Below, in pieces: positions 1-64,000 of a DNA stretch of 64,000 bases. The position numbers and the translations under genes are program-made. The notes below the pieces were generated by a model. The model did no database searches and was not told the origin of the DNA. It saw only the letters and a list, made by a program, of their open reading frames with translations. The stretch is taken from NCBI GenBank assembly GCA_004299485.1, contig SCQP01000001.1:1-64000 (forward strand). The letters run 5' to 3'. The stretch's first letter is position 1. The number at the start of each line of letters is the position of its first letter. The DNA comes from Acidobacteriota bacterium (GTDB lineage: Bacteria; Acidobacteriota; Terriglobia; Terriglobales; SCQP01).

Positions 1-3000
1 GATGCTCGAGGCCAGCGCGCTCGCCAGGCTGGCATCGGTGCTGCCCTGGCCGAAGTTCACCGAGTAGGCGGTGCCGTTCACCGTACCCGACACCGTGCCC
101 GTGTCCCACTCGTCGATGTACTGGTAGCAGCCGGCACGGTAAGGCTCGCAGGGCACCTTCACCACCGTATAGCCCTCGGTCCCGCTGATGGTGATCGAGC
201 CGGTGCCGGGCGAGCCGCCCACCGGCGCGCCGCCGGAATCGGCGATGCTCGTCAGCCGGCCGCGCGCATCGTAGCCGCGCGTCTCCGTCAAGCCGTTGCC
301 CAGCGATGCGCTGGTCTCTTCGCCAAAGGCGTTGTAGGCGACGCCCGAAATCAGCGTGCCGCTGGCGCTGCTCCCGAGCGACAGCGGACGGCCGGCGAGA
401 TCGTAGGCTGTGCTCAGGCTGGCCCCGCGGCTGTAAGCCTCCGACGTCACATCGCCGGCAAGGTCGTAGCCGTAGCTCAGCTCGAAGGGCGTGCCGCCCC
501 AAACCTGCGGCGTGAACTCCCAGTTATCTGCCGCCCGGCCCCGGGCGTCGTACGAGAACACCTGGCCGGCATCGGCGCTGGTCGATTCCGAGCTCAGCCG
601 GCCGGTGGTGTTGGCCAGGCTGGAAACGCCGAGCGCCGAGGTCTGGCCATAGGCGTAGGTCACCGCGGGCGTGCCGTCGGAATAGGTCTTCGAGACGAGA
701 CGGTGGTCGGCGTCATAACCGTAGCACGTTGTGATATTGCGGGCGTCAACGCGTGCCACCAGATCGCCCGGACTCGAGGAACAGGAGGCGTAGCTGCCGT
801 ATTTATAGGCGGTCGTGCCGCCGGCGGGCGTGGTCGAACCCGTCAATCGCCCGAGGCCGTCGTAGGCGAACGTGCGGCTTTCCCCACCCCGGGGCGATGC
901 TGGTCAGATCATCGAGTGCATCGTAGGCGTAGGTGGTGAGGTAGCCATTGCCTGCCATCTCCAGGCCGCACTGCGCCGCGCCCGGGCCCTCGGTGGGCCC
1001 GTGGCTGCCGACCACCTCGCAGATATCTGCCAGCCGGCCGAGGCCGTCGGTCTCGGCAATGCGCGTTACGCGGCTGGTGCCGTTGCCCTCGTCCTGGGTT
1101 TCGGTATCGCGGCCGAGATAGCTGGTCAAAACCGTTGTGCCGTCGCCATGGGTGATTTGCGTTTGCCGCCCGAGGGCGTCGAAGGCGAAGCTGTCGCCGG
1201 GCTCGCCGCAATTGGCCGGACCATTGGCGCTCGAGGAACTATAGGCATAGGTGACGAAGCTCTTTTCGCCGGCGCCGTTGTAGCAGGTATCCGTCCGGCT
1301 CCAGGCGCCAGAGGCGGTCTCGGTAGCGGCGACGGCAACCCGGCCCAGGCCATCGAAGCTGTCGAGCGTTTCCTCCCACACGCCTGAGCTTTGCTCCCGC
1401 TCGGTCTCGAGCGTCGAAGGCGTGTAGGCGAACGTGGTCTCGCCGAGCGAGGCCGGGTCGGTGACCGAGGTCAACCGATTCCAGGAATCGTAGCCGTAGC
1501 TCGTCGTGTTGCCGTTCTCATCGGTGGAGCTGGCCATGGTGCCGCTGCTGTCGTTCCAGGTGTAGCTGCGCGTGTGGCCGAGTGCGTCGGTAATCGAGGT
1601 GATGTAGGCGTTGTCACCGGTCGAGCCGTTGTAAGCGTAGGTGGTGGTATGGCTGCCGGCATCGGTTGCGGTGAGGCGGTTGCCGTAGCTGTCGTTGGTG
1701 TAGGTGGTGGTGAGATCGCTGCTGCCGGCGACCCAGCGCGCAGCGGAGGTGAGATCGCCGTTGGCATTGTAGGCGAGATTGGCCTGGGCCGCTTCGGCAC
1801 TGCCGGGGCCATAGACGGTGATCAAGGACGGCCGGTCAAGGATGTTGTTGGCCAGACTGGCGTAGCTCACCGTGGTCTCCCGCTCAAGCGGCGCGGAATT
1901 GATCACGAAGCCGTCGTACTCCTTCTTGTCGGTAATCTGGCCGCTGGCATTGTAGCCGAACGACTGCTCGCCGATGGCATCGTTGTTGCGGCTCACCTGC
2001 CGGTCGGCAAGCTGGTAGGGGAAGCCATTCGTCCAGGATTCAACCACGTCCTGCAGCGTGTTGCCGCCTTGCACCGTCTGGACGTCGCTTTCCACCGGAA
2101 TCCGGGCGATGTTCTCCCATGCCGGACTGTTCGCCGGCGAGGAGGCGCCCTTGGCCGTGTAGGTGTAGGTCTTCGTCCAGCTTGTGCCGGCGACGGTATC
2201 GGTGGTGGTGACGGTCGTGGTTTTCTGCGTCCAGACGTCCGTGGCGGAAGGATTCCACGTCGTGGTGTAGGCAAAGTGCTGGTGCTCCGTCTCGTTGGTG
2301 CCGTCCGGACTGACGTAGCGGTCGGTGACGACCACACCATCGTAAACGCCGGTACAGGGCAACGGTGTGCCGCTGCCGGAGGGGGTAAAGAACACGCCCG
2401 CTTCCGACGGCGACGAGGTCGTGCCCCAGACGTAGCGCACGTAGCCGCCGTTGGGGTAGGTGATGCGCTTGAGCAGGCCATAGGTCGAGTCGTAGGAAAA
2501 CGTGTAGGTGCCCTCGGGCGTGGTCAGGCTGGTGATGACGGGACTGTTGCCGCCAATGCCGGTCGCCTCCGCGGGACAGGCGCCGCTGCCGGCGCCGGTG
2601 ATGCTGACGGCCGCGGCCGAGGGCCCGGTCGCCCAGTCCGCCGTATAGGTCGCCCCCGCCGCTGTGACGGTATCCGTCAGCGAGCTGTAGGTAGTCGAGG
2701 GCTGGAATCCGGTGGTGGTGAGAACCGTCCGGCCCACGCTGTCGGTGATGGTGAGCGCGTTGTTGCTGGCGGCGTTGAGGGTGTAATGCAGCCAGTCGCC
2801 GTTGCGGTCGTAGAAATAATCGGGCACCCAGCCGAACTCGGGGCCTTCGCCGCCGCCGGCAAAGGTGAGCTTTTGGCCGTCCGGCCCCTGCACGGTCGGC
2901 ACCTTGGTCGAGTACGGCCCCGGCTGGGTCACGCCGGGCGTCGTCGCGGCCCAGCCATCGGCTTCGGTGTCGCTCAGATACTGCTGCGGACAGCCATCCT

Positions 3001-3514
3001 GCGGATCATTGAGAGTGTTGTCGCCCACATCGGAGAGATGAAACGAGTCGCGCTGACCGTCGGTGCGCTCCAGCACGTAATCCGTCGAGAGCTCGCAGTC
3101 GGACGAGCCGTTCGGGCTGGTCTGAATCTCGTTGAAGGTCAGTACGGGCGCAGTGTAGTTCCAGCCCTGGCTCGCCAGCGCCGACCACTGCGTGTACAGA
3201 AAGGCGCCGCCGGTCGAGCGTCCGCCGGCAAACACCGCCCCGGCGCTGCTGTAGGTGATGGCGAAGCGCGGCTGCCAGCCGCCCGGCTCGGCCGGCAGCG
3301 GAACGGCAAACCGCAGCGTGACCTGGCCGCTCGCCGGATCGACCGCCTCGTGCGGTCCCCGGATCAGCGCGTGGCCCGGCTCAGTGGGCGCCGGCAGCGT
3401 GATATCGGCAAGGGTGGGAATGTTTTGCGCGGAGGCGGACAGAGTCAGTGCGAGCGCGCTCACGAGGATCAGAGAGAGGAAAACAGACGTGACATGCAGC
3501 CGCATAAACATCAC
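1..3514 (-). CDS. Secreted RHS/YD-repeat protein, frameshifted, cut by left window edge
   Basis: The protein starts with a clear Sec signal peptide (MMFMRLHV, then a hydrophobic stretch, ending LSASAQ). It continues with many YD/RHS motifs such as TYAYNGSTGD, SYGYDSWNRLTSVTD and FAFDALGRQT, and lies at the cell surface or is secreted. One frame is open from 3514 to 803, but its last residues stop looking like YD repeats after position about 890. The +1 frame resumes the repeats (RTFAYDGLGRLTG, GYDADHRLVSKTY, LSYGYDLAGD) and stays open to base 1. The real gene therefore spans at least 1..3514, with a single-base indel near 879-894 where G4 and A3 runs lie close together. The toxin-like C-terminus of RHS proteins would lie left of the window. 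An assembly error or a true pseudogene are both possible. An overlapping plus-strand frame at 1391-3535 is a GC-driven shadow. Confidence 0.85.
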
Positions 3515-3603
3515 CTCGTGCTACTCATACCGTAAGGCAGCGTGAGACAAAACGGCGGCAGCCGTCCAAGCACAAAGTGTAAGTCCCTTGTTTACTTAGA
3601 TGA

Positions 3604-3624
3604 ATTGTGACAATTTGTCACAAT
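3604..3624. promoter_or_regulatory. Perfect inverted repeat between divergent genes (candidate operator)
   Basis: ATTGTGACA, the spacer ATT, then TGTCACAAT form a perfect 9-bp dyad in an AT-rich patch of otherwise GC-rich DNA. An outer pair, CTTAG (3595-3599) with CTAAG (3625-3629), extends the symmetry after a 4-nt offset. It lies between the divergent RHS gene and the cyclophilin gene, 71 bp before the cyclophilin start. There is no T-tract, so a terminator is unlikely; an operator is the simpler reading. The half-sites TGTGA and TCACA are 7 nt apart, one more than a canonical CRP site. Confidence 0.5.
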
Positions 3625-3681
3625 CTAAGGTCTTCCACCCCATACTTGGCTGGGCGGGATGTGCTGTCGGCACAACCGCTT

Positions 3682-3687
3682 TAGGAT
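3682..3687 (+). promoter_or_regulatory. TANNNT -10 box abutting the cyclophilin start
   Basis: TAGGAT ends 7 nt before ATG 3695, the spacing expected if transcription starts at the start codon. The same bases include AGGA, which could also act as a ribosome binding site, so this case is ambiguous. Confidence 0.35.
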
Positions 3688-3694
3688 AGAGCCT

Positions 3695-4288
3695 ATGAGG
3701 AACCGCTTCTCGCCCTTTGCGCTTCTGCTCGTCTGCTTGCCCATGCTCGCTGCGCAGGCGCCGGCGAATTTCCAGGTCATCTGTCACACCACCGGTGGGG
3801 ATTTCACGCTGGCCATTCACCGCGCCTGGGCGCCGCAGGGCGTGGACCGGTTTTATGAATTGCTCCAGGCTCATTACTACCGCGGCAATGCCTTTTACCG
3901 CGTCCTGCCCGGCTTCGTGGCGCAATGGGGTCTGAGCCCGGACCCGGCCGCCAACGCCTACTGGAGCCGGCGGCGCATTCCCGATGATCCCGTGCGCCAG
4001 AGCAATACCCGCGGCACCATTACCTTTGCCGACAGCGGCCGCAACACCCGCACCACGGTCGTGTTCATCAACCTCAAGAACAACCAGCGCCTCGACAAGT
4101 CGGGGTTTGCCCCCTTGGGCAAGGTTGTTGCCGGCATGAGCGTCGTCGACGAGCTCGACGGCAGTTACGGCGATGGCCCTCCTTTCGGACATGGACCGGA
4201 TGCGCGCCTGATTGCCAAGCAGGGTGCGGCCTACCTGACCCGCAATTTTGCCCGCCTGGATGTGATCTACAGTTGTCAGGTGCATTAG
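3695..4288 (+). CDS. Secreted cyclophilin-type peptidyl-prolyl cis-trans isomerase
   Basis: The 197-residue protein has an N-terminal signal peptide (MRNRF, hydrophobic core, cleavage near MLAAQA), so it acts outside the cytoplasm, probably in periplasmic protein folding. The cyclophilin fold is visible from about residue 25: GDFTLAIHRAWAPQGVDRF, YYRGNAFYRVLPGFVAQWG, a TRGTITFADSGRNTRTTVVF segment corresponding to the active-site region, and FAPLGKVVAGMSVVDEL. I chose ATG 3695 over an upstream ATG at 3659 because the signal peptide starts there and AGGA lies 8 nt upstream. The prepilin peptidase gene follows after 6 nt, so the two are probably cotranscribed. Confidence 0.88.
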   Translation: MRNRFSPFALLLVCLPMLAAQAPANFQVICHTTGGDFTLAIHRAWAPQGVDRFYELLQAHYYRGNAFYRVLPGFVAQWGLSPDPAANAYWSRRRIPDDPVRQSNTRGTITFADSGRNTRTTVVFINLKNNQRLDKSGFAPLGKVVAGMSVVDELDGSYGDGPPFGHGPDARLIAKQGAAYLTRNFARLDVIYSCQVH

Positions 4289-4294
4289 ACGGAC

Positions 4295-5089
4295 ATGGGC
4301 GCAAGCTGGCTGATCGTGATTTTCGGGCTGGTAGCGGGCAGCTTTTTGGCGCTCGCGGCCGAACGTCTGCCGCAAGGGTTGTCCGTCGTCCATCCGCCCT
4401 CGCACTGCCCGCACTGCGCACGTCCCTTGCGCGCCTGGGAGAATGTTCCCCTGGCCGCGTTTGCCTGGCTGGGCGGGCGTTGCCGCAGTTGCCGCGCAAG
4501 GATTCCCTGGGCCGATCCCCTCGTCGAGATCGCCGCCGCGGCGGCGTTTTACTGGAGCTGGCGCCGCACCGGTGGCGGAGTCGAGTTCGTGCGCGAAGCC
4601 TTTTTTCTGGGCTGCCTGATCGCGCTCGCCGCCAGCGACTGGCGCACGCGTCAATTGCCCGACGAAATCACCCTCGGCGGCTGGGTCACCGGACTGGTTC
4701 TGGCGATCTGGAGCGGCCCGGGCCTGGTCGCGGCGCTGGTGGCGAGTTTTGCCGGCGCGGGCGGGCTGGCCCTCGTGGGCTGGATCTACTTGCGCCTGCG
4801 CGGCCGCCTGGGCGTGGGCTGGGGTGATGTGAAGATGCTCGGCTTCCTGGGCGCTTTCCTGGGCGCCGGCGGTATGCTCGCCGCTCTCTTGATCGGCTGC
4901 GTGCTCGGCGCCCTCGTCGGCATCGTACAGGGCGGCCGCCTGATCGTCTTGCAGCGCCGCCGCGGCCGAAGCTGGGCGCGCGCCCGCGCCACCGCCGCCT
5001 TCTGGCCGCTGCCTCTGGGAGTGTTTCTCGCCATCGGCGGTGCAATTGCCCTCGCCTGGACTCCGGTCGTTTGGCGGGCGCTGTACTAA
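4295..5089 (+). CDS. pilD: Prepilin peptidase / N-methyltransferase (A24 family)
   Basis: This inner-membrane aspartic peptidase cuts prepilin leader peptides and methylates the new N-terminus. The 264-residue protein has the usual PilD layout. A cytoplasmic zinc-binding loop carries two CxxC pairs (C38/C41 and C63/C66). The first catalytic aspartate is D115 in SDWRTRQLPD and the second is D178 in the GDVKMLG motif. About seven hydrophobic segments are visible. The likely substrate in this window is the pseudopilin encoded near 60.7 kb. The gene follows the cyclophilin gene closely, and the C-terminal end (LAWTPVVWRALY) is complete. Confidence 0.93.
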   Translation: MGASWLIVIFGLVAGSFLALAAERLPQGLSVVHPPSHCPHCARPLRAWENVPLAAFAWLGGRCRSCRARIPWADPLVEIAAAAAFYWSWRRTGGGVEFVREAFFLGCLIALAASDWRTRQLPDEITLGGWVTGLVLAIWSGPGLVAALVASFAGAGGLALVGWIYLRLRGRLGVGWGDVKMLGFLGAFLGAGGMLAALLIGCVLGALVGIVQGGRLIVLQRRRGRSWARARATAAFWPLPLGVFLAIGGAIALAWTPVVWRALY

Positions 5090-5160
5090 CACGCCGCGCT
5101 TCTGGGATTGGCGTACCCGGATCCCTTGCTCACAAAGCACCCCCCGCGCGCCGCCATCCC

Positions 5161-5237
5161 GCTGGCCGATCCCTGATCGCTGATGGCTGATGGCCGACGA
5201 CTGACAACTGATGACTGACAACTGACGACTGCTGCCT
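5161..5237. repeat. 7-bp periodic intergenic repeat array
   Basis: Eleven consecutive heptamers stay in register: GCTGGCC GATCCCT GATCGCT, then GATGGCT GATGGCC, then GACGACT GACAACT, then GATGACT GACAACT GACGACT, then GCTGCCT. The core follows a GAYNRCT pattern. It fills most of the gap between the prepilin peptidase and the histidine kinase and belongs to the dispersed heptad family described in the findings. Confidence 0.8.
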
Positions 5238-5246
5238 AAGAGCAGC

Positions 5247-5252
5247 TAAAAT
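5247..5252 (+). promoter_or_regulatory. TANNNT -10 box abutting the histidine kinase start
   Basis: TAAAAT ends 7 nt before ATG 5260. A GAGAG stretch lies between but sits too close to the ATG for a normal Shine-Dalgarno, so a leaderless or near-leaderless mRNA is plausible. Confidence 0.45.
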
Positions 5253-5259
5253 CGAGAGC

Positions 5260-6348
5260 ATGGCCAAGGCCGGTTTCGACGCCCTGAAGTTGTCGCGTGA
5301 GGTGTTGGGGCACCTGCCCAGCGGAGTAGTCTTTTTCGACGGCACAGGCCGCGTCGTCGAAGCCAATCCTGCCGCGCGCGCGGCCCTGGGGTTTTCGCGG
5401 CCGGGCGGACTGACCGCGGCGCAACTGTTCCGCGACGCCGAACTCTGTGAAAGTGATGGCACGCGCCTCGGCCCAGCCACCGCGAGACTGCTGGACACCT
5501 ACCGTTCCTTGCGCATCCTGCAGCGCAAGGTCATGCTGTACACCACCAGCGATGGCCAGGGCCGGCGGCTGGGCGTTACCTGGTTCCCGCTTCGGGGCCG
5601 CAATGGCCGGCCGCGGCCGCCCGCCGGCTTGATCTGCCTGCTTACCGATCTGACCGCCATTCACGCCCTCGAAGAAGAACTGCACCGGCGCCAAAGCCTG
5701 AGCGCGTTGGGCGAAATGGCCGCCGGCATCGCCCATGAATTTCGCAACGGCCTGGCCATCATTTCCGGCTACGGCCAGATGCTGCAGCACGCCGCCGCAG
5801 AGCCAGCGCGCGGCCAGGCCACGAAAATACTCGAACAGGCGGCCGGGCTGAACAATATCGCCACCGAATTCCTCTCCTTCGCCCGGCCCATGCCAGTCCA
5901 ACTCGAGGCCATGGCCCTGGGGCCGGTCCTGCGGCAGTGCGTCGAGGCCGTCGAGGTTCAAAAGTTCACCAACGTCGCCGTCAGCGCCGAGGGGCGCTTC
6001 CCGCAGGTGCGCGGGGATGGCATCCTACTCGCCTCCGCCTTTCTCAACCTGCTGCGCAACGCCTGCGAAGCAGCCGGAGCTGGCAAGGGACGCGGTCAGG
6101 TCCGGGTGTGCGCCCCGGGGCGCGCCGGCACGCTGGAGCGCATTCAGATCATTGACAGTGGTCCGGGGGTGCCGGCAGACATCGCCGACAGGATTTTTGT
6201 CCCTTTTTTCACCACCAAACCTAGCGGTACCGGCCTCGGTCTGGCCATGGTCCATAAAATCGTTACCGCCCACCGCGGGGTGGTGCTGCTCGCCGATGGA
6301 ACCCGGGGCCATACCGTCTTTGAAGTTCGATTGCCTTCCTGCCGATAA
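5260..6348 (+). CDS. PAS-domain sensor histidine kinase
   Basis: The 362-residue kinase has no obvious transmembrane segment, so it is probably cytoplasmic. A PAS domain covers about residues 12-135 ([20 protein letters not shown]). The dimerisation/phosphoacceptor box follows, with H159 in [20 protein letters not shown]. The C-terminal ATPase domain shows an N box ([11 protein letters not shown]), a G1 box (DSGPGVP), an F region ([11 protein letters not shown]) and a G2 box ([12 protein letters not shown]). The architecture resembles NtrB-type kinases. The NtrC-type regulator starts 8 nt downstream and is its obvious phosphotransfer partner. The sensed signal cannot be read from the sequence. 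Confidence 0.92.
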
Positions 6349-6356
6349 GCGCTTTT

Positions 6357-7742
6357 ATGGACTCTATTCTGGTTGTAGAGGATAAACATGAACTACGCGC
6401 GATGCTGCGTGCTGCGCTCACTTCGGAGGGCTACCGGGTGGAAGAGGCCGCCGATGGGCACGCCGCGCTCACCGCCCTCCGGCACACTCAATATGACGCC
6501 GTGCTCACGGACTTGAAGCTGCCCGGCAACAACGGCATTGAGATCCTCCACGCGGCGCGCGAAGTCTCGCCCGCGACGCCAGTGCTGCTGATGACCGCTT
6601 ACGGCTCAATTGAGGAAGCCGTGCAGGCAATGAAGGATGGCGCCTATGACTTCATCCAGAAGCCGCTCGACCTGGAACAGTTGGCGCTCAGGCTGCGGCG
6701 CGCCATTGGCGAGCAGAAACTGCAGCGGCAGAACGTATTGCTCCGGCAGGAGCTGGCCGAACGCTACGGCCTGCCCAAGATCATCGGCGACCACGACAGC
6801 ATGAAGCAGGCGGCGGCGGCGCTGCAGCGCATTGCCACCACGGCAACCACCGTGTTGCTGCTGGGCGAGAGCGGCACGGGCAAGGAATTGTTCGCCCGCG
6901 CCGTGCACCAGCTCAGCGCCCGGGCCGCCGAGCCCTTCGTGGCCATCAACTGCGCGGCCATTCCGGAAACGCTAGTGGAAACGGAACTGTTCGGCCACGA
7001 GAAAGGCGCTTTCACCGGCGCCAATGCGCGCAAGCTGGGCAAATTCGAGCTGGCGCACCGGGGAACGATCTTTCTCGACGAAATTGGCGAAATTCCCCTG
7101 GCCGTGCAGGCTAAGATTCTCCGCGTCCTCGAGGAGCGGGAATTCGAGCGCGTGGGCGGGGTGCAAACCGTGCAGGTTGACGTCCGCATCGTGGCCGCGA
7201 CCAATCGGGACCTGGAAGAAGCAGCGCACCAAAAGCAGTTCCGCGAGGATTTGTACTTCCGGCTTTCGGCCTTTCCCATCCGCATCCCACCGCTGCGCGA
7301 GCGCGGCAACGACATTATCGCGCTGGCCGAGGCATTTCTGGCGCAGTACAGCCGCGAGTTCAAAAAATCGCGCCTGCGCCTCAGCACCGCCGTGCGCAAA
7401 CTGCTGCTCGCCTACCGCTGGCCGGGCAACGTGCGCGAGCTGCAAAACGCCATCGAGCGCGCCGTCATCCTGGCGGAAGGCACGGAACTGCGTGCCGCTG
7501 ATCTGCAGTTGCGCGACGTGCGCAAGGCGCCCCAGCAGGCGGCCGCAGACCTGCACCTGCCCGACGATTTCGACTGGCAAGGCCCCCTGCCCGAAGTCCT
7601 GAAGCGCGCCGGTTTGATCCTGGAGCGGCGCCTGCTGCGCGAAGCCCTCGAACAAACCGGCTGGAACAAGCAGGCCGCTGCCCAGCGCCTGGGCATCACC
7701 TACAAACGGCTCCTCACTCGCATGCAGGCCACGGAGGTCTGA
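6357..7742 (+). CDS. Sigma-54-dependent response regulator (NtrC family)
   Basis: The 461-residue protein has three parts. The receiver domain (residues 1-120) has acidic residues near D9, the phosphoacceptor D52 in [11 protein letters not shown], and the switch Lys in IQKP. The central AAA+ domain (about 140-370) has Walker A GESGTGKE, the sigma-54 contact loop GAFTGA, Walker [11 protein letters not shown] and an arginine-rich [15 protein letters not shown] segment. The C-terminal Fis-type helix-turn-helix (about 425-461) includes [17 protein letters not shown]. It would activate sigma-54 promoters when phosphorylated by the kinase encoded just upstream. Its targets are unknown. Confidence 0.94.
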
Positions 7743-7794
7743 CACGGAAGCGGCCAGGGGTAACAGGCCAGGGATCAGAACCACCAGCCCGCAG

Positions 7795-9237
7795 GTGCGC
7801 ATAACCGCCTCATGGCTCCTGCGCTGGCTGGGATTCATTTACTTCTGGGTCTTTCTCGGATGGTGGCGCCAGGCGCCGGGACTGATCGGACCGCAAGGGA
7901 TTTTGCCGGCGGCCGATTATTTGCACGCCGTCGCGGCGCATTTTCACCCCGCCGCCCGCATCTGGTTCACTCCTTCCCTGCTCTGGATCTCCAGCTCAAC
8001 CGCGGCGCTGCACGTCATGTGCGGCCTCGGCCTGGCGGCAGCAGTCGCCGTCATGGCGCGTTGGCACTCGCGCTGGGGACTGGCGGTGTGCCTCGTCTGT
8101 TTTCTCTCGCTCATTGCCTGCGCCCAGGTCTTTGCCAACTATCAATCCGACGGCATGCTCATGACCGCCGGATTCTTTGCCCTGTTTGTTGATCTGAAAT
8201 CCCCGAGCTGGTGGAGCTGGTTCTCACTGCGCTGGCTCTGGTTCACCATCTACTTCGGCTCCGGCATCGCCAAGTGGATGAGCCACGACCCGCAGTGGCG
8301 CCATCTGACCGCACTCGATCAGTACTATCAGAATCTGCCTCTGCCCAACTGGCTGGGATGGTACGCGCAAAACTACCTGCCCCACAGTGTCGAGGCCGCG
8401 ATAGCCGCCGCAATTCTGATCCTGGAACTTTTTGTCGTCTGGCTGGCCTTTCTACCGCGCCGCTGGCGCATCGCCCTCTTCTGGATCGTCACCCCCTTCC
8501 AAATTGCGATCATTCTCACCGCCAATTACGGCTTCCTGAGCTGGTTGGTGCTGGGCCTCGGCCTGACCCTCATCGACGACCGGCATCTGCACTGGCTCTT
8601 GCGGCGCCCGTATGTTGCTGTGGAAAGCGTTCTGGCTTCTTGGCGCGTAGGCTTGGCGTCCGCGGTGCTGGTGGCGCTGGTCGCCGTGACCGGCCTGAAT
8701 CTGGCTGGCCGCATGTGGCCGGCGCTGCCCACGCCGCAGCGGGTCACCTTCGCACTGCAGCCCTTCCGCATCGCCGATCCCTTCGGGCTGTTCGCGGTCA
8801 TGACACGCAACCGATACGAGATCGAGTTTCAGGGAACGCGCGACGGCCGGACCTGGACGGCCTACCCATTCCGTTACAAGCCTCAAGATCCCCAGCGTGC
8901 GCCCGCAGGCGATCTTTTCCTGTTCGCCCCCTATCAGCCGCGATTCGATTGGAATTTGTGGTTTGCCTCGCTCAGTTCGGTGCAGCAGGAGCGCTGGGTG
9001 GAATCGACCGAGCTGCGCCTGCTGACCAATGATCCGCCAGTGCTCGCCTTGTTTGCTCGCAATCCCTTCGCCGCGCGGCCGCCCATCGCGGTACGCGCCG
9101 TGCTCTGGCAATACTGGTTCTCCACCCCAGCGCAAAAGCGCCGGCAAGGCATCTGGTGGCGCCGCAAACTGCTCGGTCAATACGCCCCCACGCTGGTCAT
9201 GACCTCCGCCGGAGTCGAGTCTTTGCCTACTCGGTAA
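7795..9237 (+). CDS. Lipase maturation factor family membrane protein
   Basis: The 480-residue polytopic membrane protein has about eight hydrophobic segments, then a soluble C-terminal domain from about residue 320. It matches the LMF1/LMF2-like family: FGSGIAKWMSHDPQW, LDQYYQNLPLPNWLGWY, ILTANYGFLSWLVLGLGL, then ADPFGLFAVMTRNRYEIEF, PFRYKPQDP and YQPRFDWNLWFASL. In animals the family supports lipase folding; the bacterial role is unknown. The start is a GTG with no strong Shine-Dalgarno. The 3' end overlaps the convergent rmuC by 11 bp. The gene is 52 bp from the regulator gene and may be independent of it. Confidence 0.82.
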   Translation: MRITASWLLRWLGFIYFWVFLGWWRQAPGLIGPQGILPAADYLHAVAAHFHPAARIWFTPSLLWISSSTAALHVMCGLGLAAAVAVMARWHSRWGLAVCLVCFLSLIACAQVFANYQSDGMLMTAGFFALFVDLKSPSWWSWFSLRWLWFTIYFGSGIAKWMSHDPQWRHLTALDQYYQNLPLPNWLGWYAQNYLPHSVEAAIAAAILILELFVVWLAFLPRRWRIALFWIVTPFQIAIILTANYGFLSWLVLGLGLTLIDDRHLHWLLRRPYVAVESVLASWRVGLASAVLVALVAVTGLNLAGRMWPALPTPQRVTFALQPFRIADPFGLFAVMTRNRYEIEFQGTRDGRTWTAYPFRYKPQDPQRAPAGDLFLFAPYQPRFDWNLWFASLSSVQQERWVESTELRLLTNDPPVLALFARNPFAARPPIAVRAVLWQYWFSTPAQKRRQGIWWRRKLLGQYAPTLVMTSAGVESLPTR

Positions 9238-10318
9238 GCTGCGGCAGGTTCTCGACCGGCTTCAGATCGGCAGGCGTTTCCCAGTTGGCATTGAGATCCT
9301 GTAGCTTGTTCAACTGCGGCGCCAGGCGGGAGCGGTAGGAGTTGTTGGCCGAGTTGTAAGCTTTTCCGGCGGCATCGAGCGCTTTGCCCACGCCCTGGAA
9401 ATGATCGAGGAAAACCTGCAAGCGCTGCCCGAGGGTGGCAATCTCGCGCAGCAGCACCTGCATTTTCTGGCCGGCATTGAACTGCTGCCATCCCTGCGCC
9501 ACGATAGAAATCAGCGGAAACAAGGTGCTGGGGCTCGCCAGCAGAATCGCAGGCGCCAGTTGCTGGCCGTACCGGAACAGCTCCGGATCGGCGTCCAGCG
9601 CCGCGCGAAATGCGCCTTCGCTGGGCACGAACATGATCACGCAGGGCATGCTGTTCTCCAGGTGGCCGCAGTAATCTTTGCCGGCCAATTCCTTGGCGCG
9701 GCGGCGCAGCACCTGCGCGAAGGCGTTGTAGCAAGCCAGTCGCCGGGCTTCTTCGCTGGCGTCCAGTCCGGCAAGGAAATCGTTCAGGCTGGCCTTGGCA
9801 TCAACCGCCAGCTTGCGGCCGCTGGGCAGGTAGACGACCGCATCCGGACGCAGGCCATTATCCAGCGTGAACTGCAGGTCATAGTCGATCTGTTCATGCA
9901 AGCCGCAAGCAGCAAAAATATTCTTTAAAACCGATTCGCCCCAGTCCCCGCGCACGCTATTGCTGGTGGCGAGCGCTTCGCGCAGCGTGCGCGCCTCCTG
10001 GGTCATGGCCGCACCCGCGCCCACCATCTGCTGAAGCTGCTGTTCGACTTTGGCCTGCGCCGCGGCGCGTTCTTTTTCAAACTCGGTAATGCGCGCCTGG
10101 TAGCTTTCGAGACGCGATTGCATGTCTTGCAATTTCGCCTGCAGGCCCGCGCTGGTGGTCTCGACCTGACGCACAGTTACTTCGCCCAGAAGCTGCAGTT
10201 CCGGGCCCGCGATGGATTTAAGTTCCGCGGCGACAGCCGTGCGCGTGCGCCACACCACGAACCAGGTCAACGCCACTCCGGCCGCCAGGCCGACCAGGAC
10301 GTACAGCACGCCCATCAT
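9227..10318 (-). CDS. rmuC: DNA recombination protein RmuC
   Basis: The 363-residue protein has an N-terminal membrane anchor (residues 3-24), a coiled-coil region (about 45-110) and a nuclease-like RmuC domain. Its hallmark segment is RPDAVVYLPSGRKLAVDAKA (a PD-(D/E)xK-like core), preceded by GDWGESVLKNIF and followed by YCGHLENSMPCVIMFVPSE. RmuC limits inversions at short inverted repeats. That is relevant here because the window is rich in palindromes, although the link is only suggestive. Its start overlaps the mqnC stop by 4 bp (ATGA), so the two are translationally coupled. Confidence 0.92.
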   Translation of the reverse strand: MMGVLYVLVGLAAGVALTWFVVWRTRTAVAAELKSIAGPELQLLGEVTVRQVETTSAGLQAKLQDMQSRLESYQARITEFEKERAAAQAKVEQQLQQMVGAGAAMTQEARTLREALATSNSVRGDWGESVLKNIFAACGLHEQIDYDLQFTLDNGLRPDAVVYLPSGRKLAVDAKASLNDFLAGLDASEEARRLACYNAFAQVLRRRAKELAGKDYCGHLENSMPCVIMFVPSEGAFRAALDADPELFRYGQQLAPAILLASPSTLFPLISIVAQGWQQFNAGQKMQVLLREIATLGQRLQVFLDHFQGVGKALDAAGKAYNSANNSYRSRLAPQLNKLQDLNANWETPADLKPVENLPQLTE

Positions 10319-11373
10319 GCCGGCACCTTCCGCGCCGCCGCCACCGCCCGGTAGCGCGGCGTGAAGCCCAGCGCGCGGGCGCGCTCGAGCAAGCCGTTGA
10401 AGTCGAGGCTGATGGTGGCCCCGGCGCTCTGCGTAACCTCATCCTCGATCGGCAGGTCAAAGTCGTCGGCGCCATAGCAAAGTCCGTCCAGCGCGCCTTC
10501 GTTTTGGGTCAGCACCGAAGTGCGGATGCGGGCGATGTTGTCGAGATAAATGCGGCTGAGCGCGAGGTGACGCAGGTACTCGCGCGTCGAAACTTCCTTC
10601 CCGCCGAGAGGGGTGCCGTAGGGTTTGTAGGTCCAGCAGAGAAAACTCGCCAGACCGCCGGTCGCATCCTGAAACGCGCGCGTACGCTCCAGATGCTCCA
10701 GCCGCTCGGCCAGCGTCTCGTCGAAGCCGATCACCATGGTCGCGGTGGTCTTCAGGCCGGCAGCGACAATGGCCGCCTGCGCCGCAAAATACTCGGCAAC
10801 GCTGTATTTGAACTTGCTGTGCCGCGCGCGGAAGCTTTCGGTGAGGATTTCCGAGCCGCCACCGGTGATCCAGCGCACCCCTGCGGCACGGAAGCGTTCC
10901 GCCGCCTGCGCCCAGCTCAGCTTGGCGTGGTCGGCCAGATACATAAACTCGGCAACCGTGAGCGCATAAAATTCCAGCCGGTCGCCATAGCGGGCGCGCA
11001 GCGAGGAAAACAAATCGCAGTAGTAATCGAGCGGCAGATGCGGGTTGAAGCCGCCGTTGAAACCCGCCAGATCGCCGCCCATCGCCAGCAGCTCGTCAAT
11101 TTTGGCGAACACCTGCTCGCGGCTCAGCACATATCCGCCCGCTTGCCCCGGCAGGCGGTAGAAGGCACAATAATCGCACTGCGCCACGCACACGTTGGTA
11201 TAGTTCACGATGCGCATGATCAGGTACGTGCACTCCCCCGGCCGGTGAAACCGCGCCCGCACCGCCGTGGCCAGCCGCTGCCAATCTTCGTCGCTGGCCT
11301 CGCGCCAGAGCTGCTCAGCGTCAGCCGCGTCGATGCGCTCGCCCGCCTCGACCTTTTCATACAATGAGGTCAT
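10315..11373 (-). CDS. mqnC: Cyclic dehypoxanthinyl futalosine synthase (radical SAM)
   Basis: MqnC cyclises dehypoxanthine futalosine in the futalosine route to menaquinone. The 352-residue protein carries the radical-SAM cluster motif CxxxCxxC (C62, C66, C69) in NVCVAQCDYCAFYR. MqnC-like segments follow: FNGGFNPHLPLDYY, LTVAEFMYLADHAKLSW, ITGGGSEILTESFR, TATMVIGFDETLAERLEHL and FLCWTYKPYGTPL. No other mqn gene lies in this window. It is the first gene of a two-gene unit with rmuC and is divergent from the DUF488 gene with a 25-bp gap. Confidence 0.92.
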   Translation of the reverse strand: MTSLYEKVEAGERIDAADAEQLWREASDEDWQRLATAVRARFHRPGECTYLIMRIVNYTNVCVAQCDYCAFYRLPGQAGGYVLSREQVFAKIDELLAMGGDLAGFNGGFNPHLPLDYYCDLFSSLRARYGDRLEFYALTVAEFMYLADHAKLSWAQAAERFRAAGVRWITGGGSEILTESFRARHSKFKYSVAEYFAAQAAIVAAGLKTTATMVIGFDETLAERLEHLERTRAFQDATGGLASFLCWTYKPYGTPLGGKEVSTREYLRHLALSRIYLDNIARIRTSVLTQNEGALDGLCYGADDFDLPIEDEVTQSAGATISLDFNGLLERARALGFTPRYRAVAAARKVPA

Positions 11374-11398
11374 TCGGAGATTAGGTTAGCAAATCCGC

Positions 11399-11923
11399 AT
11401 GGCCTCAGACATTTTCACCATTGGACACTCCACCCGAACCAGCGAAGAATTCGTGCATCTGCTGCAAATGCATGGGGTGCAGCAGCTTTGCGATGTCCGC
11501 ACCATCGCCAAATCGCGGCACAATCCCCAGTTTGCCGAGCCGGAGCTTGCCGCCAGCCTCACGGCCGTAAAAATCACTTATCGCCGCCTGGCCCAGCTCG
11601 GCGGCCTGCGCCACGCCCACAAGGACTCGCCCAACACCGGCTGGCGCAACCTCAGCTTCCGCGGCTACGCCGACTACATGCAAACCCCGGCGTTTGCCGC
11701 AGGGCTGGCCGAGCTGGAAGCTTTAGCCCGCGCGGCGCCAACCGCGATCATGTGTGCCGAGGCGGTGCCCTGGCGCTGCCACCGCTCGCTCATTGGCGAC
11801 GCCCTGACGGTGCACGGATGGCAGGTATGGGACATCATCACCGAGAAACCGCCATCTCCGCATCGCATGACACCCTTTTTGCGCGTGGTGGATGGCCACT
11901 TAACATACCCTGCCACCGAATGA
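11399..11923 (+). CDS. DUF488 domain protein
   Basis: The 174-residue protein shows the full DUF488 signature: IFTIGHSTRTSEEFVHLL near the N-terminus, LCDVRTIAKSRHNPQF, RLAQLGGLRHA, FRGYADYM, and MCAEAVPWRCHRSLIGDAL near the C-terminus. The conserved Cys/His residues in CAExxPxxCHR suggest catalysis or metal binding, but the family has no settled function. The gene starts 25 bp from the divergent mqnC. TAGCAA lies 6 nt before the ATG and nearly matches the TANNNT box seen at other starts. Confidence 0.85.
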   Translation: MASDIFTIGHSTRTSEEFVHLLQMHGVQQLCDVRTIAKSRHNPQFAEPELAASLTAVKITYRRLAQLGGLRHAHKDSPNTGWRNLSFRGYADYMQTPAFAAGLAELEALARAAPTAIMCAEAVPWRCHRSLIGDALTVHGWQVWDIITEKPPSPHRMTPFLRVVDGHLTYPATE

Positions 11924-11975
11924 GGCTTCGCGCGTCATACTGTTTGTAGCAATTCTCCTTAAGGAGCCCCTCTGC

Positions 11976-12356
11976 ATGCAATCACACTGGCGTAATGGTC
12001 TTTTCGCAACTGCTTTGAGCCTTGGAATGCTTCCCGTGGGCCTGGGCGCCCTGACGCCACCTCGCCAAAGCCACCAAAGCCAGATGACCACGGTCTATTC
12101 CGGCGTGGTCACCGATTCTATGTGCGGCGCTAAGCACACCATGGGCGGCAGCTCACCCGCAGCCTGCGTGCACATGTGTGTCGCCGGTGGCTCTGACTAC
12201 GCGCTGGTGGTCGGCCAGAAAATCTACACCCTGGCCACCCACAACAACGCCCAGCTCAAAGAACTCTACAAGTACGCCGCCAAGCGCGTCGAAGTCCGCG
12301 GCACCCTAAAAGGCGACACCCTGACGGTCCACTCCGTCCGCCCCGCAGCACACTGA
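11976..12356 (+). CDS. Small exported protein of unknown function
   Basis: The 126-residue protein has an N-terminal signal peptide (MQSHWRNGLFATALSLGML) and a soluble domain. YSGVVTDSMCGAKHTM and SPAACVHMCVAGGSDYALVV contain conserved-looking Cys residues, followed by an OB-fold-like end (RVEVRGTLKGDTLTVHSV). Similar short exported proteins with VTDSMCG-type motifs are common in acidobacteria; the function is unknown. A strong Shine-Dalgarno (AAGGAG) precedes the ATG. The gene converges on the TolC gene across a short repeat region. Confidence 0.75.
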   Translation: MQSHWRNGLFATALSLGMLPVGLGALTPPRQSHQSQMTTVYSGVVTDSMCGAKHTMGGSSPAACVHMCVAGGSDYALVVGQKIYTLATHNNAQLKELYKYAAKRVEVRGTLKGDTLTVHSVRPAAH

Positions 12357-12374
12357 GGTTCGCGAGGTTCGCGG

Positions 12375-12414
12375 TACTGAAATACTGACGTACTGAAATA
12401 CTGATGTACTGTTA
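12375..12414. repeat. 8-bp periodic repeat between convergent genes
   Basis: TACTGAAA TACTGACG, TACTGAAA TACTGATG and TACTGTTA alternate with an 8-bp period. They fill the gap between the small exported protein and tolC. A tandem GGTTCGCGA duplication lies just before (12357-12374). It looks like an octamer variant of the heptad arrays elsewhere in the window. Confidence 0.65.
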
Positions 12415-14043
12415 CGGCTGCACCTTCAAGTGCATGTTGGCGAGCAGAGTGTAAACCGCGCGTTCGTAAGCAATCTTCGCGATCTGGTAGCTGGTGTAGG
12501 AGGATAGGAGCTGCGACTGTGCCTGGCTCAACTGCACCTGGCCTTGCAAAAGCTGGAACAGGGTGATGGTGCCGAGCAGGTACTCCTGATTTTCCGCATC
12601 GACGTTCTTCTGCGAGAGATCGCGTGCGATGGTCGCCGACTTGACCTCTTCGACCGCCATGCGAAGCTGGGTGTCGGCTAAGCGCACATCCTGGCGGATG
12701 GTCTGCTCCTCGTTGCGGATGTTGTACTCTGCCTGCGTCTGCGCCAGCATCGAATCGGCCAACTGCGACTCGGCGCGGCTGTTGCGCAGCGGCAGCGTCA
12801 ACTGCAGGCTGAAGCCGTAGGTCGGCGAGTTGAAAGCAAAGAGTTGATTGAAGTCGTGGCCCAGACCGGTACTGGACCCGCCGACGACCACGCCCAGCGG
12901 CGTCACGGAAGCGATCTGGTTGCCCGCGAGGGCATTCGAGCCGTAGCTGCCCGTGAGGTTCAACTGCGGCCGCAGGGCGTCGTGTGCAGCCGCGATGTTG
13001 AACTTGTTCTCCAGGTTCTGGCGTTGCAACGCATTCAACTCGGGACGATGAGCCAGCGCAACCTGGATCGCCTGATTGACGGGCATCGAGGGCGGCGTGG
13101 GAATCACGGCGCTGGGATCGTCATCAAGGATGAGGGTCGCATTTTGCGCCGTGGGATCCAGGTCGGCGCCAATCAAGCGGCGAATCTGGTCGAGCTGAAG
13201 CTGATACTGGGTCTGCGCCTGCAAGAGCGCGGTCTTATCCTGCGCGAGCTGCGCCTCCGGGTTAAAGATGTCGCCGGGGGCGAGCGCGCCCAGCTCCAGC
13301 ATTTTCTTGTTGCGGTCGTACGATTGCTGCGCCAGATTCACGGCCTGCTGCTGCACTTTGATCTGGTCACGCGCCTGCACCGTTTGCCAGTACTGATCGG
13401 CTGCCTGCTGGATGTCGGTGGCGATAGAAGCCTGCGTCTGGTCGCTCACCACCAGCACCTGCGTCTTGGCGACGAGCAAGGGGGTCTTGGCCTGCAGCCC
13501 GGAGCGGTTCTGCAGTAAGGGCTGGGTAAATGAAAATCCGAGGTTGGCGCCAAGGCTGGGATTGAAGGTGTTGAACAAGGCGTTGCTGGAATTCCGGTTG
13601 GTGCCAAAATCCGCCAGGATCGTCTGGCCGCTCGATAACACCTGCGAGTATCCAATCGAGCTGCGCTGACTCAGGCTGCTGAGCGTCTCGGCGCCGCTGA
13701 TCTGACTCGTCTGCGGCTGCACATTGCGGGTGCCGTTGAAGCTGGCCGTGATGCTGGGATCAAACGGGCTGTTGGCGGCAATCACCCCATAGTCCGCGGC
13801 ATTGTCGTTCAATTGCAGCAAATGCACGGCGGTATCGTTTTTGAGCACCAGTTGCAGAAAATCCTCCAGCGTCAGATGCAAATCACCGTTTTGAATGCGC
13901 TGGTTCAGGCCTTCGATGGGCTGCACCGTGGGTGGGCTGAGGTGGAAATGCAGGATGGTTTGCGCACCGAGCGGTGCAGCCACCACGGCAAAGGCCAGGA
14001 CCGCAACCAGAGTAACGGCCACACGGAGACGCGAACTATTCAT
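12412..14043 (-). CDS. TolC-family outer membrane efflux protein
   Basis: This is the outer-membrane channel of a tripartite export system. The 543-residue protein has a signal peptide (MNSSRLRVAVTLVAVLAFAVVAAPLGAQ) and the two long repeated helical OEP domains typical of TolC, rich in Gln/Ala heptads (VQQQAVNLAQQSYDRNKKML, EVKSATIARDLSQKNVDAEN). I chose ATG 14043 because the signal peptide starts there; the open frame continues upstream into the permease gene only by chance. The start overlaps the permease stop by 8 bp. It is the last gene of the efflux operon. Confidence 0.9.
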   Translation of the reverse strand: MNSSRLRVAVTLVAVLAFAVVAAPLGAQTILHFHLSPPTVQPIEGLNQRIQNGDLHLTLEDFLQLVLKNDTAVHLLQLNDNAADYGVIAANSPFDPSITASFNGTRNVQPQTSQISGAETLSSLSQRSSIGYSQVLSSGQTILADFGTNRNSSNALFNTFNPSLGANLGFSFTQPLLQNRSGLQAKTPLLVAKTQVLVVSDQTQASIATDIQQAADQYWQTVQARDQIKVQQQAVNLAQQSYDRNKKMLELGALAPGDIFNPEAQLAQDKTALLQAQTQYQLQLDQIRRLIGADLDPTAQNATLILDDDPSAVIPTPPSMPVNQAIQVALAHRPELNALQRQNLENKFNIAAAHDALRPQLNLTGSYGSNALAGNQIASVTPLGVVVGGSSTGLGHDFNQLFAFNSPTYGFSLQLTLPLRNSRAESQLADSMLAQTQAEYNIRNEEQTIRQDVRLADTQLRMAVEEVKSATIARDLSQKNVDAENQEYLLGTITLFQLLQGQVQLSQAQSQLLSSYTSYQIAKIAYERAVYTLLANMHLKVQP

Positions 14044-15277
14044 AGCGAAGAGCCTCGATAGGATCAATGCGCGCGGCTTTGCGGGCGGGATAAATGCCGA
14101 ACAGTACCCCCACGCCAACCGACACGCCGAAAGCGATAATGATCGACCAACTGGTGACCACCGTTGGCCAGTGCGCGGTGGCCGCAATCGTCCAGGAAAG
14201 GATGTAGCCGAATAAGATGCCCAGCGCACCGCCCGACAGCGAAATCAGCACCGCCTCCGCCAGGAACTGCCGCAGAATGTCGGTCCGGCGCGCTCCCGTG
14301 GCCCGCCGCACCCCAATTTCGCGCGTGCGCTCCATGACCGTCGCCAGCACGATGTTCATGATCCCGATGCCGCCCACCAGCAGCGAGATCGCCGCGACGG
14401 CGACCATGACCAGCGTGAAGATGCGCTGCGTCTGCTGCTGTTGCGCCAGCAGTGCCGCCGGAACGGTCACGTTGAAATCGTCGGTATTGTGATGCGTCGA
14501 ATTGAGAATGGCGGTCACCACCGCCGCCGCGGCAACGCTGTTGGCGCTGGGCTTCAGACTCATGTCCACACCGTCGAGAAAATCCTTCTGGCGAAAACTG
14601 TTGTCGTAGAAGCGGTTGTCGAAAGTGTTCAGCGGCGTGTAGATGACGTTGTTCCAGTCACGGCTGGTCGCGCCTCCGCTCAACTGTTCATCGAGCACGC
14701 CGATCACCCGCAGCCAGCCGTCGTTGACCTTGATGTATTTGCCTACCGCGGCCGTATAGCCAAACAAACTGACTTTCGCAGTCTGACCCAGCACCGCCAC
14801 CGGCGCGCTGGCGGCGTTATCCAGTTGATCGAAGAAGCTGCCCTCGAGCGCATGAAACCCATGGATCGAGGCAAACGATGGATCCACGCCTTCCAGCGCT
14901 GGCATCGCCTGCGTCGGCTGCGGCATCAGGTTCTGCGGGTGCAGCGACCGCCGCGGCGAAAGTTGGCTCAAGCCATCGAGGTTGGCCTGAATGATGCGCA
15001 CGTCGCGCATCGTCAATCCCGGCGAGGTAAGCCGCCGCGCCTGCAGTTCCTGGGGACTGCCGGGCGCGATGGAGTCCACCATCAGGTTATGCACGCCCAG
15101 GGCTTCAATCGTCGCCAGGGCTTGCTGTTTGGCGCCCGCGCTGATCGCCAGCATGCCGATCACGGCGCCCACCCCGAAGACCATGCCCAGGCCGGTCAGC
15201 ATCGTGCGCGTCTTTTGCGCACGCAGGTTCTGGCTGGCCTGAACCAGGTCAGTTCCAATCCGTGAGAAATCGTTCAT
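14036..15277 (-). CDS. MacB-like ABC transporter permease (no ATPase domain)
   Basis: The 413-residue inner-membrane protein has a MacB periplasmic-core domain between TM1 (TMLTGLGMVFGVGAVIGMLA) and the C-terminal FtsX domain of three TM segments (TLVMVAVAAISLLVGGIGIM, a second and a third helix). EIGVRRATGARRTDILRQFL is the typical FtsX cytoplasmic loop. Unlike E. coli MacB, it has no N-terminal ATP-binding domain, and no ATPase gene is present in this operon. It probably pairs with an ATPase encoded elsewhere and exports peptides, lipids or drugs through the neighbouring TolC. Confidence 0.9.
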   Translation of the reverse strand: MNDFSRIGTDLVQASQNLRAQKTRTMLTGLGMVFGVGAVIGMLAISAGAKQQALATIEALGVHNLMVDSIAPGSPQELQARRLTSPGLTMRDVRIIQANLDGLSQLSPRRSLHPQNLMPQPTQAMPALEGVDPSFASIHGFHALEGSFFDQLDNAASAPVAVLGQTAKVSLFGYTAAVGKYIKVNDGWLRVIGVLDEQLSGGATSRDWNNVIYTPLNTFDNRFYDNSFRQKDFLDGVDMSLKPSANSVAAAAVVTAILNSTHHNTDDFNVTVPAALLAQQQQTQRIFTLVMVAVAAISLLVGGIGIMNIVLATVMERTREIGVRRATGARRTDILRQFLAEAVLISLSGGALGILFGYILSWTIAATAHWPTVVTSWSIIIAFGVSVGVGVLFGIYPARKAARIDPIEALRYE

Positions 15278-16771
15278 TTAAAGTCCTCGACCCCCGCCGC
15301 CGGGTCCGCCGCCGGGCCCGCCCCCGCCAGGACCACCACGGCCGCCAAAGCCTCCGCGGCCTCCGCGGCCCCCGCGGCCCCCGCGCCGGCCGCCCGCGCC
15401 GCGTTCCTGGCCTGGCTTTGCGCCCGGGGAGGGCGTAGCGTCCGCCGCGCTGCCGCCACCTCCGCTGGCGCGATTTTGGGGATTGGTCAGCGCCAGCACG
15501 TCGCCTTGCGCCACGCCTTCCAGCACCACCTGGCTTTCGCTGCGCCCAATCACCTTCACCGGCACCTGGGCAAATTCTCCACTGCGGCGGAGGAAGACCA
15601 CTTGCTGGCCGGCTTGGTTAAAGACGGTCTGCGCGGGGGCGTGGAGCACATTCGGCATCACATCGGTCGTCACTACCGCGTTGGCGGTAAAGCCAGGGTG
15701 CAGCTCGGGTAAAGGATCCAGCAGCTTCACATCGCACTCCACTTGCCGGTCCCACACCGGACCCGTGGCCTGGCCCAGCGCCGTGATGCTGCCGTGGAAT
15801 GTGCGGCCCGGGAGCGGAATAAAATTGATCGCCACCGGTTGTTCCGGCTGCAGGTGCCCAGCGTCCAGCTCGTTCACCTGGAGCGCCACCTGCCAGGAAC
15901 TCGTATCCGGAATTTCAGCGACCGTCTGACCGTGGCGAACCGTGTCGCCTACCTGAAAGTCCTGTGCCGCCTGCCCCGCGAACCCGCGCATGAAGCCCGA
16001 GTTGGTTTCAATCGCCACGTAGCCGGCATGGGAGGCGCGTAGCGTCATGGCCGCAATATCGGCTTGTGCCGTAGCCGCGTCGGCTTCCGCTTTCTTCTCC
16101 GCCGCCAGTTGCACCGCGATGGTGGCCTCGTTGCTGGCCTTGCGGCTGGCGATATCGTGTTCCAGTTGCGCCAGCCGGGCCTGATCCGATTTCAACTGCA
16201 GGTCGTTTTCCTGCGCCTGAATCTGCGGCAGAATCGGATTCTGCTGCACCTGCAATTTGTCGAGCTGGATCTGATACCGCGCATTGACCAGCGCGTAGTT
16301 GTCCGAGGCGGTTTGCGCCGCCGTTTGCGATTCTGCCAGCGCCACCTGCTGCCGCGCCTGATCCAGCGCCTCTTCGGCCTGCGTGAGGCTGTAATGCTCC
16401 TGCGTGGTATCAAACTGCACAACCACATCACCCGGCTTCACCAGCGTGCCGGGGGGCAGCAGGGAGCTGATCGTCAGTTGCCCATGACGGATGGAGGGTC
16501 CTACCAGCAAATCGGCATTGCCGCCTTGGAGCGTGCCCGGCGCGAACACTTGCAGCCGCACCGGGCTCCGTTGCACGATCGCGGTGGGAACGCCCGCCGT
16601 AGGCGAGGGATTGAGCGCGCGGATCAGCGCCCAGGCTCCCCAGGCGACCGCCAACACTACCGCGATGACGATGACCCAGCGCAGCAGGCGCGTCAGCGCC
16701 GAGCCGCCATTGCGGCCCAATCGCTTGGGCGGCGGCGTAACTTCGGTAAGCGGGGGAACGGGACTGGTCAT
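15278..16771 (-). CDS. HlyD-family efflux adaptor with Gly/Arg-rich tail
   Basis: The 497-residue membrane fusion protein has one N-terminal TM helix (WVIVIAVVLAVAWGAWALI). It then shows a lipoyl/barrel-sandwich hybrid half (LLPPGTLVKPGDVVVQFDT), a long alpha-hairpin (about residues 130-240), the second lipoyl half (LRASHAGYVAIETNSG) and beta-barrel segments. The last 60 residues are unusual: repeated RGG and GGPGGGG blocks with no adaptor homology. The gene abuts the permease gene (1-bp junction). It is the third adaptor in a row in this operon. Confidence 0.88.
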   Translation of the reverse strand: MTSPVPPLTEVTPPPKRLGRNGGSALTRLLRWVIVIAVVLAVAWGAWALIRALNPSPTAGVPTAIVQRSPVRLQVFAPGTLQGGNADLLVGPSIRHGQLTISSLLPPGTLVKPGDVVVQFDTTQEHYSLTQAEEALDQARQQVALAESQTAAQTASDNYALVNARYQIQLDKLQVQQNPILPQIQAQENDLQLKSDQARLAQLEHDIASRKASNEATIAVQLAAEKKAEADAATAQADIAAMTLRASHAGYVAIETNSGFMRGFAGQAAQDFQVGDTVRHGQTVAEIPDTSSWQVALQVNELDAGHLQPEQPVAINFIPLPGRTFHGSITALGQATGPVWDRQVECDVKLLDPLPELHPGFTANAVVTTDVMPNVLHAPAQTVFNQAGQQVVFLRRSGEFAQVPVKVIGRSESQVVLEGVAQGDVLALTNPQNRASGGGGSAADATPSPGAKPGQERGAGGRRGGRGGRGGRGGFGGRGGPGGGGPGGGPGGGGRGL

Positions 16772-16781
16772 GATCTGACTT

Positions 16782-18014
16782 TCAGTGTTTGATCTTGCCC
16801 GGCTGCGGCTGCTTCAACGCGATGCGCGTGCCCGCCTGGATTCCGGAAACCGCGGCATTGTCCGCCGAGCGCGCCAGCACGCTCACCGGCGCCGGCGTAA
16901 AGTGATCCCCATTCTGCACGTAAACATTGGGCTTCCCCTCAATCGGGAAAATGGCCTCCGCCGGCACAATGATGGCGTTGGGGATGCGCTTGGTCACCAC
17001 ATCCACGCTGCCGTTCATCGCCGGCTGCATGCGCGGCGAGAACTGATCGATGGAGGCGTTGACGCGAAAGACCTGCGGCGGCGGCCAGGTCGTCCCGAAG
17101 TCGGGTTCGGTGAGCGCGGAAATCGACAATATCCTGCCCCGAATCGGCAGCTCCGGCAACGAATCCAGCGTCATCCGGATCGGCTGGCCGGCCAGCAGTT
17201 GCCCGCGGGTGACTTCCGAGACCTTCGCCAGCACCTGCAGCGTTTTCATGTCCGGAATTTCCGCGAAGGCGCCGTTGCCCCACACACTGTCGCCCACCTT
17301 GAAGGGCGCCTCGTTGTCGTGCCCATTGGAGTGGTTCATCAGATAGGTAATGTGCCCGGTAATCGGCGCATGCACCGTCATCTCTTCAATCTGTTTGCTG
17401 ATCAGATCGTAGTCCGCCTGGGCCTTCTCCTCCGAGCGCAGATCGGTAGCGATCTGCGCCGCGCTGGACGCCTTGTGCGACTGTACCGTCGCCTTTTCCA
17501 CCTTGAGCTGTTCTTCGGCCATGCCCAGCGCCAGTTTGGCTTCCTTGCCGTCAATTGCGCTTTGCACCGACTTCAGCACCACATTCAATTTCGCCTTGGC
17601 GACCGCATTTTCATCCGTAGCGAGATCCAGGGCATCCTGCTGATCGGTAATCTTGGCCTGCGCCTGAACTTGCGCCAACTGGGCTTTCGCCTGATTGAGC
17701 GTCGCCAGATCGGAGACCTGCACATCTTTGGCCGTGCCGGAATCGAAGGTAGCCACCACCTCTCCGGCGTGTACCAGGCTGCCCGAAGGCGCCAGCGAGG
17801 CGATGATCAGTCCGCTGATGCGCGGCGCCTGAATTTGCACCGAGCGCACCGGATTCAGAGAACCACGCACCGACACGGTCACCTGAAACGTACCCTGGCG
17901 CGCGCTCACCGTGGGTACGTCCGGCGCCATGGCTTTGGAGCGGAAGGCTCGCACGCCGTAATACACCGCTCCCGCAATAAGGATCACCACGACGATTTGC
18001 AACCAGCGTTTCAT
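16782..18014 (-). CDS. HlyD-family efflux adaptor (second of three)
   Basis: The 410-residue periplasmic adaptor has an N-terminal TM anchor (IVVVILIAGAVYYGVRAF). Its lipoyl halves are at SLAPSGSLVHAGEVVATFDS and VHAPITGHITYLMNHSNG, flanking a coiled-coil hairpin. A beta-barrel and a membrane-proximal domain follow (VPAEAIFPIEGKPNVYVQNG). It would bridge an inner-membrane pump to TolC. It lies 10 bp upstream of the next adaptor gene and 2 bp downstream of the previous one, so all three are in one transcript. Confidence 0.88.
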   Translation of the reverse strand: MKRWLQIVVVILIAGAVYYGVRAFRSKAMAPDVPTVSARQGTFQVTVSVRGSLNPVRSVQIQAPRISGLIIASLAPSGSLVHAGEVVATFDSGTAKDVQVSDLATLNQAKAQLAQVQAQAKITDQQDALDLATDENAVAKAKLNVVLKSVQSAIDGKEAKLALGMAEEQLKVEKATVQSHKASSAAQIATDLRSEEKAQADYDLISKQIEEMTVHAPITGHITYLMNHSNGHDNEAPFKVGDSVWGNGAFAEIPDMKTLQVLAKVSEVTRGQLLAGQPIRMTLDSLPELPIRGRILSISALTEPDFGTTWPPPQVFRVNASIDQFSPRMQPAMNGSVDVVTKRIPNAIIVPAEAIFPIEGKPNVYVQNGDHFTPAPVSVLARSADNAAVSGIQAGTRIALKQPQPGKIKH

Positions 18015-18016
18015 CG

Positions 18017-19414
18017 CTATTCACCCGCTCCAATAATGACGGCCGGAACCTGCACGCGTTGCCCCGATTTCAGCCCGGCTAGAATCTGCACTTGCTGGTT
18101 GTCAAAGTTGCCCAACTGAACTTTTTGCTGCTTCCACTGGCCATCCGCCGTCTGCACGATCACGTAGGGCTGACTCTGCCCGAAATGCACCGCCCGGCGC
18201 GGCACCAGCAAATGCGACTGCGGACTGGTGATCTTCAGATCGATCGCCGCAGATAGATCGGGCAGCAACTTGGCGCTGGCCGCGTCCACCTGAAACAACG
18301 CCGAAAACGTGCGCACCGTGTCGCCGAACCCGCCCGTCGCCACCGCAATCGGACTGGCCGTCAGCAGATGCACCGGCAACACCACTCCCGGAAAAGCATC
18401 CAGCGTGAGCGTGCCTTTCATGCCCGGGGTGAGGGTGGCGTCATCGGCCTCATTGATTTGCGCGTTGACCTCCATGTTGGTAGGGTCAAATATGCGCAGC
18501 AGCTCCTGGCCGCTGAAAAGCTGATCTCCCGGTTCCGCCGGCCCCATGCCATCGCTGCGGCGCACCGGCACCAGCCCCACCATGCCGGAAATGGGCGCGC
18601 GAATCGTCAGTGCCTCGACGTTGCCCTCGTCCCGCTCCCAATTCACCTTCGCCTGATCGCTTTGCAGTTGCAACACCCGCAACTGCGCGGCATCGGCCTT
18701 CGCCATTAGGACATTCTGCTTCTCAATGCTGGCAATATCCGCTTTGAAGTTGGTGACGTTAATCTGGTCCGACTTGAGCTGAATCTCGGTCAGCACCGGC
18801 CCCTTCGACAGCTCCAGCTCAGCATTGCCGAAGTTCGTTTGCGCCTGCTTCAGGGTAGCCGCCCGCGTCTCGCTATTGGCTTTATTCACCGCCGCCTGGT
18901 TGGCGACCTTATGCACCGAGGCCTCGTAGGTCGCCTTGTCGTCCAGGGCATCCTGCGCCACCTGCGTGTCGTCAAAGCTGGCCAGGATCTCGCCTTGAGT
19001 CACCTTCGTGCCGCTGGCCACAATATTGACCAGAATCTTCATGAAACCCGCACCCCGGATGCGCGGCACCCGGATGACCTGGCTACGCACCGCTTGTGTG
19101 GTTCCCGAGACACGCAGATCGCGCGTCAATTTCCCCGGCGCAACGGTGACCGTGCTGTAGTTGGCAATCGCCGGATTTTTTGCCGCCACACTCGCCTGCG
19201 GGCTCGCCGCCGGCTTCTGCGCCGTGGCAACCGAACTGCAAGCCGAATTCAGCGCCACCGCGACCGCCAGGGCCACTGGCAGGCAGTACAGACGTAAGGC
19301 GTATGCGGTCCTCGCCGACAGGGTCGGGGCCACGGGCCCTCGGCCCTGTCGAGCGCCGAGCGGGTCGCACGGCACAGCCGGGCGGGGCCCCGTGCCAGTT
19401 AATGGGGTCGACAT
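18017..19414 (-). CDS. HlyD-family efflux adaptor (first of three), N-terminus carries a palindromic insertion
   Basis: The adaptor core is normal: SGTTQAVRSQVIRVPRIRG, VASGTKVTQGEILASFDD, a coiled-coil hairpin, and IRAPISGMVGLVPVRRSDG. The N-terminus is odd. After MSTP comes about 30 residues (LTGTGPRPAVPCDPLGARQ, then GRGP) encoded by the palindromic element at 19334-19403, before a hydrophobic signal-like segment (LYCLPVALAVAVAL) and SACSS. A near-identical stretch occurs in PadR. I chose ATG 19414; GTG 19459 is possible. The insertion lengthens the n-region of the signal peptide, and its effect on export is unknown. This is the promoter-proximal gene of the efflux operon. Confidence 0.82.
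   Translation of the reverse strand: MSTPLTGTGPRPAVPCDPLGARQGRGPVAPTLSARTAYALRLYCLPVALAVAVALNSACSSVATAQKPAASPQASVAAKNPAIANYSTVTVAPGKLTRDLRVSGTTQAVRSQVIRVPRIRGAGFMKILVNIVASGTKVTQGEILASFDDTQVAQDALDDKATYEASVHKVANQAAVNKANSETRAATLKQAQTNFGNAELELSKGPVLTEIQLKSDQINVTNFKADIASIEKQNVLMAKADAAQLRVLQLQSDQAKVNWERDEGNVEALTIRAPISGMVGLVPVRRSDGMGPAEPGDQLFSGQELLRIFDPTNMEVNAQINEADDATLTPGMKGTLTLDAFPGVVLPVHLLTASPIAVATGGFGDTVRTFSALFQVDAASAKLLPDLSAAIDLKITSPQSHLLVPRRAVHFGQSQPYVIVQTADGQWKQQKVQLGNFDNQQVQILAGLKSGQRVQVPAVIIGAGE
19334..19403 (-). repeat. Palindromic element copy A (within HlyD adaptor N-terminus)
   Basis: The 70-bp block aligns without gaps to 29031-29100 (I count 53 of 70 identical). The central stem is GCACGGC (19367-19373), loop ACA, GCCGGGC, 6 of 7 paired. 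Read on the minus strand it encodes the TGTGPRPAVPCDPL peptide in frame with the adaptor. Confidence 0.8.
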
Positions 19415-19477
19415 AAGAGTGCTTTCTAGTGTAAACGTCGTGACCGCGGCTTTGGTCACACTATGAGGGCAAGAAAT

Positions 19478-20539
19478 TCACAGCTCGCCGTGCCCACCGC
19501 CACCACTTGGCTTCTGCGCGGCCTTGGGTGCCGGTTTGGTCACGCCAGCCGCCTGCGGAGGCATGGGAATCACCGGCGGCGGCGTGGGTATGGCAATCTG
19601 CAACTGCTGCGGGTTGATCGGACCAATGCCGGCGGCCGGCTGCTCCAACCCGGGCAGTCGTTCTTCACGAGCATCCGCGGCTGTCAGGCCGGCTTCTTGC
19701 GACTCTGCCGGCACCGGTAATTGCGCGGTGATCACCAGGACATCCTGCAAGCGCCCCAGTTCGGCGGCCGGTTTCACCGCCAGCGCCTTGAAGATTCCAT
19801 CATGACTGGTGAGAACCGCCGTCACCGTTCCCACAGGGATACCTTTGGGGTATACCTGATCTTCGCCTGACGTGACCACTTCGTCTCCGGGCTTCACCAC
19901 TTCGTTCTTCAAAACGTGCTCGACTTGCGCCGCCCCGGCGCCCAAGCCATGCAGAATGCCGCGATAGCCTTGCGCGCCCACCAGAACCCCCACCCCAGCG
20001 TCCGCCTGGGTAAGAAGCAGCACCTGCGAGGAGTTGGCGAGCACTTGGCTGAGCTTGCCCACCAGTCCCTGCGGCGTGATTACCGCCATATTGGTACGCA
20101 GACCCTGGTTGCGCCCCCGGTTCACGTAAATCGCCTGGGCATCAGGACTCGCTCCGTGGCTGATGACCTGCGCCGGCATGGTAATCATCGTAAAAGACCG
20201 GCGAAATCCCAGCAGCGCGTCCAGCCGCGGCAAATCCCGCACCGCCTGCCGAAGCTGCTGGTTCTGCAACTCCAGCTCGGTCACCTGCTTCTGCAATTGC
20301 TGATTTTGCTGATGAACGCCGCGCAGCGCGACATAATTCGCGGTGAAATCCCGCACCTTGCTGACGTAATGCTGCGAGATCCGCTCCGCCGGCAAGACCG
20401 CTTCAGCACTCCAAAGCCGGATCAACCGGATGCCGCCGGCCTCGGGGCTTCGGATCTGGTAGCCAAGCAGAAGGAGTTGACCCACCACCAGGCCCACCAG
20501 CACCCAACGACCGTGCCCGTAATGCCGCAACTCTGCCAT
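19478..20539 (-). CDS. mreC: Rod shape-determining protein MreC
   Basis: The 353-residue bitopic protein scaffolds the elongasome that links MreB to cell-wall synthesis. One N-terminal TM helix (WVLVGLVVGQLLLLGYQI) and a Gln/Leu-rich coiled coil (about residues 75-110) precede the two beta-barrel MreC domain: VISHGASPDAQAIYVNRG, ITPQGLVGKLSQV, GYRGILHGLG, VTSGEDQVYPKGIPVGTV. The last 80 residues are Pro-rich and disordered (PTPPPVIPMPPQ) and end in GGGGHGEL. It lies directly downstream of mreB. mreD is not found in the window. Confidence 0.93.
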   Translation of the reverse strand: MAELRHYGHGRWVLVGLVVGQLLLLGYQIRSPEAGGIRLIRLWSAEAVLPAERISQHYVSKVRDFTANYVALRGVHQQNQQLQKQVTELELQNQQLRQAVRDLPRLDALLGFRRSFTMITMPAQVISHGASPDAQAIYVNRGRNQGLRTNMAVITPQGLVGKLSQVLANSSQVLLLTQADAGVGVLVGAQGYRGILHGLGAGAAQVEHVLKNEVVKPGDEVVTSGEDQVYPKGIPVGTVTAVLTSHDGIFKALAVKPAAELGRLQDVLVITAQLPVPAESQEAGLTAADAREERLPGLEQPAAGIGPINPQQLQIAIPTPPPVIPMPPQAAGVTKPAPKAAQKPSGGGGHGEL

Positions 20540-20619
20540 CAGCTATCAGCTTTCCGCCACCAACCCTACCCTGTCAATCCCCGGTGCCCCGCGCCCACCA
20601 CCACCCACCACCGCCTGTA
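20524..20619. repeat. Short degenerate heptad tract between mreB and mreC
   Basis: The mreC start is followed upstream by ATCAGCT ATCAGCT TTCCGCC ACCAACC and then by CACC-rich units. The 7-bp period is recognisable but degenerate. No gene is present here. Confidence 0.4.
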
Positions 20620-21648
20620 TCACTGATCAATGGAGATTTTGCGCAGCAGCTTGAAGTCGCTGAGCATTTTCCCCGTGCCCAGCACTACGCTCGCCAGCGG
20701 ATCGTCGGCAATGGAAACCGGCAACCCGGTCTCTTCGCGGATACGCTTATCCAGGTTCTTGAGCAACGCTCCGCCGCCCGTCAGCACGATGCCCTTGTCG
20801 CTGATATCCGCGCTCAGCTCCGGCGGCGTGCGCTCCAGCGCCACCCGGATGGCATTGATAATCGTGCCCACGCTCTCGCTCAGCGCTTCCCGCACTTCCG
20901 CATCCTGAATCACCAGCGTCTTGGGCACGCCCTCGATCAGATTGCGGCCCTTGATCTCAAACGTCTCCGGCTGATCCAGCGGATACGCCGAGCCGATGCT
21001 GATTTTCACCTGCTCGGCCGTGCGTTCGCCAATCAATAGGTTGTACTTACGCTTCAGGAAATTGGTGATGGCGTCGTCCATCTCGTTGCCGGCCACGCGC
21101 ACCGAGCGCGAGTAAACAATGCCGGAGAGCGAAATCACCGCGATGTCGGTGGTCCCTCCGCCGATATCGACCACCATGTTCCCGCTCGGTTCGGTAATCG
21201 GCAGTCCGGCCCCGATCGCCGCCACCATCGCCTGCTCCACCAGAAAGACTTCGCTCGCCTTGGCGCGATACGCCGAATCCATGACCGCCCGCTTCTCCAC
21301 CTGCGTAATCTCGCTGGGCACGCCGATGACGATGCGCGGATGCACCAACACCTTCCGGTTGTGCGCCTTCTGGATGAAGTAGTTCAGCATCTTCTCGGTG
21401 ACTTTGAAGTCCGCGATGACGCCGTCCTTCATCGGCCGGATAGCCACGATGTTGCCGGGCGTGCGGCCCAGCATCTCCTTGGCCTCCTTGCCTACCGCCT
21501 CGACCTCGCCGTTAACCCGATTGATGGCGACGATAGAAGGCTCGTTGACGACGATGCCCTTCCCGCGCGCGTAGACCAGGGTGTTGGCCGTACCCAAGTC
21601 GATGGCCAGGTCGCTCGAAAAAACGCTAAACAGGGTGCGAATACTCAT
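20620..21648 (-). CDS. mreB: Rod shape-determining protein MreB (bacterial actin)
   Basis: The 342-residue cytoplasmic actin homologue polymerises under the membrane and directs lateral wall growth. Actin-fold motifs are clear: phosphate-1 DLGTANTLVY, phosphate-2 VVDIGGGTTDIAVI, adenosine loop GIVLTGGGALLKNLD, and conserved GVPSEITQVEKRAV and RVAGNEMDDAI. The start is set at ATG 21648 (MSIRTLF), where MreB similarity begins; the open frame runs upstream without homology. The gene is divergent from argS. mreC follows, so this is the usual mre order. Confidence 0.96.
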   Translation of the reverse strand: MSIRTLFSVFSSDLAIDLGTANTLVYARGKGIVVNEPSIVAINRVNGEVEAVGKEAKEMLGRTPGNIVAIRPMKDGVIADFKVTEKMLNYFIQKAHNRKVLVHPRIVIGVPSEITQVEKRAVMDSAYRAKASEVFLVEQAMVAAIGAGLPITEPSGNMVVDIGGGTTDIAVISLSGIVYSRSVRVAGNEMDDAITNFLKRKYNLLIGERTAEQVKISIGSAYPLDQPETFEIKGRNLIEGVPKTLVIQDAEVREALSESVGTIINAIRVALERTPPELSADISDKGIVLTGGGALLKNLDKRIREETGLPVSIADDPLASVVLGTGKMLSDFKLLRKISIDQ

Positions 21649-21711
21649 CTTCTTTGGACCGGGGAGAGTCTCACAATAGCACAGCCAGATGGAGATTCGG
21701 CCCACTCCCGT

Positions 21712-21717
21712 TATAAT
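21712..21717 (+). promoter_or_regulatory. TATAAT -10 box before argS
   Basis: A perfect TATAAT lies 14 nt before the GTG start of argS in the mreB-argS divergent gap. No good -35 is visible, and the predicted leader would be only about 8 nt. Confidence 0.5.
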
Positions 21718-21731
21718 CATTTCGGTTCCCC

Positions 21732-23681
21732 GTGTACTTGGCTTTAGAACAGAGTTTGGGTGAGGCGGTGCGCGCCCATCTGCGGCAGCGCTATGACTTC
21801 GAGCCCGCACAGTGGGTCGTGGAGCAGCCCCCGCGGCCTGAATTGGGCGAGTTCGCCCTGCCCTTCTGCTTCGAGCTGGCCAAGCAGCAGCGCCGCGCTC
21901 CGCGCCAGTTGGCGCAGGAAATCGCCGCCGAGCTGGCCCTACCGCCCGGCTTTGCCCGGCTCGAGGTCGCCGGCGCCGGCTATCTCAACTTCTACGTCGA
22001 CCGCCTCGCCGCCGCCCGCTCTGCCTTTAGCGTCACCGAACCCGCCGCCGCCCGCAGCCAGCCGGGCAATCCCAAGGTTATCGTCGAACACACCAATATC
22101 AACCCCAACAAAGCCGCCCATATCGGTCATCTCCGCAATGCCGTGCTGGGCGATACCTGGGTGCGGCTGCTGCGCGGACGCGGCGAGCACGTCGAGGTTC
22201 AAAACCTTCAGGACAACACCGGCGTGCAGGTCGCCGATGTGGTCGCAGCTTTTATCCATTTGGCGGAACCCTCCACGGTCGAAGCCGCGGCGGCGCGCGT
22301 CGAGGCGGCTCTCGCCGGCCCCGGCGTCCGTTTCGATTACCTCTGCTGGGATCAGTACGCCGCCATCTCGCAACGCTACGCCGACGACGAAGCCGCGCTG
22401 AAGACCTGGCGCCCAGACACGCTGCACGCCATTGAAGCTGGCGACAACCCCGTGGCCGCGCTGGCCGATCGCATCTCGACCGCCATCGCCCGCGCCCACT
22501 TGCAGACCATGCAGCGGCTGGGCATCGCCTACGACCTGCTGCCGCGCGAAAGCGAAATCCTGCAGTTGCACCTCTGGGATCACGCGTTCCGCTTGCTGCA
22601 GGAGCGCCAGGCGATCCGGCTGGAAACCGAAGGCAAGAACGCCGGCTGCTGGGTCATGGACCGGCCCGGAACGGAAACCGCCGAGGGCGAGGAAGACACC
22701 AAGGTGATCGTGCGCTCCAACGGCACCGTCACCTACGTCGCCAAAGATATCGCCTACCAGCTTTGGAAATTCGGCTTGCTGCCCTTGGAGTTCGGCTACA
22801 CCCCGTTCTACCAATACCCGAACCGTCACATCGCCTGGCGTACGGCGCTCGCGCGTGACCCCGCCGCTCCCGCCTTTGGCCGCGCCGGCTGGGTGTTTAA
22901 CGTAATTGATACCCGCCAGACCTATTTGCAGGATGTCGTCGTCGATGGCCTCCGCGCCCTGGGCTACGCGCAACAGGCCGAACACAGCGTTCATTTCAGC
23001 TATGAGATGGTGGCCCTATCGCCCGCCTGCGCCGCCGAACTCGGCTACGCCGCCGCCGAAGGCGAGAAGCGCGTGGATGTTTCCGGCCGTAAAGGCACCG
23101 GCGTCAAGGCCGACGACTTGCTCGACCGCCTCCAGGCGCGCACCCACGAAGAAGTCGCCAAGCGCCATCCCGACATGCCCGCAGCCGCGCAGCGCGACGC
23201 CGCCGATGCCATCGCCATTGGCGCACTGCGCTACTTCCTGCTCAAGTTCACACGCAACACAGTCATCGTCTTCGATTTCAAGGAAGCGCTCAATTTCGAA
23301 GGCGAAACCGGCCCCTACGTCCAATACGCCGCCGTCCGCGCCCAGAGCATTCTCGACAAAGCCGGCAGCGCGCCGGACGCAACATTTCAGCAATCCTGGT
23401 CACACTACCTGAACGAACCCGATCACTGGAATTTACTTTGGCTCGCCGCAGGGCTCGAGCAGGCCGCGCGCAATGCCGTCGAAGCCCGCGAACCCGCCAT
23501 GCTCGCCAAGTACGCCTTCGAGCTCGCGCGCGCCTTCAACACCTACTACCACCACCACCCCGTCTTGCAGGAACCGGACGCCGATAAGCGCGCGTTTCTG
23601 CTCGCCATCGTGCGCCTGACGCAGCGGCGGCTCGCTGAAGCCTTGCAGCTCATGGGCGTTCGGGTACCGCTGGCGATGTAG
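21732..23681 (+). CDS. argS: Arginyl-tRNA synthetase
   Basis: This class I synthetase charges tRNA-Arg. The 649-residue protein starts with an Arg-tRNA synthetase N-domain (to about residue 95). The catalytic core has HTNINPNKAAHIGHLRN (HIGH motif). The anticodon-binding DALR domain is at the C-terminus (YVQYAAVRAQSIL, ending RRLAEALQLMGVRVPLAM). The KMSK region is VSGRKGTGVKADDLLD, a variant that lacks the KMSK sequence itself, as in other ArgS proteins. The start is GTG at 21732. The 3' end overlaps the convergent antiporter gene by 32 bp. Confidence 0.95.
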   Translation: MYLALEQSLGEAVRAHLRQRYDFEPAQWVVEQPPRPELGEFALPFCFELAKQQRRAPRQLAQEIAAELALPPGFARLEVAGAGYLNFYVDRLAAARSAFSVTEPAAARSQPGNPKVIVEHTNINPNKAAHIGHLRNAVLGDTWVRLLRGRGEHVEVQNLQDNTGVQVADVVAAFIHLAEPSTVEAAAARVEAALAGPGVRFDYLCWDQYAAISQRYADDEAALKTWRPDTLHAIEAGDNPVAALADRISTAIARAHLQTMQRLGIAYDLLPRESEILQLHLWDHAFRLLQERQAIRLETEGKNAGCWVMDRPGTETAEGEEDTKVIVRSNGTVTYVAKDIAYQLWKFGLLPLEFGYTPFYQYPNRHIAWRTALARDPAAPAFGRAGWVFNVIDTRQTYLQDVVVDGLRALGYAQQAEHSVHFSYEMVALSPACAAELGYAAAEGEKRVDVSGRKGTGVKADDLLDRLQARTHEEVAKRHPDMPAAAQRDAADAIAIGALRYFLLKFTRNTVIVFDFKEALNFEGETGPYVQYAAVRAQSILDKAGSAPDATFQQSWSHYLNEPDHWNLLWLAAGLEQAARNAVEAREPAMLAKYAFELARAFNTYYHHHPVLQEPDADKRAFLLAIVRLTQRRLAEALQLMGVRVPLAM

Positions 23682-24834
23682 CTCGCCTCTCAAACCAGCG
23701 CGCGATCAGAATATCGGTCGAGGAATAAACCACGATCGAAAGCATAATCACCAGTCCGACCAGGTGCGCCATGTCCTCCGCCGCGGGCGTGGCCAATTCC
23801 AGAATCATCAGCCCGTAGACGACCGAGCCGAACCCTTTCGGCCCAAACCAGCCCGCCGCCAGCGTTTCTCCTCTTGAGAGCGCGCTCCCGATCATCGCAA
23901 TCTCAATCGCCACCATCCGCACCGCCGCCAGCGAGAGCAAAACGAACGCAATCGCCGCCCCGCTCAGTGGTAGAAACAAATTCGGCGCCATCTGCAAGCC
24001 GAAGATCAGAATCGCCGCTAGCTTCAGCAGCTCCGTCACTCCTTCGCCAAACTCGTGAAACGCCGCGCGCACCTCCGGGTTGAACCGCGCCACGGCAATG
24101 CCGGCCGCAAAAGCTGCCAGAAAAATATTGGCGTGTACGCGCCAGCTCACCGCCAGCACCAGCAAGCCGATGGCAAAGGCATTGAGCGGCCGCAGAATCC
24201 CCGCCGCGCCAAAGAAGCGGCTGGCTTCCAGCCGGATCGCCAGCCACGGAATCACGATCCCGATACCCACGCCCGCAGCCAGCTCCACCGCCACCATGCC
24301 CAGGCTCGCCGGCTGCAACGCCAGTTCGCCCAGAAAAATCACCACTAGCGGCAGCGCGATGCCGTCGTTAATGCCACTTTCCACGTTGAGCAGCCGCCGC
24401 AACCGCTCCGGCACCGCATCAAAGCGGAAAATCGCCGAGACGAAGATCGGGTCCGTCGGGCTCAGCACCGATCCCAGCAAAATGCCTTCGATCCAGTCGA
24501 AGCCGAGCAAATAGTGCGCCAGCGCGGCAATGCCGACGATCGTCAGCGGCATGCCGATAGCCAGCGCCCGCGTCACCAGCGCCCGCGCGCCGGGCGGCGA
24601 CGGTTCGCCGCCCGCGCGCATGCCGTCGGTAAACAGCACGCTGAACAGTGCCAGCTCCGCCAGGATGCGCAACCATTGCGGCCCCAGTCCCGGCAGCGCT
24701 CCAAAGGCCCCGCGTCCGGCCAGCAACCCGGCAAACAAAAACAGCACCGTGGTCGACAGCACCGTGCGCTGCACCAGCGCAGAAATCAGCACCGCGATCA
24801 CCAGCGTGATCGCGAAAACCAGCAGCAGGGTCAC
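23650..24834 (-). CDS. CPA1-type sodium/proton antiporter
   Basis: The 394-residue inner-membrane protein has about 12 hydrophobic segments. CPA1/NhaP hallmarks are GSVLSPTDPIFVSAIFRF (the TDP motif), NVESGINDGIALPLVV (the ESxxND motif containing the ion-binding Asp) and GWFGPKGFGSVVYGLMIL. It exchanges Na+ or K+ for protons for pH and ion homeostasis; the exact cation is not deducible. It starts just 4 bp after the end of the upstream redoxin gene on the same strand, so the two are probably cotranscribed. Confidence 0.88.
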   Translation of the reverse strand: MTLLLVFAITLVIAVLISALVQRTVLSTTVLFLFAGLLAGRGAFGALPGLGPQWLRILAELALFSVLFTDGMRAGGEPSPPGARALVTRALAIGMPLTIVGIAALAHYLLGFDWIEGILLGSVLSPTDPIFVSAIFRFDAVPERLRRLLNVESGINDGIALPLVVIFLGELALQPASLGMVAVELAAGVGIGIVIPWLAIRLEASRFFGAAGILRPLNAFAIGLLVLAVSWRVHANIFLAAFAAGIAVARFNPEVRAAFHEFGEGVTELLKLAAILIFGLQMAPNLFLPLSGAAIAFVLLSLAAVRMVAIEIAMIGSALSRGETLAAGWFGPKGFGSVVYGLMILELATPAAEDMAHLVGLVIMLSIVVYSSTDILIARWFERRATSPAVPERP

Positions 24835-24838
24835 TCCG

Positions 24839-25360
24839 CTAGTGTACGAGTGCCCGCCACCAGTCCCGCATCCCCGGCCAAAAGCCGTGCTTCACCGGTG
24901 AACCGCCCCCCGAGGTGACAGCGGCGAGAACATCGCTCGCACGCAGCCGCTGCGCCATCGCTTCCCGCGCGAACAATTCGATGTACCCATCCGCCGCCAG
25001 GATCACCGTCGCCGGCACCGCAATGCCGCCCCGCTCGCGCCGGTTGTACAAATCCCACGCCTGCACCGTCGCCCGCGCCGGGTCACACAGCAGCGGAAAG
25101 CTCAATTCGAGATCCTGCCGCAGCTTCGCCGCTCGCGCCGGCGGATCCACCGACAGCGCCGCCAGCGGGTAACCGGCGCCCGCAAATGCCTCCGCATACC
25201 GTTGAAATGCCACCAACTGGTGGATACAAAACGGTCACCAGTAGCCCCGATAAAACAGCAGCACCAGCCCCCGCGACCCGCTCAGCGTAGCAATGCTTTG
25301 CGGCACGCCGGCGTGGTCGCTCACCTCAAGCCGTGGCGCCATTTCCCCCTTGCGGACCAT
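24839..25360 (-). CDS. Peroxiredoxin-like protein with in-frame TGA (probable selenocysteine)
   Basis: Reading from ATG 25360 gives MVRKGEMAPRLEV, then VLLFYRGYW, then a TGA codon (25235-25237), then PFCIHQLVAFQRYAEAF and on to a normal redoxin end (GIAVPATVILAADGYIELF). The AhpC/TSA-like active site is normally YRGxWCPxC, so the TGA stands exactly where the resolving or catalytic Cys belongs, giving U-x-x-C. A hairpin starts directly after the TGA (see the SECIS entry). The product would be 173 residues. TAGAAT lies 5 nt before the ATG. The alternative is a Cys-to-stop nonsense mutation, but the downstream frame shows no decay. The Sec machinery is outside the window. Confidence 0.72.
25199..25234 (-). 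promoter_or_regulatory. SECIS-like hairpin after the in-frame TGA
   Basis: The transcript just after the TGA can fold with an outer stem CCGUU/AACGG (25230-25234 with 25199-25203) and an inner stem CCACC/GGUGG (25219-25223 with 25210-25214). The apical loop is AGUU. The loop begins 16 nt after the TGA and carries G at its second position. Both fit the known bacterial SECIS rules: loop about 16-37 nt downstream and an early G in the loop. Confidence 0.6.
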
Positions 25361-25399
25361 ATGCGATTCTAACCCCTTGCGCCCGTGACCCGTACAGGT

Positions 25400-25405
25400 T
25401 ACCAT
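25400..25405 (+). promoter_or_regulatory. TANNNT -10 box abutting the antitoxin start
   Basis: TACCAT ends 6 nt before ATG 25412. The following TGAGGGCATG is identical to the bases at the hicB start (37967-37976). Confidence 0.45.
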
Positions 25406-25411
25406 GAGGGC

Positions 25412-25657
25412 ATGAAGCAGGTAGGCATTGCCGATTTCAAGGCTCATCTCAGCCAATATCTGCGCGAGGCCCGTGAGGGTGAAGCAATTACGGTCACCGA
25501 CCGCGGCACGCCGGTCGCGCGACTGGGGCCGGCGCAGGCTAACGGGATTCGCATCCGGAGCGGCAAGGGCGACTTGCGGGGGCTCCCGCTGCCGCCACCC
25601 AACGACGTCGACTTCGACGTAGTCGAAATGCTGCTCCAGGACCGCGGGCGGCGCTGA
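25412..25657 (+). CDS. Type II antitoxin, Phd/YefM (prevent-host-death) type
   Basis: The 81-residue protein has the Phd/YefM N-terminal DNA-binding fold (KQVGIADFKAHLSQYLREAR, then ITVTDRGTPVARLGP). Its C-terminal tail (PPNDVDFDVVEMLLQDRGRR) would bind the toxin. It probably neutralises the PIN-domain toxin whose ATG overlaps its TGA stop by one base, and represses its own promoter. ATG 25412 is preferred over ATG 25385 because homology starts there and the -10 box spacing fits. Confidence 0.85.
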   Translation: MKQVGIADFKAHLSQYLREAREGEAITVTDRGTPVARLGPAQANGIRIRSGKGDLRGLPLPPPNDVDFDVVEMLLQDRGRR

Positions 25658-26076
25658 TGGCGTTTCTATATCTGGATTCATCCGTCGTGTTGCGCTATGT
25701 CTACCGGCAACCAGGTTTTTTGGAGCTGGCAAAACGGAGGGAAACCGTGGTCGCCAGCCCGCTAACCGGCGTCGAGTGCTTGCGTTCCCTGGATCGCATT
25801 CGCCTGGAGCAGCCCCCGCAGCCGAGCTGGCAGACAAGGCGTGCTTTGCTCTCGCTGGTTTTGGATCACGTGCAGGAGATTGACCTCACGCGGGCGATTC
25901 TGACGCGCGCTGGCGGGCCACTGGCCGTGCCGCTGAAGGCGCTGGATGCAATTCATCTCGCCAGCGCCCTGTTCTGGCACGAGCTCCACGGCGGACTCGG
26001 ATTCGCCACTCATGACCGCGCACTCGCCCGCGCCGCCCGCCTCTACGGCCTCCAGGTCGTCGGGATCACCGACTGA
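25657..26076 (+). CDS. vapC: PIN-domain ribonuclease toxin (VapC type)
   Basis: The 139-residue PIN protein has the acidic catalytic quartet: D8 in LYLDSSVVLR, E in LTGVECLRSL, D in LKALDAIHLASAL, and D in FATHDRALARAARLYG. VapC toxins cleave tRNA or rRNA, and the target here is unknown. It is coupled to the upstream antitoxin (TGATG overlap) and converges on the ABC permease gene with a 6-bp gap. All active-site residues are present, so the pair looks functional. Confidence 0.87.
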   Translation: MAFLYLDSSVVLRYVYRQPGFLELAKRRETVVASPLTGVECLRSLDRIRLEQPPQPSWQTRRALLSLVLDHVQEIDLTRAILTRAGGPLAVPLKALDAIHLASALFWHELHGGLGFATHDRALARAARLYGLQVVGITD

Positions 26077-26082
26077 GCCGCC

Positions 26083-28690
26083 TTACTCCGTTCGCAGCGC
26101 CCGCATTGGGTCAGCGCGTGCCGCCCGCCGTGCCGGCAGCCAACAAGCCACCACCGCCGCCCCCGCCAGGACGCCGGTCGCCGCCGCCAGCGTCGCCGGA
26201 TCGAGCGGGCTGAGGCCATAAAGTTGGCTGCCAATCAGCCCGCGTACCGCCCAAACCCCCGCCGCACCTATCCCCAGCCCGATAACCGTAAGCCTCAACC
26301 CCATCCCCAAAATCAGCCGATACAGGTCGCTCCGCTGCGCCCCCAGCGCTATCCGCACCCCCAGCTCCCGCTGGCGCTGCCGCACCGCGTACGCCATCAG
26401 TCCATACAGCCCCGTCGCCGCCAGCAGCAACGCCAATATTCCAAAGATGCCCGCCGTGCCCGCTGCCATCTCAGGCTGCTGACCCCAGTTGTCCCAGTTC
26501 GCCGTCAGCGGCTGCGCATCGCCCAGCGCGAGATCCCGGCTCACCTCAGTCAACTGCCGCCGCACCGCAGGCAGCAGCACCATCGGATCGCCTCGCGCCA
26601 CGCGCACCGCCAGCGACAGCGACCAGACATCCGCGTCCTGCGCGTAGGGCAGGTATAGCGCCGCGTGCGTGGCGCTGCCAGGCGTCACGATATCGCCAAC
26701 CACGCCTACAATCGTGCGCGGGCATGTTGTTGCCAATGTAGGGCTTCACGGCCATGCCGACGGCAGCCTCAGTTCGCAATGAAGGCATGGCTTGGCGCAG
26801 CTCGGCAACAAAGCGCTGGTTCACAACGACCACCGGAGCCGCCTTGACCGTATCGTGCTCGTCAAAACCATGCCCGCGCAGCATACGCATGCGCAGGCTG
26901 CGAAAATACCCAGGCGTCACTTGCACCACATCAAACCCGAAGCCGTGGCCACGCGGCATTGGCTTGCCGCCCGCTCCAGCCAGCGAATTGAGACTCCACA
27001 TCCCGCTCCACGGCAGGGTGAAGCCGGCCGAGGCCGCGCTCACGCCCGGCAGCTCGCCCACACGATCCAGGAATTTGCGCACGACCTCCGCACGGCGGGC
27101 CAGCGGCATCGCCACGGGAAGCGTCAATTGCGCGGTCAGCACCTGGCGCGGATCGAATCCGGGATCGCGGTGCGCCATATGGTACAGCGTGCGGCCCAGC
27201 AATCCCGCAGCCGCTACCAGCACCAGCGCGATCGCAACTTCCGCGATCACCAGCACGCTGCGGCTCCGATGCGCTTCACGTCCTCCCGTGACACGAGCGT
27301 CGGCGGCGGCGGCCGCGCCACGGCTTGCCATCCAGGCTGGCCAGCAGCCGATCAGCACCATGGCGGCAACCCCCAGCGCCACGGTATAGCCCACAACCCT
27401 TCCGTCGAGAACCGGAGTGAACCCCGGAGCCTCCATCTGCCGGCCAAGCTCTAAAATCACCGGCCAGGCCAGCGCCATACCCGCAGCGCAACCCCCAATC
27501 GCAAGCATCGTGGTTTCGGCGAGCATACCCGCCATCAGGTCACGCGGCCGCGCTCCCAAAGCCACACGCGTGCGCAGCGCCGGCAACTGCGCCATGCCGC
27601 GCGCGATGCCCAAGCCCGCCAGGTTGGCGCAGGCGAGCAGCAACACTAAACCCGCCCCCACCCACAATAACTTCAACTCGGTGGCAAACGCTGCCACGAA
27701 GGTCTGCCGGAAACCCGAAACCCGGGCATCCGAATACATCCCGCCGTTGTGATGCTGCCGGCGCAGCGCGGCAGCAATCGCATCCAGATCGCGCGTGGCC
27801 TGTTCGGCCCTCACGCCGGGCCGCAGGCGCGCAATCGGCTCCAGGAATCTGAAGCCAGTCGACTGGCTCGGCGGCGCCAACCCCGGCTTCGCCTCCGCCC
27901 AGGCCGCCGCCGTGATCCAATAATCCTCGGCCATGCCCGGCGGAAACACGAAGCCGCGCGGCGCCACGCCCACCAGCACGAACTCATGGCCCGAAATATG
28001 GAGCACACGACCCAATGCCGCGGCCCCGCCGCCAAAGCGCCGCTCGAACAGGCGATGGCTGATCACTATGGCGTCGACCCCGTCATCGGCGTGCGGGCGA
28101 TCTTCGCCGCGCCGGAAAAATCGTCCGACGGCTGGCCGTATGCCCAACAGCGAAAACAAATTGGCCGAAACGATCATGCCCGTCAAATGCACCGCCTGCC
28201 CACGTCCGGTGAGCACGCCATCGGCCCCGCCCCACGCCGCCATTGCGCTAAAGCTATGGTTCTGGTCGCGCCAGGCTCGAAACTGCGGATAGGAGATGCC
28301 GGCCCAACGATGCGCGCGGCTGGAGCCCTGTGCGATGACCAACTCTTGCGGCTGGACATAAGGCAGCGGCCGCAGCAGCAAGGCGTCGGTCACGCTAAAG
28401 ATAGCCGCGTTGGCAGCAATCGCCAACGCCAGCGTAATGATCACCGCCGCGGCGTAGCCCGGCGAGCGCCGCAGCGAGCGTGCTGCCAGACGCAGATCGC
28501 GCCCCCAGTGCTCCATCCATGAGAACCGCCGCGCGTCGCGCCACAGCGAGCGGATTTGATCTTCCCCGCCCAGCCTCAACCGCGCCGCCCGCCGCGCCGT
28601 CTCGGGCGCCAGCCCCTGCCGCTCGTACTCGGCCGTCAGCTCCGCCAGATGCTGCGCCAGCTCCTCCCGCAGCCGGCCCTCGTCAGCCAC
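26083..28690 (-). CDS. ADOP-family ABC transporter permease (frameshifted)
   Basis: ADOP permeases are large MacB-like proteins typical of acidobacteria. The N-terminal part (28690 to about 26722) shows the ADOP start (LREELAQHLAELTAEYERQG), RDLRLAARSLRRSPGYAAAV, a MacB-type periplasmic domain and FtsX segments. The C-terminal 200 residues (RTIVGVVGDIVTPGS, LGVRIALGAQRSDLYRLIL, WLPARRAARADPMRALRTE) continue in another frame. Removing one C from the CCC run (plus-strand GGG, 26720-26722) restores a continuous NNMPRTIVGVVGD reading. A 1-bp insertion or a sequencing error has therefore split the gene. It overlaps the padR stop by 8 bp, the usual padR-ADOP pairing. No ATPase gene is present. Confidence 0.85.
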
Positions 28691-29123
28691 GTTCGCCTCC
28701 CGCCAGCACCCGCGCCATCAGCGCCGCCATCTGCCGCCATTCGCGGGTTTCGTTGCTCAACTGCTTCCGCCCAGCCGCGGTGAGCGAGTAGTAGCGCGCC
28801 CGCCGGTTATTTTCACTCGCCCCCCACTCCGACCGTATCCAGCCCCTCTGCTCCAGCCGCAGCAGTGCCGGATACAGCGTGCCCTGATTAATCGCCAGCA
28901 GATCTTCGGAGACCTGCTCGATGCGCCGTGCGATGCCGTAGCCGTGCAGCGGCCCCAGCGTCTCCAGCGTCTTGAGCACCAAAAGATCCAGCGTCCCGCG
29001 CAACACGCCGGGGGCGGGCTGGGGCTGCTGGGGCCCCCGGCCCGACCCGGCGTCAAGCGGGTCGCGTGGCGCAGCCACGCGGGGCCCCGCGCCTGTGATT
29101 CGATCGGCTTTGCTTTCTCCCAT
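28683..29123 (-). CDS. PadR-family transcriptional regulator with a palindromic-element insertion
   Basis: The PadR winged-helix core is clear: GTLDLLVLKTLETLGPLHGY, GIARRIEQVSEDLLAINQG, TLYPALLRLEQRGWI and the wing RRARYYSLTAAGRKQL. The start is ATG 29123, with a strong AAGGAG at 7 nt. PadR proteins normally go from the start almost straight into LxGTLDLLVL. Here MGESKADR is followed by about 30 extra residues (ITGAGPRVAAPRDPL, then GRGPQQPQPAP) encoded by palindromic element copy B. The insertion keeps the frame and precedes the DNA-binding core. The protein probably represses the adjacent permease gene in response to an unknown ligand. Confidence 0.88.
   Translation of the reverse strand: MGESKADRITGAGPRVAAPRDPLDAGSGRGPQQPQPAPGVLRGTLDLLVLKTLETLGPLHGYGIARRIEQVSEDLLAINQGTLYPALLRLEQRGWIRSEWGASENNRRARYYSLTAAGRKQLSNETREWRQMAALMARVLAGGERG
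29031..29100 (-). repeat. Palindromic element copy B (within padR N-terminus)
   Basis: This is the 70-bp gap-free match to 19334-19403. The stem is GCGTGGC (29064-29070), loop GCA, GCCACGC, a perfect 7 bp, flanked by GGGTC and GGGGCCCC. It is in frame in padR and encodes TGAGPRVAAPRDPL. Confidence 0.82.
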
Positions 29124-29257
29124 CGGATCTCCTTTAGAAAGCCAACAGAAGGGAGTGTACGTGCCTTTCTGTAGGAAGTCAACAGGAAGTGGCACGTGCC
29201 CCACCCGCCGCCTTATTACCGCTCCAATTCCGGACCCGCGCAGGTATCGAACCCCGC

Positions 29258-29287
29258 TGACTGCTTACCGCTGATCGCTGACCGCCG
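29258..29287. repeat. 7-bp periodic intergenic repeat
   Basis: GCTGACT GCTTACC GCTGATC GCTGACC run in 7-bp register between padR and the Nramp-like gene, immediately next to palindromic element copy D. Confidence 0.6.
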
Positions 29288-29325
29288 TCAGAGGGTCGCC
29301 CGGCTTGGCCGGGTGGGGCGAGCCA
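29279..29325. repeat. Palindromic element copy D (intergenic)
   Basis: GGGTCGC, a 7-bp stem GCCCGGC (29298-29304), loop TTG, GCCGGGT, then GGGG. This matches the core layout of copies A-C with different stem bases. It lies upstream of the Nramp-like gene and is not in a coding frame. Confidence 0.6.
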
Positions 29326-29384
29326 CTCGACGATGCAAGCAACCCGCACCTTAGGAGCATGTCTCTCACATTGCAGCTTCTCCC

Positions 29385-30695
29385 ATGCCCGTAATCACCG
29401 AACGGCGCGTCCACCACCGTCCGCTGCCGCACCTGCCTGCCCACACCCCCGGCGGAACCGTGCAGGCGGTCGGCACCGGCATCATCACCGGCGCCGCCGA
29501 CGACGATCCCTCGGCAATCGGCACGTATGCCAGCGCCGGTGCAGCGTTCGGCCCCGGAATCCTCTGGGCTGCTCCGGTGCTGTTTCCGCTGATGACGGTG
29601 GTCATGTACCTGGCCGCCAAAATCGGCCACGTCTCCGGCGTCGGTTTTGCCGCCGTAATCAGGCAGCACTACCCGCGATGGATCCTGACCACCGTGGTTG
29701 TGGCCATCGTAGCGGGCAACGTTATTGAGGCAGCGGCGGATCTGGGCGGCGTGGGAGCGGCCTTACACCTCCTCAGTCCCCTGCCGGGGCTGTTCTGGGT
29801 TCTGCCGATAGCCGCTGGCATTTTAGCCATTCAGCTATTCGGCTCCTATACCTGGATCCGCAACGCGTTCCGCTGGCTCGCCCTCGCCCTGCTGGCCTAC
29901 ATTGGTTCGGCATTGCTGGCGAAGCCGGATTTGCTGCAGACGGTAAAAGCCACTCTCGTCCCACAGATCCATTGGAATCGAGATTACCTGGCGGTGCTGG
30001 TCGCCATGATCGGCACCTCGGGATCGACTTATCTTTACGGCTGGCAGGCCAGTCAACAGGTCGAAGAGGACATCTCCATGGGACGGCGCCGCCTCAGCGA
30101 CCGTACGTCCACCACTTCGGCTACCACCCTCAAATCCTTGGCATGGGACGTTGTCCTGGGGATGTTTTTCAGCGTCGTGATCATGTATTTCATCTTGCTG
30201 TCTACCGCCGCCACAATCTATCCCACGCGCTGGGGCAGCATTCACACCGCTGCAGAGGCGGCGCAGGCACTGGCGCCCCTGGCCGGACACGCTGCCGGCG
30301 TTCTGTTTGCGGTGGGGGTCATTGCGGTCGGCTTTTTGGCCATTCCGGTGATGACAATAGGCGCGGCCTACGTCGTCTGTGACGCGGCCGGATGGAAGAG
30401 CGGCCTTTCGGCCAAGCGCAAGGATGCGCCCCAGTTCTACTGGATCATCACCGCGGTCATGATCGTCGCCGCAGGGCTGAATTATCTGGGCATGAATCCC
30501 ATCCACGCGCTCATCGCCGCCGGCATTGTGCAGGGCTTTTTGGCTCCCGGCCTGATGCTGCTGTTGCTGCTGATTACCTGCAACCCCCGCATCATGGGCC
30601 CGTGGACGAACTCCCGCTGGGTGACTGTGGTGGCCGGCCTGGCCGCGCTGGCTTCGGCCGCCGCGGCAGTCGCCCTGATTGTCAGCCTGCACTGA
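29385..30695 (+). CDS. Nramp-like divalent metal transporter
   Basis: The 436-residue inner-membrane protein has about 11 TM segments with the Nramp/APC layout. TM1 contains GIITGAADDDPSAIGTYA instead of the classical DPGN metal-binding motif. The TM6 region reads IGTSGSTYLYGWQASQQVEE and lacks the MPH motif of Mn/Fe Nramps. It therefore belongs to a divergent Nramp clade whose substrate could be Mg2+, Mn2+ or another ion, and this cannot be settled from sequence. The 3' end overlaps the convergent glycosyltransferase gene by 14 bp. No clear Shine-Dalgarno precedes the ATG. Confidence 0.83.
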   Translation: MPVITERRVHHRPLPHLPAHTPGGTVQAVGTGIITGAADDDPSAIGTYASAGAAFGPGILWAAPVLFPLMTVVMYLAAKIGHVSGVGFAAVIRQHYPRWILTTVVVAIVAGNVIEAAADLGGVGAALHLLSPLPGLFWVLPIAAGILAIQLFGSYTWIRNAFRWLALALLAYIGSALLAKPDLLQTVKATLVPQIHWNRDYLAVLVAMIGTSGSTYLYGWQASQQVEEDISMGRRRLSDRTSTTSATTLKSLAWDVVLGMFFSVVIMYFILLSTAATIYPTRWGSIHTAAEAAQALAPLAGHAAGVLFAVGVIAVGFLAIPVMTIGAAYVVCDAAGWKSGLSAKRKDAPQFYWIITAVMIVAAGLNYLGMNPIHALIAAGIVQGFLAPGLMLLLLLITCNPRIMGPWTNSRWVTVVAGLAALASAAAAVALIVSLH

Positions 30696-31728
30696 TGGCC
30701 GCGAGGAACTGTTCCGCAACCACCGCCGCCTCGAACTTCCGCACGTGGCGGCGCGACGCCGCAGCCATCTGCTCCCGCAAGCGAGCATCCGCCAAAAGAC
30801 GCTGGAGAGCATCGGCTAGCTCGCCGGGATCACCGGGGGCAAACAGCAGCGCGTTCGTCCCTTCCGCTACGACCTCTGGAATTGCCGCCGCGCGTGCCGC
30901 GACGATGGGAAGACCCGAAGCCATGGATTCCAACAGCACGATCCCGAACCCCTCCTGACGGCTGGGCAGGCAGAAAACATCGGCATTGCGATACTCCTGC
31001 AGCAGCGCAGCTCGAGGGATGTGGCCGAGGAAGCTTGCGCGACCGCCCATCCGCTCGAGCCGCTTGCGCTCGGGACCATCACCTACAATGCGCAGCCGCA
31101 CGCTCTCCGGCAACCGGCTCGTCGCCCGCAGCAGCGTACCGACATCTTTGCGCGGGTACAAATGCGCAACACAGAGGATGGTGAGCGGCCGGTCGGGAAC
31201 CACCGGCGCCTGCTCCAACTCGCGCTCCCACGCGCCAACATCGAGCATTTCGGCAACCACGCGGATGCGGTCGGCCGGCACGCCGTAACGCCGCTCGATT
31301 GCGGCGGCGGCGTAGCGGCTGGTGGTCAGCACGCGGTGGGCTTGGCGCACGCGCCGGCGCTCCAGCCGCGATTGCATCCAGAGCCGGACCCGGGGAACCC
31401 CGTGCTCGAATTGCATTTCTTCCGCCAGCACGCCTTTGATGCAGGCAATCCGCGAGCGCGGCACAAACAGGCCATCCCAATCGAAGCCGATCACCGCCGC
31501 GCCCTCCGGCCAGGCCTGGCCCCGCAGGCGCCAGTTGAACGCCAGCCTCCGCCAGGCCGAGGGCGACGCGGCCGCGGGCGCGACCAGTTCCACCCGCGAA
31601 CCCAGCGCGCGTAGCGACGCCTGCAGCGCCGCAATGCCCACAAACGTCCCGCTTCCCTGCCGCACATTCGCCGCCGTCCCGCTCACGAAAACGAGGTCCG
31701 GCACGGCTTTCATCTGGCTCGCTTGCAT
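30682..31728 (-). CDS. Glycosyltransferase family 4 (GT-B) protein
   Basis: The 348-residue predicted retaining glycosyltransferase has two Rossmann-like halves. The N-domain starts LVFVSGTAANVRQGSGTFVG. The C-domain has LTILCVAHLYPRKDVGTLLR, LRIVGDGPERKRLERM, ADVFCLPSRQEGFGIVLLE (the GT4 EGFG..LLE nucleotide-sugar motif) and GTNALLFAPGDPGELADAL. It probably adds a sugar to a lipid, polysaccharide or glycoprotein, but the acceptor is not apparent. It has no pathway neighbours and appears to be a single-gene unit. Confidence 0.87.
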   Translation of the reverse strand: MQASQMKAVPDLVFVSGTAANVRQGSGTFVGIAALQASLRALGSRVELVAPAAASPSAWRRLAFNWRLRGQAWPEGAAVIGFDWDGLFVPRSRIACIKGVLAEEMQFEHGVPRVRLWMQSRLERRRVRQAHRVLTTSRYAAAAIERRYGVPADRIRVVAEMLDVGAWERELEQAPVVPDRPLTILCVAHLYPRKDVGTLLRATSRLPESVRLRIVGDGPERKRLERMGGRASFLGHIPRAALLQEYRNADVFCLPSRQEGFGIVLLESMASGLPIVAARAAAIPEVVAEGTNALLFAPGDPGELADALQRLLADARLREQMAAASRRHVRKFEAAVVAEQFLAAISAG

Positions 31729-31745
31729 TAGCTAACTTCCTAGTC

Positions 31746-31751
31746 CATTAT
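31746..31751 (+). promoter_or_regulatory. -10-like box abutting the second antitoxin start
   Basis: CATTAT ends 6 nt before ATG 31758. TTGCAT (31723-31728) lies 17 bp upstream as a possible -35. There is no Shine-Dalgarno. Confidence 0.4.
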
Positions 31752-31757
31752 CAGCCT

Positions 31758-32027
31758 ATGGCCGTACCCAAGCGTGCGAAGAAGAAGTCCGAGTACAACG
31801 TGCATGAGGCCAAAACGCAGCTTTCCCGGCTGCTCGCCCGCGCCGAAAAAGGCGAAACCATCACCATCGCCCGCGCCAACCGTCCCGTCGCCCGCCTCGT
31901 CCCTCTGCCCCAGTTACGCAAGTGGGGGACCGAAAGGGGCAGGATCTGGATCGCGCCCGACGCCTTTGACCCCGACCCGGAGCTGGAAGACATCATGTAC
32001 AACGGCCCGGTATTTCCCGAAACGTGA
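31758..32027 (+). CDS. Type II antitoxin, Phd/YefM type (second pair)
   Basis: The 89-residue protein has a basic N-tail (MAVPKRAKKKSEY), then the Phd-like fold NVHEAKTQLSRLLARAEKG, ETITIARANRPVARLVPLP. The acidic C-terminal tail (DAFDPDPELEDIMYNGP) is typical of toxin-binding tails. It is coupled to the downstream PIN gene by a GTGA overlap. It is not a close copy of the pair at 25.4 kb, so the two loci were probably acquired separately. Confidence 0.86.
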   Translation: MAVPKRAKKKSEYNVHEAKTQLSRLLARAEKGETITIARANRPVARLVPLPQLRKWGTERGRIWIAPDAFDPDPELEDIMYNGPVFPET

Positions 32028-32410
32028 AGGCCCTGATCGACTCGCACGCGTTTCTGTGGGCGCTCGAAGGAAATCCGCGGCTCGGCCCGGAAGCGCGCGG
32101 TGTGCTCGACGGTGGGGGAAATGAGCTCTACCTCAGCTTGGTGAGCATCTGGGAGCTAGCCATCAAGGCCAGCGCAGGCAAGCTCGATTTGCCGCAGCCC
32201 GCCTCGCGTTATCTCGAGCGCGAAGCGGCCGCAAGGGATGTAACGCTACTGCCCCTGCGGGTTGCTTACGTGCAGCAAATGGAGCTTCTACCCTTTTATC
32301 ACCGTGATCCCTTTGACCGCATGCTGGTGGCGCAGGCCCTGGTCGAAGACCTGGTGCTGCTCACCGTCGACCGCCAGCTCGCGCGCTACGGCGTGCGCGT
32401 CATTTGGTGA
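32024..32410 (+). CDS. vapC: PIN-domain ribonuclease toxin (second pair)
   Basis: The 128-residue PIN protein starts at GTG 32024. Catalytic acids: D6 in ALIDSHAFLWAL, E in LVSIWELAIKASAGKL, D in HRDPFDRMLVAQAL, and D in LLTVDRQLARYGV. This is the SHxFLW subgroup often paired with Phd/YefM antitoxins, different from the LYLDSSV subgroup at 25.7 kb. The 3' end overlaps the convergent BNR-repeat gene by 11 bp. Confidence 0.87.
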   Translation: MKALIDSHAFLWALEGNPRLGPEARGVLDGGGNELYLSLVSIWELAIKASAGKLDLPQPASRYLEREAAARDVTLLPLRVAYVQQMELLPFYHRDPFDRMLVAQALVEDLVLLTVDRQLARYGVRVIW

Positions 32411-35400
32411 GGCCCACTTTGAGCTTCACCGGCGCCTCGCCGGCCGCCACCAGCTTGCGATTGAACGCCGCCAGCGGACCCGACTGAATCTCCTGGAACC
32501 GCGCCAGCACCTGCTCGAGTTTGGTGCTGAGTGCATGGACGACCGCATACGTCTGGTCCGTCGGCCGCGCATCGTAGCTGCCCTCGATCACACCCATCAG
32601 ATGGCCGATGCGATTGTTGAGCTTGATCGGGAAGTTCAGCGGATCCTCCGAAGCATGGCTCTTCGTTTGATAGATCGTGTGCTCAATGTTCGTGAGCTGC
32701 GCCACCAGAGCGTCGCCATCAGCCTTGAGCGCGGCGTCCTGAGCGATGCGGTCCTGCACCTGCGGCCGCAGCGCCCGCACATCGATCACCGCCTGATTCG
32801 CCCGGCTCTCGGCCGCAACCACCTGCTGGTCGAGGTCAAACTGCGCCTTGAGATCTTCCATCGTCGCGCTGCTATGCGGATTCGGCAGCACGGTGAAATG
32901 CACCGCCTGCGGCGCGCCGCCATCGACGCTGAGTTCAGCGCGGTAGCCGCCCGGCAGCGCGATAGGACCGTTGGTAATGTTAGCGCCCCACAGCACCATG
33001 CCCTTAAACGTCGTGGCGCCGGGATAGCGCAGATCCCACGTGAACTGGCTAATGCCGGCTTGGGTCGCCGGCGCTGCCGGCGCGCGGCGGAAGAAGCTCT
33101 CCTCCGCGGGCGCGTGCTTGCCCGGCTTGGCGCTAGTGTAGGTTTGAACCGTCCGGCCGTTGGCATCGAGAATCGTGATCTTCACCTGATGCGCCGCCTC
33201 CGGCAGGTAATAGCTCAGAGTCAGCCCGCGCCCACCGCGCGCCGCCGCCCGCGGCGTGAACAGATGCGGCGCATCCGCGCTGGCCACCGCCGGCGTGAGC
33301 TGCCGCAGGTAATCCATATTCCGCAGCGACCAGAAGCCCCGGCCCATGGTCGAAATCACCACGTCGTGCGCCGCCAGCTCGATGTCGGAAACCTGCTCAT
33401 CCGGCATATTCAGCCGCAGCGATTGCCACTGGTCGCCGTTATCGAACGAAATATAAATCCCGTGCTCGGTGCCGGCATACAGCAGCCCGGGGCGCTTGAG
33501 GTCCGCCCGCACGGCGTGAACGTAATCGCCCGGCGCGATGCCCTTGACGATTTTCGTCCAGCTCTTGCCAAAGTCGGTGGTCCGAAAAATGTAGGGCGCG
33601 CGATCATCCTGCAAATAACGTTCGACCGCGGCATACGCCGTGCCCGCCGTGGTCGGCGAGGCCTCGATCAGACTGACGCGCCCCAGGTGCGGCATGTCCG
33701 GCGGGGTGACGTTGGTCCAGCTTTTCCCACGGTTGCGGGTAATGTAAATCAGCCCGTCGTCCGAGCCGGTCCAGATCACGCCCGCCACTTTGTGTGAGGG
33801 CGCGATGGTGAAAATGGTCGCGTAAACTTCCGGACCGTTCATGTCGTGCGTAATCGGTCCGCCGCTGTCGCCCAGCGTGGCCGGGTCATGCAGCGTCAAA
33901 TCCGGACTGATTTTCGTCCAGCTCTGGCCTTCGTCCGTCGTCATCCAGAGGTGCTGGGACGAAGTGTAAAGAATGTGCGCATCGAAGTTGTCAAACACAA
34001 TCGGGAAGGTCCACTGCCACCGCTCCGGCAGCGCCGACGACGGTTCCCCGGAGAAAAAGCGCGGGTACGGCTCGACGTCGCGGCACTCGCCCGAGCGCCG
34101 GTCGCAGCGGCTGAGCAGCGCCCCCTGGCTGCCCGCATAGAAGATGTTGGGGTCGGTTGGGCTCGGCGCGATGTAGCCGCTTTCCCCACCCCCCACGTCA
34201 TAGCCCGCTGCCCACATCCCGCTGCCGCCGAACCGGCGTGGCGGCGTCGATTGTACGCAAATCGTGCCGTCGTCCTGCTGGGCGCCGCAAACCTGGTAGG
34301 GATCATCTTTCGTCAGCGCCACGTGATAAAGTTGCGCCGTCGAGTAGGTCTCCGGACTCCAGCTCTGCCCGTCGTTCGTGGTCACCGTCGCGCCGCTGTC
34401 GTTGCTCACGACCATGCGCTGATCGTTGTTGGGATCGATCCAAACCGCGTGCGTATCCCCGCCTCGCACCCGCTTCCAGCTCACTCCGCCATCGGTGGAT
34501 TTATAGAACCCGACGTTGCCGGCGTAGACGACATCCTTCTTCTGCGGGTCGGCGAAGATATTGCTGAAGTAGAAGGCACGCTGCCGCACCGTATCCTCAC
34601 TGTTCACCCGCTTCCAGGTCGCCCCGGCGTCGTCCGAGCGGAACACGCCGCCATCGCGCGCTTCCACCAATGCGTAGAGCCGGTTGGAATCGACCCCGCT
34701 CACCGTGATCCCGATCTTGCCGATTACGCCCGTCGGCAGGCCTGGATTACGGGTAATTTCCTTCCACGTCCCGCCCCCGTCGGTGGACTTGAACAACCCG
34801 CTGCCCGGTCCGCCGCTGGCCATGCCCCAGGACTTGCGCCACGCCTGCCACAGCGCGGCATAAATCACTTGCGGGTTGCGCGGATCAAGTGCCAGGTCGA
34901 TCGCGCCCGTCTGGTCATTACGGTAGAGAATCTTCTTCCAGTTCTTGCCGCCGTCGGTGGACTTGAACACACCCCGCTCGGCGTTCGGCGCCGACGGATG
35001 CCCTAGCGCCGCCACATAGACGATGTCGGGGTTCGCCGGATCAATGCGAATGCTCGAGATGATCTGCGAATCGGCGAGCCCCACGTGCTGCCACGTCTTG
35101 CCGCCGTCGCTCGTCTTGTACACCCCGTCGCCCTGCATGATGTTGCCCCGCAGCGCGCTCTCGCCCATGCCGATGTAAACGACATCTGGGTTCGACGGCG
35201 CAACCGCCACCGCGCCCACCGAGGAGCTGTGCAACTGGCCATCGGTCACCGGCTTCCAGGTCAACCCACCGTCGGTGGTCTTCCACAGGCCCCCGCCGGT
35301 CGCGCCCGCGTAGTACTCCAGCGGCCGCGCCGCCGAGCCCGCGCTGGCAATGGAGCGGCCCGCTCGTCCGGGGCCCAGATTCACCCAGCGCAGGTTATGG

Positions 35401-35486
35401 AACAGCGTCGCAGGATAGGAGGACTGAGCCGGAGCCAGCAGTGCCAGGGCACATGCCGAAGCGATCAACACGAGAGCGCGTTTCAT
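32400..35486 (-). CDS. Secreted BNR/Asp-box (VPS10/sortilin-like) beta-propeller protein
   Basis: The protein of about 1028 residues has a signal peptide (MKRALVLIASACALALLAPAQS). Many BNR/Asp-box repeats follow: KTTDGGLTWKPV, KTSDGGKTWQHV, KSTDGGKNWKKI, RSDDAGATWKRV, KSTDGGVSWKRV, RTTDFGKSWTKI. The first 700 residues therefore form one or two beta-propellers. The C-terminal 300 residues contain an Ig-like part (LSYYLPEAAHQVKITILDANG) and a helical end. Proteins like this are often labelled glycosyl hydrolase, but I see no catalytic evidence. ATG 35486 is preferred over 35498 because the signal peptide begins there. Confidence 0.85.
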   Translation of the reverse strand: MKRALVLIASACALALLAPAQSSYPATLFHNLRWVNLGPGRAGRSIASAGSAARPLEYYAGATGGGLWKTTDGGLTWKPVTDGQLHSSSVGAVAVAPSNPDVVYIGMGESALRGNIMQGDGVYKTSDGGKTWQHVGLADSQIISSIRIDPANPDIVYVAALGHPSAPNAERGVFKSTDGGKNWKKILYRNDQTGAIDLALDPRNPQVIYAALWQAWRKSWGMASGGPGSGLFKSTDGGGTWKEITRNPGLPTGVIGKIGITVSGVDSNRLYALVEARDGGVFRSDDAGATWKRVNSEDTVRQRAFYFSNIFADPQKKDVVYAGNVGFYKSTDGGVSWKRVRGGDTHAVWIDPNNDQRMVVSNDSGATVTTNDGQSWSPETYSTAQLYHVALTKDDPYQVCGAQQDDGTICVQSTPPRRFGGSGMWAAGYDVGGGESGYIAPSPTDPNIFYAGSQGALLSRCDRRSGECRDVEPYPRFFSGEPSSALPERWQWTFPIVFDNFDAHILYTSSQHLWMTTDEGQSWTKISPDLTLHDPATLGDSGGPITHDMNGPEVYATIFTIAPSHKVAGVIWTGSDDGLIYITRNRGKSWTNVTPPDMPHLGRVSLIEASPTTAGTAYAAVERYLQDDRAPYIFRTTDFGKSWTKIVKGIAPGDYVHAVRADLKRPGLLYAGTEHGIYISFDNGDQWQSLRLNMPDEQVSDIELAAHDVVISTMGRGFWSLRNMDYLRQLTPAVASADAPHLFTPRAAARGGRGLTLSYYLPEAAHQVKITILDANGRTVQTYTSAKPGKHAPAEESFFRRAPAAPATQAGISQFTWDLRYPGATTFKGMVLWGANITNGPIALPGGYRAELSVDGGAPQAVHFTVLPNPHSSATMEDLKAQFDLDQQVVAAESRANQAVIDVRALRPQVQDRIAQDAALKADGDALVAQLTNIEHTIYQTKSHASEDPLNFPIKLNNRIGHLMGVIEGSYDARPTDQTYAVVHALSTKLEQVLARFQEIQSGPLAAFNRKLVAAGEAPVKLKVGLTK

Positions 35487-35566
35487 GCGCGCTAGCATAC
35501 CGCACCCACTCGCCGCTGGCCAGCTTTTGTTATACTCCCTGCGATTTGCACTCTCGGGAGGGAATC

Positions 35567-37930
35567 ATGCACATTCGGCGTTGGTTCTGGATTTTGGCCC
35601 TACTGACCGCGGTGACTGCCGCGCAGTCACCCGCAGCCACGCGGCTCACCGTGCCCGGCATCGCGCAGCCCGTGACCATCCGGCGCGACCACTGGGGCAT
35701 CGCCCACATCTACGCCCAGAATGAGCACGATCTGTTCTTCGCCCAGGGCTACAACGTCGCCCACGACCGCCTCTTCCAGCTCGAGCTCTGGCGCCGCCAG
35801 GCCACTGGTACACTGGCCGAGGTGTTGGGTCCGAGCGCGGTGCAGCGCGATATCGGCAACCGCCTCTTCCAGTACCGCGGCGACCTCACGCAGGAGCTGA
35901 ACTGGTATCACCCCCACGGCGCCGCCATCGTGCAGGCCTTTGTGGATGGCATCAACGCCTATGTCGCCCGCACCGAGCAGGACCCCGCACTCCTCTCACC
36001 CGAATTCAAAATGCTGCGCCTGAAGCCCGGGCGCTGGACCCCGGCGGTGGTCATTACCCGCTTCAATGGCCTGCTCGGCAATGTCAACCGCGAGATCAAC
36101 CTTGCCGAAGCGGTGCGCGCCATTGGCCCGGCCGAGGTCGATGAGCTGCAAAACTTCCAACCCACCCACCCCAACCTCACCCTCGACCCGGCCCTGCAAA
36201 ACGCACCCCTGACGCCGCAAATCCTGGCCATCTACAACGCCTTCCGCCGCCCCCTGCGCTTTCATGGCACCGAGATCGCAGCCACCGCCCAAGCGACGCT
36301 GCCGCCCACACCCTTCGATCTCGAGCGCCAGTTGCAGACCATTGGCAGCAACAACTGGATCGTCAGCGGACGCCTCACGCCCGGCGGCTTCCCCCTCATG
36401 GCCAACGATCCCCACCGCATGCAGGAGGCCCCCTCCCTGCGCTACTGGGTGCATTTAGTCGCGCCCGGCTGGGACGTGATTGGCGCCGGCGAACCCGCCC
36501 TGCCAGGCATTTCCATCGGCCACAACCAGTACGGCGCCTGGGGTCTGACCATCTTCGGCGGCGACACCGAAGATCTCTACGTCTACGACACCAATCCGGC
36601 CAACCCGTTGCAGTACAAATACCGCGGCGAGTGGCTGACGATGCAGGTCATCCCCACCACCATCGATGTCAAAGGGGCCGCCGCGGTCCACGTTGAGCTC
36701 AAATACACCCGCCACGGCCCCGTCGTCTACGAAGACGCCGCCCACCACAAAGCCTACGCGATTCGCGCCGCCTGGCTCGATAAAGGCGCCGCACCCTATC
36801 TCGCCAGCTTGCGCATGGATCAGGCGCGCAACTGGCAGGAATTCCGCGCCGCCTGCGCCTACAGCCGCGTGCCCAGCGAAAACATGGTCTGGGCCGGCGT
36901 CAACGGCGACATCGGTTATCAGGCCGTGGGCATCACCCCGCTCCGGCCCAACTGGAGCGGCCTCGTCCCCGTGCCCGGCGACGGCCGCTACGAATGGGAC
37001 GGCTACCTGCCCATTCTCGACCTGCCGCACGCCTATAACCCCGCGAAAGGCTTCTTCAACACCAGCAACAATTACCTCATCCCCAACGGCTGGCCCTACG
37101 CGAAGGCCTTGCATTACGAATGGGCCGACGCCTTCCGCGCCCGCCGCGTCGCCGAGGTCCTGGGCTCAGGCCAAATCTTCACCGTCAGCGACATGGAGCG
37201 GCTGCAGAACGACGACACCTCCCTGCCCGCGCGCGCGCTCGTGCCCCTGCTGCGCGGCCTGCAAATCTCCACCGGCCCCGTGCGCGATGCCCAGCGCCAA
37301 CTCCTCGCCTGGAACGACGTCCTCGACAAGGACTCCGTCGCCGCGGCGACCTTCGAAGCCTGGAAGCGCCGCCTCGTGGTCAACCTCAAGCAGCTCCTCG
37401 TCCCCAAAGCCGCTCAGCCTTATCTCAGCCTGAGCCTGACCAAATGCATCCGCTGGCTGGAGGCCCCCGATGGCCGCTTCGGTTCCGATCCGATCGCCGG
37501 CCGCGACGCCCTGCTGCGCAAGAGCCTGCGCGAGGCGGTGGCCTCACGACCCATGGCGCCTTGGGGTACGTATCATCGCGCCACCATCTTCCATCCCCTC
37601 AGCCCCATCCTCTCCCCTGCCGACCGGGCCCGCTTCGACGTTGGCGACGCCCCCCGCAGCGGCGGCGGCGTCACCGTCGATGCCACCGGCGACGGCCCCA
37701 ACCAAGTCGCGGGCGGATCCTTCAAAATCATCACCGACACCGGCCACTGGGACGCCTCCGTCGGCCTCAACAATCCCGGCCAGTCCGGCGACGTGCGCAG
37801 TCCGCACTATCGCGACCTCTACGTCCTCTGGTCCCAGGGCAAATACTTCCCCATCTTCTTCAGTCGCACCAAAATCGAGTCCGTCACCGGCCAAACCCTC
37901 ACCTTGGAACCCACCGCCTTGCACCCATAG
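35567..37930 (+). CDS. Penicillin acylase family (Ntn) amidohydrolase
   Basis: The 787-residue exported precursor has a signal peptide (MHIRRWFWILALLTAVTAAQ). It shows the alpha-chain motif VTIRRDHWGIAHIYAQNEHD, YNVAHDRLFQLELWRR, and the autocatalytic junction IGSNNWIVSG. S261 would become the N-terminal nucleophile of the beta chain, followed by GGFPLMANDPH and the oxyanion-region FFNTSNNYLIPNGWPY. Family members hydrolyse amides such as acyl-homoserine lactones or beta-lactams; the substrate here is unknown. A strong GGGAGG lies 6 nt before the ATG, with TATACT at 35531 as a possible -10. Confidence 0.9.
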   Translation: MHIRRWFWILALLTAVTAAQSPAATRLTVPGIAQPVTIRRDHWGIAHIYAQNEHDLFFAQGYNVAHDRLFQLELWRRQATGTLAEVLGPSAVQRDIGNRLFQYRGDLTQELNWYHPHGAAIVQAFVDGINAYVARTEQDPALLSPEFKMLRLKPGRWTPAVVITRFNGLLGNVNREINLAEAVRAIGPAEVDELQNFQPTHPNLTLDPALQNAPLTPQILAIYNAFRRPLRFHGTEIAATAQATLPPTPFDLERQLQTIGSNNWIVSGRLTPGGFPLMANDPHRMQEAPSLRYWVHLVAPGWDVIGAGEPALPGISIGHNQYGAWGLTIFGGDTEDLYVYDTNPANPLQYKYRGEWLTMQVIPTTIDVKGAAAVHVELKYTRHGPVVYEDAAHHKAYAIRAAWLDKGAAPYLASLRMDQARNWQEFRAACAYSRVPSENMVWAGVNGDIGYQAVGITPLRPNWSGLVPVPGDGRYEWDGYLPILDLPHAYNPAKGFFNTSNNYLIPNGWPYAKALHYEWADAFRARRVAEVLGSGQIFTVSDMERLQNDDTSLPARALVPLLRGLQISTGPVRDAQRQLLAWNDVLDKDSVAAATFEAWKRRLVVNLKQLLVPKAAQPYLSLSLTKCIRWLEAPDGRFGSDPIAGRDALLRKSLREAVASRPMAPWGTYHRATIFHPLSPILSPADRARFDVGDAPRSGGGVTVDATGDGPNQVAGGSFKIITDTGHWDASVGLNNPGQSGDVRSPHYRDLYVLWSQGKYFPIFFSRTKIESVTGQTLTLEPTALHP

Positions 37931-37961
37931 TGCGGCCCGTCACCGCCGGCACTGGCGGCTG

Positions 37962-37967
37962 TACACT
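37962..37967 (+). promoter_or_regulatory. TANNNT -10 box abutting the hicB start
   Basis: TACACT ends 6 nt before ATG 37974, followed by the same TGAGGGCATG seen at the antitoxin start at 25412. Confidence 0.45.
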
Positions 37968-37973
37968 GAGGGC

Positions 37974-38189
37974 ATGCACAACGAATTCACCGCCGTTTTC
38001 GAAAACGACGGAGAGTGGGTTATCGCCTACAGTCCGGAAATCCCCGGAGCGAACGGACAGGGGCGCACCAAGGACGCAGCGCGGGAAAGCCTGACGGCGG
38101 CGATCCAGTTGATCCTCGAAGAACGCAGGAACGAAGGTTTGCGCGCTGTGCCGGAAGGCGCCGAGCGCGAGGTCGTCACCATCGCGTGA
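37974..38189 (+). CDS. hicB: HicB-like antitoxin
   Basis: The 71-residue protein has the HicB partial RNase-H-like fold: FTAVFENDGEWVIAYSPEIP, GANGQGRTKDAARESLTAA, IQLILEERRNEGLR, ending REVVTIA. It should bind and neutralise HicA, but the adjacent hicA is broken, so it may be an orphan. The order hicB-hicA is the reverse of the E. coli locus. The stop overlaps the hicA GTG by 3 bp. Confidence 0.84.
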   Translation: MHNEFTAVFENDGEWVIAYSPEIPGANGQGRTKDAARESLTAAIQLILEERRNEGLRAVPEGAEREVVTIA

Positions 38190-38379
38190 AGCGCTGGGCG
38201 CTCTTGCGGCACCTGCGCCGCTTTGGCTGCGCGCTTCGGCGCGAGGGAGCCGCGCACTCCATCTGGACTGGACAAATCCTCGTACTGGCGCTTTCAGCGC
38301 CGTCCCACGCCATAAGGAATTCCCCGACCAGCTCGCGCGCCGGATCTGCCAGCAATTGGGTATTCCACAATTGCGCTAA
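38186..38379 (+). pseudogene. hicA: hicA toxin, inactivated by a 5-bp tandem duplication
   Basis: From GTG 38186 the frame reads VKRWALLRHLRRFGCALRRE, then GAAHSIWTG, then loses similarity. A shifted frame resumes with NPRTGAFSAVPRHKEFPDQL, ARRICQQLGIPQLR, then a stop at 38379, which is a normal HicA C-terminus. At the junction CTGGA occurs twice in tandem. Removing one copy gives HSIWTNPRTGAF in a single frame. HicA is a small double-stranded-RNA-binding mRNA interferase whose catalytic His lies in the GxxHxI/W region, here just before the lesion. Confidence 0.82.
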
Positions 38380-38615
38380 CGCAGTGTCGCGGCCGCCGCG
38401 CTCATGTATAGAACTTCGCTGTCAGCCATCAGCTTTCAGCGCTCAGCTTGGCACTTGTGTCCGGGAGGTCCCAGACCTTAACCTTTGTCACCAACTCCGC
38501 CGTCGCCCATCCCGCCTGATGGCTGATGGCTGATGGCTGATGGCTGATGGCTGATGGCTGATGGCTGATGGCTGATGGCTGATGGCTGATGGCTGATGGC
38601 TGATGGCTGACCGCC
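38380..38615. repeat. Intergenic tract dominated by a CTGATGG heptad array
   Basis: From 38516 to about 38610 the sequence is an uninterrupted array of CTGATGG with about 13 identical 7-bp copies. A related inverse tract (GTCAGCC ATCAGCT TTCAGCG CTCAGCT) lies at 38411-38440. The stretch lies between the 3' ends of the convergent hicBA and S9 peptidase genes. I see no gene in it. Confidence 0.85.
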
Positions 38616-38616
38616 C

Positions 38617-40683
38617 TCACCGCTCCGCTGCGTCCCCCGCAGTCGCCCCCTTGCCCAGCAGGTACTTCGCATACCAGTCCAGATACCGCCGATAGCGGTC
38701 GCGCAAAAAGCTGGGCCGCCGGAAGCCGTGCCACTGCCCCGGATACAGCACCAGTTCGGTCGGCACATTCAGCGTCTTCAGCGCCTCGTACATCTGCTTG
38801 TTGCCCACCATGGGAACGTTCATATCCAGCAACCCGCTCATATATAACGTGGGCGTCTTGATGCGGTCCGCGTGCAGCAGCGGATACCCGATCTTCTGGT
38901 AGGTGGCCCAGGCCTTGGCATCCCACGGCGGCCCAATCTCGTTGTCGTACTGGCGGATATACTCGTCCACCCCGTAGAGCGAGAAGGTAAAGCCGGTGCC
39001 GGCGCCGCAAGTGGCCGCCTTGAAACGCGGATCGGAGGCGATCATGTAATCCGTCGAGATGCAGCCATAGCTCCAGCCGCCCACTCCCAGCCGGTTGGGG
39101 TCAGCGATGCCGCTCTGGATCGCCCAGTTCACACCCGCTTCCAGATCTTTTTCCTCCAGGTTGCCCCAGTCGCCGGCAATCACCTGTGAGTACGCCTGCC
39201 CGCGGCCATTGCTGCCGCGATAGTTCACGTTCAGCACGGCATAGCCGTGAGCAGCAAAAATTTGGTTTTCAAAGCTGAAGCTGTAGTCGTCCTGCCCGGT
39301 CGGGCCGCCATGAATGCGCAGCAAAAACGGTACCCGGCTGGCGGTCTGATAATCCACCGGCAGCGTCAGAATGCCGTGCGCGCTGTTGCCATCCGAGGCC
39401 GTAAACTCCACCCCCCGCACCTTGCCCAACTGCAGTCCGGCAAATAGCTTGTCGTTCTGGTGGCTGAGCTGATGCACCGTACCACCAGCGAGGCGGTAGA
39501 CCTCATCTGCTTTTTCCGGATAGCCAATGATCGCCGCCTCGCAACCGGCTTTCTCGGTAAAGTCCGACACGACGATGGGCGGATTCAGTAGCTTGGTTTC
39601 GCTGCCATCGGCCAGCGCGAACCTGGCCGGGTAGCTGGAGCGGTCATCGGTGACCGTCACCTCGATGGATTGGCCGTCGGCCGTGAAATGCGGATTGTTG
39701 ACGTCGCGGTCGAAACTGGGCGCCACCAGCCGCGGCGCGCCCGACCCATCCGCAGCGATCACTGCCAGCCGCGGCATGGCGTACATGTTCACCCTCGGCG
39801 CGGTGGATTTCAGAAACGCGATCGTGTGGCCGTCCGGCGACCAGGCCGGCTGGCCGGTGGCGTAGTAGTCCTCCTGCGTCAACTGCTTGGCCACCGCGCC
39901 CGGGCGCACATCCATGACGTAGAGCTGGCCGGTGTAATCGCGGTCGGGATGGGCATCATGGTTGCTGAAAAAGGCGATCCGGCGGCTGTCCGGCGACCAC
40001 GCCGGGTGGCTCTGGTCGTAACGCGGGTCGGTCAGCAGCGAGAGCTTTTTCGTGGCCAGATCAAAAATGTAGATATGCGTCTTGCGGCCGGTCAAATACC
40101 CGACGGTGTCCGCCTCGAACAAGTAATGCTGGATCACCACCGGTGAGGGCGGCTGCGCCTGATCGTGATGCGAGAGCTTGTACAGCGTGGCTGCAGAAGG
40201 GTCTTCAATCTCCAGCGCCAGCTTGCGGCTGTCCGGTGACCAGACGAAGCTGTGCAGCGAACCCAGCGTCGCGGTCAACTGCACCGCTTCCCCGCCCCGC
40301 CGGTTCAACAGCCACACCTGATTGCCTTTGGCCGGCCCGGAGCGGGAAGAGGTAAAGGCCAGGTACTGACCGTCGGGCGACCACAGCGGCGAAGACTCGG
40401 AGCCGTCGGCGGAGTTCGTCAGTTGCACGTTCTCACTGCCATCGTATTTGGCCATCCAGATATGTGACTGGTGCTTGTCTTTCTTGACATTAATGCTGCT
40501 GACTACATACGCGACCCACTGACCATCCGGCGAACATTGGGGATCGCGGACGGAGCGCACCGCGTTCAGGTCGTTGATCCGCAGCGGACGGCGCGCCGCC
40601 GGTGCGCTTTGCGCGCCGGCCAGCGTGGCCGCGGTCAACAGTCCAGTGAGAAGCGCGAGGGTGGGTTTGTACCTTTTGTCCAT
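38617..40683 (-). CDS. Secreted S9-family prolyl oligopeptidase (acylaminoacyl-peptidase-like)
   Basis: The 688-residue exported serine peptidase has a signal peptide (MDKRYKPTLALLTGLLTAATLAGAQS). Its WD40-like propeller repeats are VRDPQCSPDGQWVAYVVSSI, PLWSPDGQYLAFTS, FVWSPDSRKLAL and PAWSPDGHTIAFL. The alpha/beta-hydrolase domain has PFLLRIHGGPTGQDD, the nucleophile in GVGGWSYGCISTDYM, an Asp in SGLLDMNVPMVGN and a His in YPGQWHGFRRP. It would degrade oligopeptides in the periplasm. ATG 40683 is set by the signal peptide; upstream codons are non-homologous. Confidence 0.92.
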   Translation of the reverse strand: MDKRYKPTLALLTGLLTAATLAGAQSAPAARRPLRINDLNAVRSVRDPQCSPDGQWVAYVVSSINVKKDKHQSHIWMAKYDGSENVQLTNSADGSESSPLWSPDGQYLAFTSSRSGPAKGNQVWLLNRRGGEAVQLTATLGSLHSFVWSPDSRKLALEIEDPSAATLYKLSHHDQAQPPSPVVIQHYLFEADTVGYLTGRKTHIYIFDLATKKLSLLTDPRYDQSHPAWSPDSRRIAFFSNHDAHPDRDYTGQLYVMDVRPGAVAKQLTQEDYYATGQPAWSPDGHTIAFLKSTAPRVNMYAMPRLAVIAADGSGAPRLVAPSFDRDVNNPHFTADGQSIEVTVTDDRSSYPARFALADGSETKLLNPPIVVSDFTEKAGCEAAIIGYPEKADEVYRLAGGTVHQLSHQNDKLFAGLQLGKVRGVEFTASDGNSAHGILTLPVDYQTASRVPFLLRIHGGPTGQDDYSFSFENQIFAAHGYAVLNVNYRGSNGRGQAYSQVIAGDWGNLEEKDLEAGVNWAIQSGIADPNRLGVGGWSYGCISTDYMIASDPRFKAATCGAGTGFTFSLYGVDEYIRQYDNEIGPPWDAKAWATYQKIGYPLLHADRIKTPTLYMSGLLDMNVPMVGNKQMYEALKTLNVPTELVLYPGQWHGFRRPSFLRDRYRRYLDWYAKYLLGKGATAGDAAER

Positions 40684-40728
40684 GGCCGTGAGTATAATCC
40701 AAGCTGCCCCCCGGGGCGAGGACCTCTT

Positions 40729-41478
40729 GTGGAACCGCTCACCATCATCCGCATCGTCCACGCCAGCGTACTCATTCAGTTCGGAGCTTGCAGTGTGCTT
40801 ACCGATCCCTGGTTCGCCGAGCGCCCCGGGCACCACCATGGCGAGCCCCTGGGCCTGCGCCTGGCCGATCTGCCCCAGCTATCTGCCGTAGTCTGCAGTC
40901 ACAATCATTTCCACCATTTTGATATGCAGAGTTTCGCCCAATACCGTGACCGGGGCGTACCCATGATCGTGAACCGGGGCATGGAGAAGCCGGCGCGTCG
41001 GGCTGGCTTCAGCAATATTTTTCCGCTGGAACCCTGGCGCTCGGTGACCCTGGGACCACTGCGCGTCAGCGCCACCCCCTCCCGCCACGGCGTCCCCGAT
41101 AACACCTACGTCCTCCACTGCGGCGGACGGCGCGTCTTTTTCGCGGCCGACTCCCTGGGCGTGGCCGAAGCCCGCAACCTGACCGAACGCTACTCCCACC
41201 CCGATGTGGCCCTGCTGCCCATCCAGGGCCTGCGCCTGCCCTTCTGGTTCAACCACCAACTGGTGATGAACCCCCAGCAGGCGGCGGCGATTGCCGGCCT
41301 CCTCCAGCCCCGCTTTGCCGTGCCCACACATTACCGGCTCTCCTACAGCGGCTTTCGCGACCGTTTTCTTTTCCAGACCAGGGGCAGTCTCCAGGCCTTT
41401 GCCGCCGCCATGGCCGCCGCGGCGCCGCAGACGCAAGTGCGCGTGCTGGCGCCCGGCGAGCCTCTGGTCATTGATTAA
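40729..41478 (+). CDS. Metallo-beta-lactamase-fold hydrolase (UlaG-like)
   Basis: The 249-residue protein has the metal-dependent hydrolase fold: IRIVHASVLIQFGACSVLTDP, WFAERPG, then VVCSHNHFHHFD as the HxHxxH-type metal site. Further His/Asp ligands lie in SATPSRHGVPD and FFAADSLG, and VPTHYRLSYSGF may supply another. Members hydrolyse phosphodiesters or lactones; the substrate is unknown. The start is GTG 40729, preceded by GAGGA, and is 45 bp from the divergent S9 peptidase start. Confidence 0.82.
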   Translation: MEPLTIIRIVHASVLIQFGACSVLTDPWFAERPGHHHGEPLGLRLADLPQLSAVVCSHNHFHHFDMQSFAQYRDRGVPMIVNRGMEKPARRAGFSNIFPLEPWRSVTLGPLRVSATPSRHGVPDNTYVLHCGGRRVFFAADSLGVAEARNLTERYSHPDVALLPIQGLRLPFWFNHQLVMNPQQAAAIAGLLQPRFAVPTHYRLSYSGFRDRFLFQTRGSLQAFAAAMAAAAPQTQVRVLAPGEPLVID

Positions 41479-41484
41479 TCGCCT

Positions 41485-42207
41485 ATGGCCACCAGCGCTC
41501 TCCTCCCCGCCAATCCCTTGCCGCCGGCGCGCCGCAGTTTCCGCTGGGCTTCTCTGGGTCCGTTTCTGATCCTCGCCGCAACCGCCTCGCTTCTCCACGC
41601 CAACTGGCTGCTTATTCCCGCACGCTTTCCGGTGCACTGGGATCTGCAGGGCCAGGTCAACGGCTGGGCTACCCGCAACTTCTGGGGCGTGTACGGCATG
41701 CTGCTGCTCGCCGCACTTTTTTGTGCTTTGGATCTCTTCCTCGGCTGGGCAACCCTGCACTGGGCCGGACACCCCCGCGGCGCCGCCAGCCCCGCCCGCC
41801 GGCGCAATGCCGCGTGGGCGCTGCTGGCCTGTTCCTACCTCCTCGCCCTGGCTTTCAGCTTCGTGGCCCTGCTGCCCTTGCGCGGCGCCAGCCTCTCCGC
41901 CGCCAACGCCCTCGTCATCGTGCCCACCGTGTTGATTCCCTGCGCCGCGGCCATCGCCGTCCTGGTGGCCTGGCAATCACACCCCGCCGGCGCCCACCCA
42001 CGCAGCTCGCCCCCACCCGAGCCTCACCACCAAGCCCACTGGGTCGCCGGCGTGGTTTACTACAACCCCGACGACCCGTCGATTCTCGTCCCCAAGCAGT
42101 TTGGCTTCGGCTACACCCTGAACTTTGCCCATCCGCTGTCCTGGTGGCTACTGGGCGCGACGGGCGCTGCCATTACCGTGGCGATGCTCCTCTCCTCGCC
42201 GCATTAG
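41485..42207 (+). CDS. DUF1648/DUF5808-type membrane protein
   Basis: The 240-residue inner-membrane protein has four hydrophobic segments. The DUF1648 signature is LIPARFPVHWDLQGQVNGWA, after TM1. The C-terminal part has YYNPDDPSILVPKQFGFGYT followed by LNFAHPLSWW, the DUF5808 pattern. The function is unknown. It starts 6 nt after the hydrolase stop, so the two are probably cotranscribed. Confidence 0.75.
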   Translation: MATSALLPANPLPPARRSFRWASLGPFLILAATASLLHANWLLIPARFPVHWDLQGQVNGWATRNFWGVYGMLLLAALFCALDLFLGWATLHWAGHPRGAASPARRRNAAWALLACSYLLALAFSFVALLPLRGASLSAANALVIVPTVLIPCAAAIAVLVAWQSHPAGAHPRSSPPPEPHHQAHWVAGVVYYNPDDPSILVPKQFGFGYTLNFAHPLSWWLLGATGAAITVAMLLSSPH

Positions 42208-42236
42208 TGCGCAATCCCGCCAGCATTGCCTCAATA

Positions 42237-42268
42237 GCTGATGGCTGACGGCTGACCGCTGATCGCTT
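42237..42268. repeat. 7-bp periodic intergenic repeat
   Basis: GCTGATG GCTGACG GCTGACC GCTGATC GCTT, in 7-bp register, just upstream of the promoter box of the next gene. Confidence 0.65.
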
Positions 42269-42279
42269 CTTTCGCGTGT

Positions 42280-42285
42280 TACTAT
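42280..42285 (+). promoter_or_regulatory. TANNNT -10 box abutting the DUF3887-like gene start
   Basis: TACTAT ends 6 nt before ATG 42292. No Shine-Dalgarno is visible. Confidence 0.45.
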
Positions 42286-42291
42286 CCCGAA

Positions 42292-42669
42292 ATGGAAACT
42301 TGGTTTCGCCGCAGCGGTACTGTCGCTGCCGTCATTTTTCTATTCTTTGCCTCAGCCTTCGCCCAGGCGCCCGACTATGCCCATATCGCCAAACAGGCGG
42401 TCACCAACCTCGCCTCGGCGAACTATGACGCCGTCGAGCAGGCAATGAAGCCGGAAATGGCGCAGGAAGTTCCCGGGCAAATCCTGCAGTTGGTCTGGAT
42501 GCACGTGGTCCGGCGCTTCGGCGCCTTCCAGCAGATCACCGGCGTCACCAGCAAGCCCGTGAAGGAGCAGCAGTTGGTCGAAGTCGCCTGCCAGTTCGCC
42601 CACGGCCCCGTCACCGTCGAGTGGATCATCAACGCTCAGGGCCAGATCACCGGTCTGCACTTTCAATAA
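42292..42669 (+). CDS. Small exported DUF3887-like protein
   Basis: The 125-residue protein has a signal peptide (METWFRRSGTVAAVIFLFFA, then SAFAQ). A short alpha+beta domain follows: AVTNLASANYDAVEQAMKPE, LVWMHVVRRFGAFQQITGV, VEVACQFAHGPVTVEWIINA, QGQITGLHFQ. The pattern matches DUF3887 domains, which are often fused to exported serine hydrolases; here the domain stands alone. The function is unknown. Confidence 0.72.
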   Translation: METWFRRSGTVAAVIFLFFASAFAQAPDYAHIAKQAVTNLASANYDAVEQAMKPEMAQEVPGQILQLVWMHVVRRFGAFQQITGVTSKPVKEQQLVEVACQFAHGPVTVEWIINAQGQITGLHFQ

Positions 42670-42692
42670 CTGGCCAGCGGCCGAATCAAACG

Positions 42693-42803
42693 GCGGCAGC
42701 TTGGAGGAGCCCTGAGCGCCAGCGGGCGGACCCTGCCGGCAATCGAAGCCCGCACTCCAAGCGACCCACGGGAGCGACCAGGGCAAAAAGTGGCGAGCCA
42801 CCC
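42693..42803 (+). repeat. 111-bp structured repeat, copy R1
   Basis: It is nearly identical (2 mismatches, no gaps, from my own alignment) to 42953-43063. Internal pairing potential: CTTGGAG with CTCCAAG as an outer stem, GCGGGC with GCCCGC inside, then GTGGCGAGCCAC near the end. It lies 46 bp from the tRNA-Ser 3' side. Confidence 0.82.
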
Positions 42804-42849
42804 ACCCAACTCGGGTACAACCGGTCGCCAGGACCAGTAGCAAAAGGAA

Positions 42850-42939
<90 letters not shown>

Positions 42940-42952
42940 GCACGCGCCGGTC

Positions 42953-43063
42953 GCGGCAGCTTGGAGGAGCCCGGAGCGCCAGCGGGCGGACCCTGCCGGC
43001 AATCGAAGCCCGCACTCCAAGCGACCAACGGGAGCGACCAGGGCAAAAAGTGGCGAGCCACCC
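42953..43063 (+). repeat. 111-bp structured repeat, copy R2
   Basis: This is the second copy, exactly 260 bp from R1, and begins 13 bp upstream of the tRNA-Ser 5' end. It has the same internal stems as R1. The rest of the gap up to 43185 holds no gene that I can support. Confidence 0.82.
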
Positions 43064-43185
43064 GCCCTTAACTAATTTTAAGGCCTCCCGGCCCCGCGTA
43101 GGCCGACTTCCTGCTTTGCCAACCGCCATTAGCAATAACCGCCGATTCTCCGCGTGTTACCGGATGGGCGGTTACAGAAATGTCA

Positions 43186-43214
43186 TTGACAACAACCTCC
43201 AGTCGGACTACACT
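43186..43214 (+). promoter_or_regulatory. Sigma-70-type promoter of the TonB receptor gene
   Basis: TTGACA (43186-43191), a 17-bp spacer and TACACT (43209-43214) form a near-consensus promoter. Transcription would begin near 43221, giving a leader of about 58 nt with a purine-rich GAAAGGGGAA before ATG 43279. Confidence 0.75.
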
Positions 43215-43278
43215 CGCGCCCAGTAGACCTATCGCAGCGTGAAGTAAACGCTTATGTGAAAGGGGAATCTAAACAACA

Positions 43279-46200
43279 ATGAGTTGTCGCCACTTCGCTC
43301 GCTTTTCCATGCGCCTGATGAGTGTGGCTTGCCTGCTGCTGTTCGCAACCGGCATGCTGATGGCGCAAACCACGTCTACCGGAGCCATCACCGGAACCGT
43401 CACTGATCCCAGCGGCGCCGCGGTGCCCAACGCCACGGTGCTGTTAACGCAGCAAGCTACGGGGTCCGTCACCCCCGCCGCCACCACCAGCACCGGAAAG
43501 TTCACCTTCACCGCCCTCCCGCCCGGCACTTATCAGCTCTCCGCCGTTGCCAAGGGCTTTTCCACCTCCAAGCAAAATGTCGTCGTGCGCGTGAACCAGA
43601 TGACGAACGCGCCCTTCAAGCTCCAGATTGGCTCGGCCACGCAGACGGTCGAGGTCAGTTCTTCCGCCGGCACCGTCCAGGTCGATACCACCACCGCCGT
43701 GGTGGGCGGCACCATTACCGCCGAGCAGATCAAGAACCTGCCCAACATCGGCCGCAACTTCCTCGCCCTGGCGCAACTGCAGCCCGGCGTGCAGATGATT
43801 GATGGCGGCAACTTCGATCCCACCAAGAACGGCTTCGCCGGATTGTCCGTGCAGGGCGCCGAAGGCCGCACCACGGAAATCAATGTCAATGGCGCCGACA
43901 TTACCGATCAGACCGTCGGCACGACCACCCTCAATCTCGCCTCCAGTTCGGTTCATGGGTTTCAGGTGAGCCAGTCCTCGGGCGACACCTCTTCGGACAT
44001 CGGCAACACCGGCCAGGTCAACATCACCACCAATCACGGCAGCAACGACTGGCACGGCGAAGCCTTTGCCAATTACCGCAGTGCACGCTTCGCCGCCAAC
44101 CCGACGCTGACCACCGTCAAGCCGCCGTTCAAGCAGAACCAGGATGGCCTCTCCCTGGGCGGTCCGCTCGTCAAGAACAAATTGTTCTTCTATGTCAACG
44201 GCGAACGCTATGACCGCAATGCCTACTCGTCGGTGGAAATGCCGGACTTCCCGCAGTACAACGGTTTCTTTTTAACCCCCGCGTTTGAAAAGGACGCCGA
44301 CGCCCGCGTGGACTGGACCATCACGCCCAACTTCAAGATGTTCTACTACTTCGCGCACGGCAGCAATCGCGTCGTGCCTCCATCGGTGATTGGCGGCACC
44401 AGCCTGCAGCCCTTCACCAACGAGGACGTCTCTAACTTGCACGACATTTCGGCTACCTATACCCATGGCCGCTTCACCCACACTTTCCATTACGACCACC
44501 TGCTGTTCGTCAACCACATTTACAGCAACCCGGTCGCCGGCGCGCCCAATATTCCGATCAACATTGCCTTCCAGGATACGGGCGAGTCGTTCGGGCCGAA
44601 TCTGCTTTCCCCGCAGAGCACCATGCAGTTTGACGATGAGGCTAAGTACGACGGCAGCTTCTACTTCGGCAATCACACCGTGCGCTACGGCGTGGAGTAC
44701 AACCACATCGCCAACGACGTCTATGCGGCCTTTTTCGCTTCTGGGCCGCAGGTCGGCCCCTCGGTGAGCAACGGTCCGGTCAACGGCGGCTCCGCCAGCG
44801 ACATCACCGCTTATGCGCCGGAGTTCGTCGTTTTCGCCAATGGACAGGGCTATTTTTCCAACCTGGCGGTTCATGGCCAGCCCTATGGCGGCGTCTTCAA
44901 CCAGCGCAAATCGTTCTATATTGCCGACACCTGGCGGGCGAAGTCGAACCTGACCATCAACTACGGCATCCATTTCGAGCGCGATCCCGGCGAAGTGAAC
45001 ACCGATCTGGTACACCCCTCGGTGGTCGGCAACGCCTTCCCCACCCTGGCTCACGCCGCCAACATTCCCAACAACTTCTCCCCCACCGTGGGCATCGCCT
45101 GGGACCCGAGCGGTAAGGGGAGCTGGGTCATCCGCGCCGGTGCGGGCATGTACTATCAGAACAACATCTGGAACAACGTCATGTTCGAGCGCTCCAACTA
45201 CATCAGCGCCGCAGTCGCCCCAGCCTTCCCCTTCACCAACGGCAATAAGGTGCTCGACGCCTTTGGGAATTGCGTCTTCTTGTGTAACGGTGGCAGCGCG
45301 TTGACTACCCAGTCGATTGCCCAGCTCACGCCAACCTTGCTGCAGGTGCAGACGCAGTTGTCCGCCAGCGCGGCGGCATTCGCGCGGAGCAGCGCCGCGG
45401 CAACACCGACCATCCTGGGCGTGCCCGGGCAGAGCGCCCCTGGCTCGAACATCGGCGGCAATCCCCTGTTTGACAGCACCTACCGCTCGCCCTATGCAAT
45501 GCAATTCAACTTTGGTGTGCAGCATCAGCTAATGCCCGGCGCCGTGCTGTCCGCGAACTTCGTCGAAAACAAAGGCTTTGACCTGCTGTTGCAGCAGGAT
45601 CTGAACGACGTGGGCGCGGCGCGCTACCTGAATCAGGCGGCGGCGATCACGGCCATCAACGCGGCGGCCTCGGATCTCGGCACCGCCCAGGGGGCTACCC
45701 CTCAGGATACGGTGCAGAACATGCTCAACGCCGCGGCCAAGGGACAGACCTATGTCCCATGCGGAAGCTGTGCGGCCACACCGATCACCAACCCGATCAT
45801 CCAAAGCGAGTTGCTGGGCAACAGCAGCGGCGTTTCGCTCGGCTCGGGCACCAACACCGCCATCGGTTCGCCCAGCTTTGCCTTCGGCGGACGCAATCCC
45901 AACTTTGGGAATATGACCACCTACCGCAATGGCGCGGTCTCCGAGTACCGCGCGCTGCAAATGGAACTACGGCTGGAGAATTTCGCCGGCTTCGGTGCCA
46001 TGCACATCAGCAGCCTGACCGTGAGCTACGCCCTGGGACGGCTGGACGCCAATCAGTTCTCTGGCTCCTTCGGCGGCGGCGCGGGTAATAATGACAATCC
46101 CCGCTTTTACTACGGTCCGGAAGGGTATGATCGCACCTCGCAACTGAGCGTCGGCGGCGTCTTCAACCTGCCGTGGGGCGTGCGTTTCGCTACGGTAAAT

Positions 46201-46833
46201 CACTTTGATACCGGCTTCCCGGTTACGCCGCGCTTGGGCGATACCGGCTCCGGACCAGGGAAGATCTTCCAGACTGACTTCTACGGCAGCGGCTCCACCG
46301 GCAACATCCTGCCGGGCAGCAACCTGGGCGCCTTCAACCGCACCCTCGGTTCGCCGCAAGCTCTGCAGGCGGCGATTACCAACTACAACGCCTCCGAGGC
46401 GTTGACGGACACTCCGGCAGGCGAGGCCCTCCTCTCCGCCGGCCTGATGAACCAGTCGCAACTCTCCGCGCTGGATCTGGTCAAGCCCTACATCAACGTA
46501 CAGGTCAATCCCCAGCAGATCATGCCGGATGCCTTCATGGATACCGACCTGACCTTGGCCAAGGACATCAAAATGGGCGACCGCTTCACGCTGACGCCGG
46601 AAATTGATGTCTTCAACCTGTTCAATGTCGGCAACTATGATCCTCCGGGCAACGTCATGGGCGGCTCGCTGGGCGTGGGTTACAGCCCCGCCACGGCCGG
46701 GAACTACGGCAGCCCCGATTCGCTCACCAACACCACCCGGCTCGGCCAGTTCAACAAGTACGGCCTGAACACGGGTACGTTTGCCTCCGGCATTCCCCGC
46801 GCCTTCCAGGGCCGCATCAGCTTCGTCTTCTAA
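43279..46833 (+). CDS. TonB-dependent receptor with N-terminal carboxypeptidase-regulatory domain (Oar-like)
   Basis: The 1184-residue outer-membrane protein has a signal peptide (MRLMSVACLLLFATGMLMAQ). A CarboxypepD_reg-like beta-sandwich follows (GAITGTVTDPSGAAVPNATV, GKFTFTALPPGTYQLSAVAK), then a degenerate plug (EQIKNLPNIGRNFLALAQLQ, TTEINVNGADITDQTVGTT) and a long beta-barrel ending in RAFQGRISFVF with the C-terminal Phe typical of barrels. Oar-like receptors take up large substrates or carry surface functions; the ligand is unknown. It has its own consensus promoter and a strong terminator, so it is a stand-alone unit. Confidence 0.92.
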   Translation: MSCRHFARFSMRLMSVACLLLFATGMLMAQTTSTGAITGTVTDPSGAAVPNATVLLTQQATGSVTPAATTSTGKFTFTALPPGTYQLSAVAKGFSTSKQNVVVRVNQMTNAPFKLQIGSATQTVEVSSSAGTVQVDTTTAVVGGTITAEQIKNLPNIGRNFLALAQLQPGVQMIDGGNFDPTKNGFAGLSVQGAEGRTTEINVNGADITDQTVGTTTLNLASSSVHGFQVSQSSGDTSSDIGNTGQVNITTNHGSNDWHGEAFANYRSARFAANPTLTTVKPPFKQNQDGLSLGGPLVKNKLFFYVNGERYDRNAYSSVEMPDFPQYNGFFLTPAFEKDADARVDWTITPNFKMFYYFAHGSNRVVPPSVIGGTSLQPFTNEDVSNLHDISATYTHGRFTHTFHYDHLLFVNHIYSNPVAGAPNIPINIAFQDTGESFGPNLLSPQSTMQFDDEAKYDGSFYFGNHTVRYGVEYNHIANDVYAAFFASGPQVGPSVSNGPVNGGSASDITAYAPEFVVFANGQGYFSNLAVHGQPYGGVFNQRKSFYIADTWRAKSNLTINYGIHFERDPGEVNTDLVHPSVVGNAFPTLAHAANIPNNFSPTVGIAWDPSGKGSWVIRAGAGMYYQNNIWNNVMFERSNYISAAVAPAFPFTNGNKVLDAFGNCVFLCNGGSALTTQSIAQLTPTLLQVQTQLSASAAAFARSSAAATPTILGVPGQSAPGSNIGGNPLFDSTYRSPYAMQFNFGVQHQLMPGAVLSANFVENKGFDLLLQQDLNDVGAARYLNQAAAITAINAAASDLGTAQGATPQDTVQNMLNAAAKGQTYVPCGSCAATPITNPIIQSELLGNSSGVSLGSGTNTAIGSPSFAFGGRNPNFGNMTTYRNGAVSEYRALQMELRLENFAGFGAMHISSLTVSYALGRLDANQFSGSFGGGAGNNDNPRFYYGPEGYDRTSQLSVGGVFNLPWGVRFATVNHFDTGFPVTPRLGDTGSGPGKIFQTDFYGSGSTGNILPGSNLGAFNRTLGSPQALQAAITNYNASEALTDTPAGEALLSAGLMNQSQLSALDLVKPYINVQVNPQQIMPDAFMDTDLTLAKDIKMGDRFTLTPEIDVFNLFNVGNYDPPGNVMGGSLGVGYSPATAGNYGSPDSLTNTTRLGQFNKYGLNTGTFASGIPRAFQGRISFVF

Positions 46834-46856
46834 CCTGCGCCGCAGTCCATAGCGCG

Positions 46857-46890
46857 ACGGGGCGTGCCTTCCGCACGCCCCGTTTTTATT
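46857..46890 (+). terminator. Rho-independent terminator after the TonB receptor
   Basis: ACGGGGCGTGC (46857-46867), loop CTTCC, GCACGCCCCGT (46873-46883), then TTTTTATT. An 11-bp perfect stem with a U-tract, 24 bp after the stop codon. Confidence 0.92.
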
Positions 46891-46896
46891 GAATCC

Positions 46897-47102
46897 GGGC
46901 AATCGCCAAGCCGAGGTCGGTCGCCACCTCCTGTAGGCGCCGACCAACCGTCCACAGGAGAGCAGTGCTTTAACCGGCGCGCGGCCTCACGTTGAACTAT
47001 CAGCGTCAGCGATCCGCGCAGCAGGCGCGACGTTTCCTGAATGCCCTTCTAGTGGCGAGCTTTGGCTACGAGCTCGTCGGGAAGAGTAACGGTGGTCCTC
47101 AC
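46897..47102 (-). pseudogene. RHH/VapB-type antitoxin relic with a nonsense codon
   Basis: Reading on the minus strand from GTG 47102 gives VRTTVTLPDELVAKARH, then TAG (47049-47051), then in the same frame KGIQETSRLLRGSLTLIVQR and EAARRL. This matches the VapB-type pattern RTTxxxPDxLxxxARxLxGIxExxxLxxxALxxLIxREAARRL. The codon at the stop would be TTG (Leu) in intact family members, one base from TAG. TATAGT lies 6 nt before the GTG. The C-terminal end is unclear, and no partner toxin gene remains nearby. Confidence 0.68.
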
Positions 47103-47129
47103 GCGTCAACTATAGCGCCGGTCGATCGC

Positions 47130-49532
47130 CTATTTGAGCTCTGCCAGGGTAACCCCGGTGCCGCCTTGGTTCTGCGGCGGGTGTGCGAAGCGGGCCACCT
47201 GCGGATGCGCGCGCAGCGCGTCGGCGACCAGCTTGCGCAACACGCCGAACCCGGCGCCGTGTACGATGCGTACCTGCTCAGCGCCCGCCAGCAGCGCCGC
47301 GTCCAAAAATTTGTCCAGGCGCGCTTCCGCCTCATCCGCGCGCAGGCCAATGAGGTTCAGCTCCAGCGTCGCCGGCGTCAACCGGTCCGGATCCGCAGCG
47401 CTGGCCGCCGCGGGCCGCGCCGGCGGTGACACGGCCTCGATCTCGGCGGCTCCAACTTGCATCCGCACCGCGCCGGCAGCCACTTCGTAGCCCCCATCGG
47501 CGAGCCGCCGCAGGACGCGGGCCAGCGCCCGCGAGCCACGCAACCGCACCGGATCGCCGGGATGCACCTCCGGCCGTGAAGACGCCGCCGCCGATTCCTC
47601 CCCCAGCGCCGCCGCCGATTCAGCCTGCCAGGCTTCGGCAGCTTCGCGGCGCTGGCGCGAGCGCGCCGCCGCCAGCTTGCGCTGCTGCGCGGCGGTGAGC
47701 GAGGCCTTGAGCTCCTCCAGCTCGTGCTGCCAGCGCCGGTCGCCCGCCTCGGCAAACGCCGCAAACCGCCGCTCCATCTCTGCCCGCAGGCTCGCCATTT
47801 GCTTCTGCTGCCAGGTGCGGTCATGCGCCGCCAGCGCCTGCTCCCGCGCCCCGACCGCGCGCTCCCGCGCCTCCAGACCGCGGAGCTGTTCTTCGGCTGC
47901 TGCCAGGTTTTCCTGCAGCTTCTGCAGATACTCCGCCGCCTCCACCTGCTCGCGCGACAGCCGCCCGCGGGCGCCGGCGATAATCGCGGCCGGCAGCCCC
48001 AGGCGCTCCGCCATGTCCAGCCCGGCCGACACCCCGGGCACGCCCATGCGAAATTGATAGCTGGGCGCGAGCGTCACCGGATCGACCGCAACCGAACCGT
48101 TGGCCACCGCGCCCGGCTGCTGGCTGGCCCAGGCTTTCAGACTGTCATGGTGCGTCGAAATCAGCGTCCAGCAGCCGCGCTCCCGCAGCCATGCGCCAAT
48201 TTCAATGGCCAGCGCCGCGCCTTCCGCCGCATTCGTGGCCGTGCCCAATTCGTCGAGCAGCACCAGGCTGGCGGGCGTCACCGCCTCCAAAATCCCGCGA
48301 ATGTGTACCAGGTGGCTGGAGAATGTGCTCAGGTTTTGTTGAATCGACTGCACGTCGCCAATATCGGCCCAGAGAGCATCAAACACCGGCAACTCCGCGC
48401 CGCCGGCGCACACCGGCAAACCGCATTGCGCCATCCAGGCCGCGACCACCACCGTCTTGAGGACCACCGTCTTGCCGCCGGTATTAGGGCCGCTGACGAT
48501 GAGCATGCGTTCCGGCGCCAGCCGCAGCGTGAGCGGGACGACGGCGCGATCCGCCTGCCCCCGCAACGTGGCCACCAGCAGCGGATGCCGCGCCTGCCGC
48601 AGCTCCAGCGCCTCGCCGAACTCCGCCCTGGTGGCGGCGTAGTCCTCCGCAAACCGCGCCTTGGCCGCTTCCAGCTCGAGGGCGCCGCAAACGCCGGCCG
48701 CGCTCGCGATCTGCGGCGCGGCAGCGGCGACTTGCCGGCTCAGCTCGCGCAGAATGCGCCGCTGCTCGGCTTGTTCGGCTTCCCGCAGCCGGATGGCTTC
48801 ATTGTTGAGCTCGATGGTTTCGAGCGGCTCGACGAACACCGTCTGCCCGCTGGAACTGGCGCCGTGTACCACCCCCGGGGCGCGGCGGCGCGCCTCCGCC
48901 CGCACCGGCAGCACGAAGCGCTCGTTGCGCACCGTGATCAGTGTGTCCTGCAGGGCCCCATCGCCGCCGCTGCCCAGCTTCTGCATTTCCCGCCCCAGGG
49001 CGCTTTCAATCAACTGCCGCTGCCGCCCAAGCTGCCGGCGCAACCGGGCAAGTTCAGGCGAAGCCTCGTCGCTCACTTCGCCGCTCGGCAACAGCGCCCG
49101 CCGCAACCCTTGCGCGAGCGCGTCCAGCCGCGGCAACCCTTCCGCCAATTCGGCCAGCAACGGCCAGCTTTCGCGTGGATCCTGCCCGGCGGCGTCGAGA
49201 AGGTTGGCCCGCAGCGACCCCGTTTGTTCGGCGAATGCCGCGATCTGGACCAGCGCGGGACCGTCAAGTGTGCCCGCCGCCGCGTCTTCGAGCAACGGAC
49301 GCGGATCCCCCAGCGCCGCAAACGGAAACGCCCCACGCTCCCGCCGCCAAACCGCAGCTTCGCTCCAGCGCCGCTGCAGCCGCTCCAGTTCCTCTCGGTC
49401 GCGATAAAAACGCAGCGCCGCCAGCGCTTCCCCGCCCAGCGGCGTCGCCAGATACGCCGCCAGCAGCGCCAGCACCGCCTCCGCGTCGGGCGGGGCGGCG
49501 CCAGGCGCCAGCGCGCGATCGGAGGCGGTCAT
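47130..49532 (-). CDS. mutS2: Endonuclease MutS2
   Basis: The 800-residue ATPase acts on branched DNA or stalled ribosomes, depending on species. Core/lever region: residues 1-300 (GVVHGASSSGQTVFVEPLET). The ATPase has Walker A MLIVSGPNTGGKTVVLKT, IGDVQSIQQNLSTFSSHL, VLLDELGTATNAAEGAAL (Walker B) and LISTHHDSLKAWA. A long Glu/Arg/Ala coiled coil spans about 510-620. The C-terminal Smr nuclease domain (about 725-800) has LNLIGLRADEAEARL and IVHGAGFGVLRKLV. The start overlaps the upstream zinc-ribbon gene stop by 4 bp. Confidence 0.94.
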   Translation of the reverse strand: MTASDRALAPGAAPPDAEAVLALLAAYLATPLGGEALAALRFYRDREELERLQRRWSEAAVWRRERGAFPFAALGDPRPLLEDAAAGTLDGPALVQIAAFAEQTGSLRANLLDAAGQDPRESWPLLAELAEGLPRLDALAQGLRRALLPSGEVSDEASPELARLRRQLGRQRQLIESALGREMQKLGSGGDGALQDTLITVRNERFVLPVRAEARRRAPGVVHGASSSGQTVFVEPLETIELNNEAIRLREAEQAEQRRILRELSRQVAAAAPQIASAAGVCGALELEAAKARFAEDYAATRAEFGEALELRQARHPLLVATLRGQADRAVVPLTLRLAPERMLIVSGPNTGGKTVVLKTVVVAAWMAQCGLPVCAGGAELPVFDALWADIGDVQSIQQNLSTFSSHLVHIRGILEAVTPASLVLLDELGTATNAAEGAALAIEIGAWLRERGCWTLISTHHDSLKAWASQQPGAVANGSVAVDPVTLAPSYQFRMGVPGVSAGLDMAERLGLPAAIIAGARGRLSREQVEAAEYLQKLQENLAAAEEQLRGLEARERAVGAREQALAAHDRTWQQKQMASLRAEMERRFAAFAEAGDRRWQHELEELKASLTAAQQRKLAAARSRQRREAAEAWQAESAAALGEESAAASSRPEVHPGDPVRLRGSRALARVLRRLADGGYEVAAGAVRMQVGAAEIEAVSPPARPAAASAADPDRLTPATLELNLIGLRADEAEARLDKFLDAALLAGAEQVRIVHGAGFGVLRKLVADALRAHPQVARFAHPPQNQGGTGVTLAELK

Positions 49533-49798
49533 TTCTTCTTGCGCGACCGCGCCTTGGGCGGCGCGGCGGGCGTCGGTTCGGTCGCCAGGATGCCCGCCAG
49601 CACCTGATCAAAGGCCGTCAGTTTCGGCTTGCTGCTGCGCGCCGGCGCCGTGCCGCCGCGCCAGGGATGCTGAAACCCACAGGTGCGGCAGGTCGTGGTC
49701 GCCACCGCATCCCCCACCAGCGCCGCCACCGTGTGATTGGTCAGGCGGTGACAATGGCTGCAGTAGTCGTCCACCTCATCGCCCACACGCTGGCCCAT
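49529..49798 (-). CDS. Small zinc-ribbon-like protein of unknown function
   Basis: The 89-residue protein has two Cys pairs (DYCSHCHRLTNHTV and TTCRTCGFQHPWRG) that could bind one zinc. A basic tail (PPKARSRKKK) suggests nucleic acid contact. A very strong Shine-Dalgarno (AGGAGGAAGGGG) precedes ATG 49798. It is translationally coupled to mutS2 (ATGA overlap) and divergent from rpmB. I do not recognise a named family. Confidence 0.72.
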   Translation of the reverse strand: MGQRVGDEVDDYCSHCHRLTNHTVAALVGDAVATTTCRTCGFQHPWRGGTAPARSSKPKLTAFDQVLAGILATEPTPAAPPKARSRKKK

Positions 49799-49813
49799 AA
49801 CCCCTTCCTCCTG

Positions 49814-49819
49814 TATAAT
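49814..49819 (+). promoter_or_regulatory. TATAAT -10 box of rpmB
   Basis: A perfect TATAAT 29 bp before the rpmB ATG. The -35 is weak. GAGAGGA upstream of the ATG is the Shine-Dalgarno. Confidence 0.6.
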
Positions 49820-49848
49820 CGTAGTTTATTCGCGAGAGGACTTCATCT

Positions 49849-50067
49849 ATGGCACGCGTCTGTGATTTGTGCGGCAAAGGACCGCAGTTCGGCAACCGCA
49901 TTAGCCACGCCCACAACGTGACCAAGCGGCGCTGGAACGTCAATCTCCAACTCAGCCGCGTCCAGCGCCCCGAGGGCGGCACCGTCAAGCTCCGCCTCTG
50001 TACCGACTGCATCAAGTCCGGCAAGGCCGCCAAGCCGCTTAGGCGGCAGACGAAGCCGGCCGCCTAA
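49849..50067 (+). CDS. rpmB: 50S ribosomal protein L28
   Basis: The 72-residue protein matches L28: [20 protein letters not shown], then [12 protein letters not shown] and [17 protein letters not shown] and CTDC form the zinc-binding C+ type. The A/Lys-rich tail is short. It is expressed alone from its own TATAAT promoter. Confidence 0.96.
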
Positions 50068-50069
50068 GC

Positions 50070-50097
50070 GCCCTGCGTAGCCTTGGCGAAGCAGGGC
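50070..50097 (+). terminator. Hairpin after rpmB (possible terminator)
   Basis: GCCCTGC (50070-50076) pairs with GCAGGGC (50091-50097) around a 14-nt loop, directly after the rpmB stop. There is no U-tract, so an intrinsic terminator is uncertain. Confidence 0.35.
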
Positions 50098-50117
50098 ACA
50101 GGATCAGTCACTTCGAA

Positions 50118-50513
50118 CTATCCCGCCAGCGCAATCACATCGATTTCCACGCGCGCGCCTTTGGGCAGATCCTTGACCGCAACCGTGGACCGCGCCGGTG
50201 GATTCTGCGGAAACGCCTTGGCGTAGATCTCATTCATCGCCGCAAAGTCGCCCATCTCCGCGAGGAACACGCTCGACTTCACCACGCCCGCCAGGCTGCT
50301 CCCCGCGGCCTCCAGCACGGCTTTCAGGTTCTGCAGCACCCGCTCCGTCTGCTGGCGCACATCGCCCTCCAGCAGCTTGCCGCTGGCCGGGTCGAGTGCA
50401 ATTTGACCGGAGCAAAAAACGAATCCACCTGCGCGCACGGCCTGCACGTAAGGACCGATGGCAGCGGGAGCGTTAGGAGTGGCAACGGTGGAGCGGGTTT
50501 CCAGAGCAGGCAT
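50118..50513 (-). CDS. ridA: RidA-family reactive intermediate deaminase
   Basis: The 131-residue YjgF/YER057c/UK114 protein shows APAAIGPYVQAVRAGGFVFC, SGQIALDPASGKLLEGDV, QTERVLQNLKAVLEAAGSSL and the active-site end NPPARSTVAVKDLPKGARVE. It hydrolyses 2-aminoacrylate-type enamines. The conserved Arg of the substrate site is in ARSTV. Frames open further upstream are not homologous. ATG 50513 is supported by TACACT 6 nt upstream. Confidence 0.93.
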   Translation of the reverse strand: MPALETRSTVATPNAPAAIGPYVQAVRAGGFVFCSGQIALDPASGKLLEGDVRQQTERVLQNLKAVLEAAGSSLAGVVKSSVFLAEMGDFAAMNEIYAKAFPQNPPARSTVAVKDLPKGARVEIDVIALAG

Positions 50514-50519
50514 GAGAAC

Positions 50520-50525
50520 AGTGTA
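50520..50525 (-). promoter_or_regulatory. TANNNT -10 box abutting the ridA start
   Basis: On the minus strand TACACT ends 6 nt before the ATG. No Shine-Dalgarno is visible. Confidence 0.45.
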
Positions 50526-50531
50526 CCGTAC

Positions 50532-50642
50532 GCGGCAACTTGGAGACGCCCCGATCGCCTGCGGGCGTCCGTTGCCGGGAGCGACGCTCGGCCACAGCCC
50601 GACCACCGGGAGGGCGGCTCCAACAAAAGGTGGCCGTGCCAC
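50532..50642 (+). repeat. Diverged 111-bp structured repeat, copy R3
   Basis: GCGGCAACTTGGAG, then TGCGGGCGTCCGTTGCCGG, and the ending CAAAAGGTGGCCGTGCCAC align with R1/R2. TTGGAG is still matched by a downstream CTCCAA. It fills the gap between rel and ridA. Confidence 0.6.
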
Positions 50643-50644
50643 TT

Positions 50645-52870
50645 TCAACCCTCCGTTTTCAGTTTTCCGCGCCCGCGCACCCGCTCCACCGCATAAACCC
50701 CCGGCACCCGCTTCAGCCCCTGCAGAATCTGTTCCAGCACCCCGGCGTCCCGCACATCGACCGATAGATCCACCACCGCCCGCCCCTCGCCGGTCTTCGC
50801 CCCCGCATTGCGGATATTCGCGCCCTGTTCGGATATCACATTCGTTATGGCGTTCAGCATGCCGGCATTGTCGTCGGTGTGGAGCTGCAGCTTGACCTCG
50901 CTGGGCTCGGCCGCGTCCGGCGCCCAGGCCACCTCGATGCGCCGGTCGGCCTCGTACATAAGGTTGCGCACGTTGGTGCAACTGGCGCAGTGCACGCCCA
51001 CGCCGCGCCCGCGCGTGATGTAGCCCACGATTGGCTCCCCATGCACCGGCGAACAGCAGGCGGCCCGATACACCAGCAAGTCACTGAAGCCGCGCACCAG
51101 AATTGGGCTGCCAGGCCGCGCCCGGGGCGTGCGCCGCGGCGTCTGCAAGCGCCGCGCCTGTTCCGGCGTGCGCTCGGCCACTGGCACCAGCTTCATCAGC
51201 ACCTGACGCGCCGAAATCTTGCCATACCCGAGCGCCGCGTACACCTCCGCGGGTTTGGACAGGTTCAACTCCGTCCCCGCCCGTTCCAGTGCCGCCTCGG
51301 TCAGGCTCTTCACGCTGACATCGAACCGCCGGGCTTCGCGTTCCAGCGCGCGCCGGCCAATTTCGGTGGCGCGCTGCCGCTCGTGAATGTTGAACCAGTG
51401 CTTGATCTTCTGCCGTGCCCGTGAAGTGCGTACGTAGCCCAGCCACGTCCGGCTGGGGGTGTGCCGCGGCTGCGTCAGCACCTCCACAATGTCGCCCGTC
51501 CGCAGCCGGTAGCGCAGCGGTACGATACGGCCGTTCACGCGCGCGCCGCTGGCGCGATGGCCGACTTCGGTGTGGACCGCATAGGCAAAATCCACGACGC
51601 AGGCGCCGCGCCCCAGCGTCAGAATCTGGCCCTTGGGCGTGAAGGCATAAATCTCCTCCGGCGCCAGATCAACCTTGAGCATCGCCAGAAACTCAGCCGG
51701 ATCCGCAATGTCGCGCTGCCATTCCACCAGCCGGCGCAGCCAGCGCAGCCGTTCATCGTCGGCCGCCGGCGTGGCGCCGGCGGCGCCGTCCTTGTACTTC
51801 CAGTGCGCAGCAATCCCCTCTTCCGCCATCCGGTGCATTTCTTCGGTCCGAATCTGCACTTCAAACGGCTGCCCGCTGGCGTCAATCACCGACGTATGCA
51901 GGCTGCGGTACATGTTGGCGCGCGGGGTGGCGATGAAGTCCTTGATGCGCCCCGGCACCGGCGTCCAGGCGCTGTGGATCACCCCCAGCACCGCATAGCA
52001 GTTGCGTACCGAATCGGTGATGATGCGCAGCGCCAGCAGATCGTAAACCTGATCCACCGCAATCCGCTGCCGCTCCAGCTTCTGATGAACGCTGTAGTTG
52101 CGCTTGATGCGCCCCTCGACGCGCGCCGGAATGTCATGCTCACCCAGCGCCGCCAGTACCCGCTGCTCCACCCCGCGCAGGAACTCCTCCCCGCCCGCGC
52201 GCCGGCTCTCCACCGCCGCCTGCACCCGTGCGTAGGCCTCCGGCTCCAGATAACTGAACGCCAGGTCCTCCAGCTCGCCCCGCATCTTCCCCATCCCCAG
52301 CCGGTGCGCCAGCGGCGCGTAGATGTCCATGGTCTCGCGCGCAATCGCCTGCTGCCGCTCCGGCGCCAGCGGCTGCAGCGTGCGCATGTTATGCAGCCGG
52401 TCCGCCAGCTTGATGAGGATGACCCGGATGTCGTCCACCATCGCCAGCAGCATCTTGCGCATGTTCTCCGCTTGCCGCGCGTCATTGCGGAACGGCCCCT
52501 GAAACTCCAGCCGGTCGATCTTGGTAACGCCCTCGACCAAATGCGCCACCGTAGTCCCAAACTCGTGCGCCAATTGTTCCGTGGTAGCCGGTGTGTCTTC
52601 CACCGCGTCGTGCAGCAACCCTGCCGCCACGCAGGTGCTGTCCATTTCCATTTCGGCCAGCACCGAAGCCACCGCCAGCGGATGCAGAATAAACGCCTCG
52701 CCCGACCGCCGCTGCTGATTGCGGTGCAACCGTGCGGCATACGCGAACGCCCGCTGCAACAGCCCAAGGTCATCCAGCGGCCGGTTGGCCTCCATCCGCG
52801 CCAGCAACACCTCGAACTCCGCCCGCGCGCGCGGACCCACCGCCGGCGCCGCCTGCGTTTTCGTGGCCAC
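50645..52870 (-). CDS. rel: Bifunctional (p)ppGpp synthetase/hydrolase (RelA/SpoT family)
   Basis: The 741-residue stringent-response enzyme is complete. The HD hydrolase (residues 50-200) has RSGEAFILHPLAVASVL, GLLHDAVEDTPATTEQL and ILIKLADRLHNMRTL. The synthetase (about 240-360) has DQVYDLLALRIITDS, GRIKDFIATPRANMYRSLHT and FEVQIRTEEMHRMAEEGIA. The TGS domain has IYAFTPKGQILTLGRGA. The Cys-containing linker domain has ACCSPVHGEPIVGYITRG, and an ACT domain is at the C-terminus. Both activities look intact. The start is GTG 52870, with TAACTT 6 nt upstream overlapping a heptad repeat. Confidence 0.94.
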   Translation of the reverse strand: MATKTQAAPAVGPRARAEFEVLLARMEANRPLDDLGLLQRAFAYAARLHRNQQRRSGEAFILHPLAVASVLAEMEMDSTCVAAGLLHDAVEDTPATTEQLAHEFGTTVAHLVEGVTKIDRLEFQGPFRNDARQAENMRKMLLAMVDDIRVILIKLADRLHNMRTLQPLAPERQQAIARETMDIYAPLAHRLGMGKMRGELEDLAFSYLEPEAYARVQAAVESRRAGGEEFLRGVEQRVLAALGEHDIPARVEGRIKRNYSVHQKLERQRIAVDQVYDLLALRIITDSVRNCYAVLGVIHSAWTPVPGRIKDFIATPRANMYRSLHTSVIDASGQPFEVQIRTEEMHRMAEEGIAAHWKYKDGAAGATPAADDERLRWLRRLVEWQRDIADPAEFLAMLKVDLAPEEIYAFTPKGQILTLGRGACVVDFAYAVHTEVGHRASGARVNGRIVPLRYRLRTGDIVEVLTQPRHTPSRTWLGYVRTSRARQKIKHWFNIHERQRATEIGRRALEREARRFDVSVKSLTEAALERAGTELNLSKPAEVYAALGYGKISARQVLMKLVPVAERTPEQARRLQTPRRTPRARPGSPILVRGFSDLLVYRAACCSPVHGEPIVGYITRGRGVGVHCASCTNVRNLMYEADRRIEVAWAPDAAEPSEVKLQLHTDDNAGMLNAITNVISEQGANIRNAGAKTGEGRAVVDLSVDVRDAGVLEQILQGLKRVPGVYAVERVRGRGKLKTEG

Positions 52871-52877
52871 GAATCTA

Positions 52878-52980
52878 AGTTATCAGTTTTCAGTAATCAG
52901 TTCTCAGTTCACTCCGGAACCGCCGCGGGCCCGGCGTCCGAACTGAAAACTGATAACTGAGAACTGAGAACTGAAGACTA
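52878..52980. repeat. Two inverted heptad arrays between rel and the LOG gene
   Basis: Left array ATCAGTT TTCAGTA ATCAGTT CTCAGTT (about 52880-52910). Right array GAACTGA AAACTGA TAACTGA GAACTGA GAACTGA (52940-52974). A 17-bp perfect inverted repeat (52878-52894 with 52942-52958) lets them pair around a GC-rich loop of 47 nt. Confidence 0.75.
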
Positions 52981-53826
52981 CACCCGCGTCGACGCAATCT
53001 GCGGCGCTTCTTCTTCCTCTGCCGGCGCCGGCCGCAGATAGATCGCGTCGAGCTGGGACGTAAGGTGCGCAAACGCTTCCTCCGGGGTATTGGTGAAGTG
53101 AAACAACTCGACATCCTCGGCAGCGATCATCCCGCGCCGGATGAAGGCGTCAAAATCCACGACCTCTTCCCAAAACTCCCGCCCGTACAGCACAATCACC
53201 ATCTTCTTGCGCAGCTTGCGCGTCTGCGCCAGCGTCAGGACTTCAAACAGCTCATCCAGCGTGCCGAACCCGCCCGGAAACGCCACCAGCGCCTTGGCCA
53301 GATAGGCAAACCAGAACTTGCGCATGAAAAAGTAATGAAACTGAAAATTCAGCGCCGGCGAAATGTAGGGGTTCGGTACCTGCTCAAACGGCAGGCTGAT
53401 ATTGAAGCCCACGGTTTTGCCGCCGGCATCGCGCGCCCCCAGGTTCGCCGCCTGCATGATGCCCGGCCCGCCGCCCGAGCTGATGACGAAGCGCCGCCGC
53501 CGGCTGGGCAGCGCCTCGGCCCACAGTGTCAGCCGGCGCGCCAGCTCCCGCGCGTCCTCATAATATTTCGCCATGGCCACCGCGGTCTCCGCCGCCGGGC
53601 GCTGCTTCGGCGCCGCCTGCGCCAGATGCGCCTGCGCCGCTTCGGGGCTCAGCACCCGCGCCGAGCCAAAGAACACGATGGTGTCCTGAATGTTCTCGCG
53701 CCGCAGCCGCGCCATGGGTTCGAGGTACTCGGCCAGAATCCGCAGCGGCCGCGCTTCCGGCGTATTCAGAAAGGGTTCGTTCTCGTAGGCCAGCGGCGCG
53801 CGTCGAGCCAGAGGGTGTTCAGCCAT
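52978..53826 (-). CDS. LOG-family (lysine decarboxylase-like) nucleotide hydrolase
   Basis: The 282-residue Rossmann-fold protein has the LOG signature: TIVFFGSARVLSPEA, FVISSGGGPGIMQAANLGAR and ALVAFPGGFGTLDELFEVL (PGGxGTxxE). Some LOG proteins release cytokinin-type bases from nucleotides; others degrade pppGpp or ppGpp precursors. The neighbouring rel gene is therefore an interesting context, but the role is unproven. ATG 53826 is chosen at MAEHPL. The tail is Glu-rich. Confidence 0.88.
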   Translation of the reverse strand: MAEHPLARRAPLAYENEPFLNTPEARPLRILAEYLEPMARLRRENIQDTIVFFGSARVLSPEAAQAHLAQAAPKQRPAAETAVAMAKYYEDARELARRLTLWAEALPSRRRRFVISSGGGPGIMQAANLGARDAGGKTVGFNISLPFEQVPNPYISPALNFQFHYFFMRKFWFAYLAKALVAFPGGFGTLDELFEVLTLAQTRKLRKKMVIVLYGREFWEEVVDFDAFIRRGMIAAEDVELFHFTNTPEEAFAHLTSQLDAIYLRPAPAEEEEAPQIASTRV

Positions 53827-53879
53827 GCTCTCACGATTGTAGCGGAGCCGCGCATCACCCACCACCCACCACTGTTTGA

Positions 53880-54485
53880 CTATTGCCCGGGCGCCGGCCG
53901 CTGCAGCGGAACCTCTTGCGTCGATAAATTCGTCAAATCCTGAATTCGTACCGCGACTTTCCCGATGCTGAGCACCTTATACCGGTGCGCAATCACATCG
54001 CCCTGGCTGACCACGTAGCTGTCCTCGCCGAATTGCAAAAAAATGCGCTCCGGCTGCCCCTCCGCCTGCGCGAACCCGAAAAACTTGAGCGGCAGCGGTG
54101 GGGGCGGCGGCGGACCCTCGAGCGCGCGCCGCTGGGACTCGGCTCGCGCCGCCTCCGCGCGCGCGTTGGCGGCAATCCGGGCCGAAGGCGTCACCGGCGC
54201 CGGCGGCGGCGCCGCCCCAAAGTGAAACAGGTTGCGGCCATCGCCGGTATACGTGCGCGCTCGCAAGTCGGTCAGCTTCGTCAGATCCAGGCGTGGATCC
54301 ACGTGCGTCCAGCCCAGGGGCGTGGCCCCGCCGGATGCCGCTGGCGCCACCGCAGCCAGCGGCGAAGCGGCCGGCGTGGCTGGGCCTCCGCCGCCCAGCA
54401 GGCTGCGCCCCAGCAGCCCCCCCGCCACCGCCAGCAGCACCACCAGCGCGATGACTTCGCTCTTCTTTTCCGTGCCCATTTTCAT
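53880..54485 (-). CDS. PilP/GspC-like pilus or secretion assembly protein
   Basis: The 201-residue bitopic protein has an N-terminal TM helix (VIALVVLLAVAGGLLGRSLL), a Pro/Ala-rich linker with PPPPPPLPL, and a C-terminal HR-type beta domain: LKFFGFAQAEGQPERIFLQF, SYVVSQGDVIAHRYKVLSIG, VRIQDLTNLSTQEVPL. This is the GspC/PilP pattern that contacts the secretin. No secretin gene is in the window. Its ATG overlaps the pilO stop (ATGA), and it ends the assembly operon. Confidence 0.75.
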   Translation of the reverse strand: MKMGTEKKSEVIALVVLLAVAGGLLGRSLLGGGGPATPAASPLAAVAPAASGGATPLGWTHVDPRLDLTKLTDLRARTYTGDGRNLFHFGAAPPPAPVTPSARIAANARAEAARAESQRRALEGPPPPPPLPLKFFGFAQAEGQPERIFLQFGEDSYVVSQGDVIAHRYKVLSIGKVAVRIQDLTNLSTQEVPLQRPAPGQ

Positions 54486-55093
54486 GAGCCACCCATGCGC
54501 AGGTCGCTCGGCGTCGCCGAGCGGGGTCCCGCGCTCGTCAATGCCTGTTCGTAGGCTTCGAGGCGCACCTGCAAGCGCACCTGATTCGCCGGCGCCGCCA
54601 CCCCCGCGGCCTCCCCGCCGCTGACGCTCACCTGGTCAATGAGGAAAAACATGGGCGAGCGCTCCAGCCCGTTGAGAAACTGCACCGCGCCGGCATACCC
54701 TCCCGATACCTGCAAATTGATCGAGACGCGCCGCAGGTCGAACGGTGCCGTCTTGTCCGGCGCAAACGTCGCCCCCGAGACCTCCACCTGGCTCTGCTGC
54801 GCAATCCGCCCGAATTCCGTCAGCAGTTTCGAGCTGGCCTCGCGCTGTCCGGGAAAGCCCTCCGCCATGAGCTGCTGCATCTGCTCCTGGCTGGTGTGTA
54901 TCCGGCCGCGCAGCGCGCGGATCTGCGCCAGCTCGGCCTTGAGCGCGCCCAGTTGCACCCGCGCGTCGGTCAACTGTTGCCGCGTCGCCGACTGCGAGGG
55001 CGCGCGCGGCGACAGCAGCCAGCCCGCCAGCGCCAGATCGCAGGCCAGCACCAGGCCGCAGAGGATCTGCACGTTGCGCCGCAGCGGACTCAT
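54482..55093 (-). CDS. pilO: PilO/GspM-like assembly protein, C-terminus made by a palindromic element
   Basis: The 203-residue protein has a TM helix (LVLACDLALAGWLLS), a coiled coil (QLGALKAELAQIRALRGRI) and a ferredoxin-like PilO domain (RVSINLQVSGGYAGAVQFLN, then MFFLIDQVSVSGG and LQVRLEAYEQ). The last residues (ALTSAGPRSATPSDLRMGGS) match the GPR peptide encoded by the palindromic elements in PadR and HlyD, and DNA copy C underlies them. The element appears to have replaced or extended the native C-terminus while leaving the ATGA coupling to the next gene intact. Confidence 0.82.
   Translation of the reverse strand: MSPLRRNVQILCGLVLACDLALAGWLLSPRAPSQSATRQQLTDARVQLGALKAELAQIRALRGRIHTSQEQMQQLMAEGFPGQREASSKLLTEFGRIAQQSQVEVSGATFAPDKTAPFDLRRVSINLQVSGGYAGAVQFLNGLERSPMFFLIDQVSVSGGEAAGVAAPANQVRLQVRLEAYEQALTSAGPRSATPSDLRMGGS
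54501..54542 (-). repeat. Palindromic element copy C (pilO 3' end)
   Basis: GGTCGC, a perfect stem GCTCGGC (54506-54512), loop GTC, GCCGAGC, then GGGGTCCCGCGC. The core aligns with copies A and B. Stem positions 3 and 4 differ from copy B but pairing is kept, which is compensatory change. Confidence 0.78.
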
Positions 55094-55710
55094 TGTCCCC
55101 TCCCGCCCGGATCTAGGTGCGGCGTGTACAGCGCGTTCAGTTCAAGCTGAAACCGCGGCGGCGCCGTGGCGGCGCGCGGACCGCCCGCGTTGGTGCGCGC
55201 CGCCGCTTCCGCCTCCCGCGTCACCACCGCGTCGGCAAAATCGCCCGACGTCTCCAGACTCTGCACAAAGTCGATCGCCGGCTGCAGCGTCTCGCTCGCA
55301 AAGCGCAAATCCACCGCATTCTGCCCGTTGCGCTGCAGCGGCCGCAGCGAGATAAGTTCCACCCCCGGCGGCTGAATTTGCTCCAGCTGCTCGAACAACT
55401 GCGTCCAGGAAACACTCTTGCGGTCGATGAGCTGATTTAAAAACTGGGCCCGTGCCACAATCGCCTGCGTCCCGGCGCTCCGCAGCGGCGCGCTGGTCTG
55501 CGCCGTGGCCAACTGCAGCGGTGCGATCTGGGCGCGCAGCCCCGCCGTCTGCGCCTGAATGGCGCGCGTTCCCCGCCACCCCAACCAGGCCGTCAGCGCC
55601 AGCCCCGCAAACGCCAGCAGCAGCACCACCAGCGCACTGCCCCAGACGATCCGCACCCGGCGCAGATTTTCCACCGGCCGCCGTCCCAGGTTGACCCGGA
55701 TGCGCATCAT
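55090..55710 (-). CDS. pilN: PilN/GspL-C-like assembly protein
   Basis: The 206-residue bitopic inner-membrane protein starts with the PilN-type cytoplasmic motif MMRIRVNLGRRPVENLRR. A TM helix (ALVVLLLAFAGLALTAWLGW), a coiled coil and a ferredoxin-like domain (QPPGVELISLRPLQRNGQNA) follow. PilN joins PilM (via its N-terminal motif) to PilO in the alignment complex. It has 4-bp ATGA overlaps with both neighbours. Confidence 0.84.
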   Translation of the reverse strand: MMRIRVNLGRRPVENLRRVRIVWGSALVVLLLAFAGLALTAWLGWRGTRAIQAQTAGLRAQIAPLQLATAQTSAPLRSAGTQAIVARAQFLNQLIDRKSVSWTQLFEQLEQIQPPGVELISLRPLQRNGQNAVDLRFASETLQPAIDFVQSLETSGDFADAVVTREAEAAARTNAGGPRAATAPPRFQLELNALYTPHLDPGGRGQ

Positions 55711-56657
55711 GAGAAACGCCCTCGCAACGCCCCCGCCACCGCCAGCAAAGCGTCGCCGCTGGAGCCGCCATCATCGCCGCCCGCCGTATCCAGGCCCGAG
55801 GCCGGAATCTCGGCTGCTTGCCACGTCGCCCAGGGCGACTCCTGGGCCAGCCGCGCCGTCAGCTCGACCGGCAGGCCGCTGGTGAAAAGCACCGGCGTTG
55901 CCGGCGCTGCCTCCGCGCCCGTCTCCAGCGCATCGCGAAAATACGCCACCGAAGGAAACGCATCTTCAAATACCGGCGCCACCCCGATCTCCAGCGCCCG
56001 GAAAAATTCAATCCGCCCGTGCCGGCAAAAAGCGCTCGTCAGGCAGCCCGAGTCGGCACGCAGCAGCAGCGCCGCATCGTCCAGCACCGGATGCGCGCTC
56101 AAACACGCCAGCCCCGCCGGCAGCACCGCCGCCGCCCGCGCCCCCGCCTGCTCCAGGCAATCCTCGTATTCGTCGATGCGCGCGCGGTCGGCAAACGCCA
56201 CCAGCAGCCGCGTCGCCGTCAGCGGCTGGCACGAAATCACCGCCTGCTCTTCCGCAAACGGCAGGCTCTTGCGCAGCCGGAAGCGCGCCAGCGGCGCCAG
56301 TTCCTCGCTCTTCGCCGGAAGCTGCTCGAACGTCAGCAGCGCCAGCCGCGCCGTCAAATCCGGCACCAGCAGCGTCACCTGCGCATCGACCGCGCCCAAT
56401 TCTTCCAGCAGTACGCGCAACGGATCGGCCACCACGGCCAAATCCGCAAGATTCGTCCGCACCGCCGAGGCCACCACCGCCCCCGGCAGCAGCGACCGCG
56501 CCCCCGCCCGCAGCCCGTGCAGGTGGCCCGACCCGGCCGCGCGCAGCCGTCCCACCGCCACGTGGCCCGCGGCGATCTCGACCGCCACCGCGGGCGTCGG
56601 CGGCGCGGTAAAGGCTTCAAATCGGGCGCGCAGTCCCGATGCGGAGACGGTAGGCAT
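55707..56657 (-). CDS. pilM: PilM/GspL-N-like actin-fold protein
   Basis: The 316-residue cytoplasmic protein has a divergent actin-like fold: PAVAVEIAAGHVAVGRLRA at the N-terminus, EELAPLARFRLRKSLPFAEE, VISCQPLTATRLLVAFADRA and LLLRADSGCLTSAFCRHGRI. The ATP-site glycines of canonical PilM are poorly conserved, so nucleotide binding is doubtful. Position in the gspE-pilM-pilN-pilO order supports the call. Confidence 0.75.
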   Translation of the reverse strand: MPTVSASGLRARFEAFTAPPTPAVAVEIAAGHVAVGRLRAAGSGHLHGLRAGARSLLPGAVVASAVRTNLADLAVVADPLRVLLEELGAVDAQVTLLVPDLTARLALLTFEQLPAKSEELAPLARFRLRKSLPFAEEQAVISCQPLTATRLLVAFADRARIDEYEDCLEQAGARAAAVLPAGLACLSAHPVLDDAALLLRADSGCLTSAFCRHGRIEFFRALEIGVAPVFEDAFPSVAYFRDALETGAEAAPATPVLFTSGLPVELTARLAQESPWATWQAAEIPASGLDTAGGDDGGSSGDALLAVAGALRGRFS

Positions 56658-56668
56658 GGCAGTTCAAT

Positions 56669-58291
56669 TCAGCGGGCTAGCTCAATAAACGTTACCTTAT
56701 TGATCTCTTTGAGCGTAGTCAACCCGGCCGCCACGCGCTCCAGTGCGCTTTCCCGCAAAAACTTCATCCCCTCCTGGCGCGCAATCCGGCGGATTTCCGA
56801 CGACGGCCGCCGGTCCAGAATAATTTCGCGCACCGTGTCGGTCATTTCCAGCAGTTCGTGAATCGCCGTCCGCCCCCGGAACCCCGCACCCCCGCACTCC
56901 ATGCAGCCGCGCCCTTCATAAAAATCCCGGTCCACCCACTCCGGCCCCAGCCCCGAGGCTTCCAGCACCTCGCGCGGGTAGCGCACGGCATGCCGGCAGG
57001 CCGGGCAAATGAGCCGCACCAGCCTCTGCGCCAGAATGCAGTTCAGCGACGAAATGAAGTTGTACGCCTCAACCCCAATATTTAAGAAGCGGCCAATTAC
57101 GTCCACCACATTGTTGGCGTGCACCGTGGTGAACACCAGGTGCCCGGTGAGGGCGCTATTGATGGCGATCTGTGCGGTTTCGGCGTCGCGGATTTCGCCC
57201 ACCATGATCTTGTCCGGATCGTGTCGCAGAATCGACCGCAGCCCGCGCGCAAACGTCAGCCCCTTTTTCTCATTCACCGGAATCTGCGTGATCCCCTGAA
57301 GCTGATACTCCACCGGGTCTTCAATCGTAATGATCTTGTCCTCAATGCTGCGGATCTCATTCAGCGCCGCATACAGCGTCGTCGTCTTGCCGCTCCCGGT
57401 CGGTCCGGTCACCAGCACCATGCCGTACGGTTCGCGGATGTAGCGCCGGAACTTCGCCAGGTCGTTGCCATCGAAGCCGACCACATCCAGGCTGAGGTTC
57501 TGGAATTTCTCGCTCATCGCCTCCTTGTCGAGCACGCGCAGCACGGCGTCTTCGCCATGAATGCTGGGCATGATCGAGACACGGAAGTCGATGGCGCGCC
57601 CCTTGTAGCGCACCCGGAAGCGCCCATCCTGCGGCACCCGCCGCTCGGCGATATCCAGCTCGCTCATCACCTTGATGCGGCTCAGGATCGGGCTGTGAAA
57701 TTCCTTGGCGATGGGCGCCAGCGCCGGCTGCAGGACCCCATCGATGCGGTACTTGACGTTCACCTCGGCATCGCCCGATTCGATATGGATATCGCTCGCC
57801 CGCCGCTCCAGCGCGGTGAAGATGGTCGTGTCCACCAGCTTGATGATGGGGTTGATGTCCTCCGTCGCCGTCAGTCGCTCGATCGAGATCGTCTCATCCG
57901 TGCCTTCGTCGCCGTGCAGCACATCGAGCGTAAATCCCTCGGTCGCCTGCTCCAGCACCCGCTGCGACTGTTCGTTCTTCTTGAGAATCTCCTCGATCTG
58001 GCTGGGCGTCGCCACCTTCATCGCCACCCGCCGCCCCAGCAGCAGCCCCACTTCATCGGCCAGCAGAAGCTGGCTGGGATCGGCAATGGCGATCGTCAGG
58101 CTGTGCTCATCCCCCTCGATGGGCACGAAATGGTAGCGGAACATCATCTCCACCGGCACCGAGCGGAACAGCTCCGGCGAGATCGGCACCGTCCGCAGAT
58201 CTACCAGCGCGCAATGGTACCGCCGCGCGAGATCCTGTGCCCGCGTCAGTTCTTCGGCGGCAGACAGCGCGGGTGAGGGCGTCGAGCTCAC
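56669..58291 (-). CDS. GspE/PilB-type assembly ATPase
   Basis: The 540-residue hexameric secretion ATPase powers pseudopilus or pilus extension. The N-terminal T2SSE_N-like domain (residues 10-150) has CALVDLRTVPISPELFRSVP. The core has Walker A GMVLVTGPTGSGKTTTLYAA, Asp box ITIEDPVEYQLQGI, Walker B FARGLRSILRHDPDKIMVGE and His box GHLVFTTVHANNVVD. A CxxC-type metal-binding loop has CPACRHAV and GRGCMECGGAG. This is the PilB/GspE (extension) type, not PilT. It overlaps gspF by 4 bp. Confidence 0.94.
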   Translation of the reverse strand: MSSTPSPALSAAEELTRAQDLARRYHCALVDLRTVPISPELFRSVPVEMMFRYHFVPIEGDEHSLTIAIADPSQLLLADEVGLLLGRRVAMKVATPSQIEEILKKNEQSQRVLEQATEGFTLDVLHGDEGTDETISIERLTATEDINPIIKLVDTTIFTALERRASDIHIESGDAEVNVKYRIDGVLQPALAPIAKEFHSPILSRIKVMSELDIAERRVPQDGRFRVRYKGRAIDFRVSIMPSIHGEDAVLRVLDKEAMSEKFQNLSLDVVGFDGNDLAKFRRYIREPYGMVLVTGPTGSGKTTTLYAALNEIRSIEDKIITIEDPVEYQLQGITQIPVNEKKGLTFARGLRSILRHDPDKIMVGEIRDAETAQIAINSALTGHLVFTTVHANNVVDVIGRFLNIGVEAYNFISSLNCILAQRLVRLICPACRHAVRYPREVLEASGLGPEWVDRDFYEGRGCMECGGAGFRGRTAIHELLEMTDTVREIILDRRPSSEIRRIARQEGMKFLRESALERVAAGLTTLKEINKVTFIELAR

Positions 58292-59487
58292 TGCTGAATC
58301 CTCGCCCCCAGCGAGAAGATGGGCAGATAGAGCGAGATCAGGATCAGCGCCACCACCATGCCCACCACCATCAGAATGATGGGCTCGATCAGCGCCAGCA
58401 GCGCCGTCATCGCGTTGGCCAGATCCTCGTCAAAGAAATCGGCGACCGAGGCCAGCATCTGCGGCATCGCGCCCGTGCCTTCCCCGACCTCAATCATTTC
58501 CACCGCCAGCCGCGGCACCACTTTGTGCCGCGCCAGCCCCGCCGAAACCGGTTCGCCTTCCCGCACCCCCTTCATGGTTTCCTGCAACCCCTCGCGCAGC
58601 TTCGGACTCCGCAGCGCGCTGAGCGCCGTCTCCAGCCCTTGCAGCACCGGCAGCCCGCCCAGCATCAGCGTCGACAGTGTCCGGCACAACATCGCCACCT
58701 GATACTTCCAGTACAGCTCTCCCAGCAGGGGCATCTGCAGCGCCAGCCCATCGAGGGTGCGCGCCACGCCGGCGCGCCGTCCGCCGTACATCACCGTCAG
58801 CACCGCCGCCAGCAGCCCCAGGGCAATGTAACCCGCGTAGTGCTGAATCGCCAGCCCGATGTGCAGTACCACGATGGTGATCGTGGGCAGCGTGGCGTTC
58901 AGCGAGCTGTACAGCGCCGCAAACTGCGGCACCACATAGGTGACCAGAAACACCAGCACCACGACCACCAGCACGAACATCACCGCCGGATAAATCAGCG
59001 AGCTGGTCAGCTTCCGCCGCAGCCCCAGCGAGAGCCGCTGATACTGCAGATACCGCGCCAGCACTTCTTCCAGATTGCCGCTGCGCTCGCCCGCCATCAG
59101 CGTCGTAGTATAAATTTCCGGCACCGACGGCTCCTGCGCCCACGCCCGCGACAGCAAATCCCCCGCCTTCACCCGCTCATGCACCCGCCCCAGCATCGCC
59201 TCCAGCCGCTCGTCCCGCGCCCGCGTGCGCAGCAACTCCAGCGCCCGCACGATGGGCAGCCCGGCTTTCACCAGCGTCAGAAACTGCTGGTTGTACACCA
59301 GGAATTTGTCCAGCTTGACCCGCCCCCGCCGCCGCTCGCCCCCCAGGCTGTGCTGCGCCCGCACCGACTGCACCAGGTAGCCCTGCGACAGCATCCGGTC
59401 GCGCACTTCGCGCTCCGAGTCGGCAGTCTCCGTCTGCTGCAGGCGCTGCCCGCGCTCATTCACAGCCGTGATGACAAAAGATGGCAT
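58288..59487 (-). CDS. GspF/PilC inner-membrane platform protein
   Basis: The 399-residue platform protein has a duplicated T2SSF domain with TM helices. The first repeat is at about 60-190 (FLTLVKAGLPIVRALELLRT, GERSGNLEEVLARYLQYQ). The second is at about 260-390 (LCRTLSTLMLGGLPVLQGLE, IEVGEGTGAMPQMLASVADF). The C-terminal helix is PIILMVVGMVVALILISLYL. The N-terminal PSFVITAVNERGQRLQQTET is typical of PilC/GspF. It acts with the ATPase encoded immediately downstream. Confidence 0.93.
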   Translation of the reverse strand: MPSFVITAVNERGQRLQQTETADSEREVRDRMLSQGYLVQSVRAQHSLGGERRRGRVKLDKFLVYNQQFLTLVKAGLPIVRALELLRTRARDERLEAMLGRVHERVKAGDLLSRAWAQEPSVPEIYTTTLMAGERSGNLEEVLARYLQYQRLSLGLRRKLTSSLIYPAVMFVLVVVVLVFLVTYVVPQFAALYSSLNATLPTITIVVLHIGLAIQHYAGYIALGLLAAVLTVMYGGRRAGVARTLDGLALQMPLLGELYWKYQVAMLCRTLSTLMLGGLPVLQGLETALSALRSPKLREGLQETMKGVREGEPVSAGLARHKVVPRLAVEMIEVGEGTGAMPQMLASVADFFDEDLANAMTALLALIEPIILMVVGMVVALILISLYLPIFSLGARIQQ

Positions 59488-59547
59488 GAAACGCCTTATG
59501 AATTAAGAGTGGAACAAAACTCAAAACGTTCGGGAATATGCGCCTGA

Positions 59548-60201
59548 CTACCCCCCCGTGACGATCTTGACACCTGGCGGAGCCTGGAACCGGAACCTGC
59601 CGGGGGCAATCGGGGTGTTCACCTGAATTTCGTCGAAGCGGATGTCGTTGCGCGACCCGTCCAGGCCGGCAATCACCAGCCGCACAATCCGGTAGCTCGG
59701 CGTGAACTCAATCCAAAGTTCCCGCCAGCCCGCCGCCGCCACATCCTGCAACGGCAGGCCGTGGATGACCTTGTCGCCCGGGTGCCACGGCACCAGCCCG
59801 CTGAAGCTCAAATCGCGCAGTTCCTTTTCAAGCTGCGTGTGCCCCAGCAGAAACCGCAGCGGCGTCCGCAGGTCGCTGAGCTGGTCAATCTTCATGACAG
59901 TGGCTTCGTTATCGCCCGCGGCATACTGCCACACGCGATCGCCGGCCACCAGAAACGTCTTCCGTGCCGGCTGGGTGTAGATCCAGCACATCTTCCCCGG
60001 CTTTTGCAGATACAAGTGCCCGCTCTCGGTCCGCTGTTGCAATCCCGACGTATAGGTCTGGGTGAAATCCGCCTGCCACGTGCGGATGGAGTTGTAGCGC
60101 CCGTCCAGCGTGATGACGTCTTCGTGCAAGGCGCCCGACTGGCCGGCCAACACCGCGGCCAGCGCTGCGCCAACCAGCGCGAGGCGGATAAAACTTCGCA
60201 T
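59548..60201 (-). CDS. lolA: LolA-like outer-membrane lipoprotein carrier
   Basis: The 217-residue periplasmic protein has a signal peptide (MRSFIRLALVGAALAAVLAG) and the LolA beta-barrel pattern: RTWQADFTQTYTSGLQQRTE, SGHLYLQKPGKMCWIYTQPA, VWQYAAGDNEATVM, LRTPLRFLLGHTQL, RFDEIQVNTPIAPGRFRF. LolA ferries lipoproteins to the outer membrane. Its place inside a pilus/secretion operon is unusual. A TATTCT box lies 7 nt before the ATG but overlaps the pseudopilin stop. Confidence 0.85.
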   Translation of the reverse strand: MRSFIRLALVGAALAAVLAGQSGALHEDVITLDGRYNSIRTWQADFTQTYTSGLQQRTESGHLYLQKPGKMCWIYTQPARKTFLVAGDRVWQYAAGDNEATVMKIDQLSDLRTPLRFLLGHTQLEKELRDLSFSGLVPWHPGDKVIHGLPLQDVAAAGWRELWIEFTPSYRIVRLVIAGLDGSRNDIRFDEIQVNTPIAPGRFRFQAPPGVKIVTGG

Positions 60202-60206
60202 TCAAT

Positions 60207-60719
60207 CTAGAATACCGGACTAGCCGCCGTCGCAGGCGCATTGTCGCTGTAGTGAATCGCCCCGTCCTGCGTCATGAAGAAGTACCGCGTCCCCGCCCCG
60301 TTTTGCGGAACCGCCGCCACGGTAAAGCCGTTGCAGGGCTTCCCCTCCGCCGGCGTGTAGCGATAAATGTAGCCTTGCTTCGCCGCCGTGCCGGCTTCGG
60401 CCATGGAGGCATCGATCAGCCCCGAGGCGCTGGAGCTGTCCGGTGTCCCCGGCGCCGGCGGTCCCAGCGCCTTAAGCGACGGCGGGTAACCGATGTCCGG
60501 ATACTCCGTGGCGTAGGCATTCAGCACCGTCGCCAGCGTCTTCATGTTTCCTTCCGCCGCCGTAGCGTTGGTGTTCTTGCGCAGCTTGCCCAGGTTCGGA
60601 ATGGCGATCGCCATGATGATCATGATGATGGCCACCGCGATCAGTAGTTCGATCAGCGAAAACCCTCCGCTCCGCACCCGCCGCCGTTTTTCCATCCAAA
60701 TCGGCAATCCTGCCTCCAT
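60207..60719 (-). CDS. Type II secretion/type IV pseudopilin (GspG-like)
   Basis: The 170-residue prepilin has the class leader MEAGLPIWMEKRRRVRSGG, then FSLIELLIAVAIIMIIMAIA. Cleavage lies between G19 and F20, with the conserved Glu at +5 (E24). The globular part has NTNATAAEGNMKTLATVLNA and a C-terminal YFFMTQDGAIHYSDN, as in GspG/PilE-like pseudopilins. ATG 60719 is supported by TACAAT 7 nt upstream; ATG 60695 would give an 11-residue leader. It is the first gene of the assembly operon and the likely substrate of the PilD at 4.3 kb. Confidence 0.88.
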   Translation of the reverse strand: MEAGLPIWMEKRRRVRSGGFSLIELLIAVAIIMIIMAIAIPNLGKLRKNTNATAAEGNMKTLATVLNAYATEYPDIGYPPSLKALGPPAPGTPDSSSASGLIDASMAEAGTAAKQGYIYRYTPAEGKPCNGFTVAAVPQNGAGTRYFFMTQDGAIHYSDNAPATAASPVF

Positions 60720-60726
60720 GGCCGCT

Positions 60727-60732
60727 ATTGTA
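60727..60732 (-). promoter_or_regulatory. TANNNT -10 box abutting the pseudopilin start
   Basis: On the minus strand TACAAT ends 7 nt before ATG 60719. An AAGGAG lies upstream of it, too far from the ATG for normal use. Confidence 0.45.
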
Positions 60733-61021
60733 CGCCACTCCTTGGCCATAAAGACCGCACTCCCGCCCCCTCCGTTCCAATTCCTCCCCATCCCCACAAA
60801 ATCATCCCCCTGGATCCCCCCGGCAACGCCCGCCCCCCAGCGCCTCCCGCACCCCCGCCGCCGCCCCACCCGACTGACAACTGACAACTGATAACTGACA
60901 ACTCCCTAAGCAACATTCCCCATGTGTCTCGGGTCTTTGCCCGGGAGTGTGCCCGCCCGGCTACCCCTAATCTGTCTCTCAGTTGCGCTACTCGCACTCG
61001 AAAGAGACGAGGATAACGAGT
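60733..61021. other. Divergent intergenic region upstream of the pseudopilin and the secreted FnIII protein
   Basis: It contains a heptad array (GACTGACA ACTGACA ACTGATA ACTGACA, 60872-60904). Then follows a GC-rich stretch with a CTCGGG/CCCGGGAG imperfect hairpin, and CTC-GAAA-GAG close to the plus-strand start. AGGATAACGAG precedes the TTG at 61022. No gene and no recognised riboswitch is visible. Confidence 0.5.
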
Positions 61022-62230
61022 TTGAAACTCATCATCTGCTGTGTTCTGCTCAGTCTGACCCTGGGGGCGCAGACGCGCTGGCGCTCGGGCCAGCAACGCT
61101 CGCCACACTATCACGGACTGACGAGTCAAGTGATGTCGCCACCGCAGGTCAGCGGCGTAACCGTCAGCGGCTTTACCGTCTCCTGGACCACCACCCAGGC
61201 GCTCTCCACCGAACTGCTCTATGGCGCCGGCAACCTCAATCAGGTGCAGAACCACACCGCACTGACGGAGCAGCACAGCGTCACCCTCACCGGCCTGCAG
61301 CCCGCCACGACTTACGAGTTTGAGGCGGTATCTACCGACGCCGCCAACATCAATCTGCGTTCCAAGGTGGGCACCGTAACCACCGCCGCCGCCCCACCGC
61401 CGCCCCCGCCGCCCACCACCGGCACGCGCCTGTTCCCCGCCGCCGCCGCCGACTGGCTCTACTCGCCGCCCACCGGCACCCCCCTCAACATCAGCAGCAT
61501 CGCCTCGGCCATGGGCTTTCACCTCAACACCCACGACGGCGGCTACGACTACCCGGTGCAGTACACCGACGGCACCCACGGCTGCACCACCTTCACCGAC
61601 ACCCTCATCTACAGCTACAACAAAGACAACCTCTGCGTGCCCAATCCCGCCAACGGCTATCACCCCTCCGTCGGTGGCTGGGGCGCTGACGACGGCCACG
61701 TGGTCATCGTCGATACCGCCACCGGCAACTACTACGACTTCTGGAAACTTTACGTCAACAGCAGCTTCCAGCCCACCAGCACCAACGTCGGCAAGATCGT
61801 CGAAGGCTCGCTCAACGGCGATGGCACCCCGGGCACAACTGCGGCCCAGGTCACCGGCTTGGCCGGCGACATCCTGCCGGGCGAGCTCGCCTGCGTCACC
61901 TGCCTCAACCATGCCCTCAACGTCGTGGTGCCGGGCAACATGAATAATCCCAAGGTCTGCACCCAGTTCCCCGCCAAGGCCACCGACGGCAGCGTCCCCG
62001 GCGCCATTTTCTGCGAAGGCGCCAAGATCCGCTTCGATCCGTCCATCGACGTCAACACCCTGAGCGCCTCCACCGCCGTCAAGGCCATCATGCGCGCGCT
62101 GCAACTCTATGGCGGCGCCATCACCGACCAGACCGGCTCGAGCAACGTCCTCATCTATACCGATCTGCCGAGCCAGCCCGACACCACCGGCATTGGCCTC
62201 ATTGGCCAACACCTCTGGCTTTATTACTAA
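61022..62230 (+). CDS. Secreted fibronectin-III protein with an uncharacterised C-terminal domain
   Basis: The 402-residue exported protein starts at TTG 61022, preceded by AGGATAACGAG (MKLIICCVLLSLTLGAQ signal peptide). One FnIII domain (about 35-120: VSGVTVSGFTVSWTTTQALS, LTGLQPATTYEFEAVST) is followed by a PPPPPPP linker. The large domain (140-402) has HGCTTFTDTLIYSYNKDNLC, GADDGHVVIVDTATGNYYDF, GDGTPGTTAAQVTGLAGDIL, CLNHALNVVVPGN and AKIRFDPSIDV. That domain resembles a widespread secreted family (GDGxxG, xLxHAL, ARLRLDPSxDV) with no known function. The next gene is a paralogue of it. Confidence 0.78.
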   Translation: MKLIICCVLLSLTLGAQTRWRSGQQRSPHYHGLTSQVMSPPQVSGVTVSGFTVSWTTTQALSTELLYGAGNLNQVQNHTALTEQHSVTLTGLQPATTYEFEAVSTDAANINLRSKVGTVTTAAAPPPPPPPTTGTRLFPAAAADWLYSPPTGTPLNISSIASAMGFHLNTHDGGYDYPVQYTDGTHGCTTFTDTLIYSYNKDNLCVPNPANGYHPSVGGWGADDGHVVIVDTATGNYYDFWKLYVNSSFQPTSTNVGKIVEGSLNGDGTPGTTAAQVTGLAGDILPGELACVTCLNHALNVVVPGNMNNPKVCTQFPAKATDGSVPGAIFCEGAKIRFDPSIDVNTLSASTAVKAIMRALQLYGGAITDQTGSSNVLIYTDLPSQPDTTGIGLIGQHLWLYY

Positions 62231-62251
62231 CCACTAGCCACTAACCACTTG
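62227..62251. repeat. CCACTA-type heptad repeat at the gene end
   Basis: TAACCAC TAGCCAC TAACCAC TTG in 7-bp register. The first unit includes the TAA stop codon of the secreted FnIII protein gene. Confidence 0.7.
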
Positions 62252-62318
62252 CTTCTTGCTTCCTGAGGCAATTTTGCTCCCCAACTAGGAGATCTCCCGC
62301 AGAGGCGCAGAGAGCAGC

Positions 62319-62334
62319 GTTCAGTACGCTGAAC
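62319..62334. promoter_or_regulatory. Inverted repeat upstream of the secreted lipoprotein gene
   Basis: GTTCAG TACG CTGAAC, a perfect 6-bp dyad 44 bp before the TTG start. It may be an operator or a chance palindrome. Confidence 0.25.
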
Positions 62335-62377
62335 CTACTTCGTCGTATCACCCTGCGCTTCTTCGGGAAAGGTTCGC

Positions 62378-63313
62378 TTGCGGTATCTCCTGTCTTCTCT
62401 CCTCCTCCTCACCCTCTTTGTCTCGGTTTCCGGCTGCGGCGGTATGCCTCCCTCGGCCCTGACTCCGTCCAATCCGCCCGGTAGCGGCTCCGGCAATCCC
62501 AGCGCCGCGCCGCACGCACGGCTCTTCCCCTCCGCCGGCTGGCTGCATAGCCCACCCTCCGGCAGCGCCCTCAATATCAGCAGCATCACGCGCGGCCTGC
62601 ACTTCGTGCTCAACACCCACGACTACGGCTTCGATTACCCCGTCGTCTACACCGACGGCAGCCACGGCTGCACCACCTTCACCGACACCCTGCAGTACAA
62701 CTACAAGGACCGCATCTGCGTGCCCAACCCCGCCGGCGGCTTCTATCCCTCCACCGGCCGCTACGGCGCCAACGACGGTCACCTGGTGGTCATCGATACC
62801 GCTGCGAGCAAGTACTACGACTTCTGGAAGCTGTACGTCAACGCCTCCGGAAATCCCAAGAGCACCAACGTGGGCAAGATCGTGGAAGGCTCGCTGGACG
62901 GCGACGGCACCCCCGGCACCACCGCCGCTGCAATTACCGGCCTCGCCGGTGACATCCTGCCCGGCGAGCTGGATTGCGACACCTGCCTCAACCATGCCCT
63001 CAACGTGGTGGTGCCCGGCTCGATGAACAGCAGCCGCATCGGCAAGCAGGCCCCCGCCAAAGCCACCGACGGCACCGTCTCCGGCGGCATTTTCGGCGAA
63101 GGCGCCAAGCTGCGCTTCGATCCCTCGATCGATGTCAGCAAACTCAACGCCTCCACCGCGGTAAAAGCGGTCCTGCGCGCTCTGCAGCTCTACGGCGCCG
63201 CCATCACCGACCAGACCGGCGGCAACCAGATCGCCTTCTACACCGCTCTCGCCTCCCGGCCCGATCTCACCGGCATCAACCAGATCGGTCAGCACCTGTT
63301 CATCTACTACTAG
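62378..63313 (+). CDS. Secreted lipoprotein paralogous to the preceding protein
   Basis: The 311-residue lipoprotein starts at TTG 62378 (MRYLLSSLLLLTLFVSVSGC) with lipobox Cys C20, then a Ser/Pro/Gly linker. The rest is the same uncharacterised domain as the upstream gene without FnIII: HGCTTFTDTLQYNYKDRICV, YGANDGHLVVIDTAASKYYD, FWKLYVN, STNVGKIVEGSLDGDGTPG, CLNHALNVVVPGS and AKLRFDPSIDVSKLN. By eye most residues match across the domain, so this is a tandem duplication followed by a change in N-terminal targeting (lipid anchor versus soluble FnIII). Confidence 0.78.
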   Translation: MRYLLSSLLLLTLFVSVSGCGGMPPSALTPSNPPGSGSGNPSAAPHARLFPSAGWLHSPPSGSALNISSITRGLHFVLNTHDYGFDYPVVYTDGSHGCTTFTDTLQYNYKDRICVPNPAGGFYPSTGRYGANDGHLVVIDTAASKYYDFWKLYVNASGNPKSTNVGKIVEGSLDGDGTPGTTAAAITGLAGDILPGELDCDTCLNHALNVVVPGSMNSSRIGKQAPAKATDGTVSGGIFGEGAKLRFDPSIDVSKLNASTAVKAVLRALQLYGAAITDQTGGNQIAFYTALASRPDLTGINQIGQHLFIYY

Positions 63314-63340
63314 CCACTAGCCACTAACCACTAGCCACTG
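63311..63340. repeat. CCACTA-type heptad repeat shared by two gene ends
   Basis: TAGCCAC TAGCCAC TAACCAC TAGCCAC TG. The first unit provides the TAG stop of the lipoprotein gene. The last, read on the minus strand, provides the stop of the convergent DUF58 gene. Confidence 0.7.
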
Positions 63341-64000
63341 TTGACGAGAATCTCGTGCAGTCCGTCCGTCCCGCCCACCGGGGCGGCCAGCGGCCGCCCC
63401 AGCTCCACCTGCGCCAGGTAGTCGAGCACGGCCTGCCGGTGATGTGGCGCCGGCGCCAGCGGCAGATACAGCCCGCGCCCCGTCGCCGTCCGGTTTTCCC
63501 CGATGAACTCCAGCCACAGGTCGGCGCGGTCGAGCGCCAGCATCCAGCCTGCGCACAGCGACAGCGCCGCTTCCCCCTGCGTCTCTTCCATTCCCGGCGC
63601 CACGCATAACCGCAGCCGCAGCCGCAGCCCGTTTTCATCCGCTGATTCCCGCACGTAGAGCGTGCCCGTATGCGCGCTCGCTTTCCATGACACCTGCCGC
63701 GCGCTGTCGCCCGGCTGATGCGGCCGCAGCCGGTACAATTCCTGCCCCTCCCCGCGCCGCGCCTGCGCCTCCCGTGATCCCGCCCGCACCTCCTCCAACA
63801 GCGCCTCCAGCCCGCTGACCGGCGCCGGATAGACCAGCATCTCCGGCTCCCGCGCGCTCGATTGAAACCGCCGCCGCTTGTGCATCAGCCCGAACGGAAA
63901 TCCCGTCGACAGCACAAACCCCGCGCTGCCGTATCGCCCCCGCCGCGGAAACGTCAACTCGCTGCCCGCCGCCGCGCTCCCCCGCCGCGCCAGATACCCA
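63331..64000 (-). CDS. DUF58 domain protein (partial, cut by right edge)
   Basis: The visible part is the C-terminal 222 residues of a DUF58 protein: LTFPRRGRYGSAGFVLSTGF, PFGLMHKRR, MLVYPAPVSGLEALLEE, then the DUF58 core RPHQPGDSARQVSWKASAHT followed by GTLYVRESADE. The frame stays open to base 64000 without a start, so the N-terminus, usually with two TM helices, lies outside. DUF58 genes normally neighbour a MoxR ATPase and a transglutaminase, which would lie to the right. Confidence 0.87.
   Translation of the reverse strand, partial: GYLARRGSAAAGSELTFPRRGRYGSAGFVLSTGFPFGLMHKRRRFQSSAREPEMLVYPAPVSGLEALLEEVRAGSREAQARRGEGQELYRLRPHQPGDSARQVSWKASAHTGTLYVRESADENGLRLRLRLCVAPGMEETQGEAALSLCAGWMLALDRADLWLEFIGENRTATGRGLYLPLAPAPHHRQAVLDYLAQVELGRPLAAPVGGTDGLHEILVNSG

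Follow-up and report, generated by a model that had tools for sequence, protein, structure and literature searches.

Does the in-frame TGA in the active site of an Acidobacteriota redoxin gene end translation, or is it decoded as selenocysteine (Sec, U)? The gene lies in a stretch of 64,000 nucleotides, which was analysed as a whole and is called here the window. The initial annotation had placed the TGA at positions 25235-25237 within the motif YRGYW-U-PFC; both coordinates and motif proved right, and we add the strand (minus), which had been left unstated. Our results make it close to certain that this TGA is read as Sec by SelB and a SECIS element; the product is most likely a peroxiredoxin (Prx)-like thiol:disulfide oxidoreductase selenoprotein, probably cytoplasmic. 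The features concerned are listed below.

24839..25360, minus strand: predicted selenoprotein gene of 173 codons encoding an AhpC/TSA (PF00578) redoxin; 12 homologues have the same start-to-stop architecture
25360, minus strand: ATG start; the TAG stop is at 24841-24839
25235..25237, minus strand: TGA, predicted Sec codon for residue 42, first position of U-P-F-C; TGA stands at this column in 13 of the 13 closest sequences
25226..25228, minus strand: TGT, codon 45, Cys at the second UxxC position (resolving or peroxidatic-position Cys)
25210..25223, minus strand: bacterial SECIS core hairpin CCACC-AGUU-GGUGG, its loop formed by CAG (Gln) and TTG (Leu) and beginning 16 nt after the TGA
25198..25235, minus strand: outer stem ACCGUU/AACGGU around the SECIS core, including the last TGA base; present here, not conserved in relatives
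25366..25371, minus strand: TAGAAT, a hexamer resembling a -10 box, 5 nt upstream of the ATG (by eye)

With the TGA read as Sec, the protein runs MVRKGEMAPRL...LLFYRGYW-U-PFC...ALVH and matches PF00578 (AhpC-TSA) over its whole length with 78.9 bits, against a cut-off of 26. The gene contains a single in-frame TGA, followed by 131 residues, and codon 45 specifies Cys rather than Sec, so that the product is not a UxxU protein. The claim that these 131 residues continue as a normal redoxin was borne out by tblastn, in which the post-TGA stretch matched 12 other loci at 34-55% identity.

Homologues were sought in 120 related genomes, and the 13 best sequences, namely the query and 12 homologues that are 34-55% identical, span 8 genera and 2 families of the order. 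Each of the 13 has exactly one TGA, which falls in the codon 42 column, and a frame that stays intact as far as a later stop; W-U-P and Cys45 are invariant among them. In 36 more distant homologues, which we aligned across the TGA as had been proposed, the same column is TGT or TGC; the UGA thus occupies the place of the first Cys in a CxxC motif (here U-P-F-C). No Cys version of the subfamily itself was found among the 120 related genomes, Cys forms occurring in more distant branches of the tree. Conservation downstream of the TGA equals that upstream, and dN/dS of the post-TGA part was 0.10-0.51 in the seven pairs tested, indicating purifying selection. The initial annotation had held that close relatives with a plain stop and decayed downstream sequence would speak against Sec; the relatives instead keep the TGA, an intact downstream frame and purifying selection. 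Furthermore, the same argS adjoins the gene in two same-genus genomes (G003 and G001), and the genes there are therefore orthologues by position too.

The host genome (3.3 Mb, 98.8% complete) encodes the whole machinery of Sec decoding. The search for selA, selB, selC and selD that had been called for returned all four genes, and with them the Sec-decoding trait: a tRNA-Sec (selC) with anticodon UCA (73.1 bits; gathering score 47), a 662-aa open frame for SelB (349.9 bits with its pieces summed), SelA (440.6 bits), and SelD in its Cys form (347.5 bits). The presence of the redoxin gene also goes together with that of SelB. Among the 41 nearest genomes, SelB was above cut-off in 9 of 11 gene holders and in 8 of 30 others (p = 0.002), and among those at least 95% complete in 7 of 7 gene holders and 6 of 27 others (p = 3e-4), p-values that are optimistic given the shared ancestry of the genomes. 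The two gene holders without SelB above cut-off, G001 and G004, are only 73% and 82% complete.

The initial annotation had described a nested hairpin immediately after the TGA. Its inner part, CCACC-AGUU-GGUGG, holds throughout the subfamily, where all 13 closest sequences have a stem of 5-7 bp and an AGUU loop starting exactly 16 nt after the TGA. Over the 12 distinct sequences, 92.9% of the pair cells are standard and five cells are changed on both sides, the two-sided changes falling in three stem pairs (C-G to A-U, U-A to G-C, and G-C to A-U). The covariation score was higher than in any of 500 shuffles or any of the slid controls, although the shuffle counts are not to be taken as probabilities since the sequences are related. 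The outer part, CCGUU/AACGG, is real in the window gene, but in the relatives only 38.9% of its cells pair, no better than in shuffles, and we rejected it as a feature of the family.

Codon choice points the same way. Leu49 is encoded by TTG in 13 of 13 sequences, compared with 22% (55/250) of the other Leu codons in the same genes, and by mostly CTG or CTC at the equivalent position in Cys homologues; a synonymous choice fixed in this manner supports a constraint at the RNA level. When synonymous codons were drawn at random with the amino acids fixed, only 0.5-14% of the draws for a gene gave the full hairpin with an AGU loop. The median best SECIS-type hairpin was -7.8 kcal/mol in 48 Sec homologues versus -3.8 in 36 Cys homologues.

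Taken alone, the hairpin in the window is weak evidence, because 12.7% of all TGAs in the window, which has 65% GC, precede a hairpin of SECIS geometry that is at least as stable. The upper hairpin (-6.8 kcal/mol) is the weakest of the 13, the whole 48-nt fold reaches -15.0, and a 51-nt fold at the site gave z = -1.4. The evidential weight lies in the conservation of the hairpin across the 13 sequences. An Rfam scan returned no SECIS family at gathering level and nothing relevant at a permissive level, which is unsurprising because bacterial SECIS elements vary. The outer stem may help the weak hairpin locally in this gene. According to published rules, a bacterial SECIS has a loop of 3-9 nt, a stem of 4-16 bp, a G in the first two loop positions, a spacing of 16-37 nt and an MFE of at most -7.5 (PMC13188914); in the element found here the loop has 4 nt with G as its second base, the stem has 5 bp and the spacing is 16 nt, while the MFE limit is attained only by the whole fold.

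The hairpin may also leave its mark on the protein. At residues 47 and 50, the window gene and its sister L027 have His-Val (CAC..GUG) and the other members Arg-Ala (CGC..GCG). The second bases of these two codons pair in the stem, and both states keep a central pair, A-U or G-C. Cys homologues, which are not bound by the hairpin, have, in addition, Arg-Val, Arg-Gln and Arg-Thr at these residues. Since the tree joins the two His-Val members, the change counts as one evolutionary event and is only suggestive. It is thus possible, at a little below an even chance, that the SECIS hairpin determines protein sequence in this Sec-only subfamily, with the RNA element forcing amino-acid covariation beside the active site.

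Other readings of the TGA have to be set against this evidence. A nonsense mutation of TGC or TGT to TGA in a Cys enzyme would leave an ordinary redoxin interrupted by a stop in frame, its downstream part decaying, and dN/dS values of 0.4-0.5 in some pairs are not very low. Such a pseudogene is refuted by the 12 homologues, every one of which carries the same TGA in an intact frame; downstream conservation matching that upstream, the conserved SECIS-like hairpin and the presence of the Sec machinery argue in the same direction, and we give this reading practically no chance. Nor is it at all probable that the locus makes two products, one terminated at the TGA and the other a 125-residue protein without UxxC initiated at an internal TTG (25216). 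A mechanical listing of open reading frames gives exactly this arrangement, with its internal-start frame, in agreement with the prediction that ordinary gene callers would split the gene. However, the part encoded upstream of the TGA is conserved and belongs to a single fold, W-U-P and Cys45 are invariant, and the TTG is codon 49, the Leu of the SECIS loop, whose constancy the hairpin explains. An internal start was rejected on that conservation and on the loss of the catalytic motif, as translation from this TTG would drop the whole redox motif.

If a suppressor or an altered code let Trp or Cys be inserted at the TGA instead, the frame would have to be equally intact, and the Sec machinery itself is able to insert Cys under selenium shortage. 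Yet TGA closes more long open frames in the window than any other stop (31 of 58); it is therefore a normal stop, and a genome-wide change of code was rejected. In addition, tRNA-Sec (UCA), SelA and SelB are present, and a SECIS-type hairpin together with the link to SelB is specific to Sec, which leaves insertion of another amino acid a vanishingly small likelihood. Decoding as Sec is the reading adopted in what follows.

The AlphaFold model of the protein (pLDDT 90.5) matched peroxiredoxins (BcpB, Bcp4 and AhpE) and ResA in Foldseek searches of the PDB, the best matches being peroxiredoxins. In a profile alignment, residue 42 is matched with the Thr/Ser of peroxiredoxins (AAMTPGC, AAFSPVC) and, in the CPHC variant of ResA, with the first Cys, and Cys45 falls on the peroxidatic Cys. 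The description of the protein as peroxiredoxin-like therefore holds for the fold but not for the active site, where Sec stands at the Thr/Ser position of the Prx motif, which is the nucleophile position of the thioredoxin/ResA CxxC. The PxxxT/SxxC motif of peroxiredoxins proper is not kept, with Sec at the Thr/Ser column and Arg at the Pro position (FYRGYW-U), and the site is thus of UxxC type. From these alignments, a thiol:disulfide oxidoreductase-type UxxC site appears more likely than a classical peroxidase site, with Sec42 most likely the nucleophile attacking a disulfide and Cys45 the resolving residue. A true peroxidase, in which Sec42 or Cys45 reduces peroxides, would fit the best structural matches and the alignment of Cys45 with the peroxidatic Cys of Bcp/BcpB; we consider it unlikely, though far from negligible, given the replacement of the Prx Thr/Ser by Sec and of Pro by Arg, which makes the site one of ResA/thioredoxin type.

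Built on the observed codon, hairpin, machinery and conservation, the proposed mechanism for the oxidoreductase is as follows. SelB-GTP carrying Sec-tRNA(Sec) would bind the hairpin whose AGUU loop lies 16 nt past the UGA; instead of termination, Sec would be put in at position 42. The redox centre of the folded protein would be the U-P-F-C of Sec42 and Cys45, located at the N-terminal end of the first active-site helix. Judging from the CPxC of ResA and the TxxC of Prx, with which this site aligns, the selenolate would attack a disulfide or perhaps a peroxide, after which Cys45 would resolve the intermediate as a selenenylsulfide, to be reduced by thioredoxin or a similar partner.

As the initial annotation correctly stated, Prx-like UxxC selenoproteins are already present in surveys (PMC13188914, PMC9312934, PMC1794560, PMC2398784). 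The Prx-like thiol:disulfide oxidoreductases of PF00578, with UxxC or UxxU, are a known selenoprotein family (PMC13188914 Table 1, PMC9312934, PMC1794560), and 'Prx-like 1' (pfam00578, UxxC) was found in the GOS survey (PMC2398784). That the window gene belongs to these already known UxxC redoxin selenoproteins is well supported: it shares with them the AhpC/TSA domain, the thioredoxin-type UxxC, the hairpin right after the UGA and the existence of Cys homologues elsewhere. It differs in belonging to a distinct subfamily of 13 sequences, for which the relatives searched yielded no Cys form and in which all members have the AGUU loop and 16-nt spacing. The ResA/TlpA-type thiol-disulfide oxidoreductases (PDB 3c71, the ResA CPHC variant) carry their CPxC at the corresponding point of the fold; unlike them, the window protein has Sec for the first Cys and no export signal evident at its N-terminus by inspection. 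The Bcp/BcpB/AhpE peroxiredoxins (PDB 3hjp, 5epf, 1xxu) are among the closest folds, but have the Thr/Ser of TxxC where the window protein has Sec.

SelL and SelL-related proteins (NF040769) are related redoxins, which the window protein matches weakly (36.8 bits), far below the curated cut-off of 120. SelL has UxxU, whereas the second residue here is Cys, encoded by TGT, which places the protein outside that group.

The wider interest of the gene is modest, as UxxC redoxin selenoproteins are already well known. Splitting or truncation of such genes by ordinary gene callers makes it easy, however, to overlook selenium-dependent redox enzymes in this phylum, and the subfamily, with its 16-nt spacing, AGUU loop and Sec in every member, is a clean set for studying the minimal needs of a bacterial SECIS.

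The host selenoproteome was sampled by family. Its 14 PF00578 members include one further TGA redoxin, L111 (C14:131907-132404, minus strand), with YRGYW-U-PYC, its own hairpin after the TGA and an apparent N-terminal signal region. In the host genome no formate dehydrogenase was above cut-off and no SelW-like/Rdx protein was found; a UGSC search gave no match, as did its controls. With SelD also being the Cys form, this genome may retain Sec decoding chiefly for the sake of redoxins. Within the phylum it is common to find TGA redoxins, and these belong to several paralogous groups, so the local occurrence is nothing exceptional either; a large number of additional TGA redoxins found across the phylum (L039, L084, L087, L103 and others) sort into groups whose SECIS loops differ (AGUUA/AGUUG, GGU or GGC), at spacings of 16, 20-21 or 24 nt.

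By eye, no clear Shine-Dalgarno sequence precedes the window gene or its homologues L025, L026, L027, L029 and L033, and -10-like hexamers (TAGAAT, TATACT, TACACT, TATAGT) lie 5-7 nt 5' of the start in these same genes; the selenoprotein mRNA is possibly leaderless. Just upstream, at 25385-26076 on the plus strand, a Phd/YefM antitoxin gene is paired with that of a PIN-domain toxin, the two running divergently from the selenoprotein gene, and a homologous pair is found at the equivalent place in L026.
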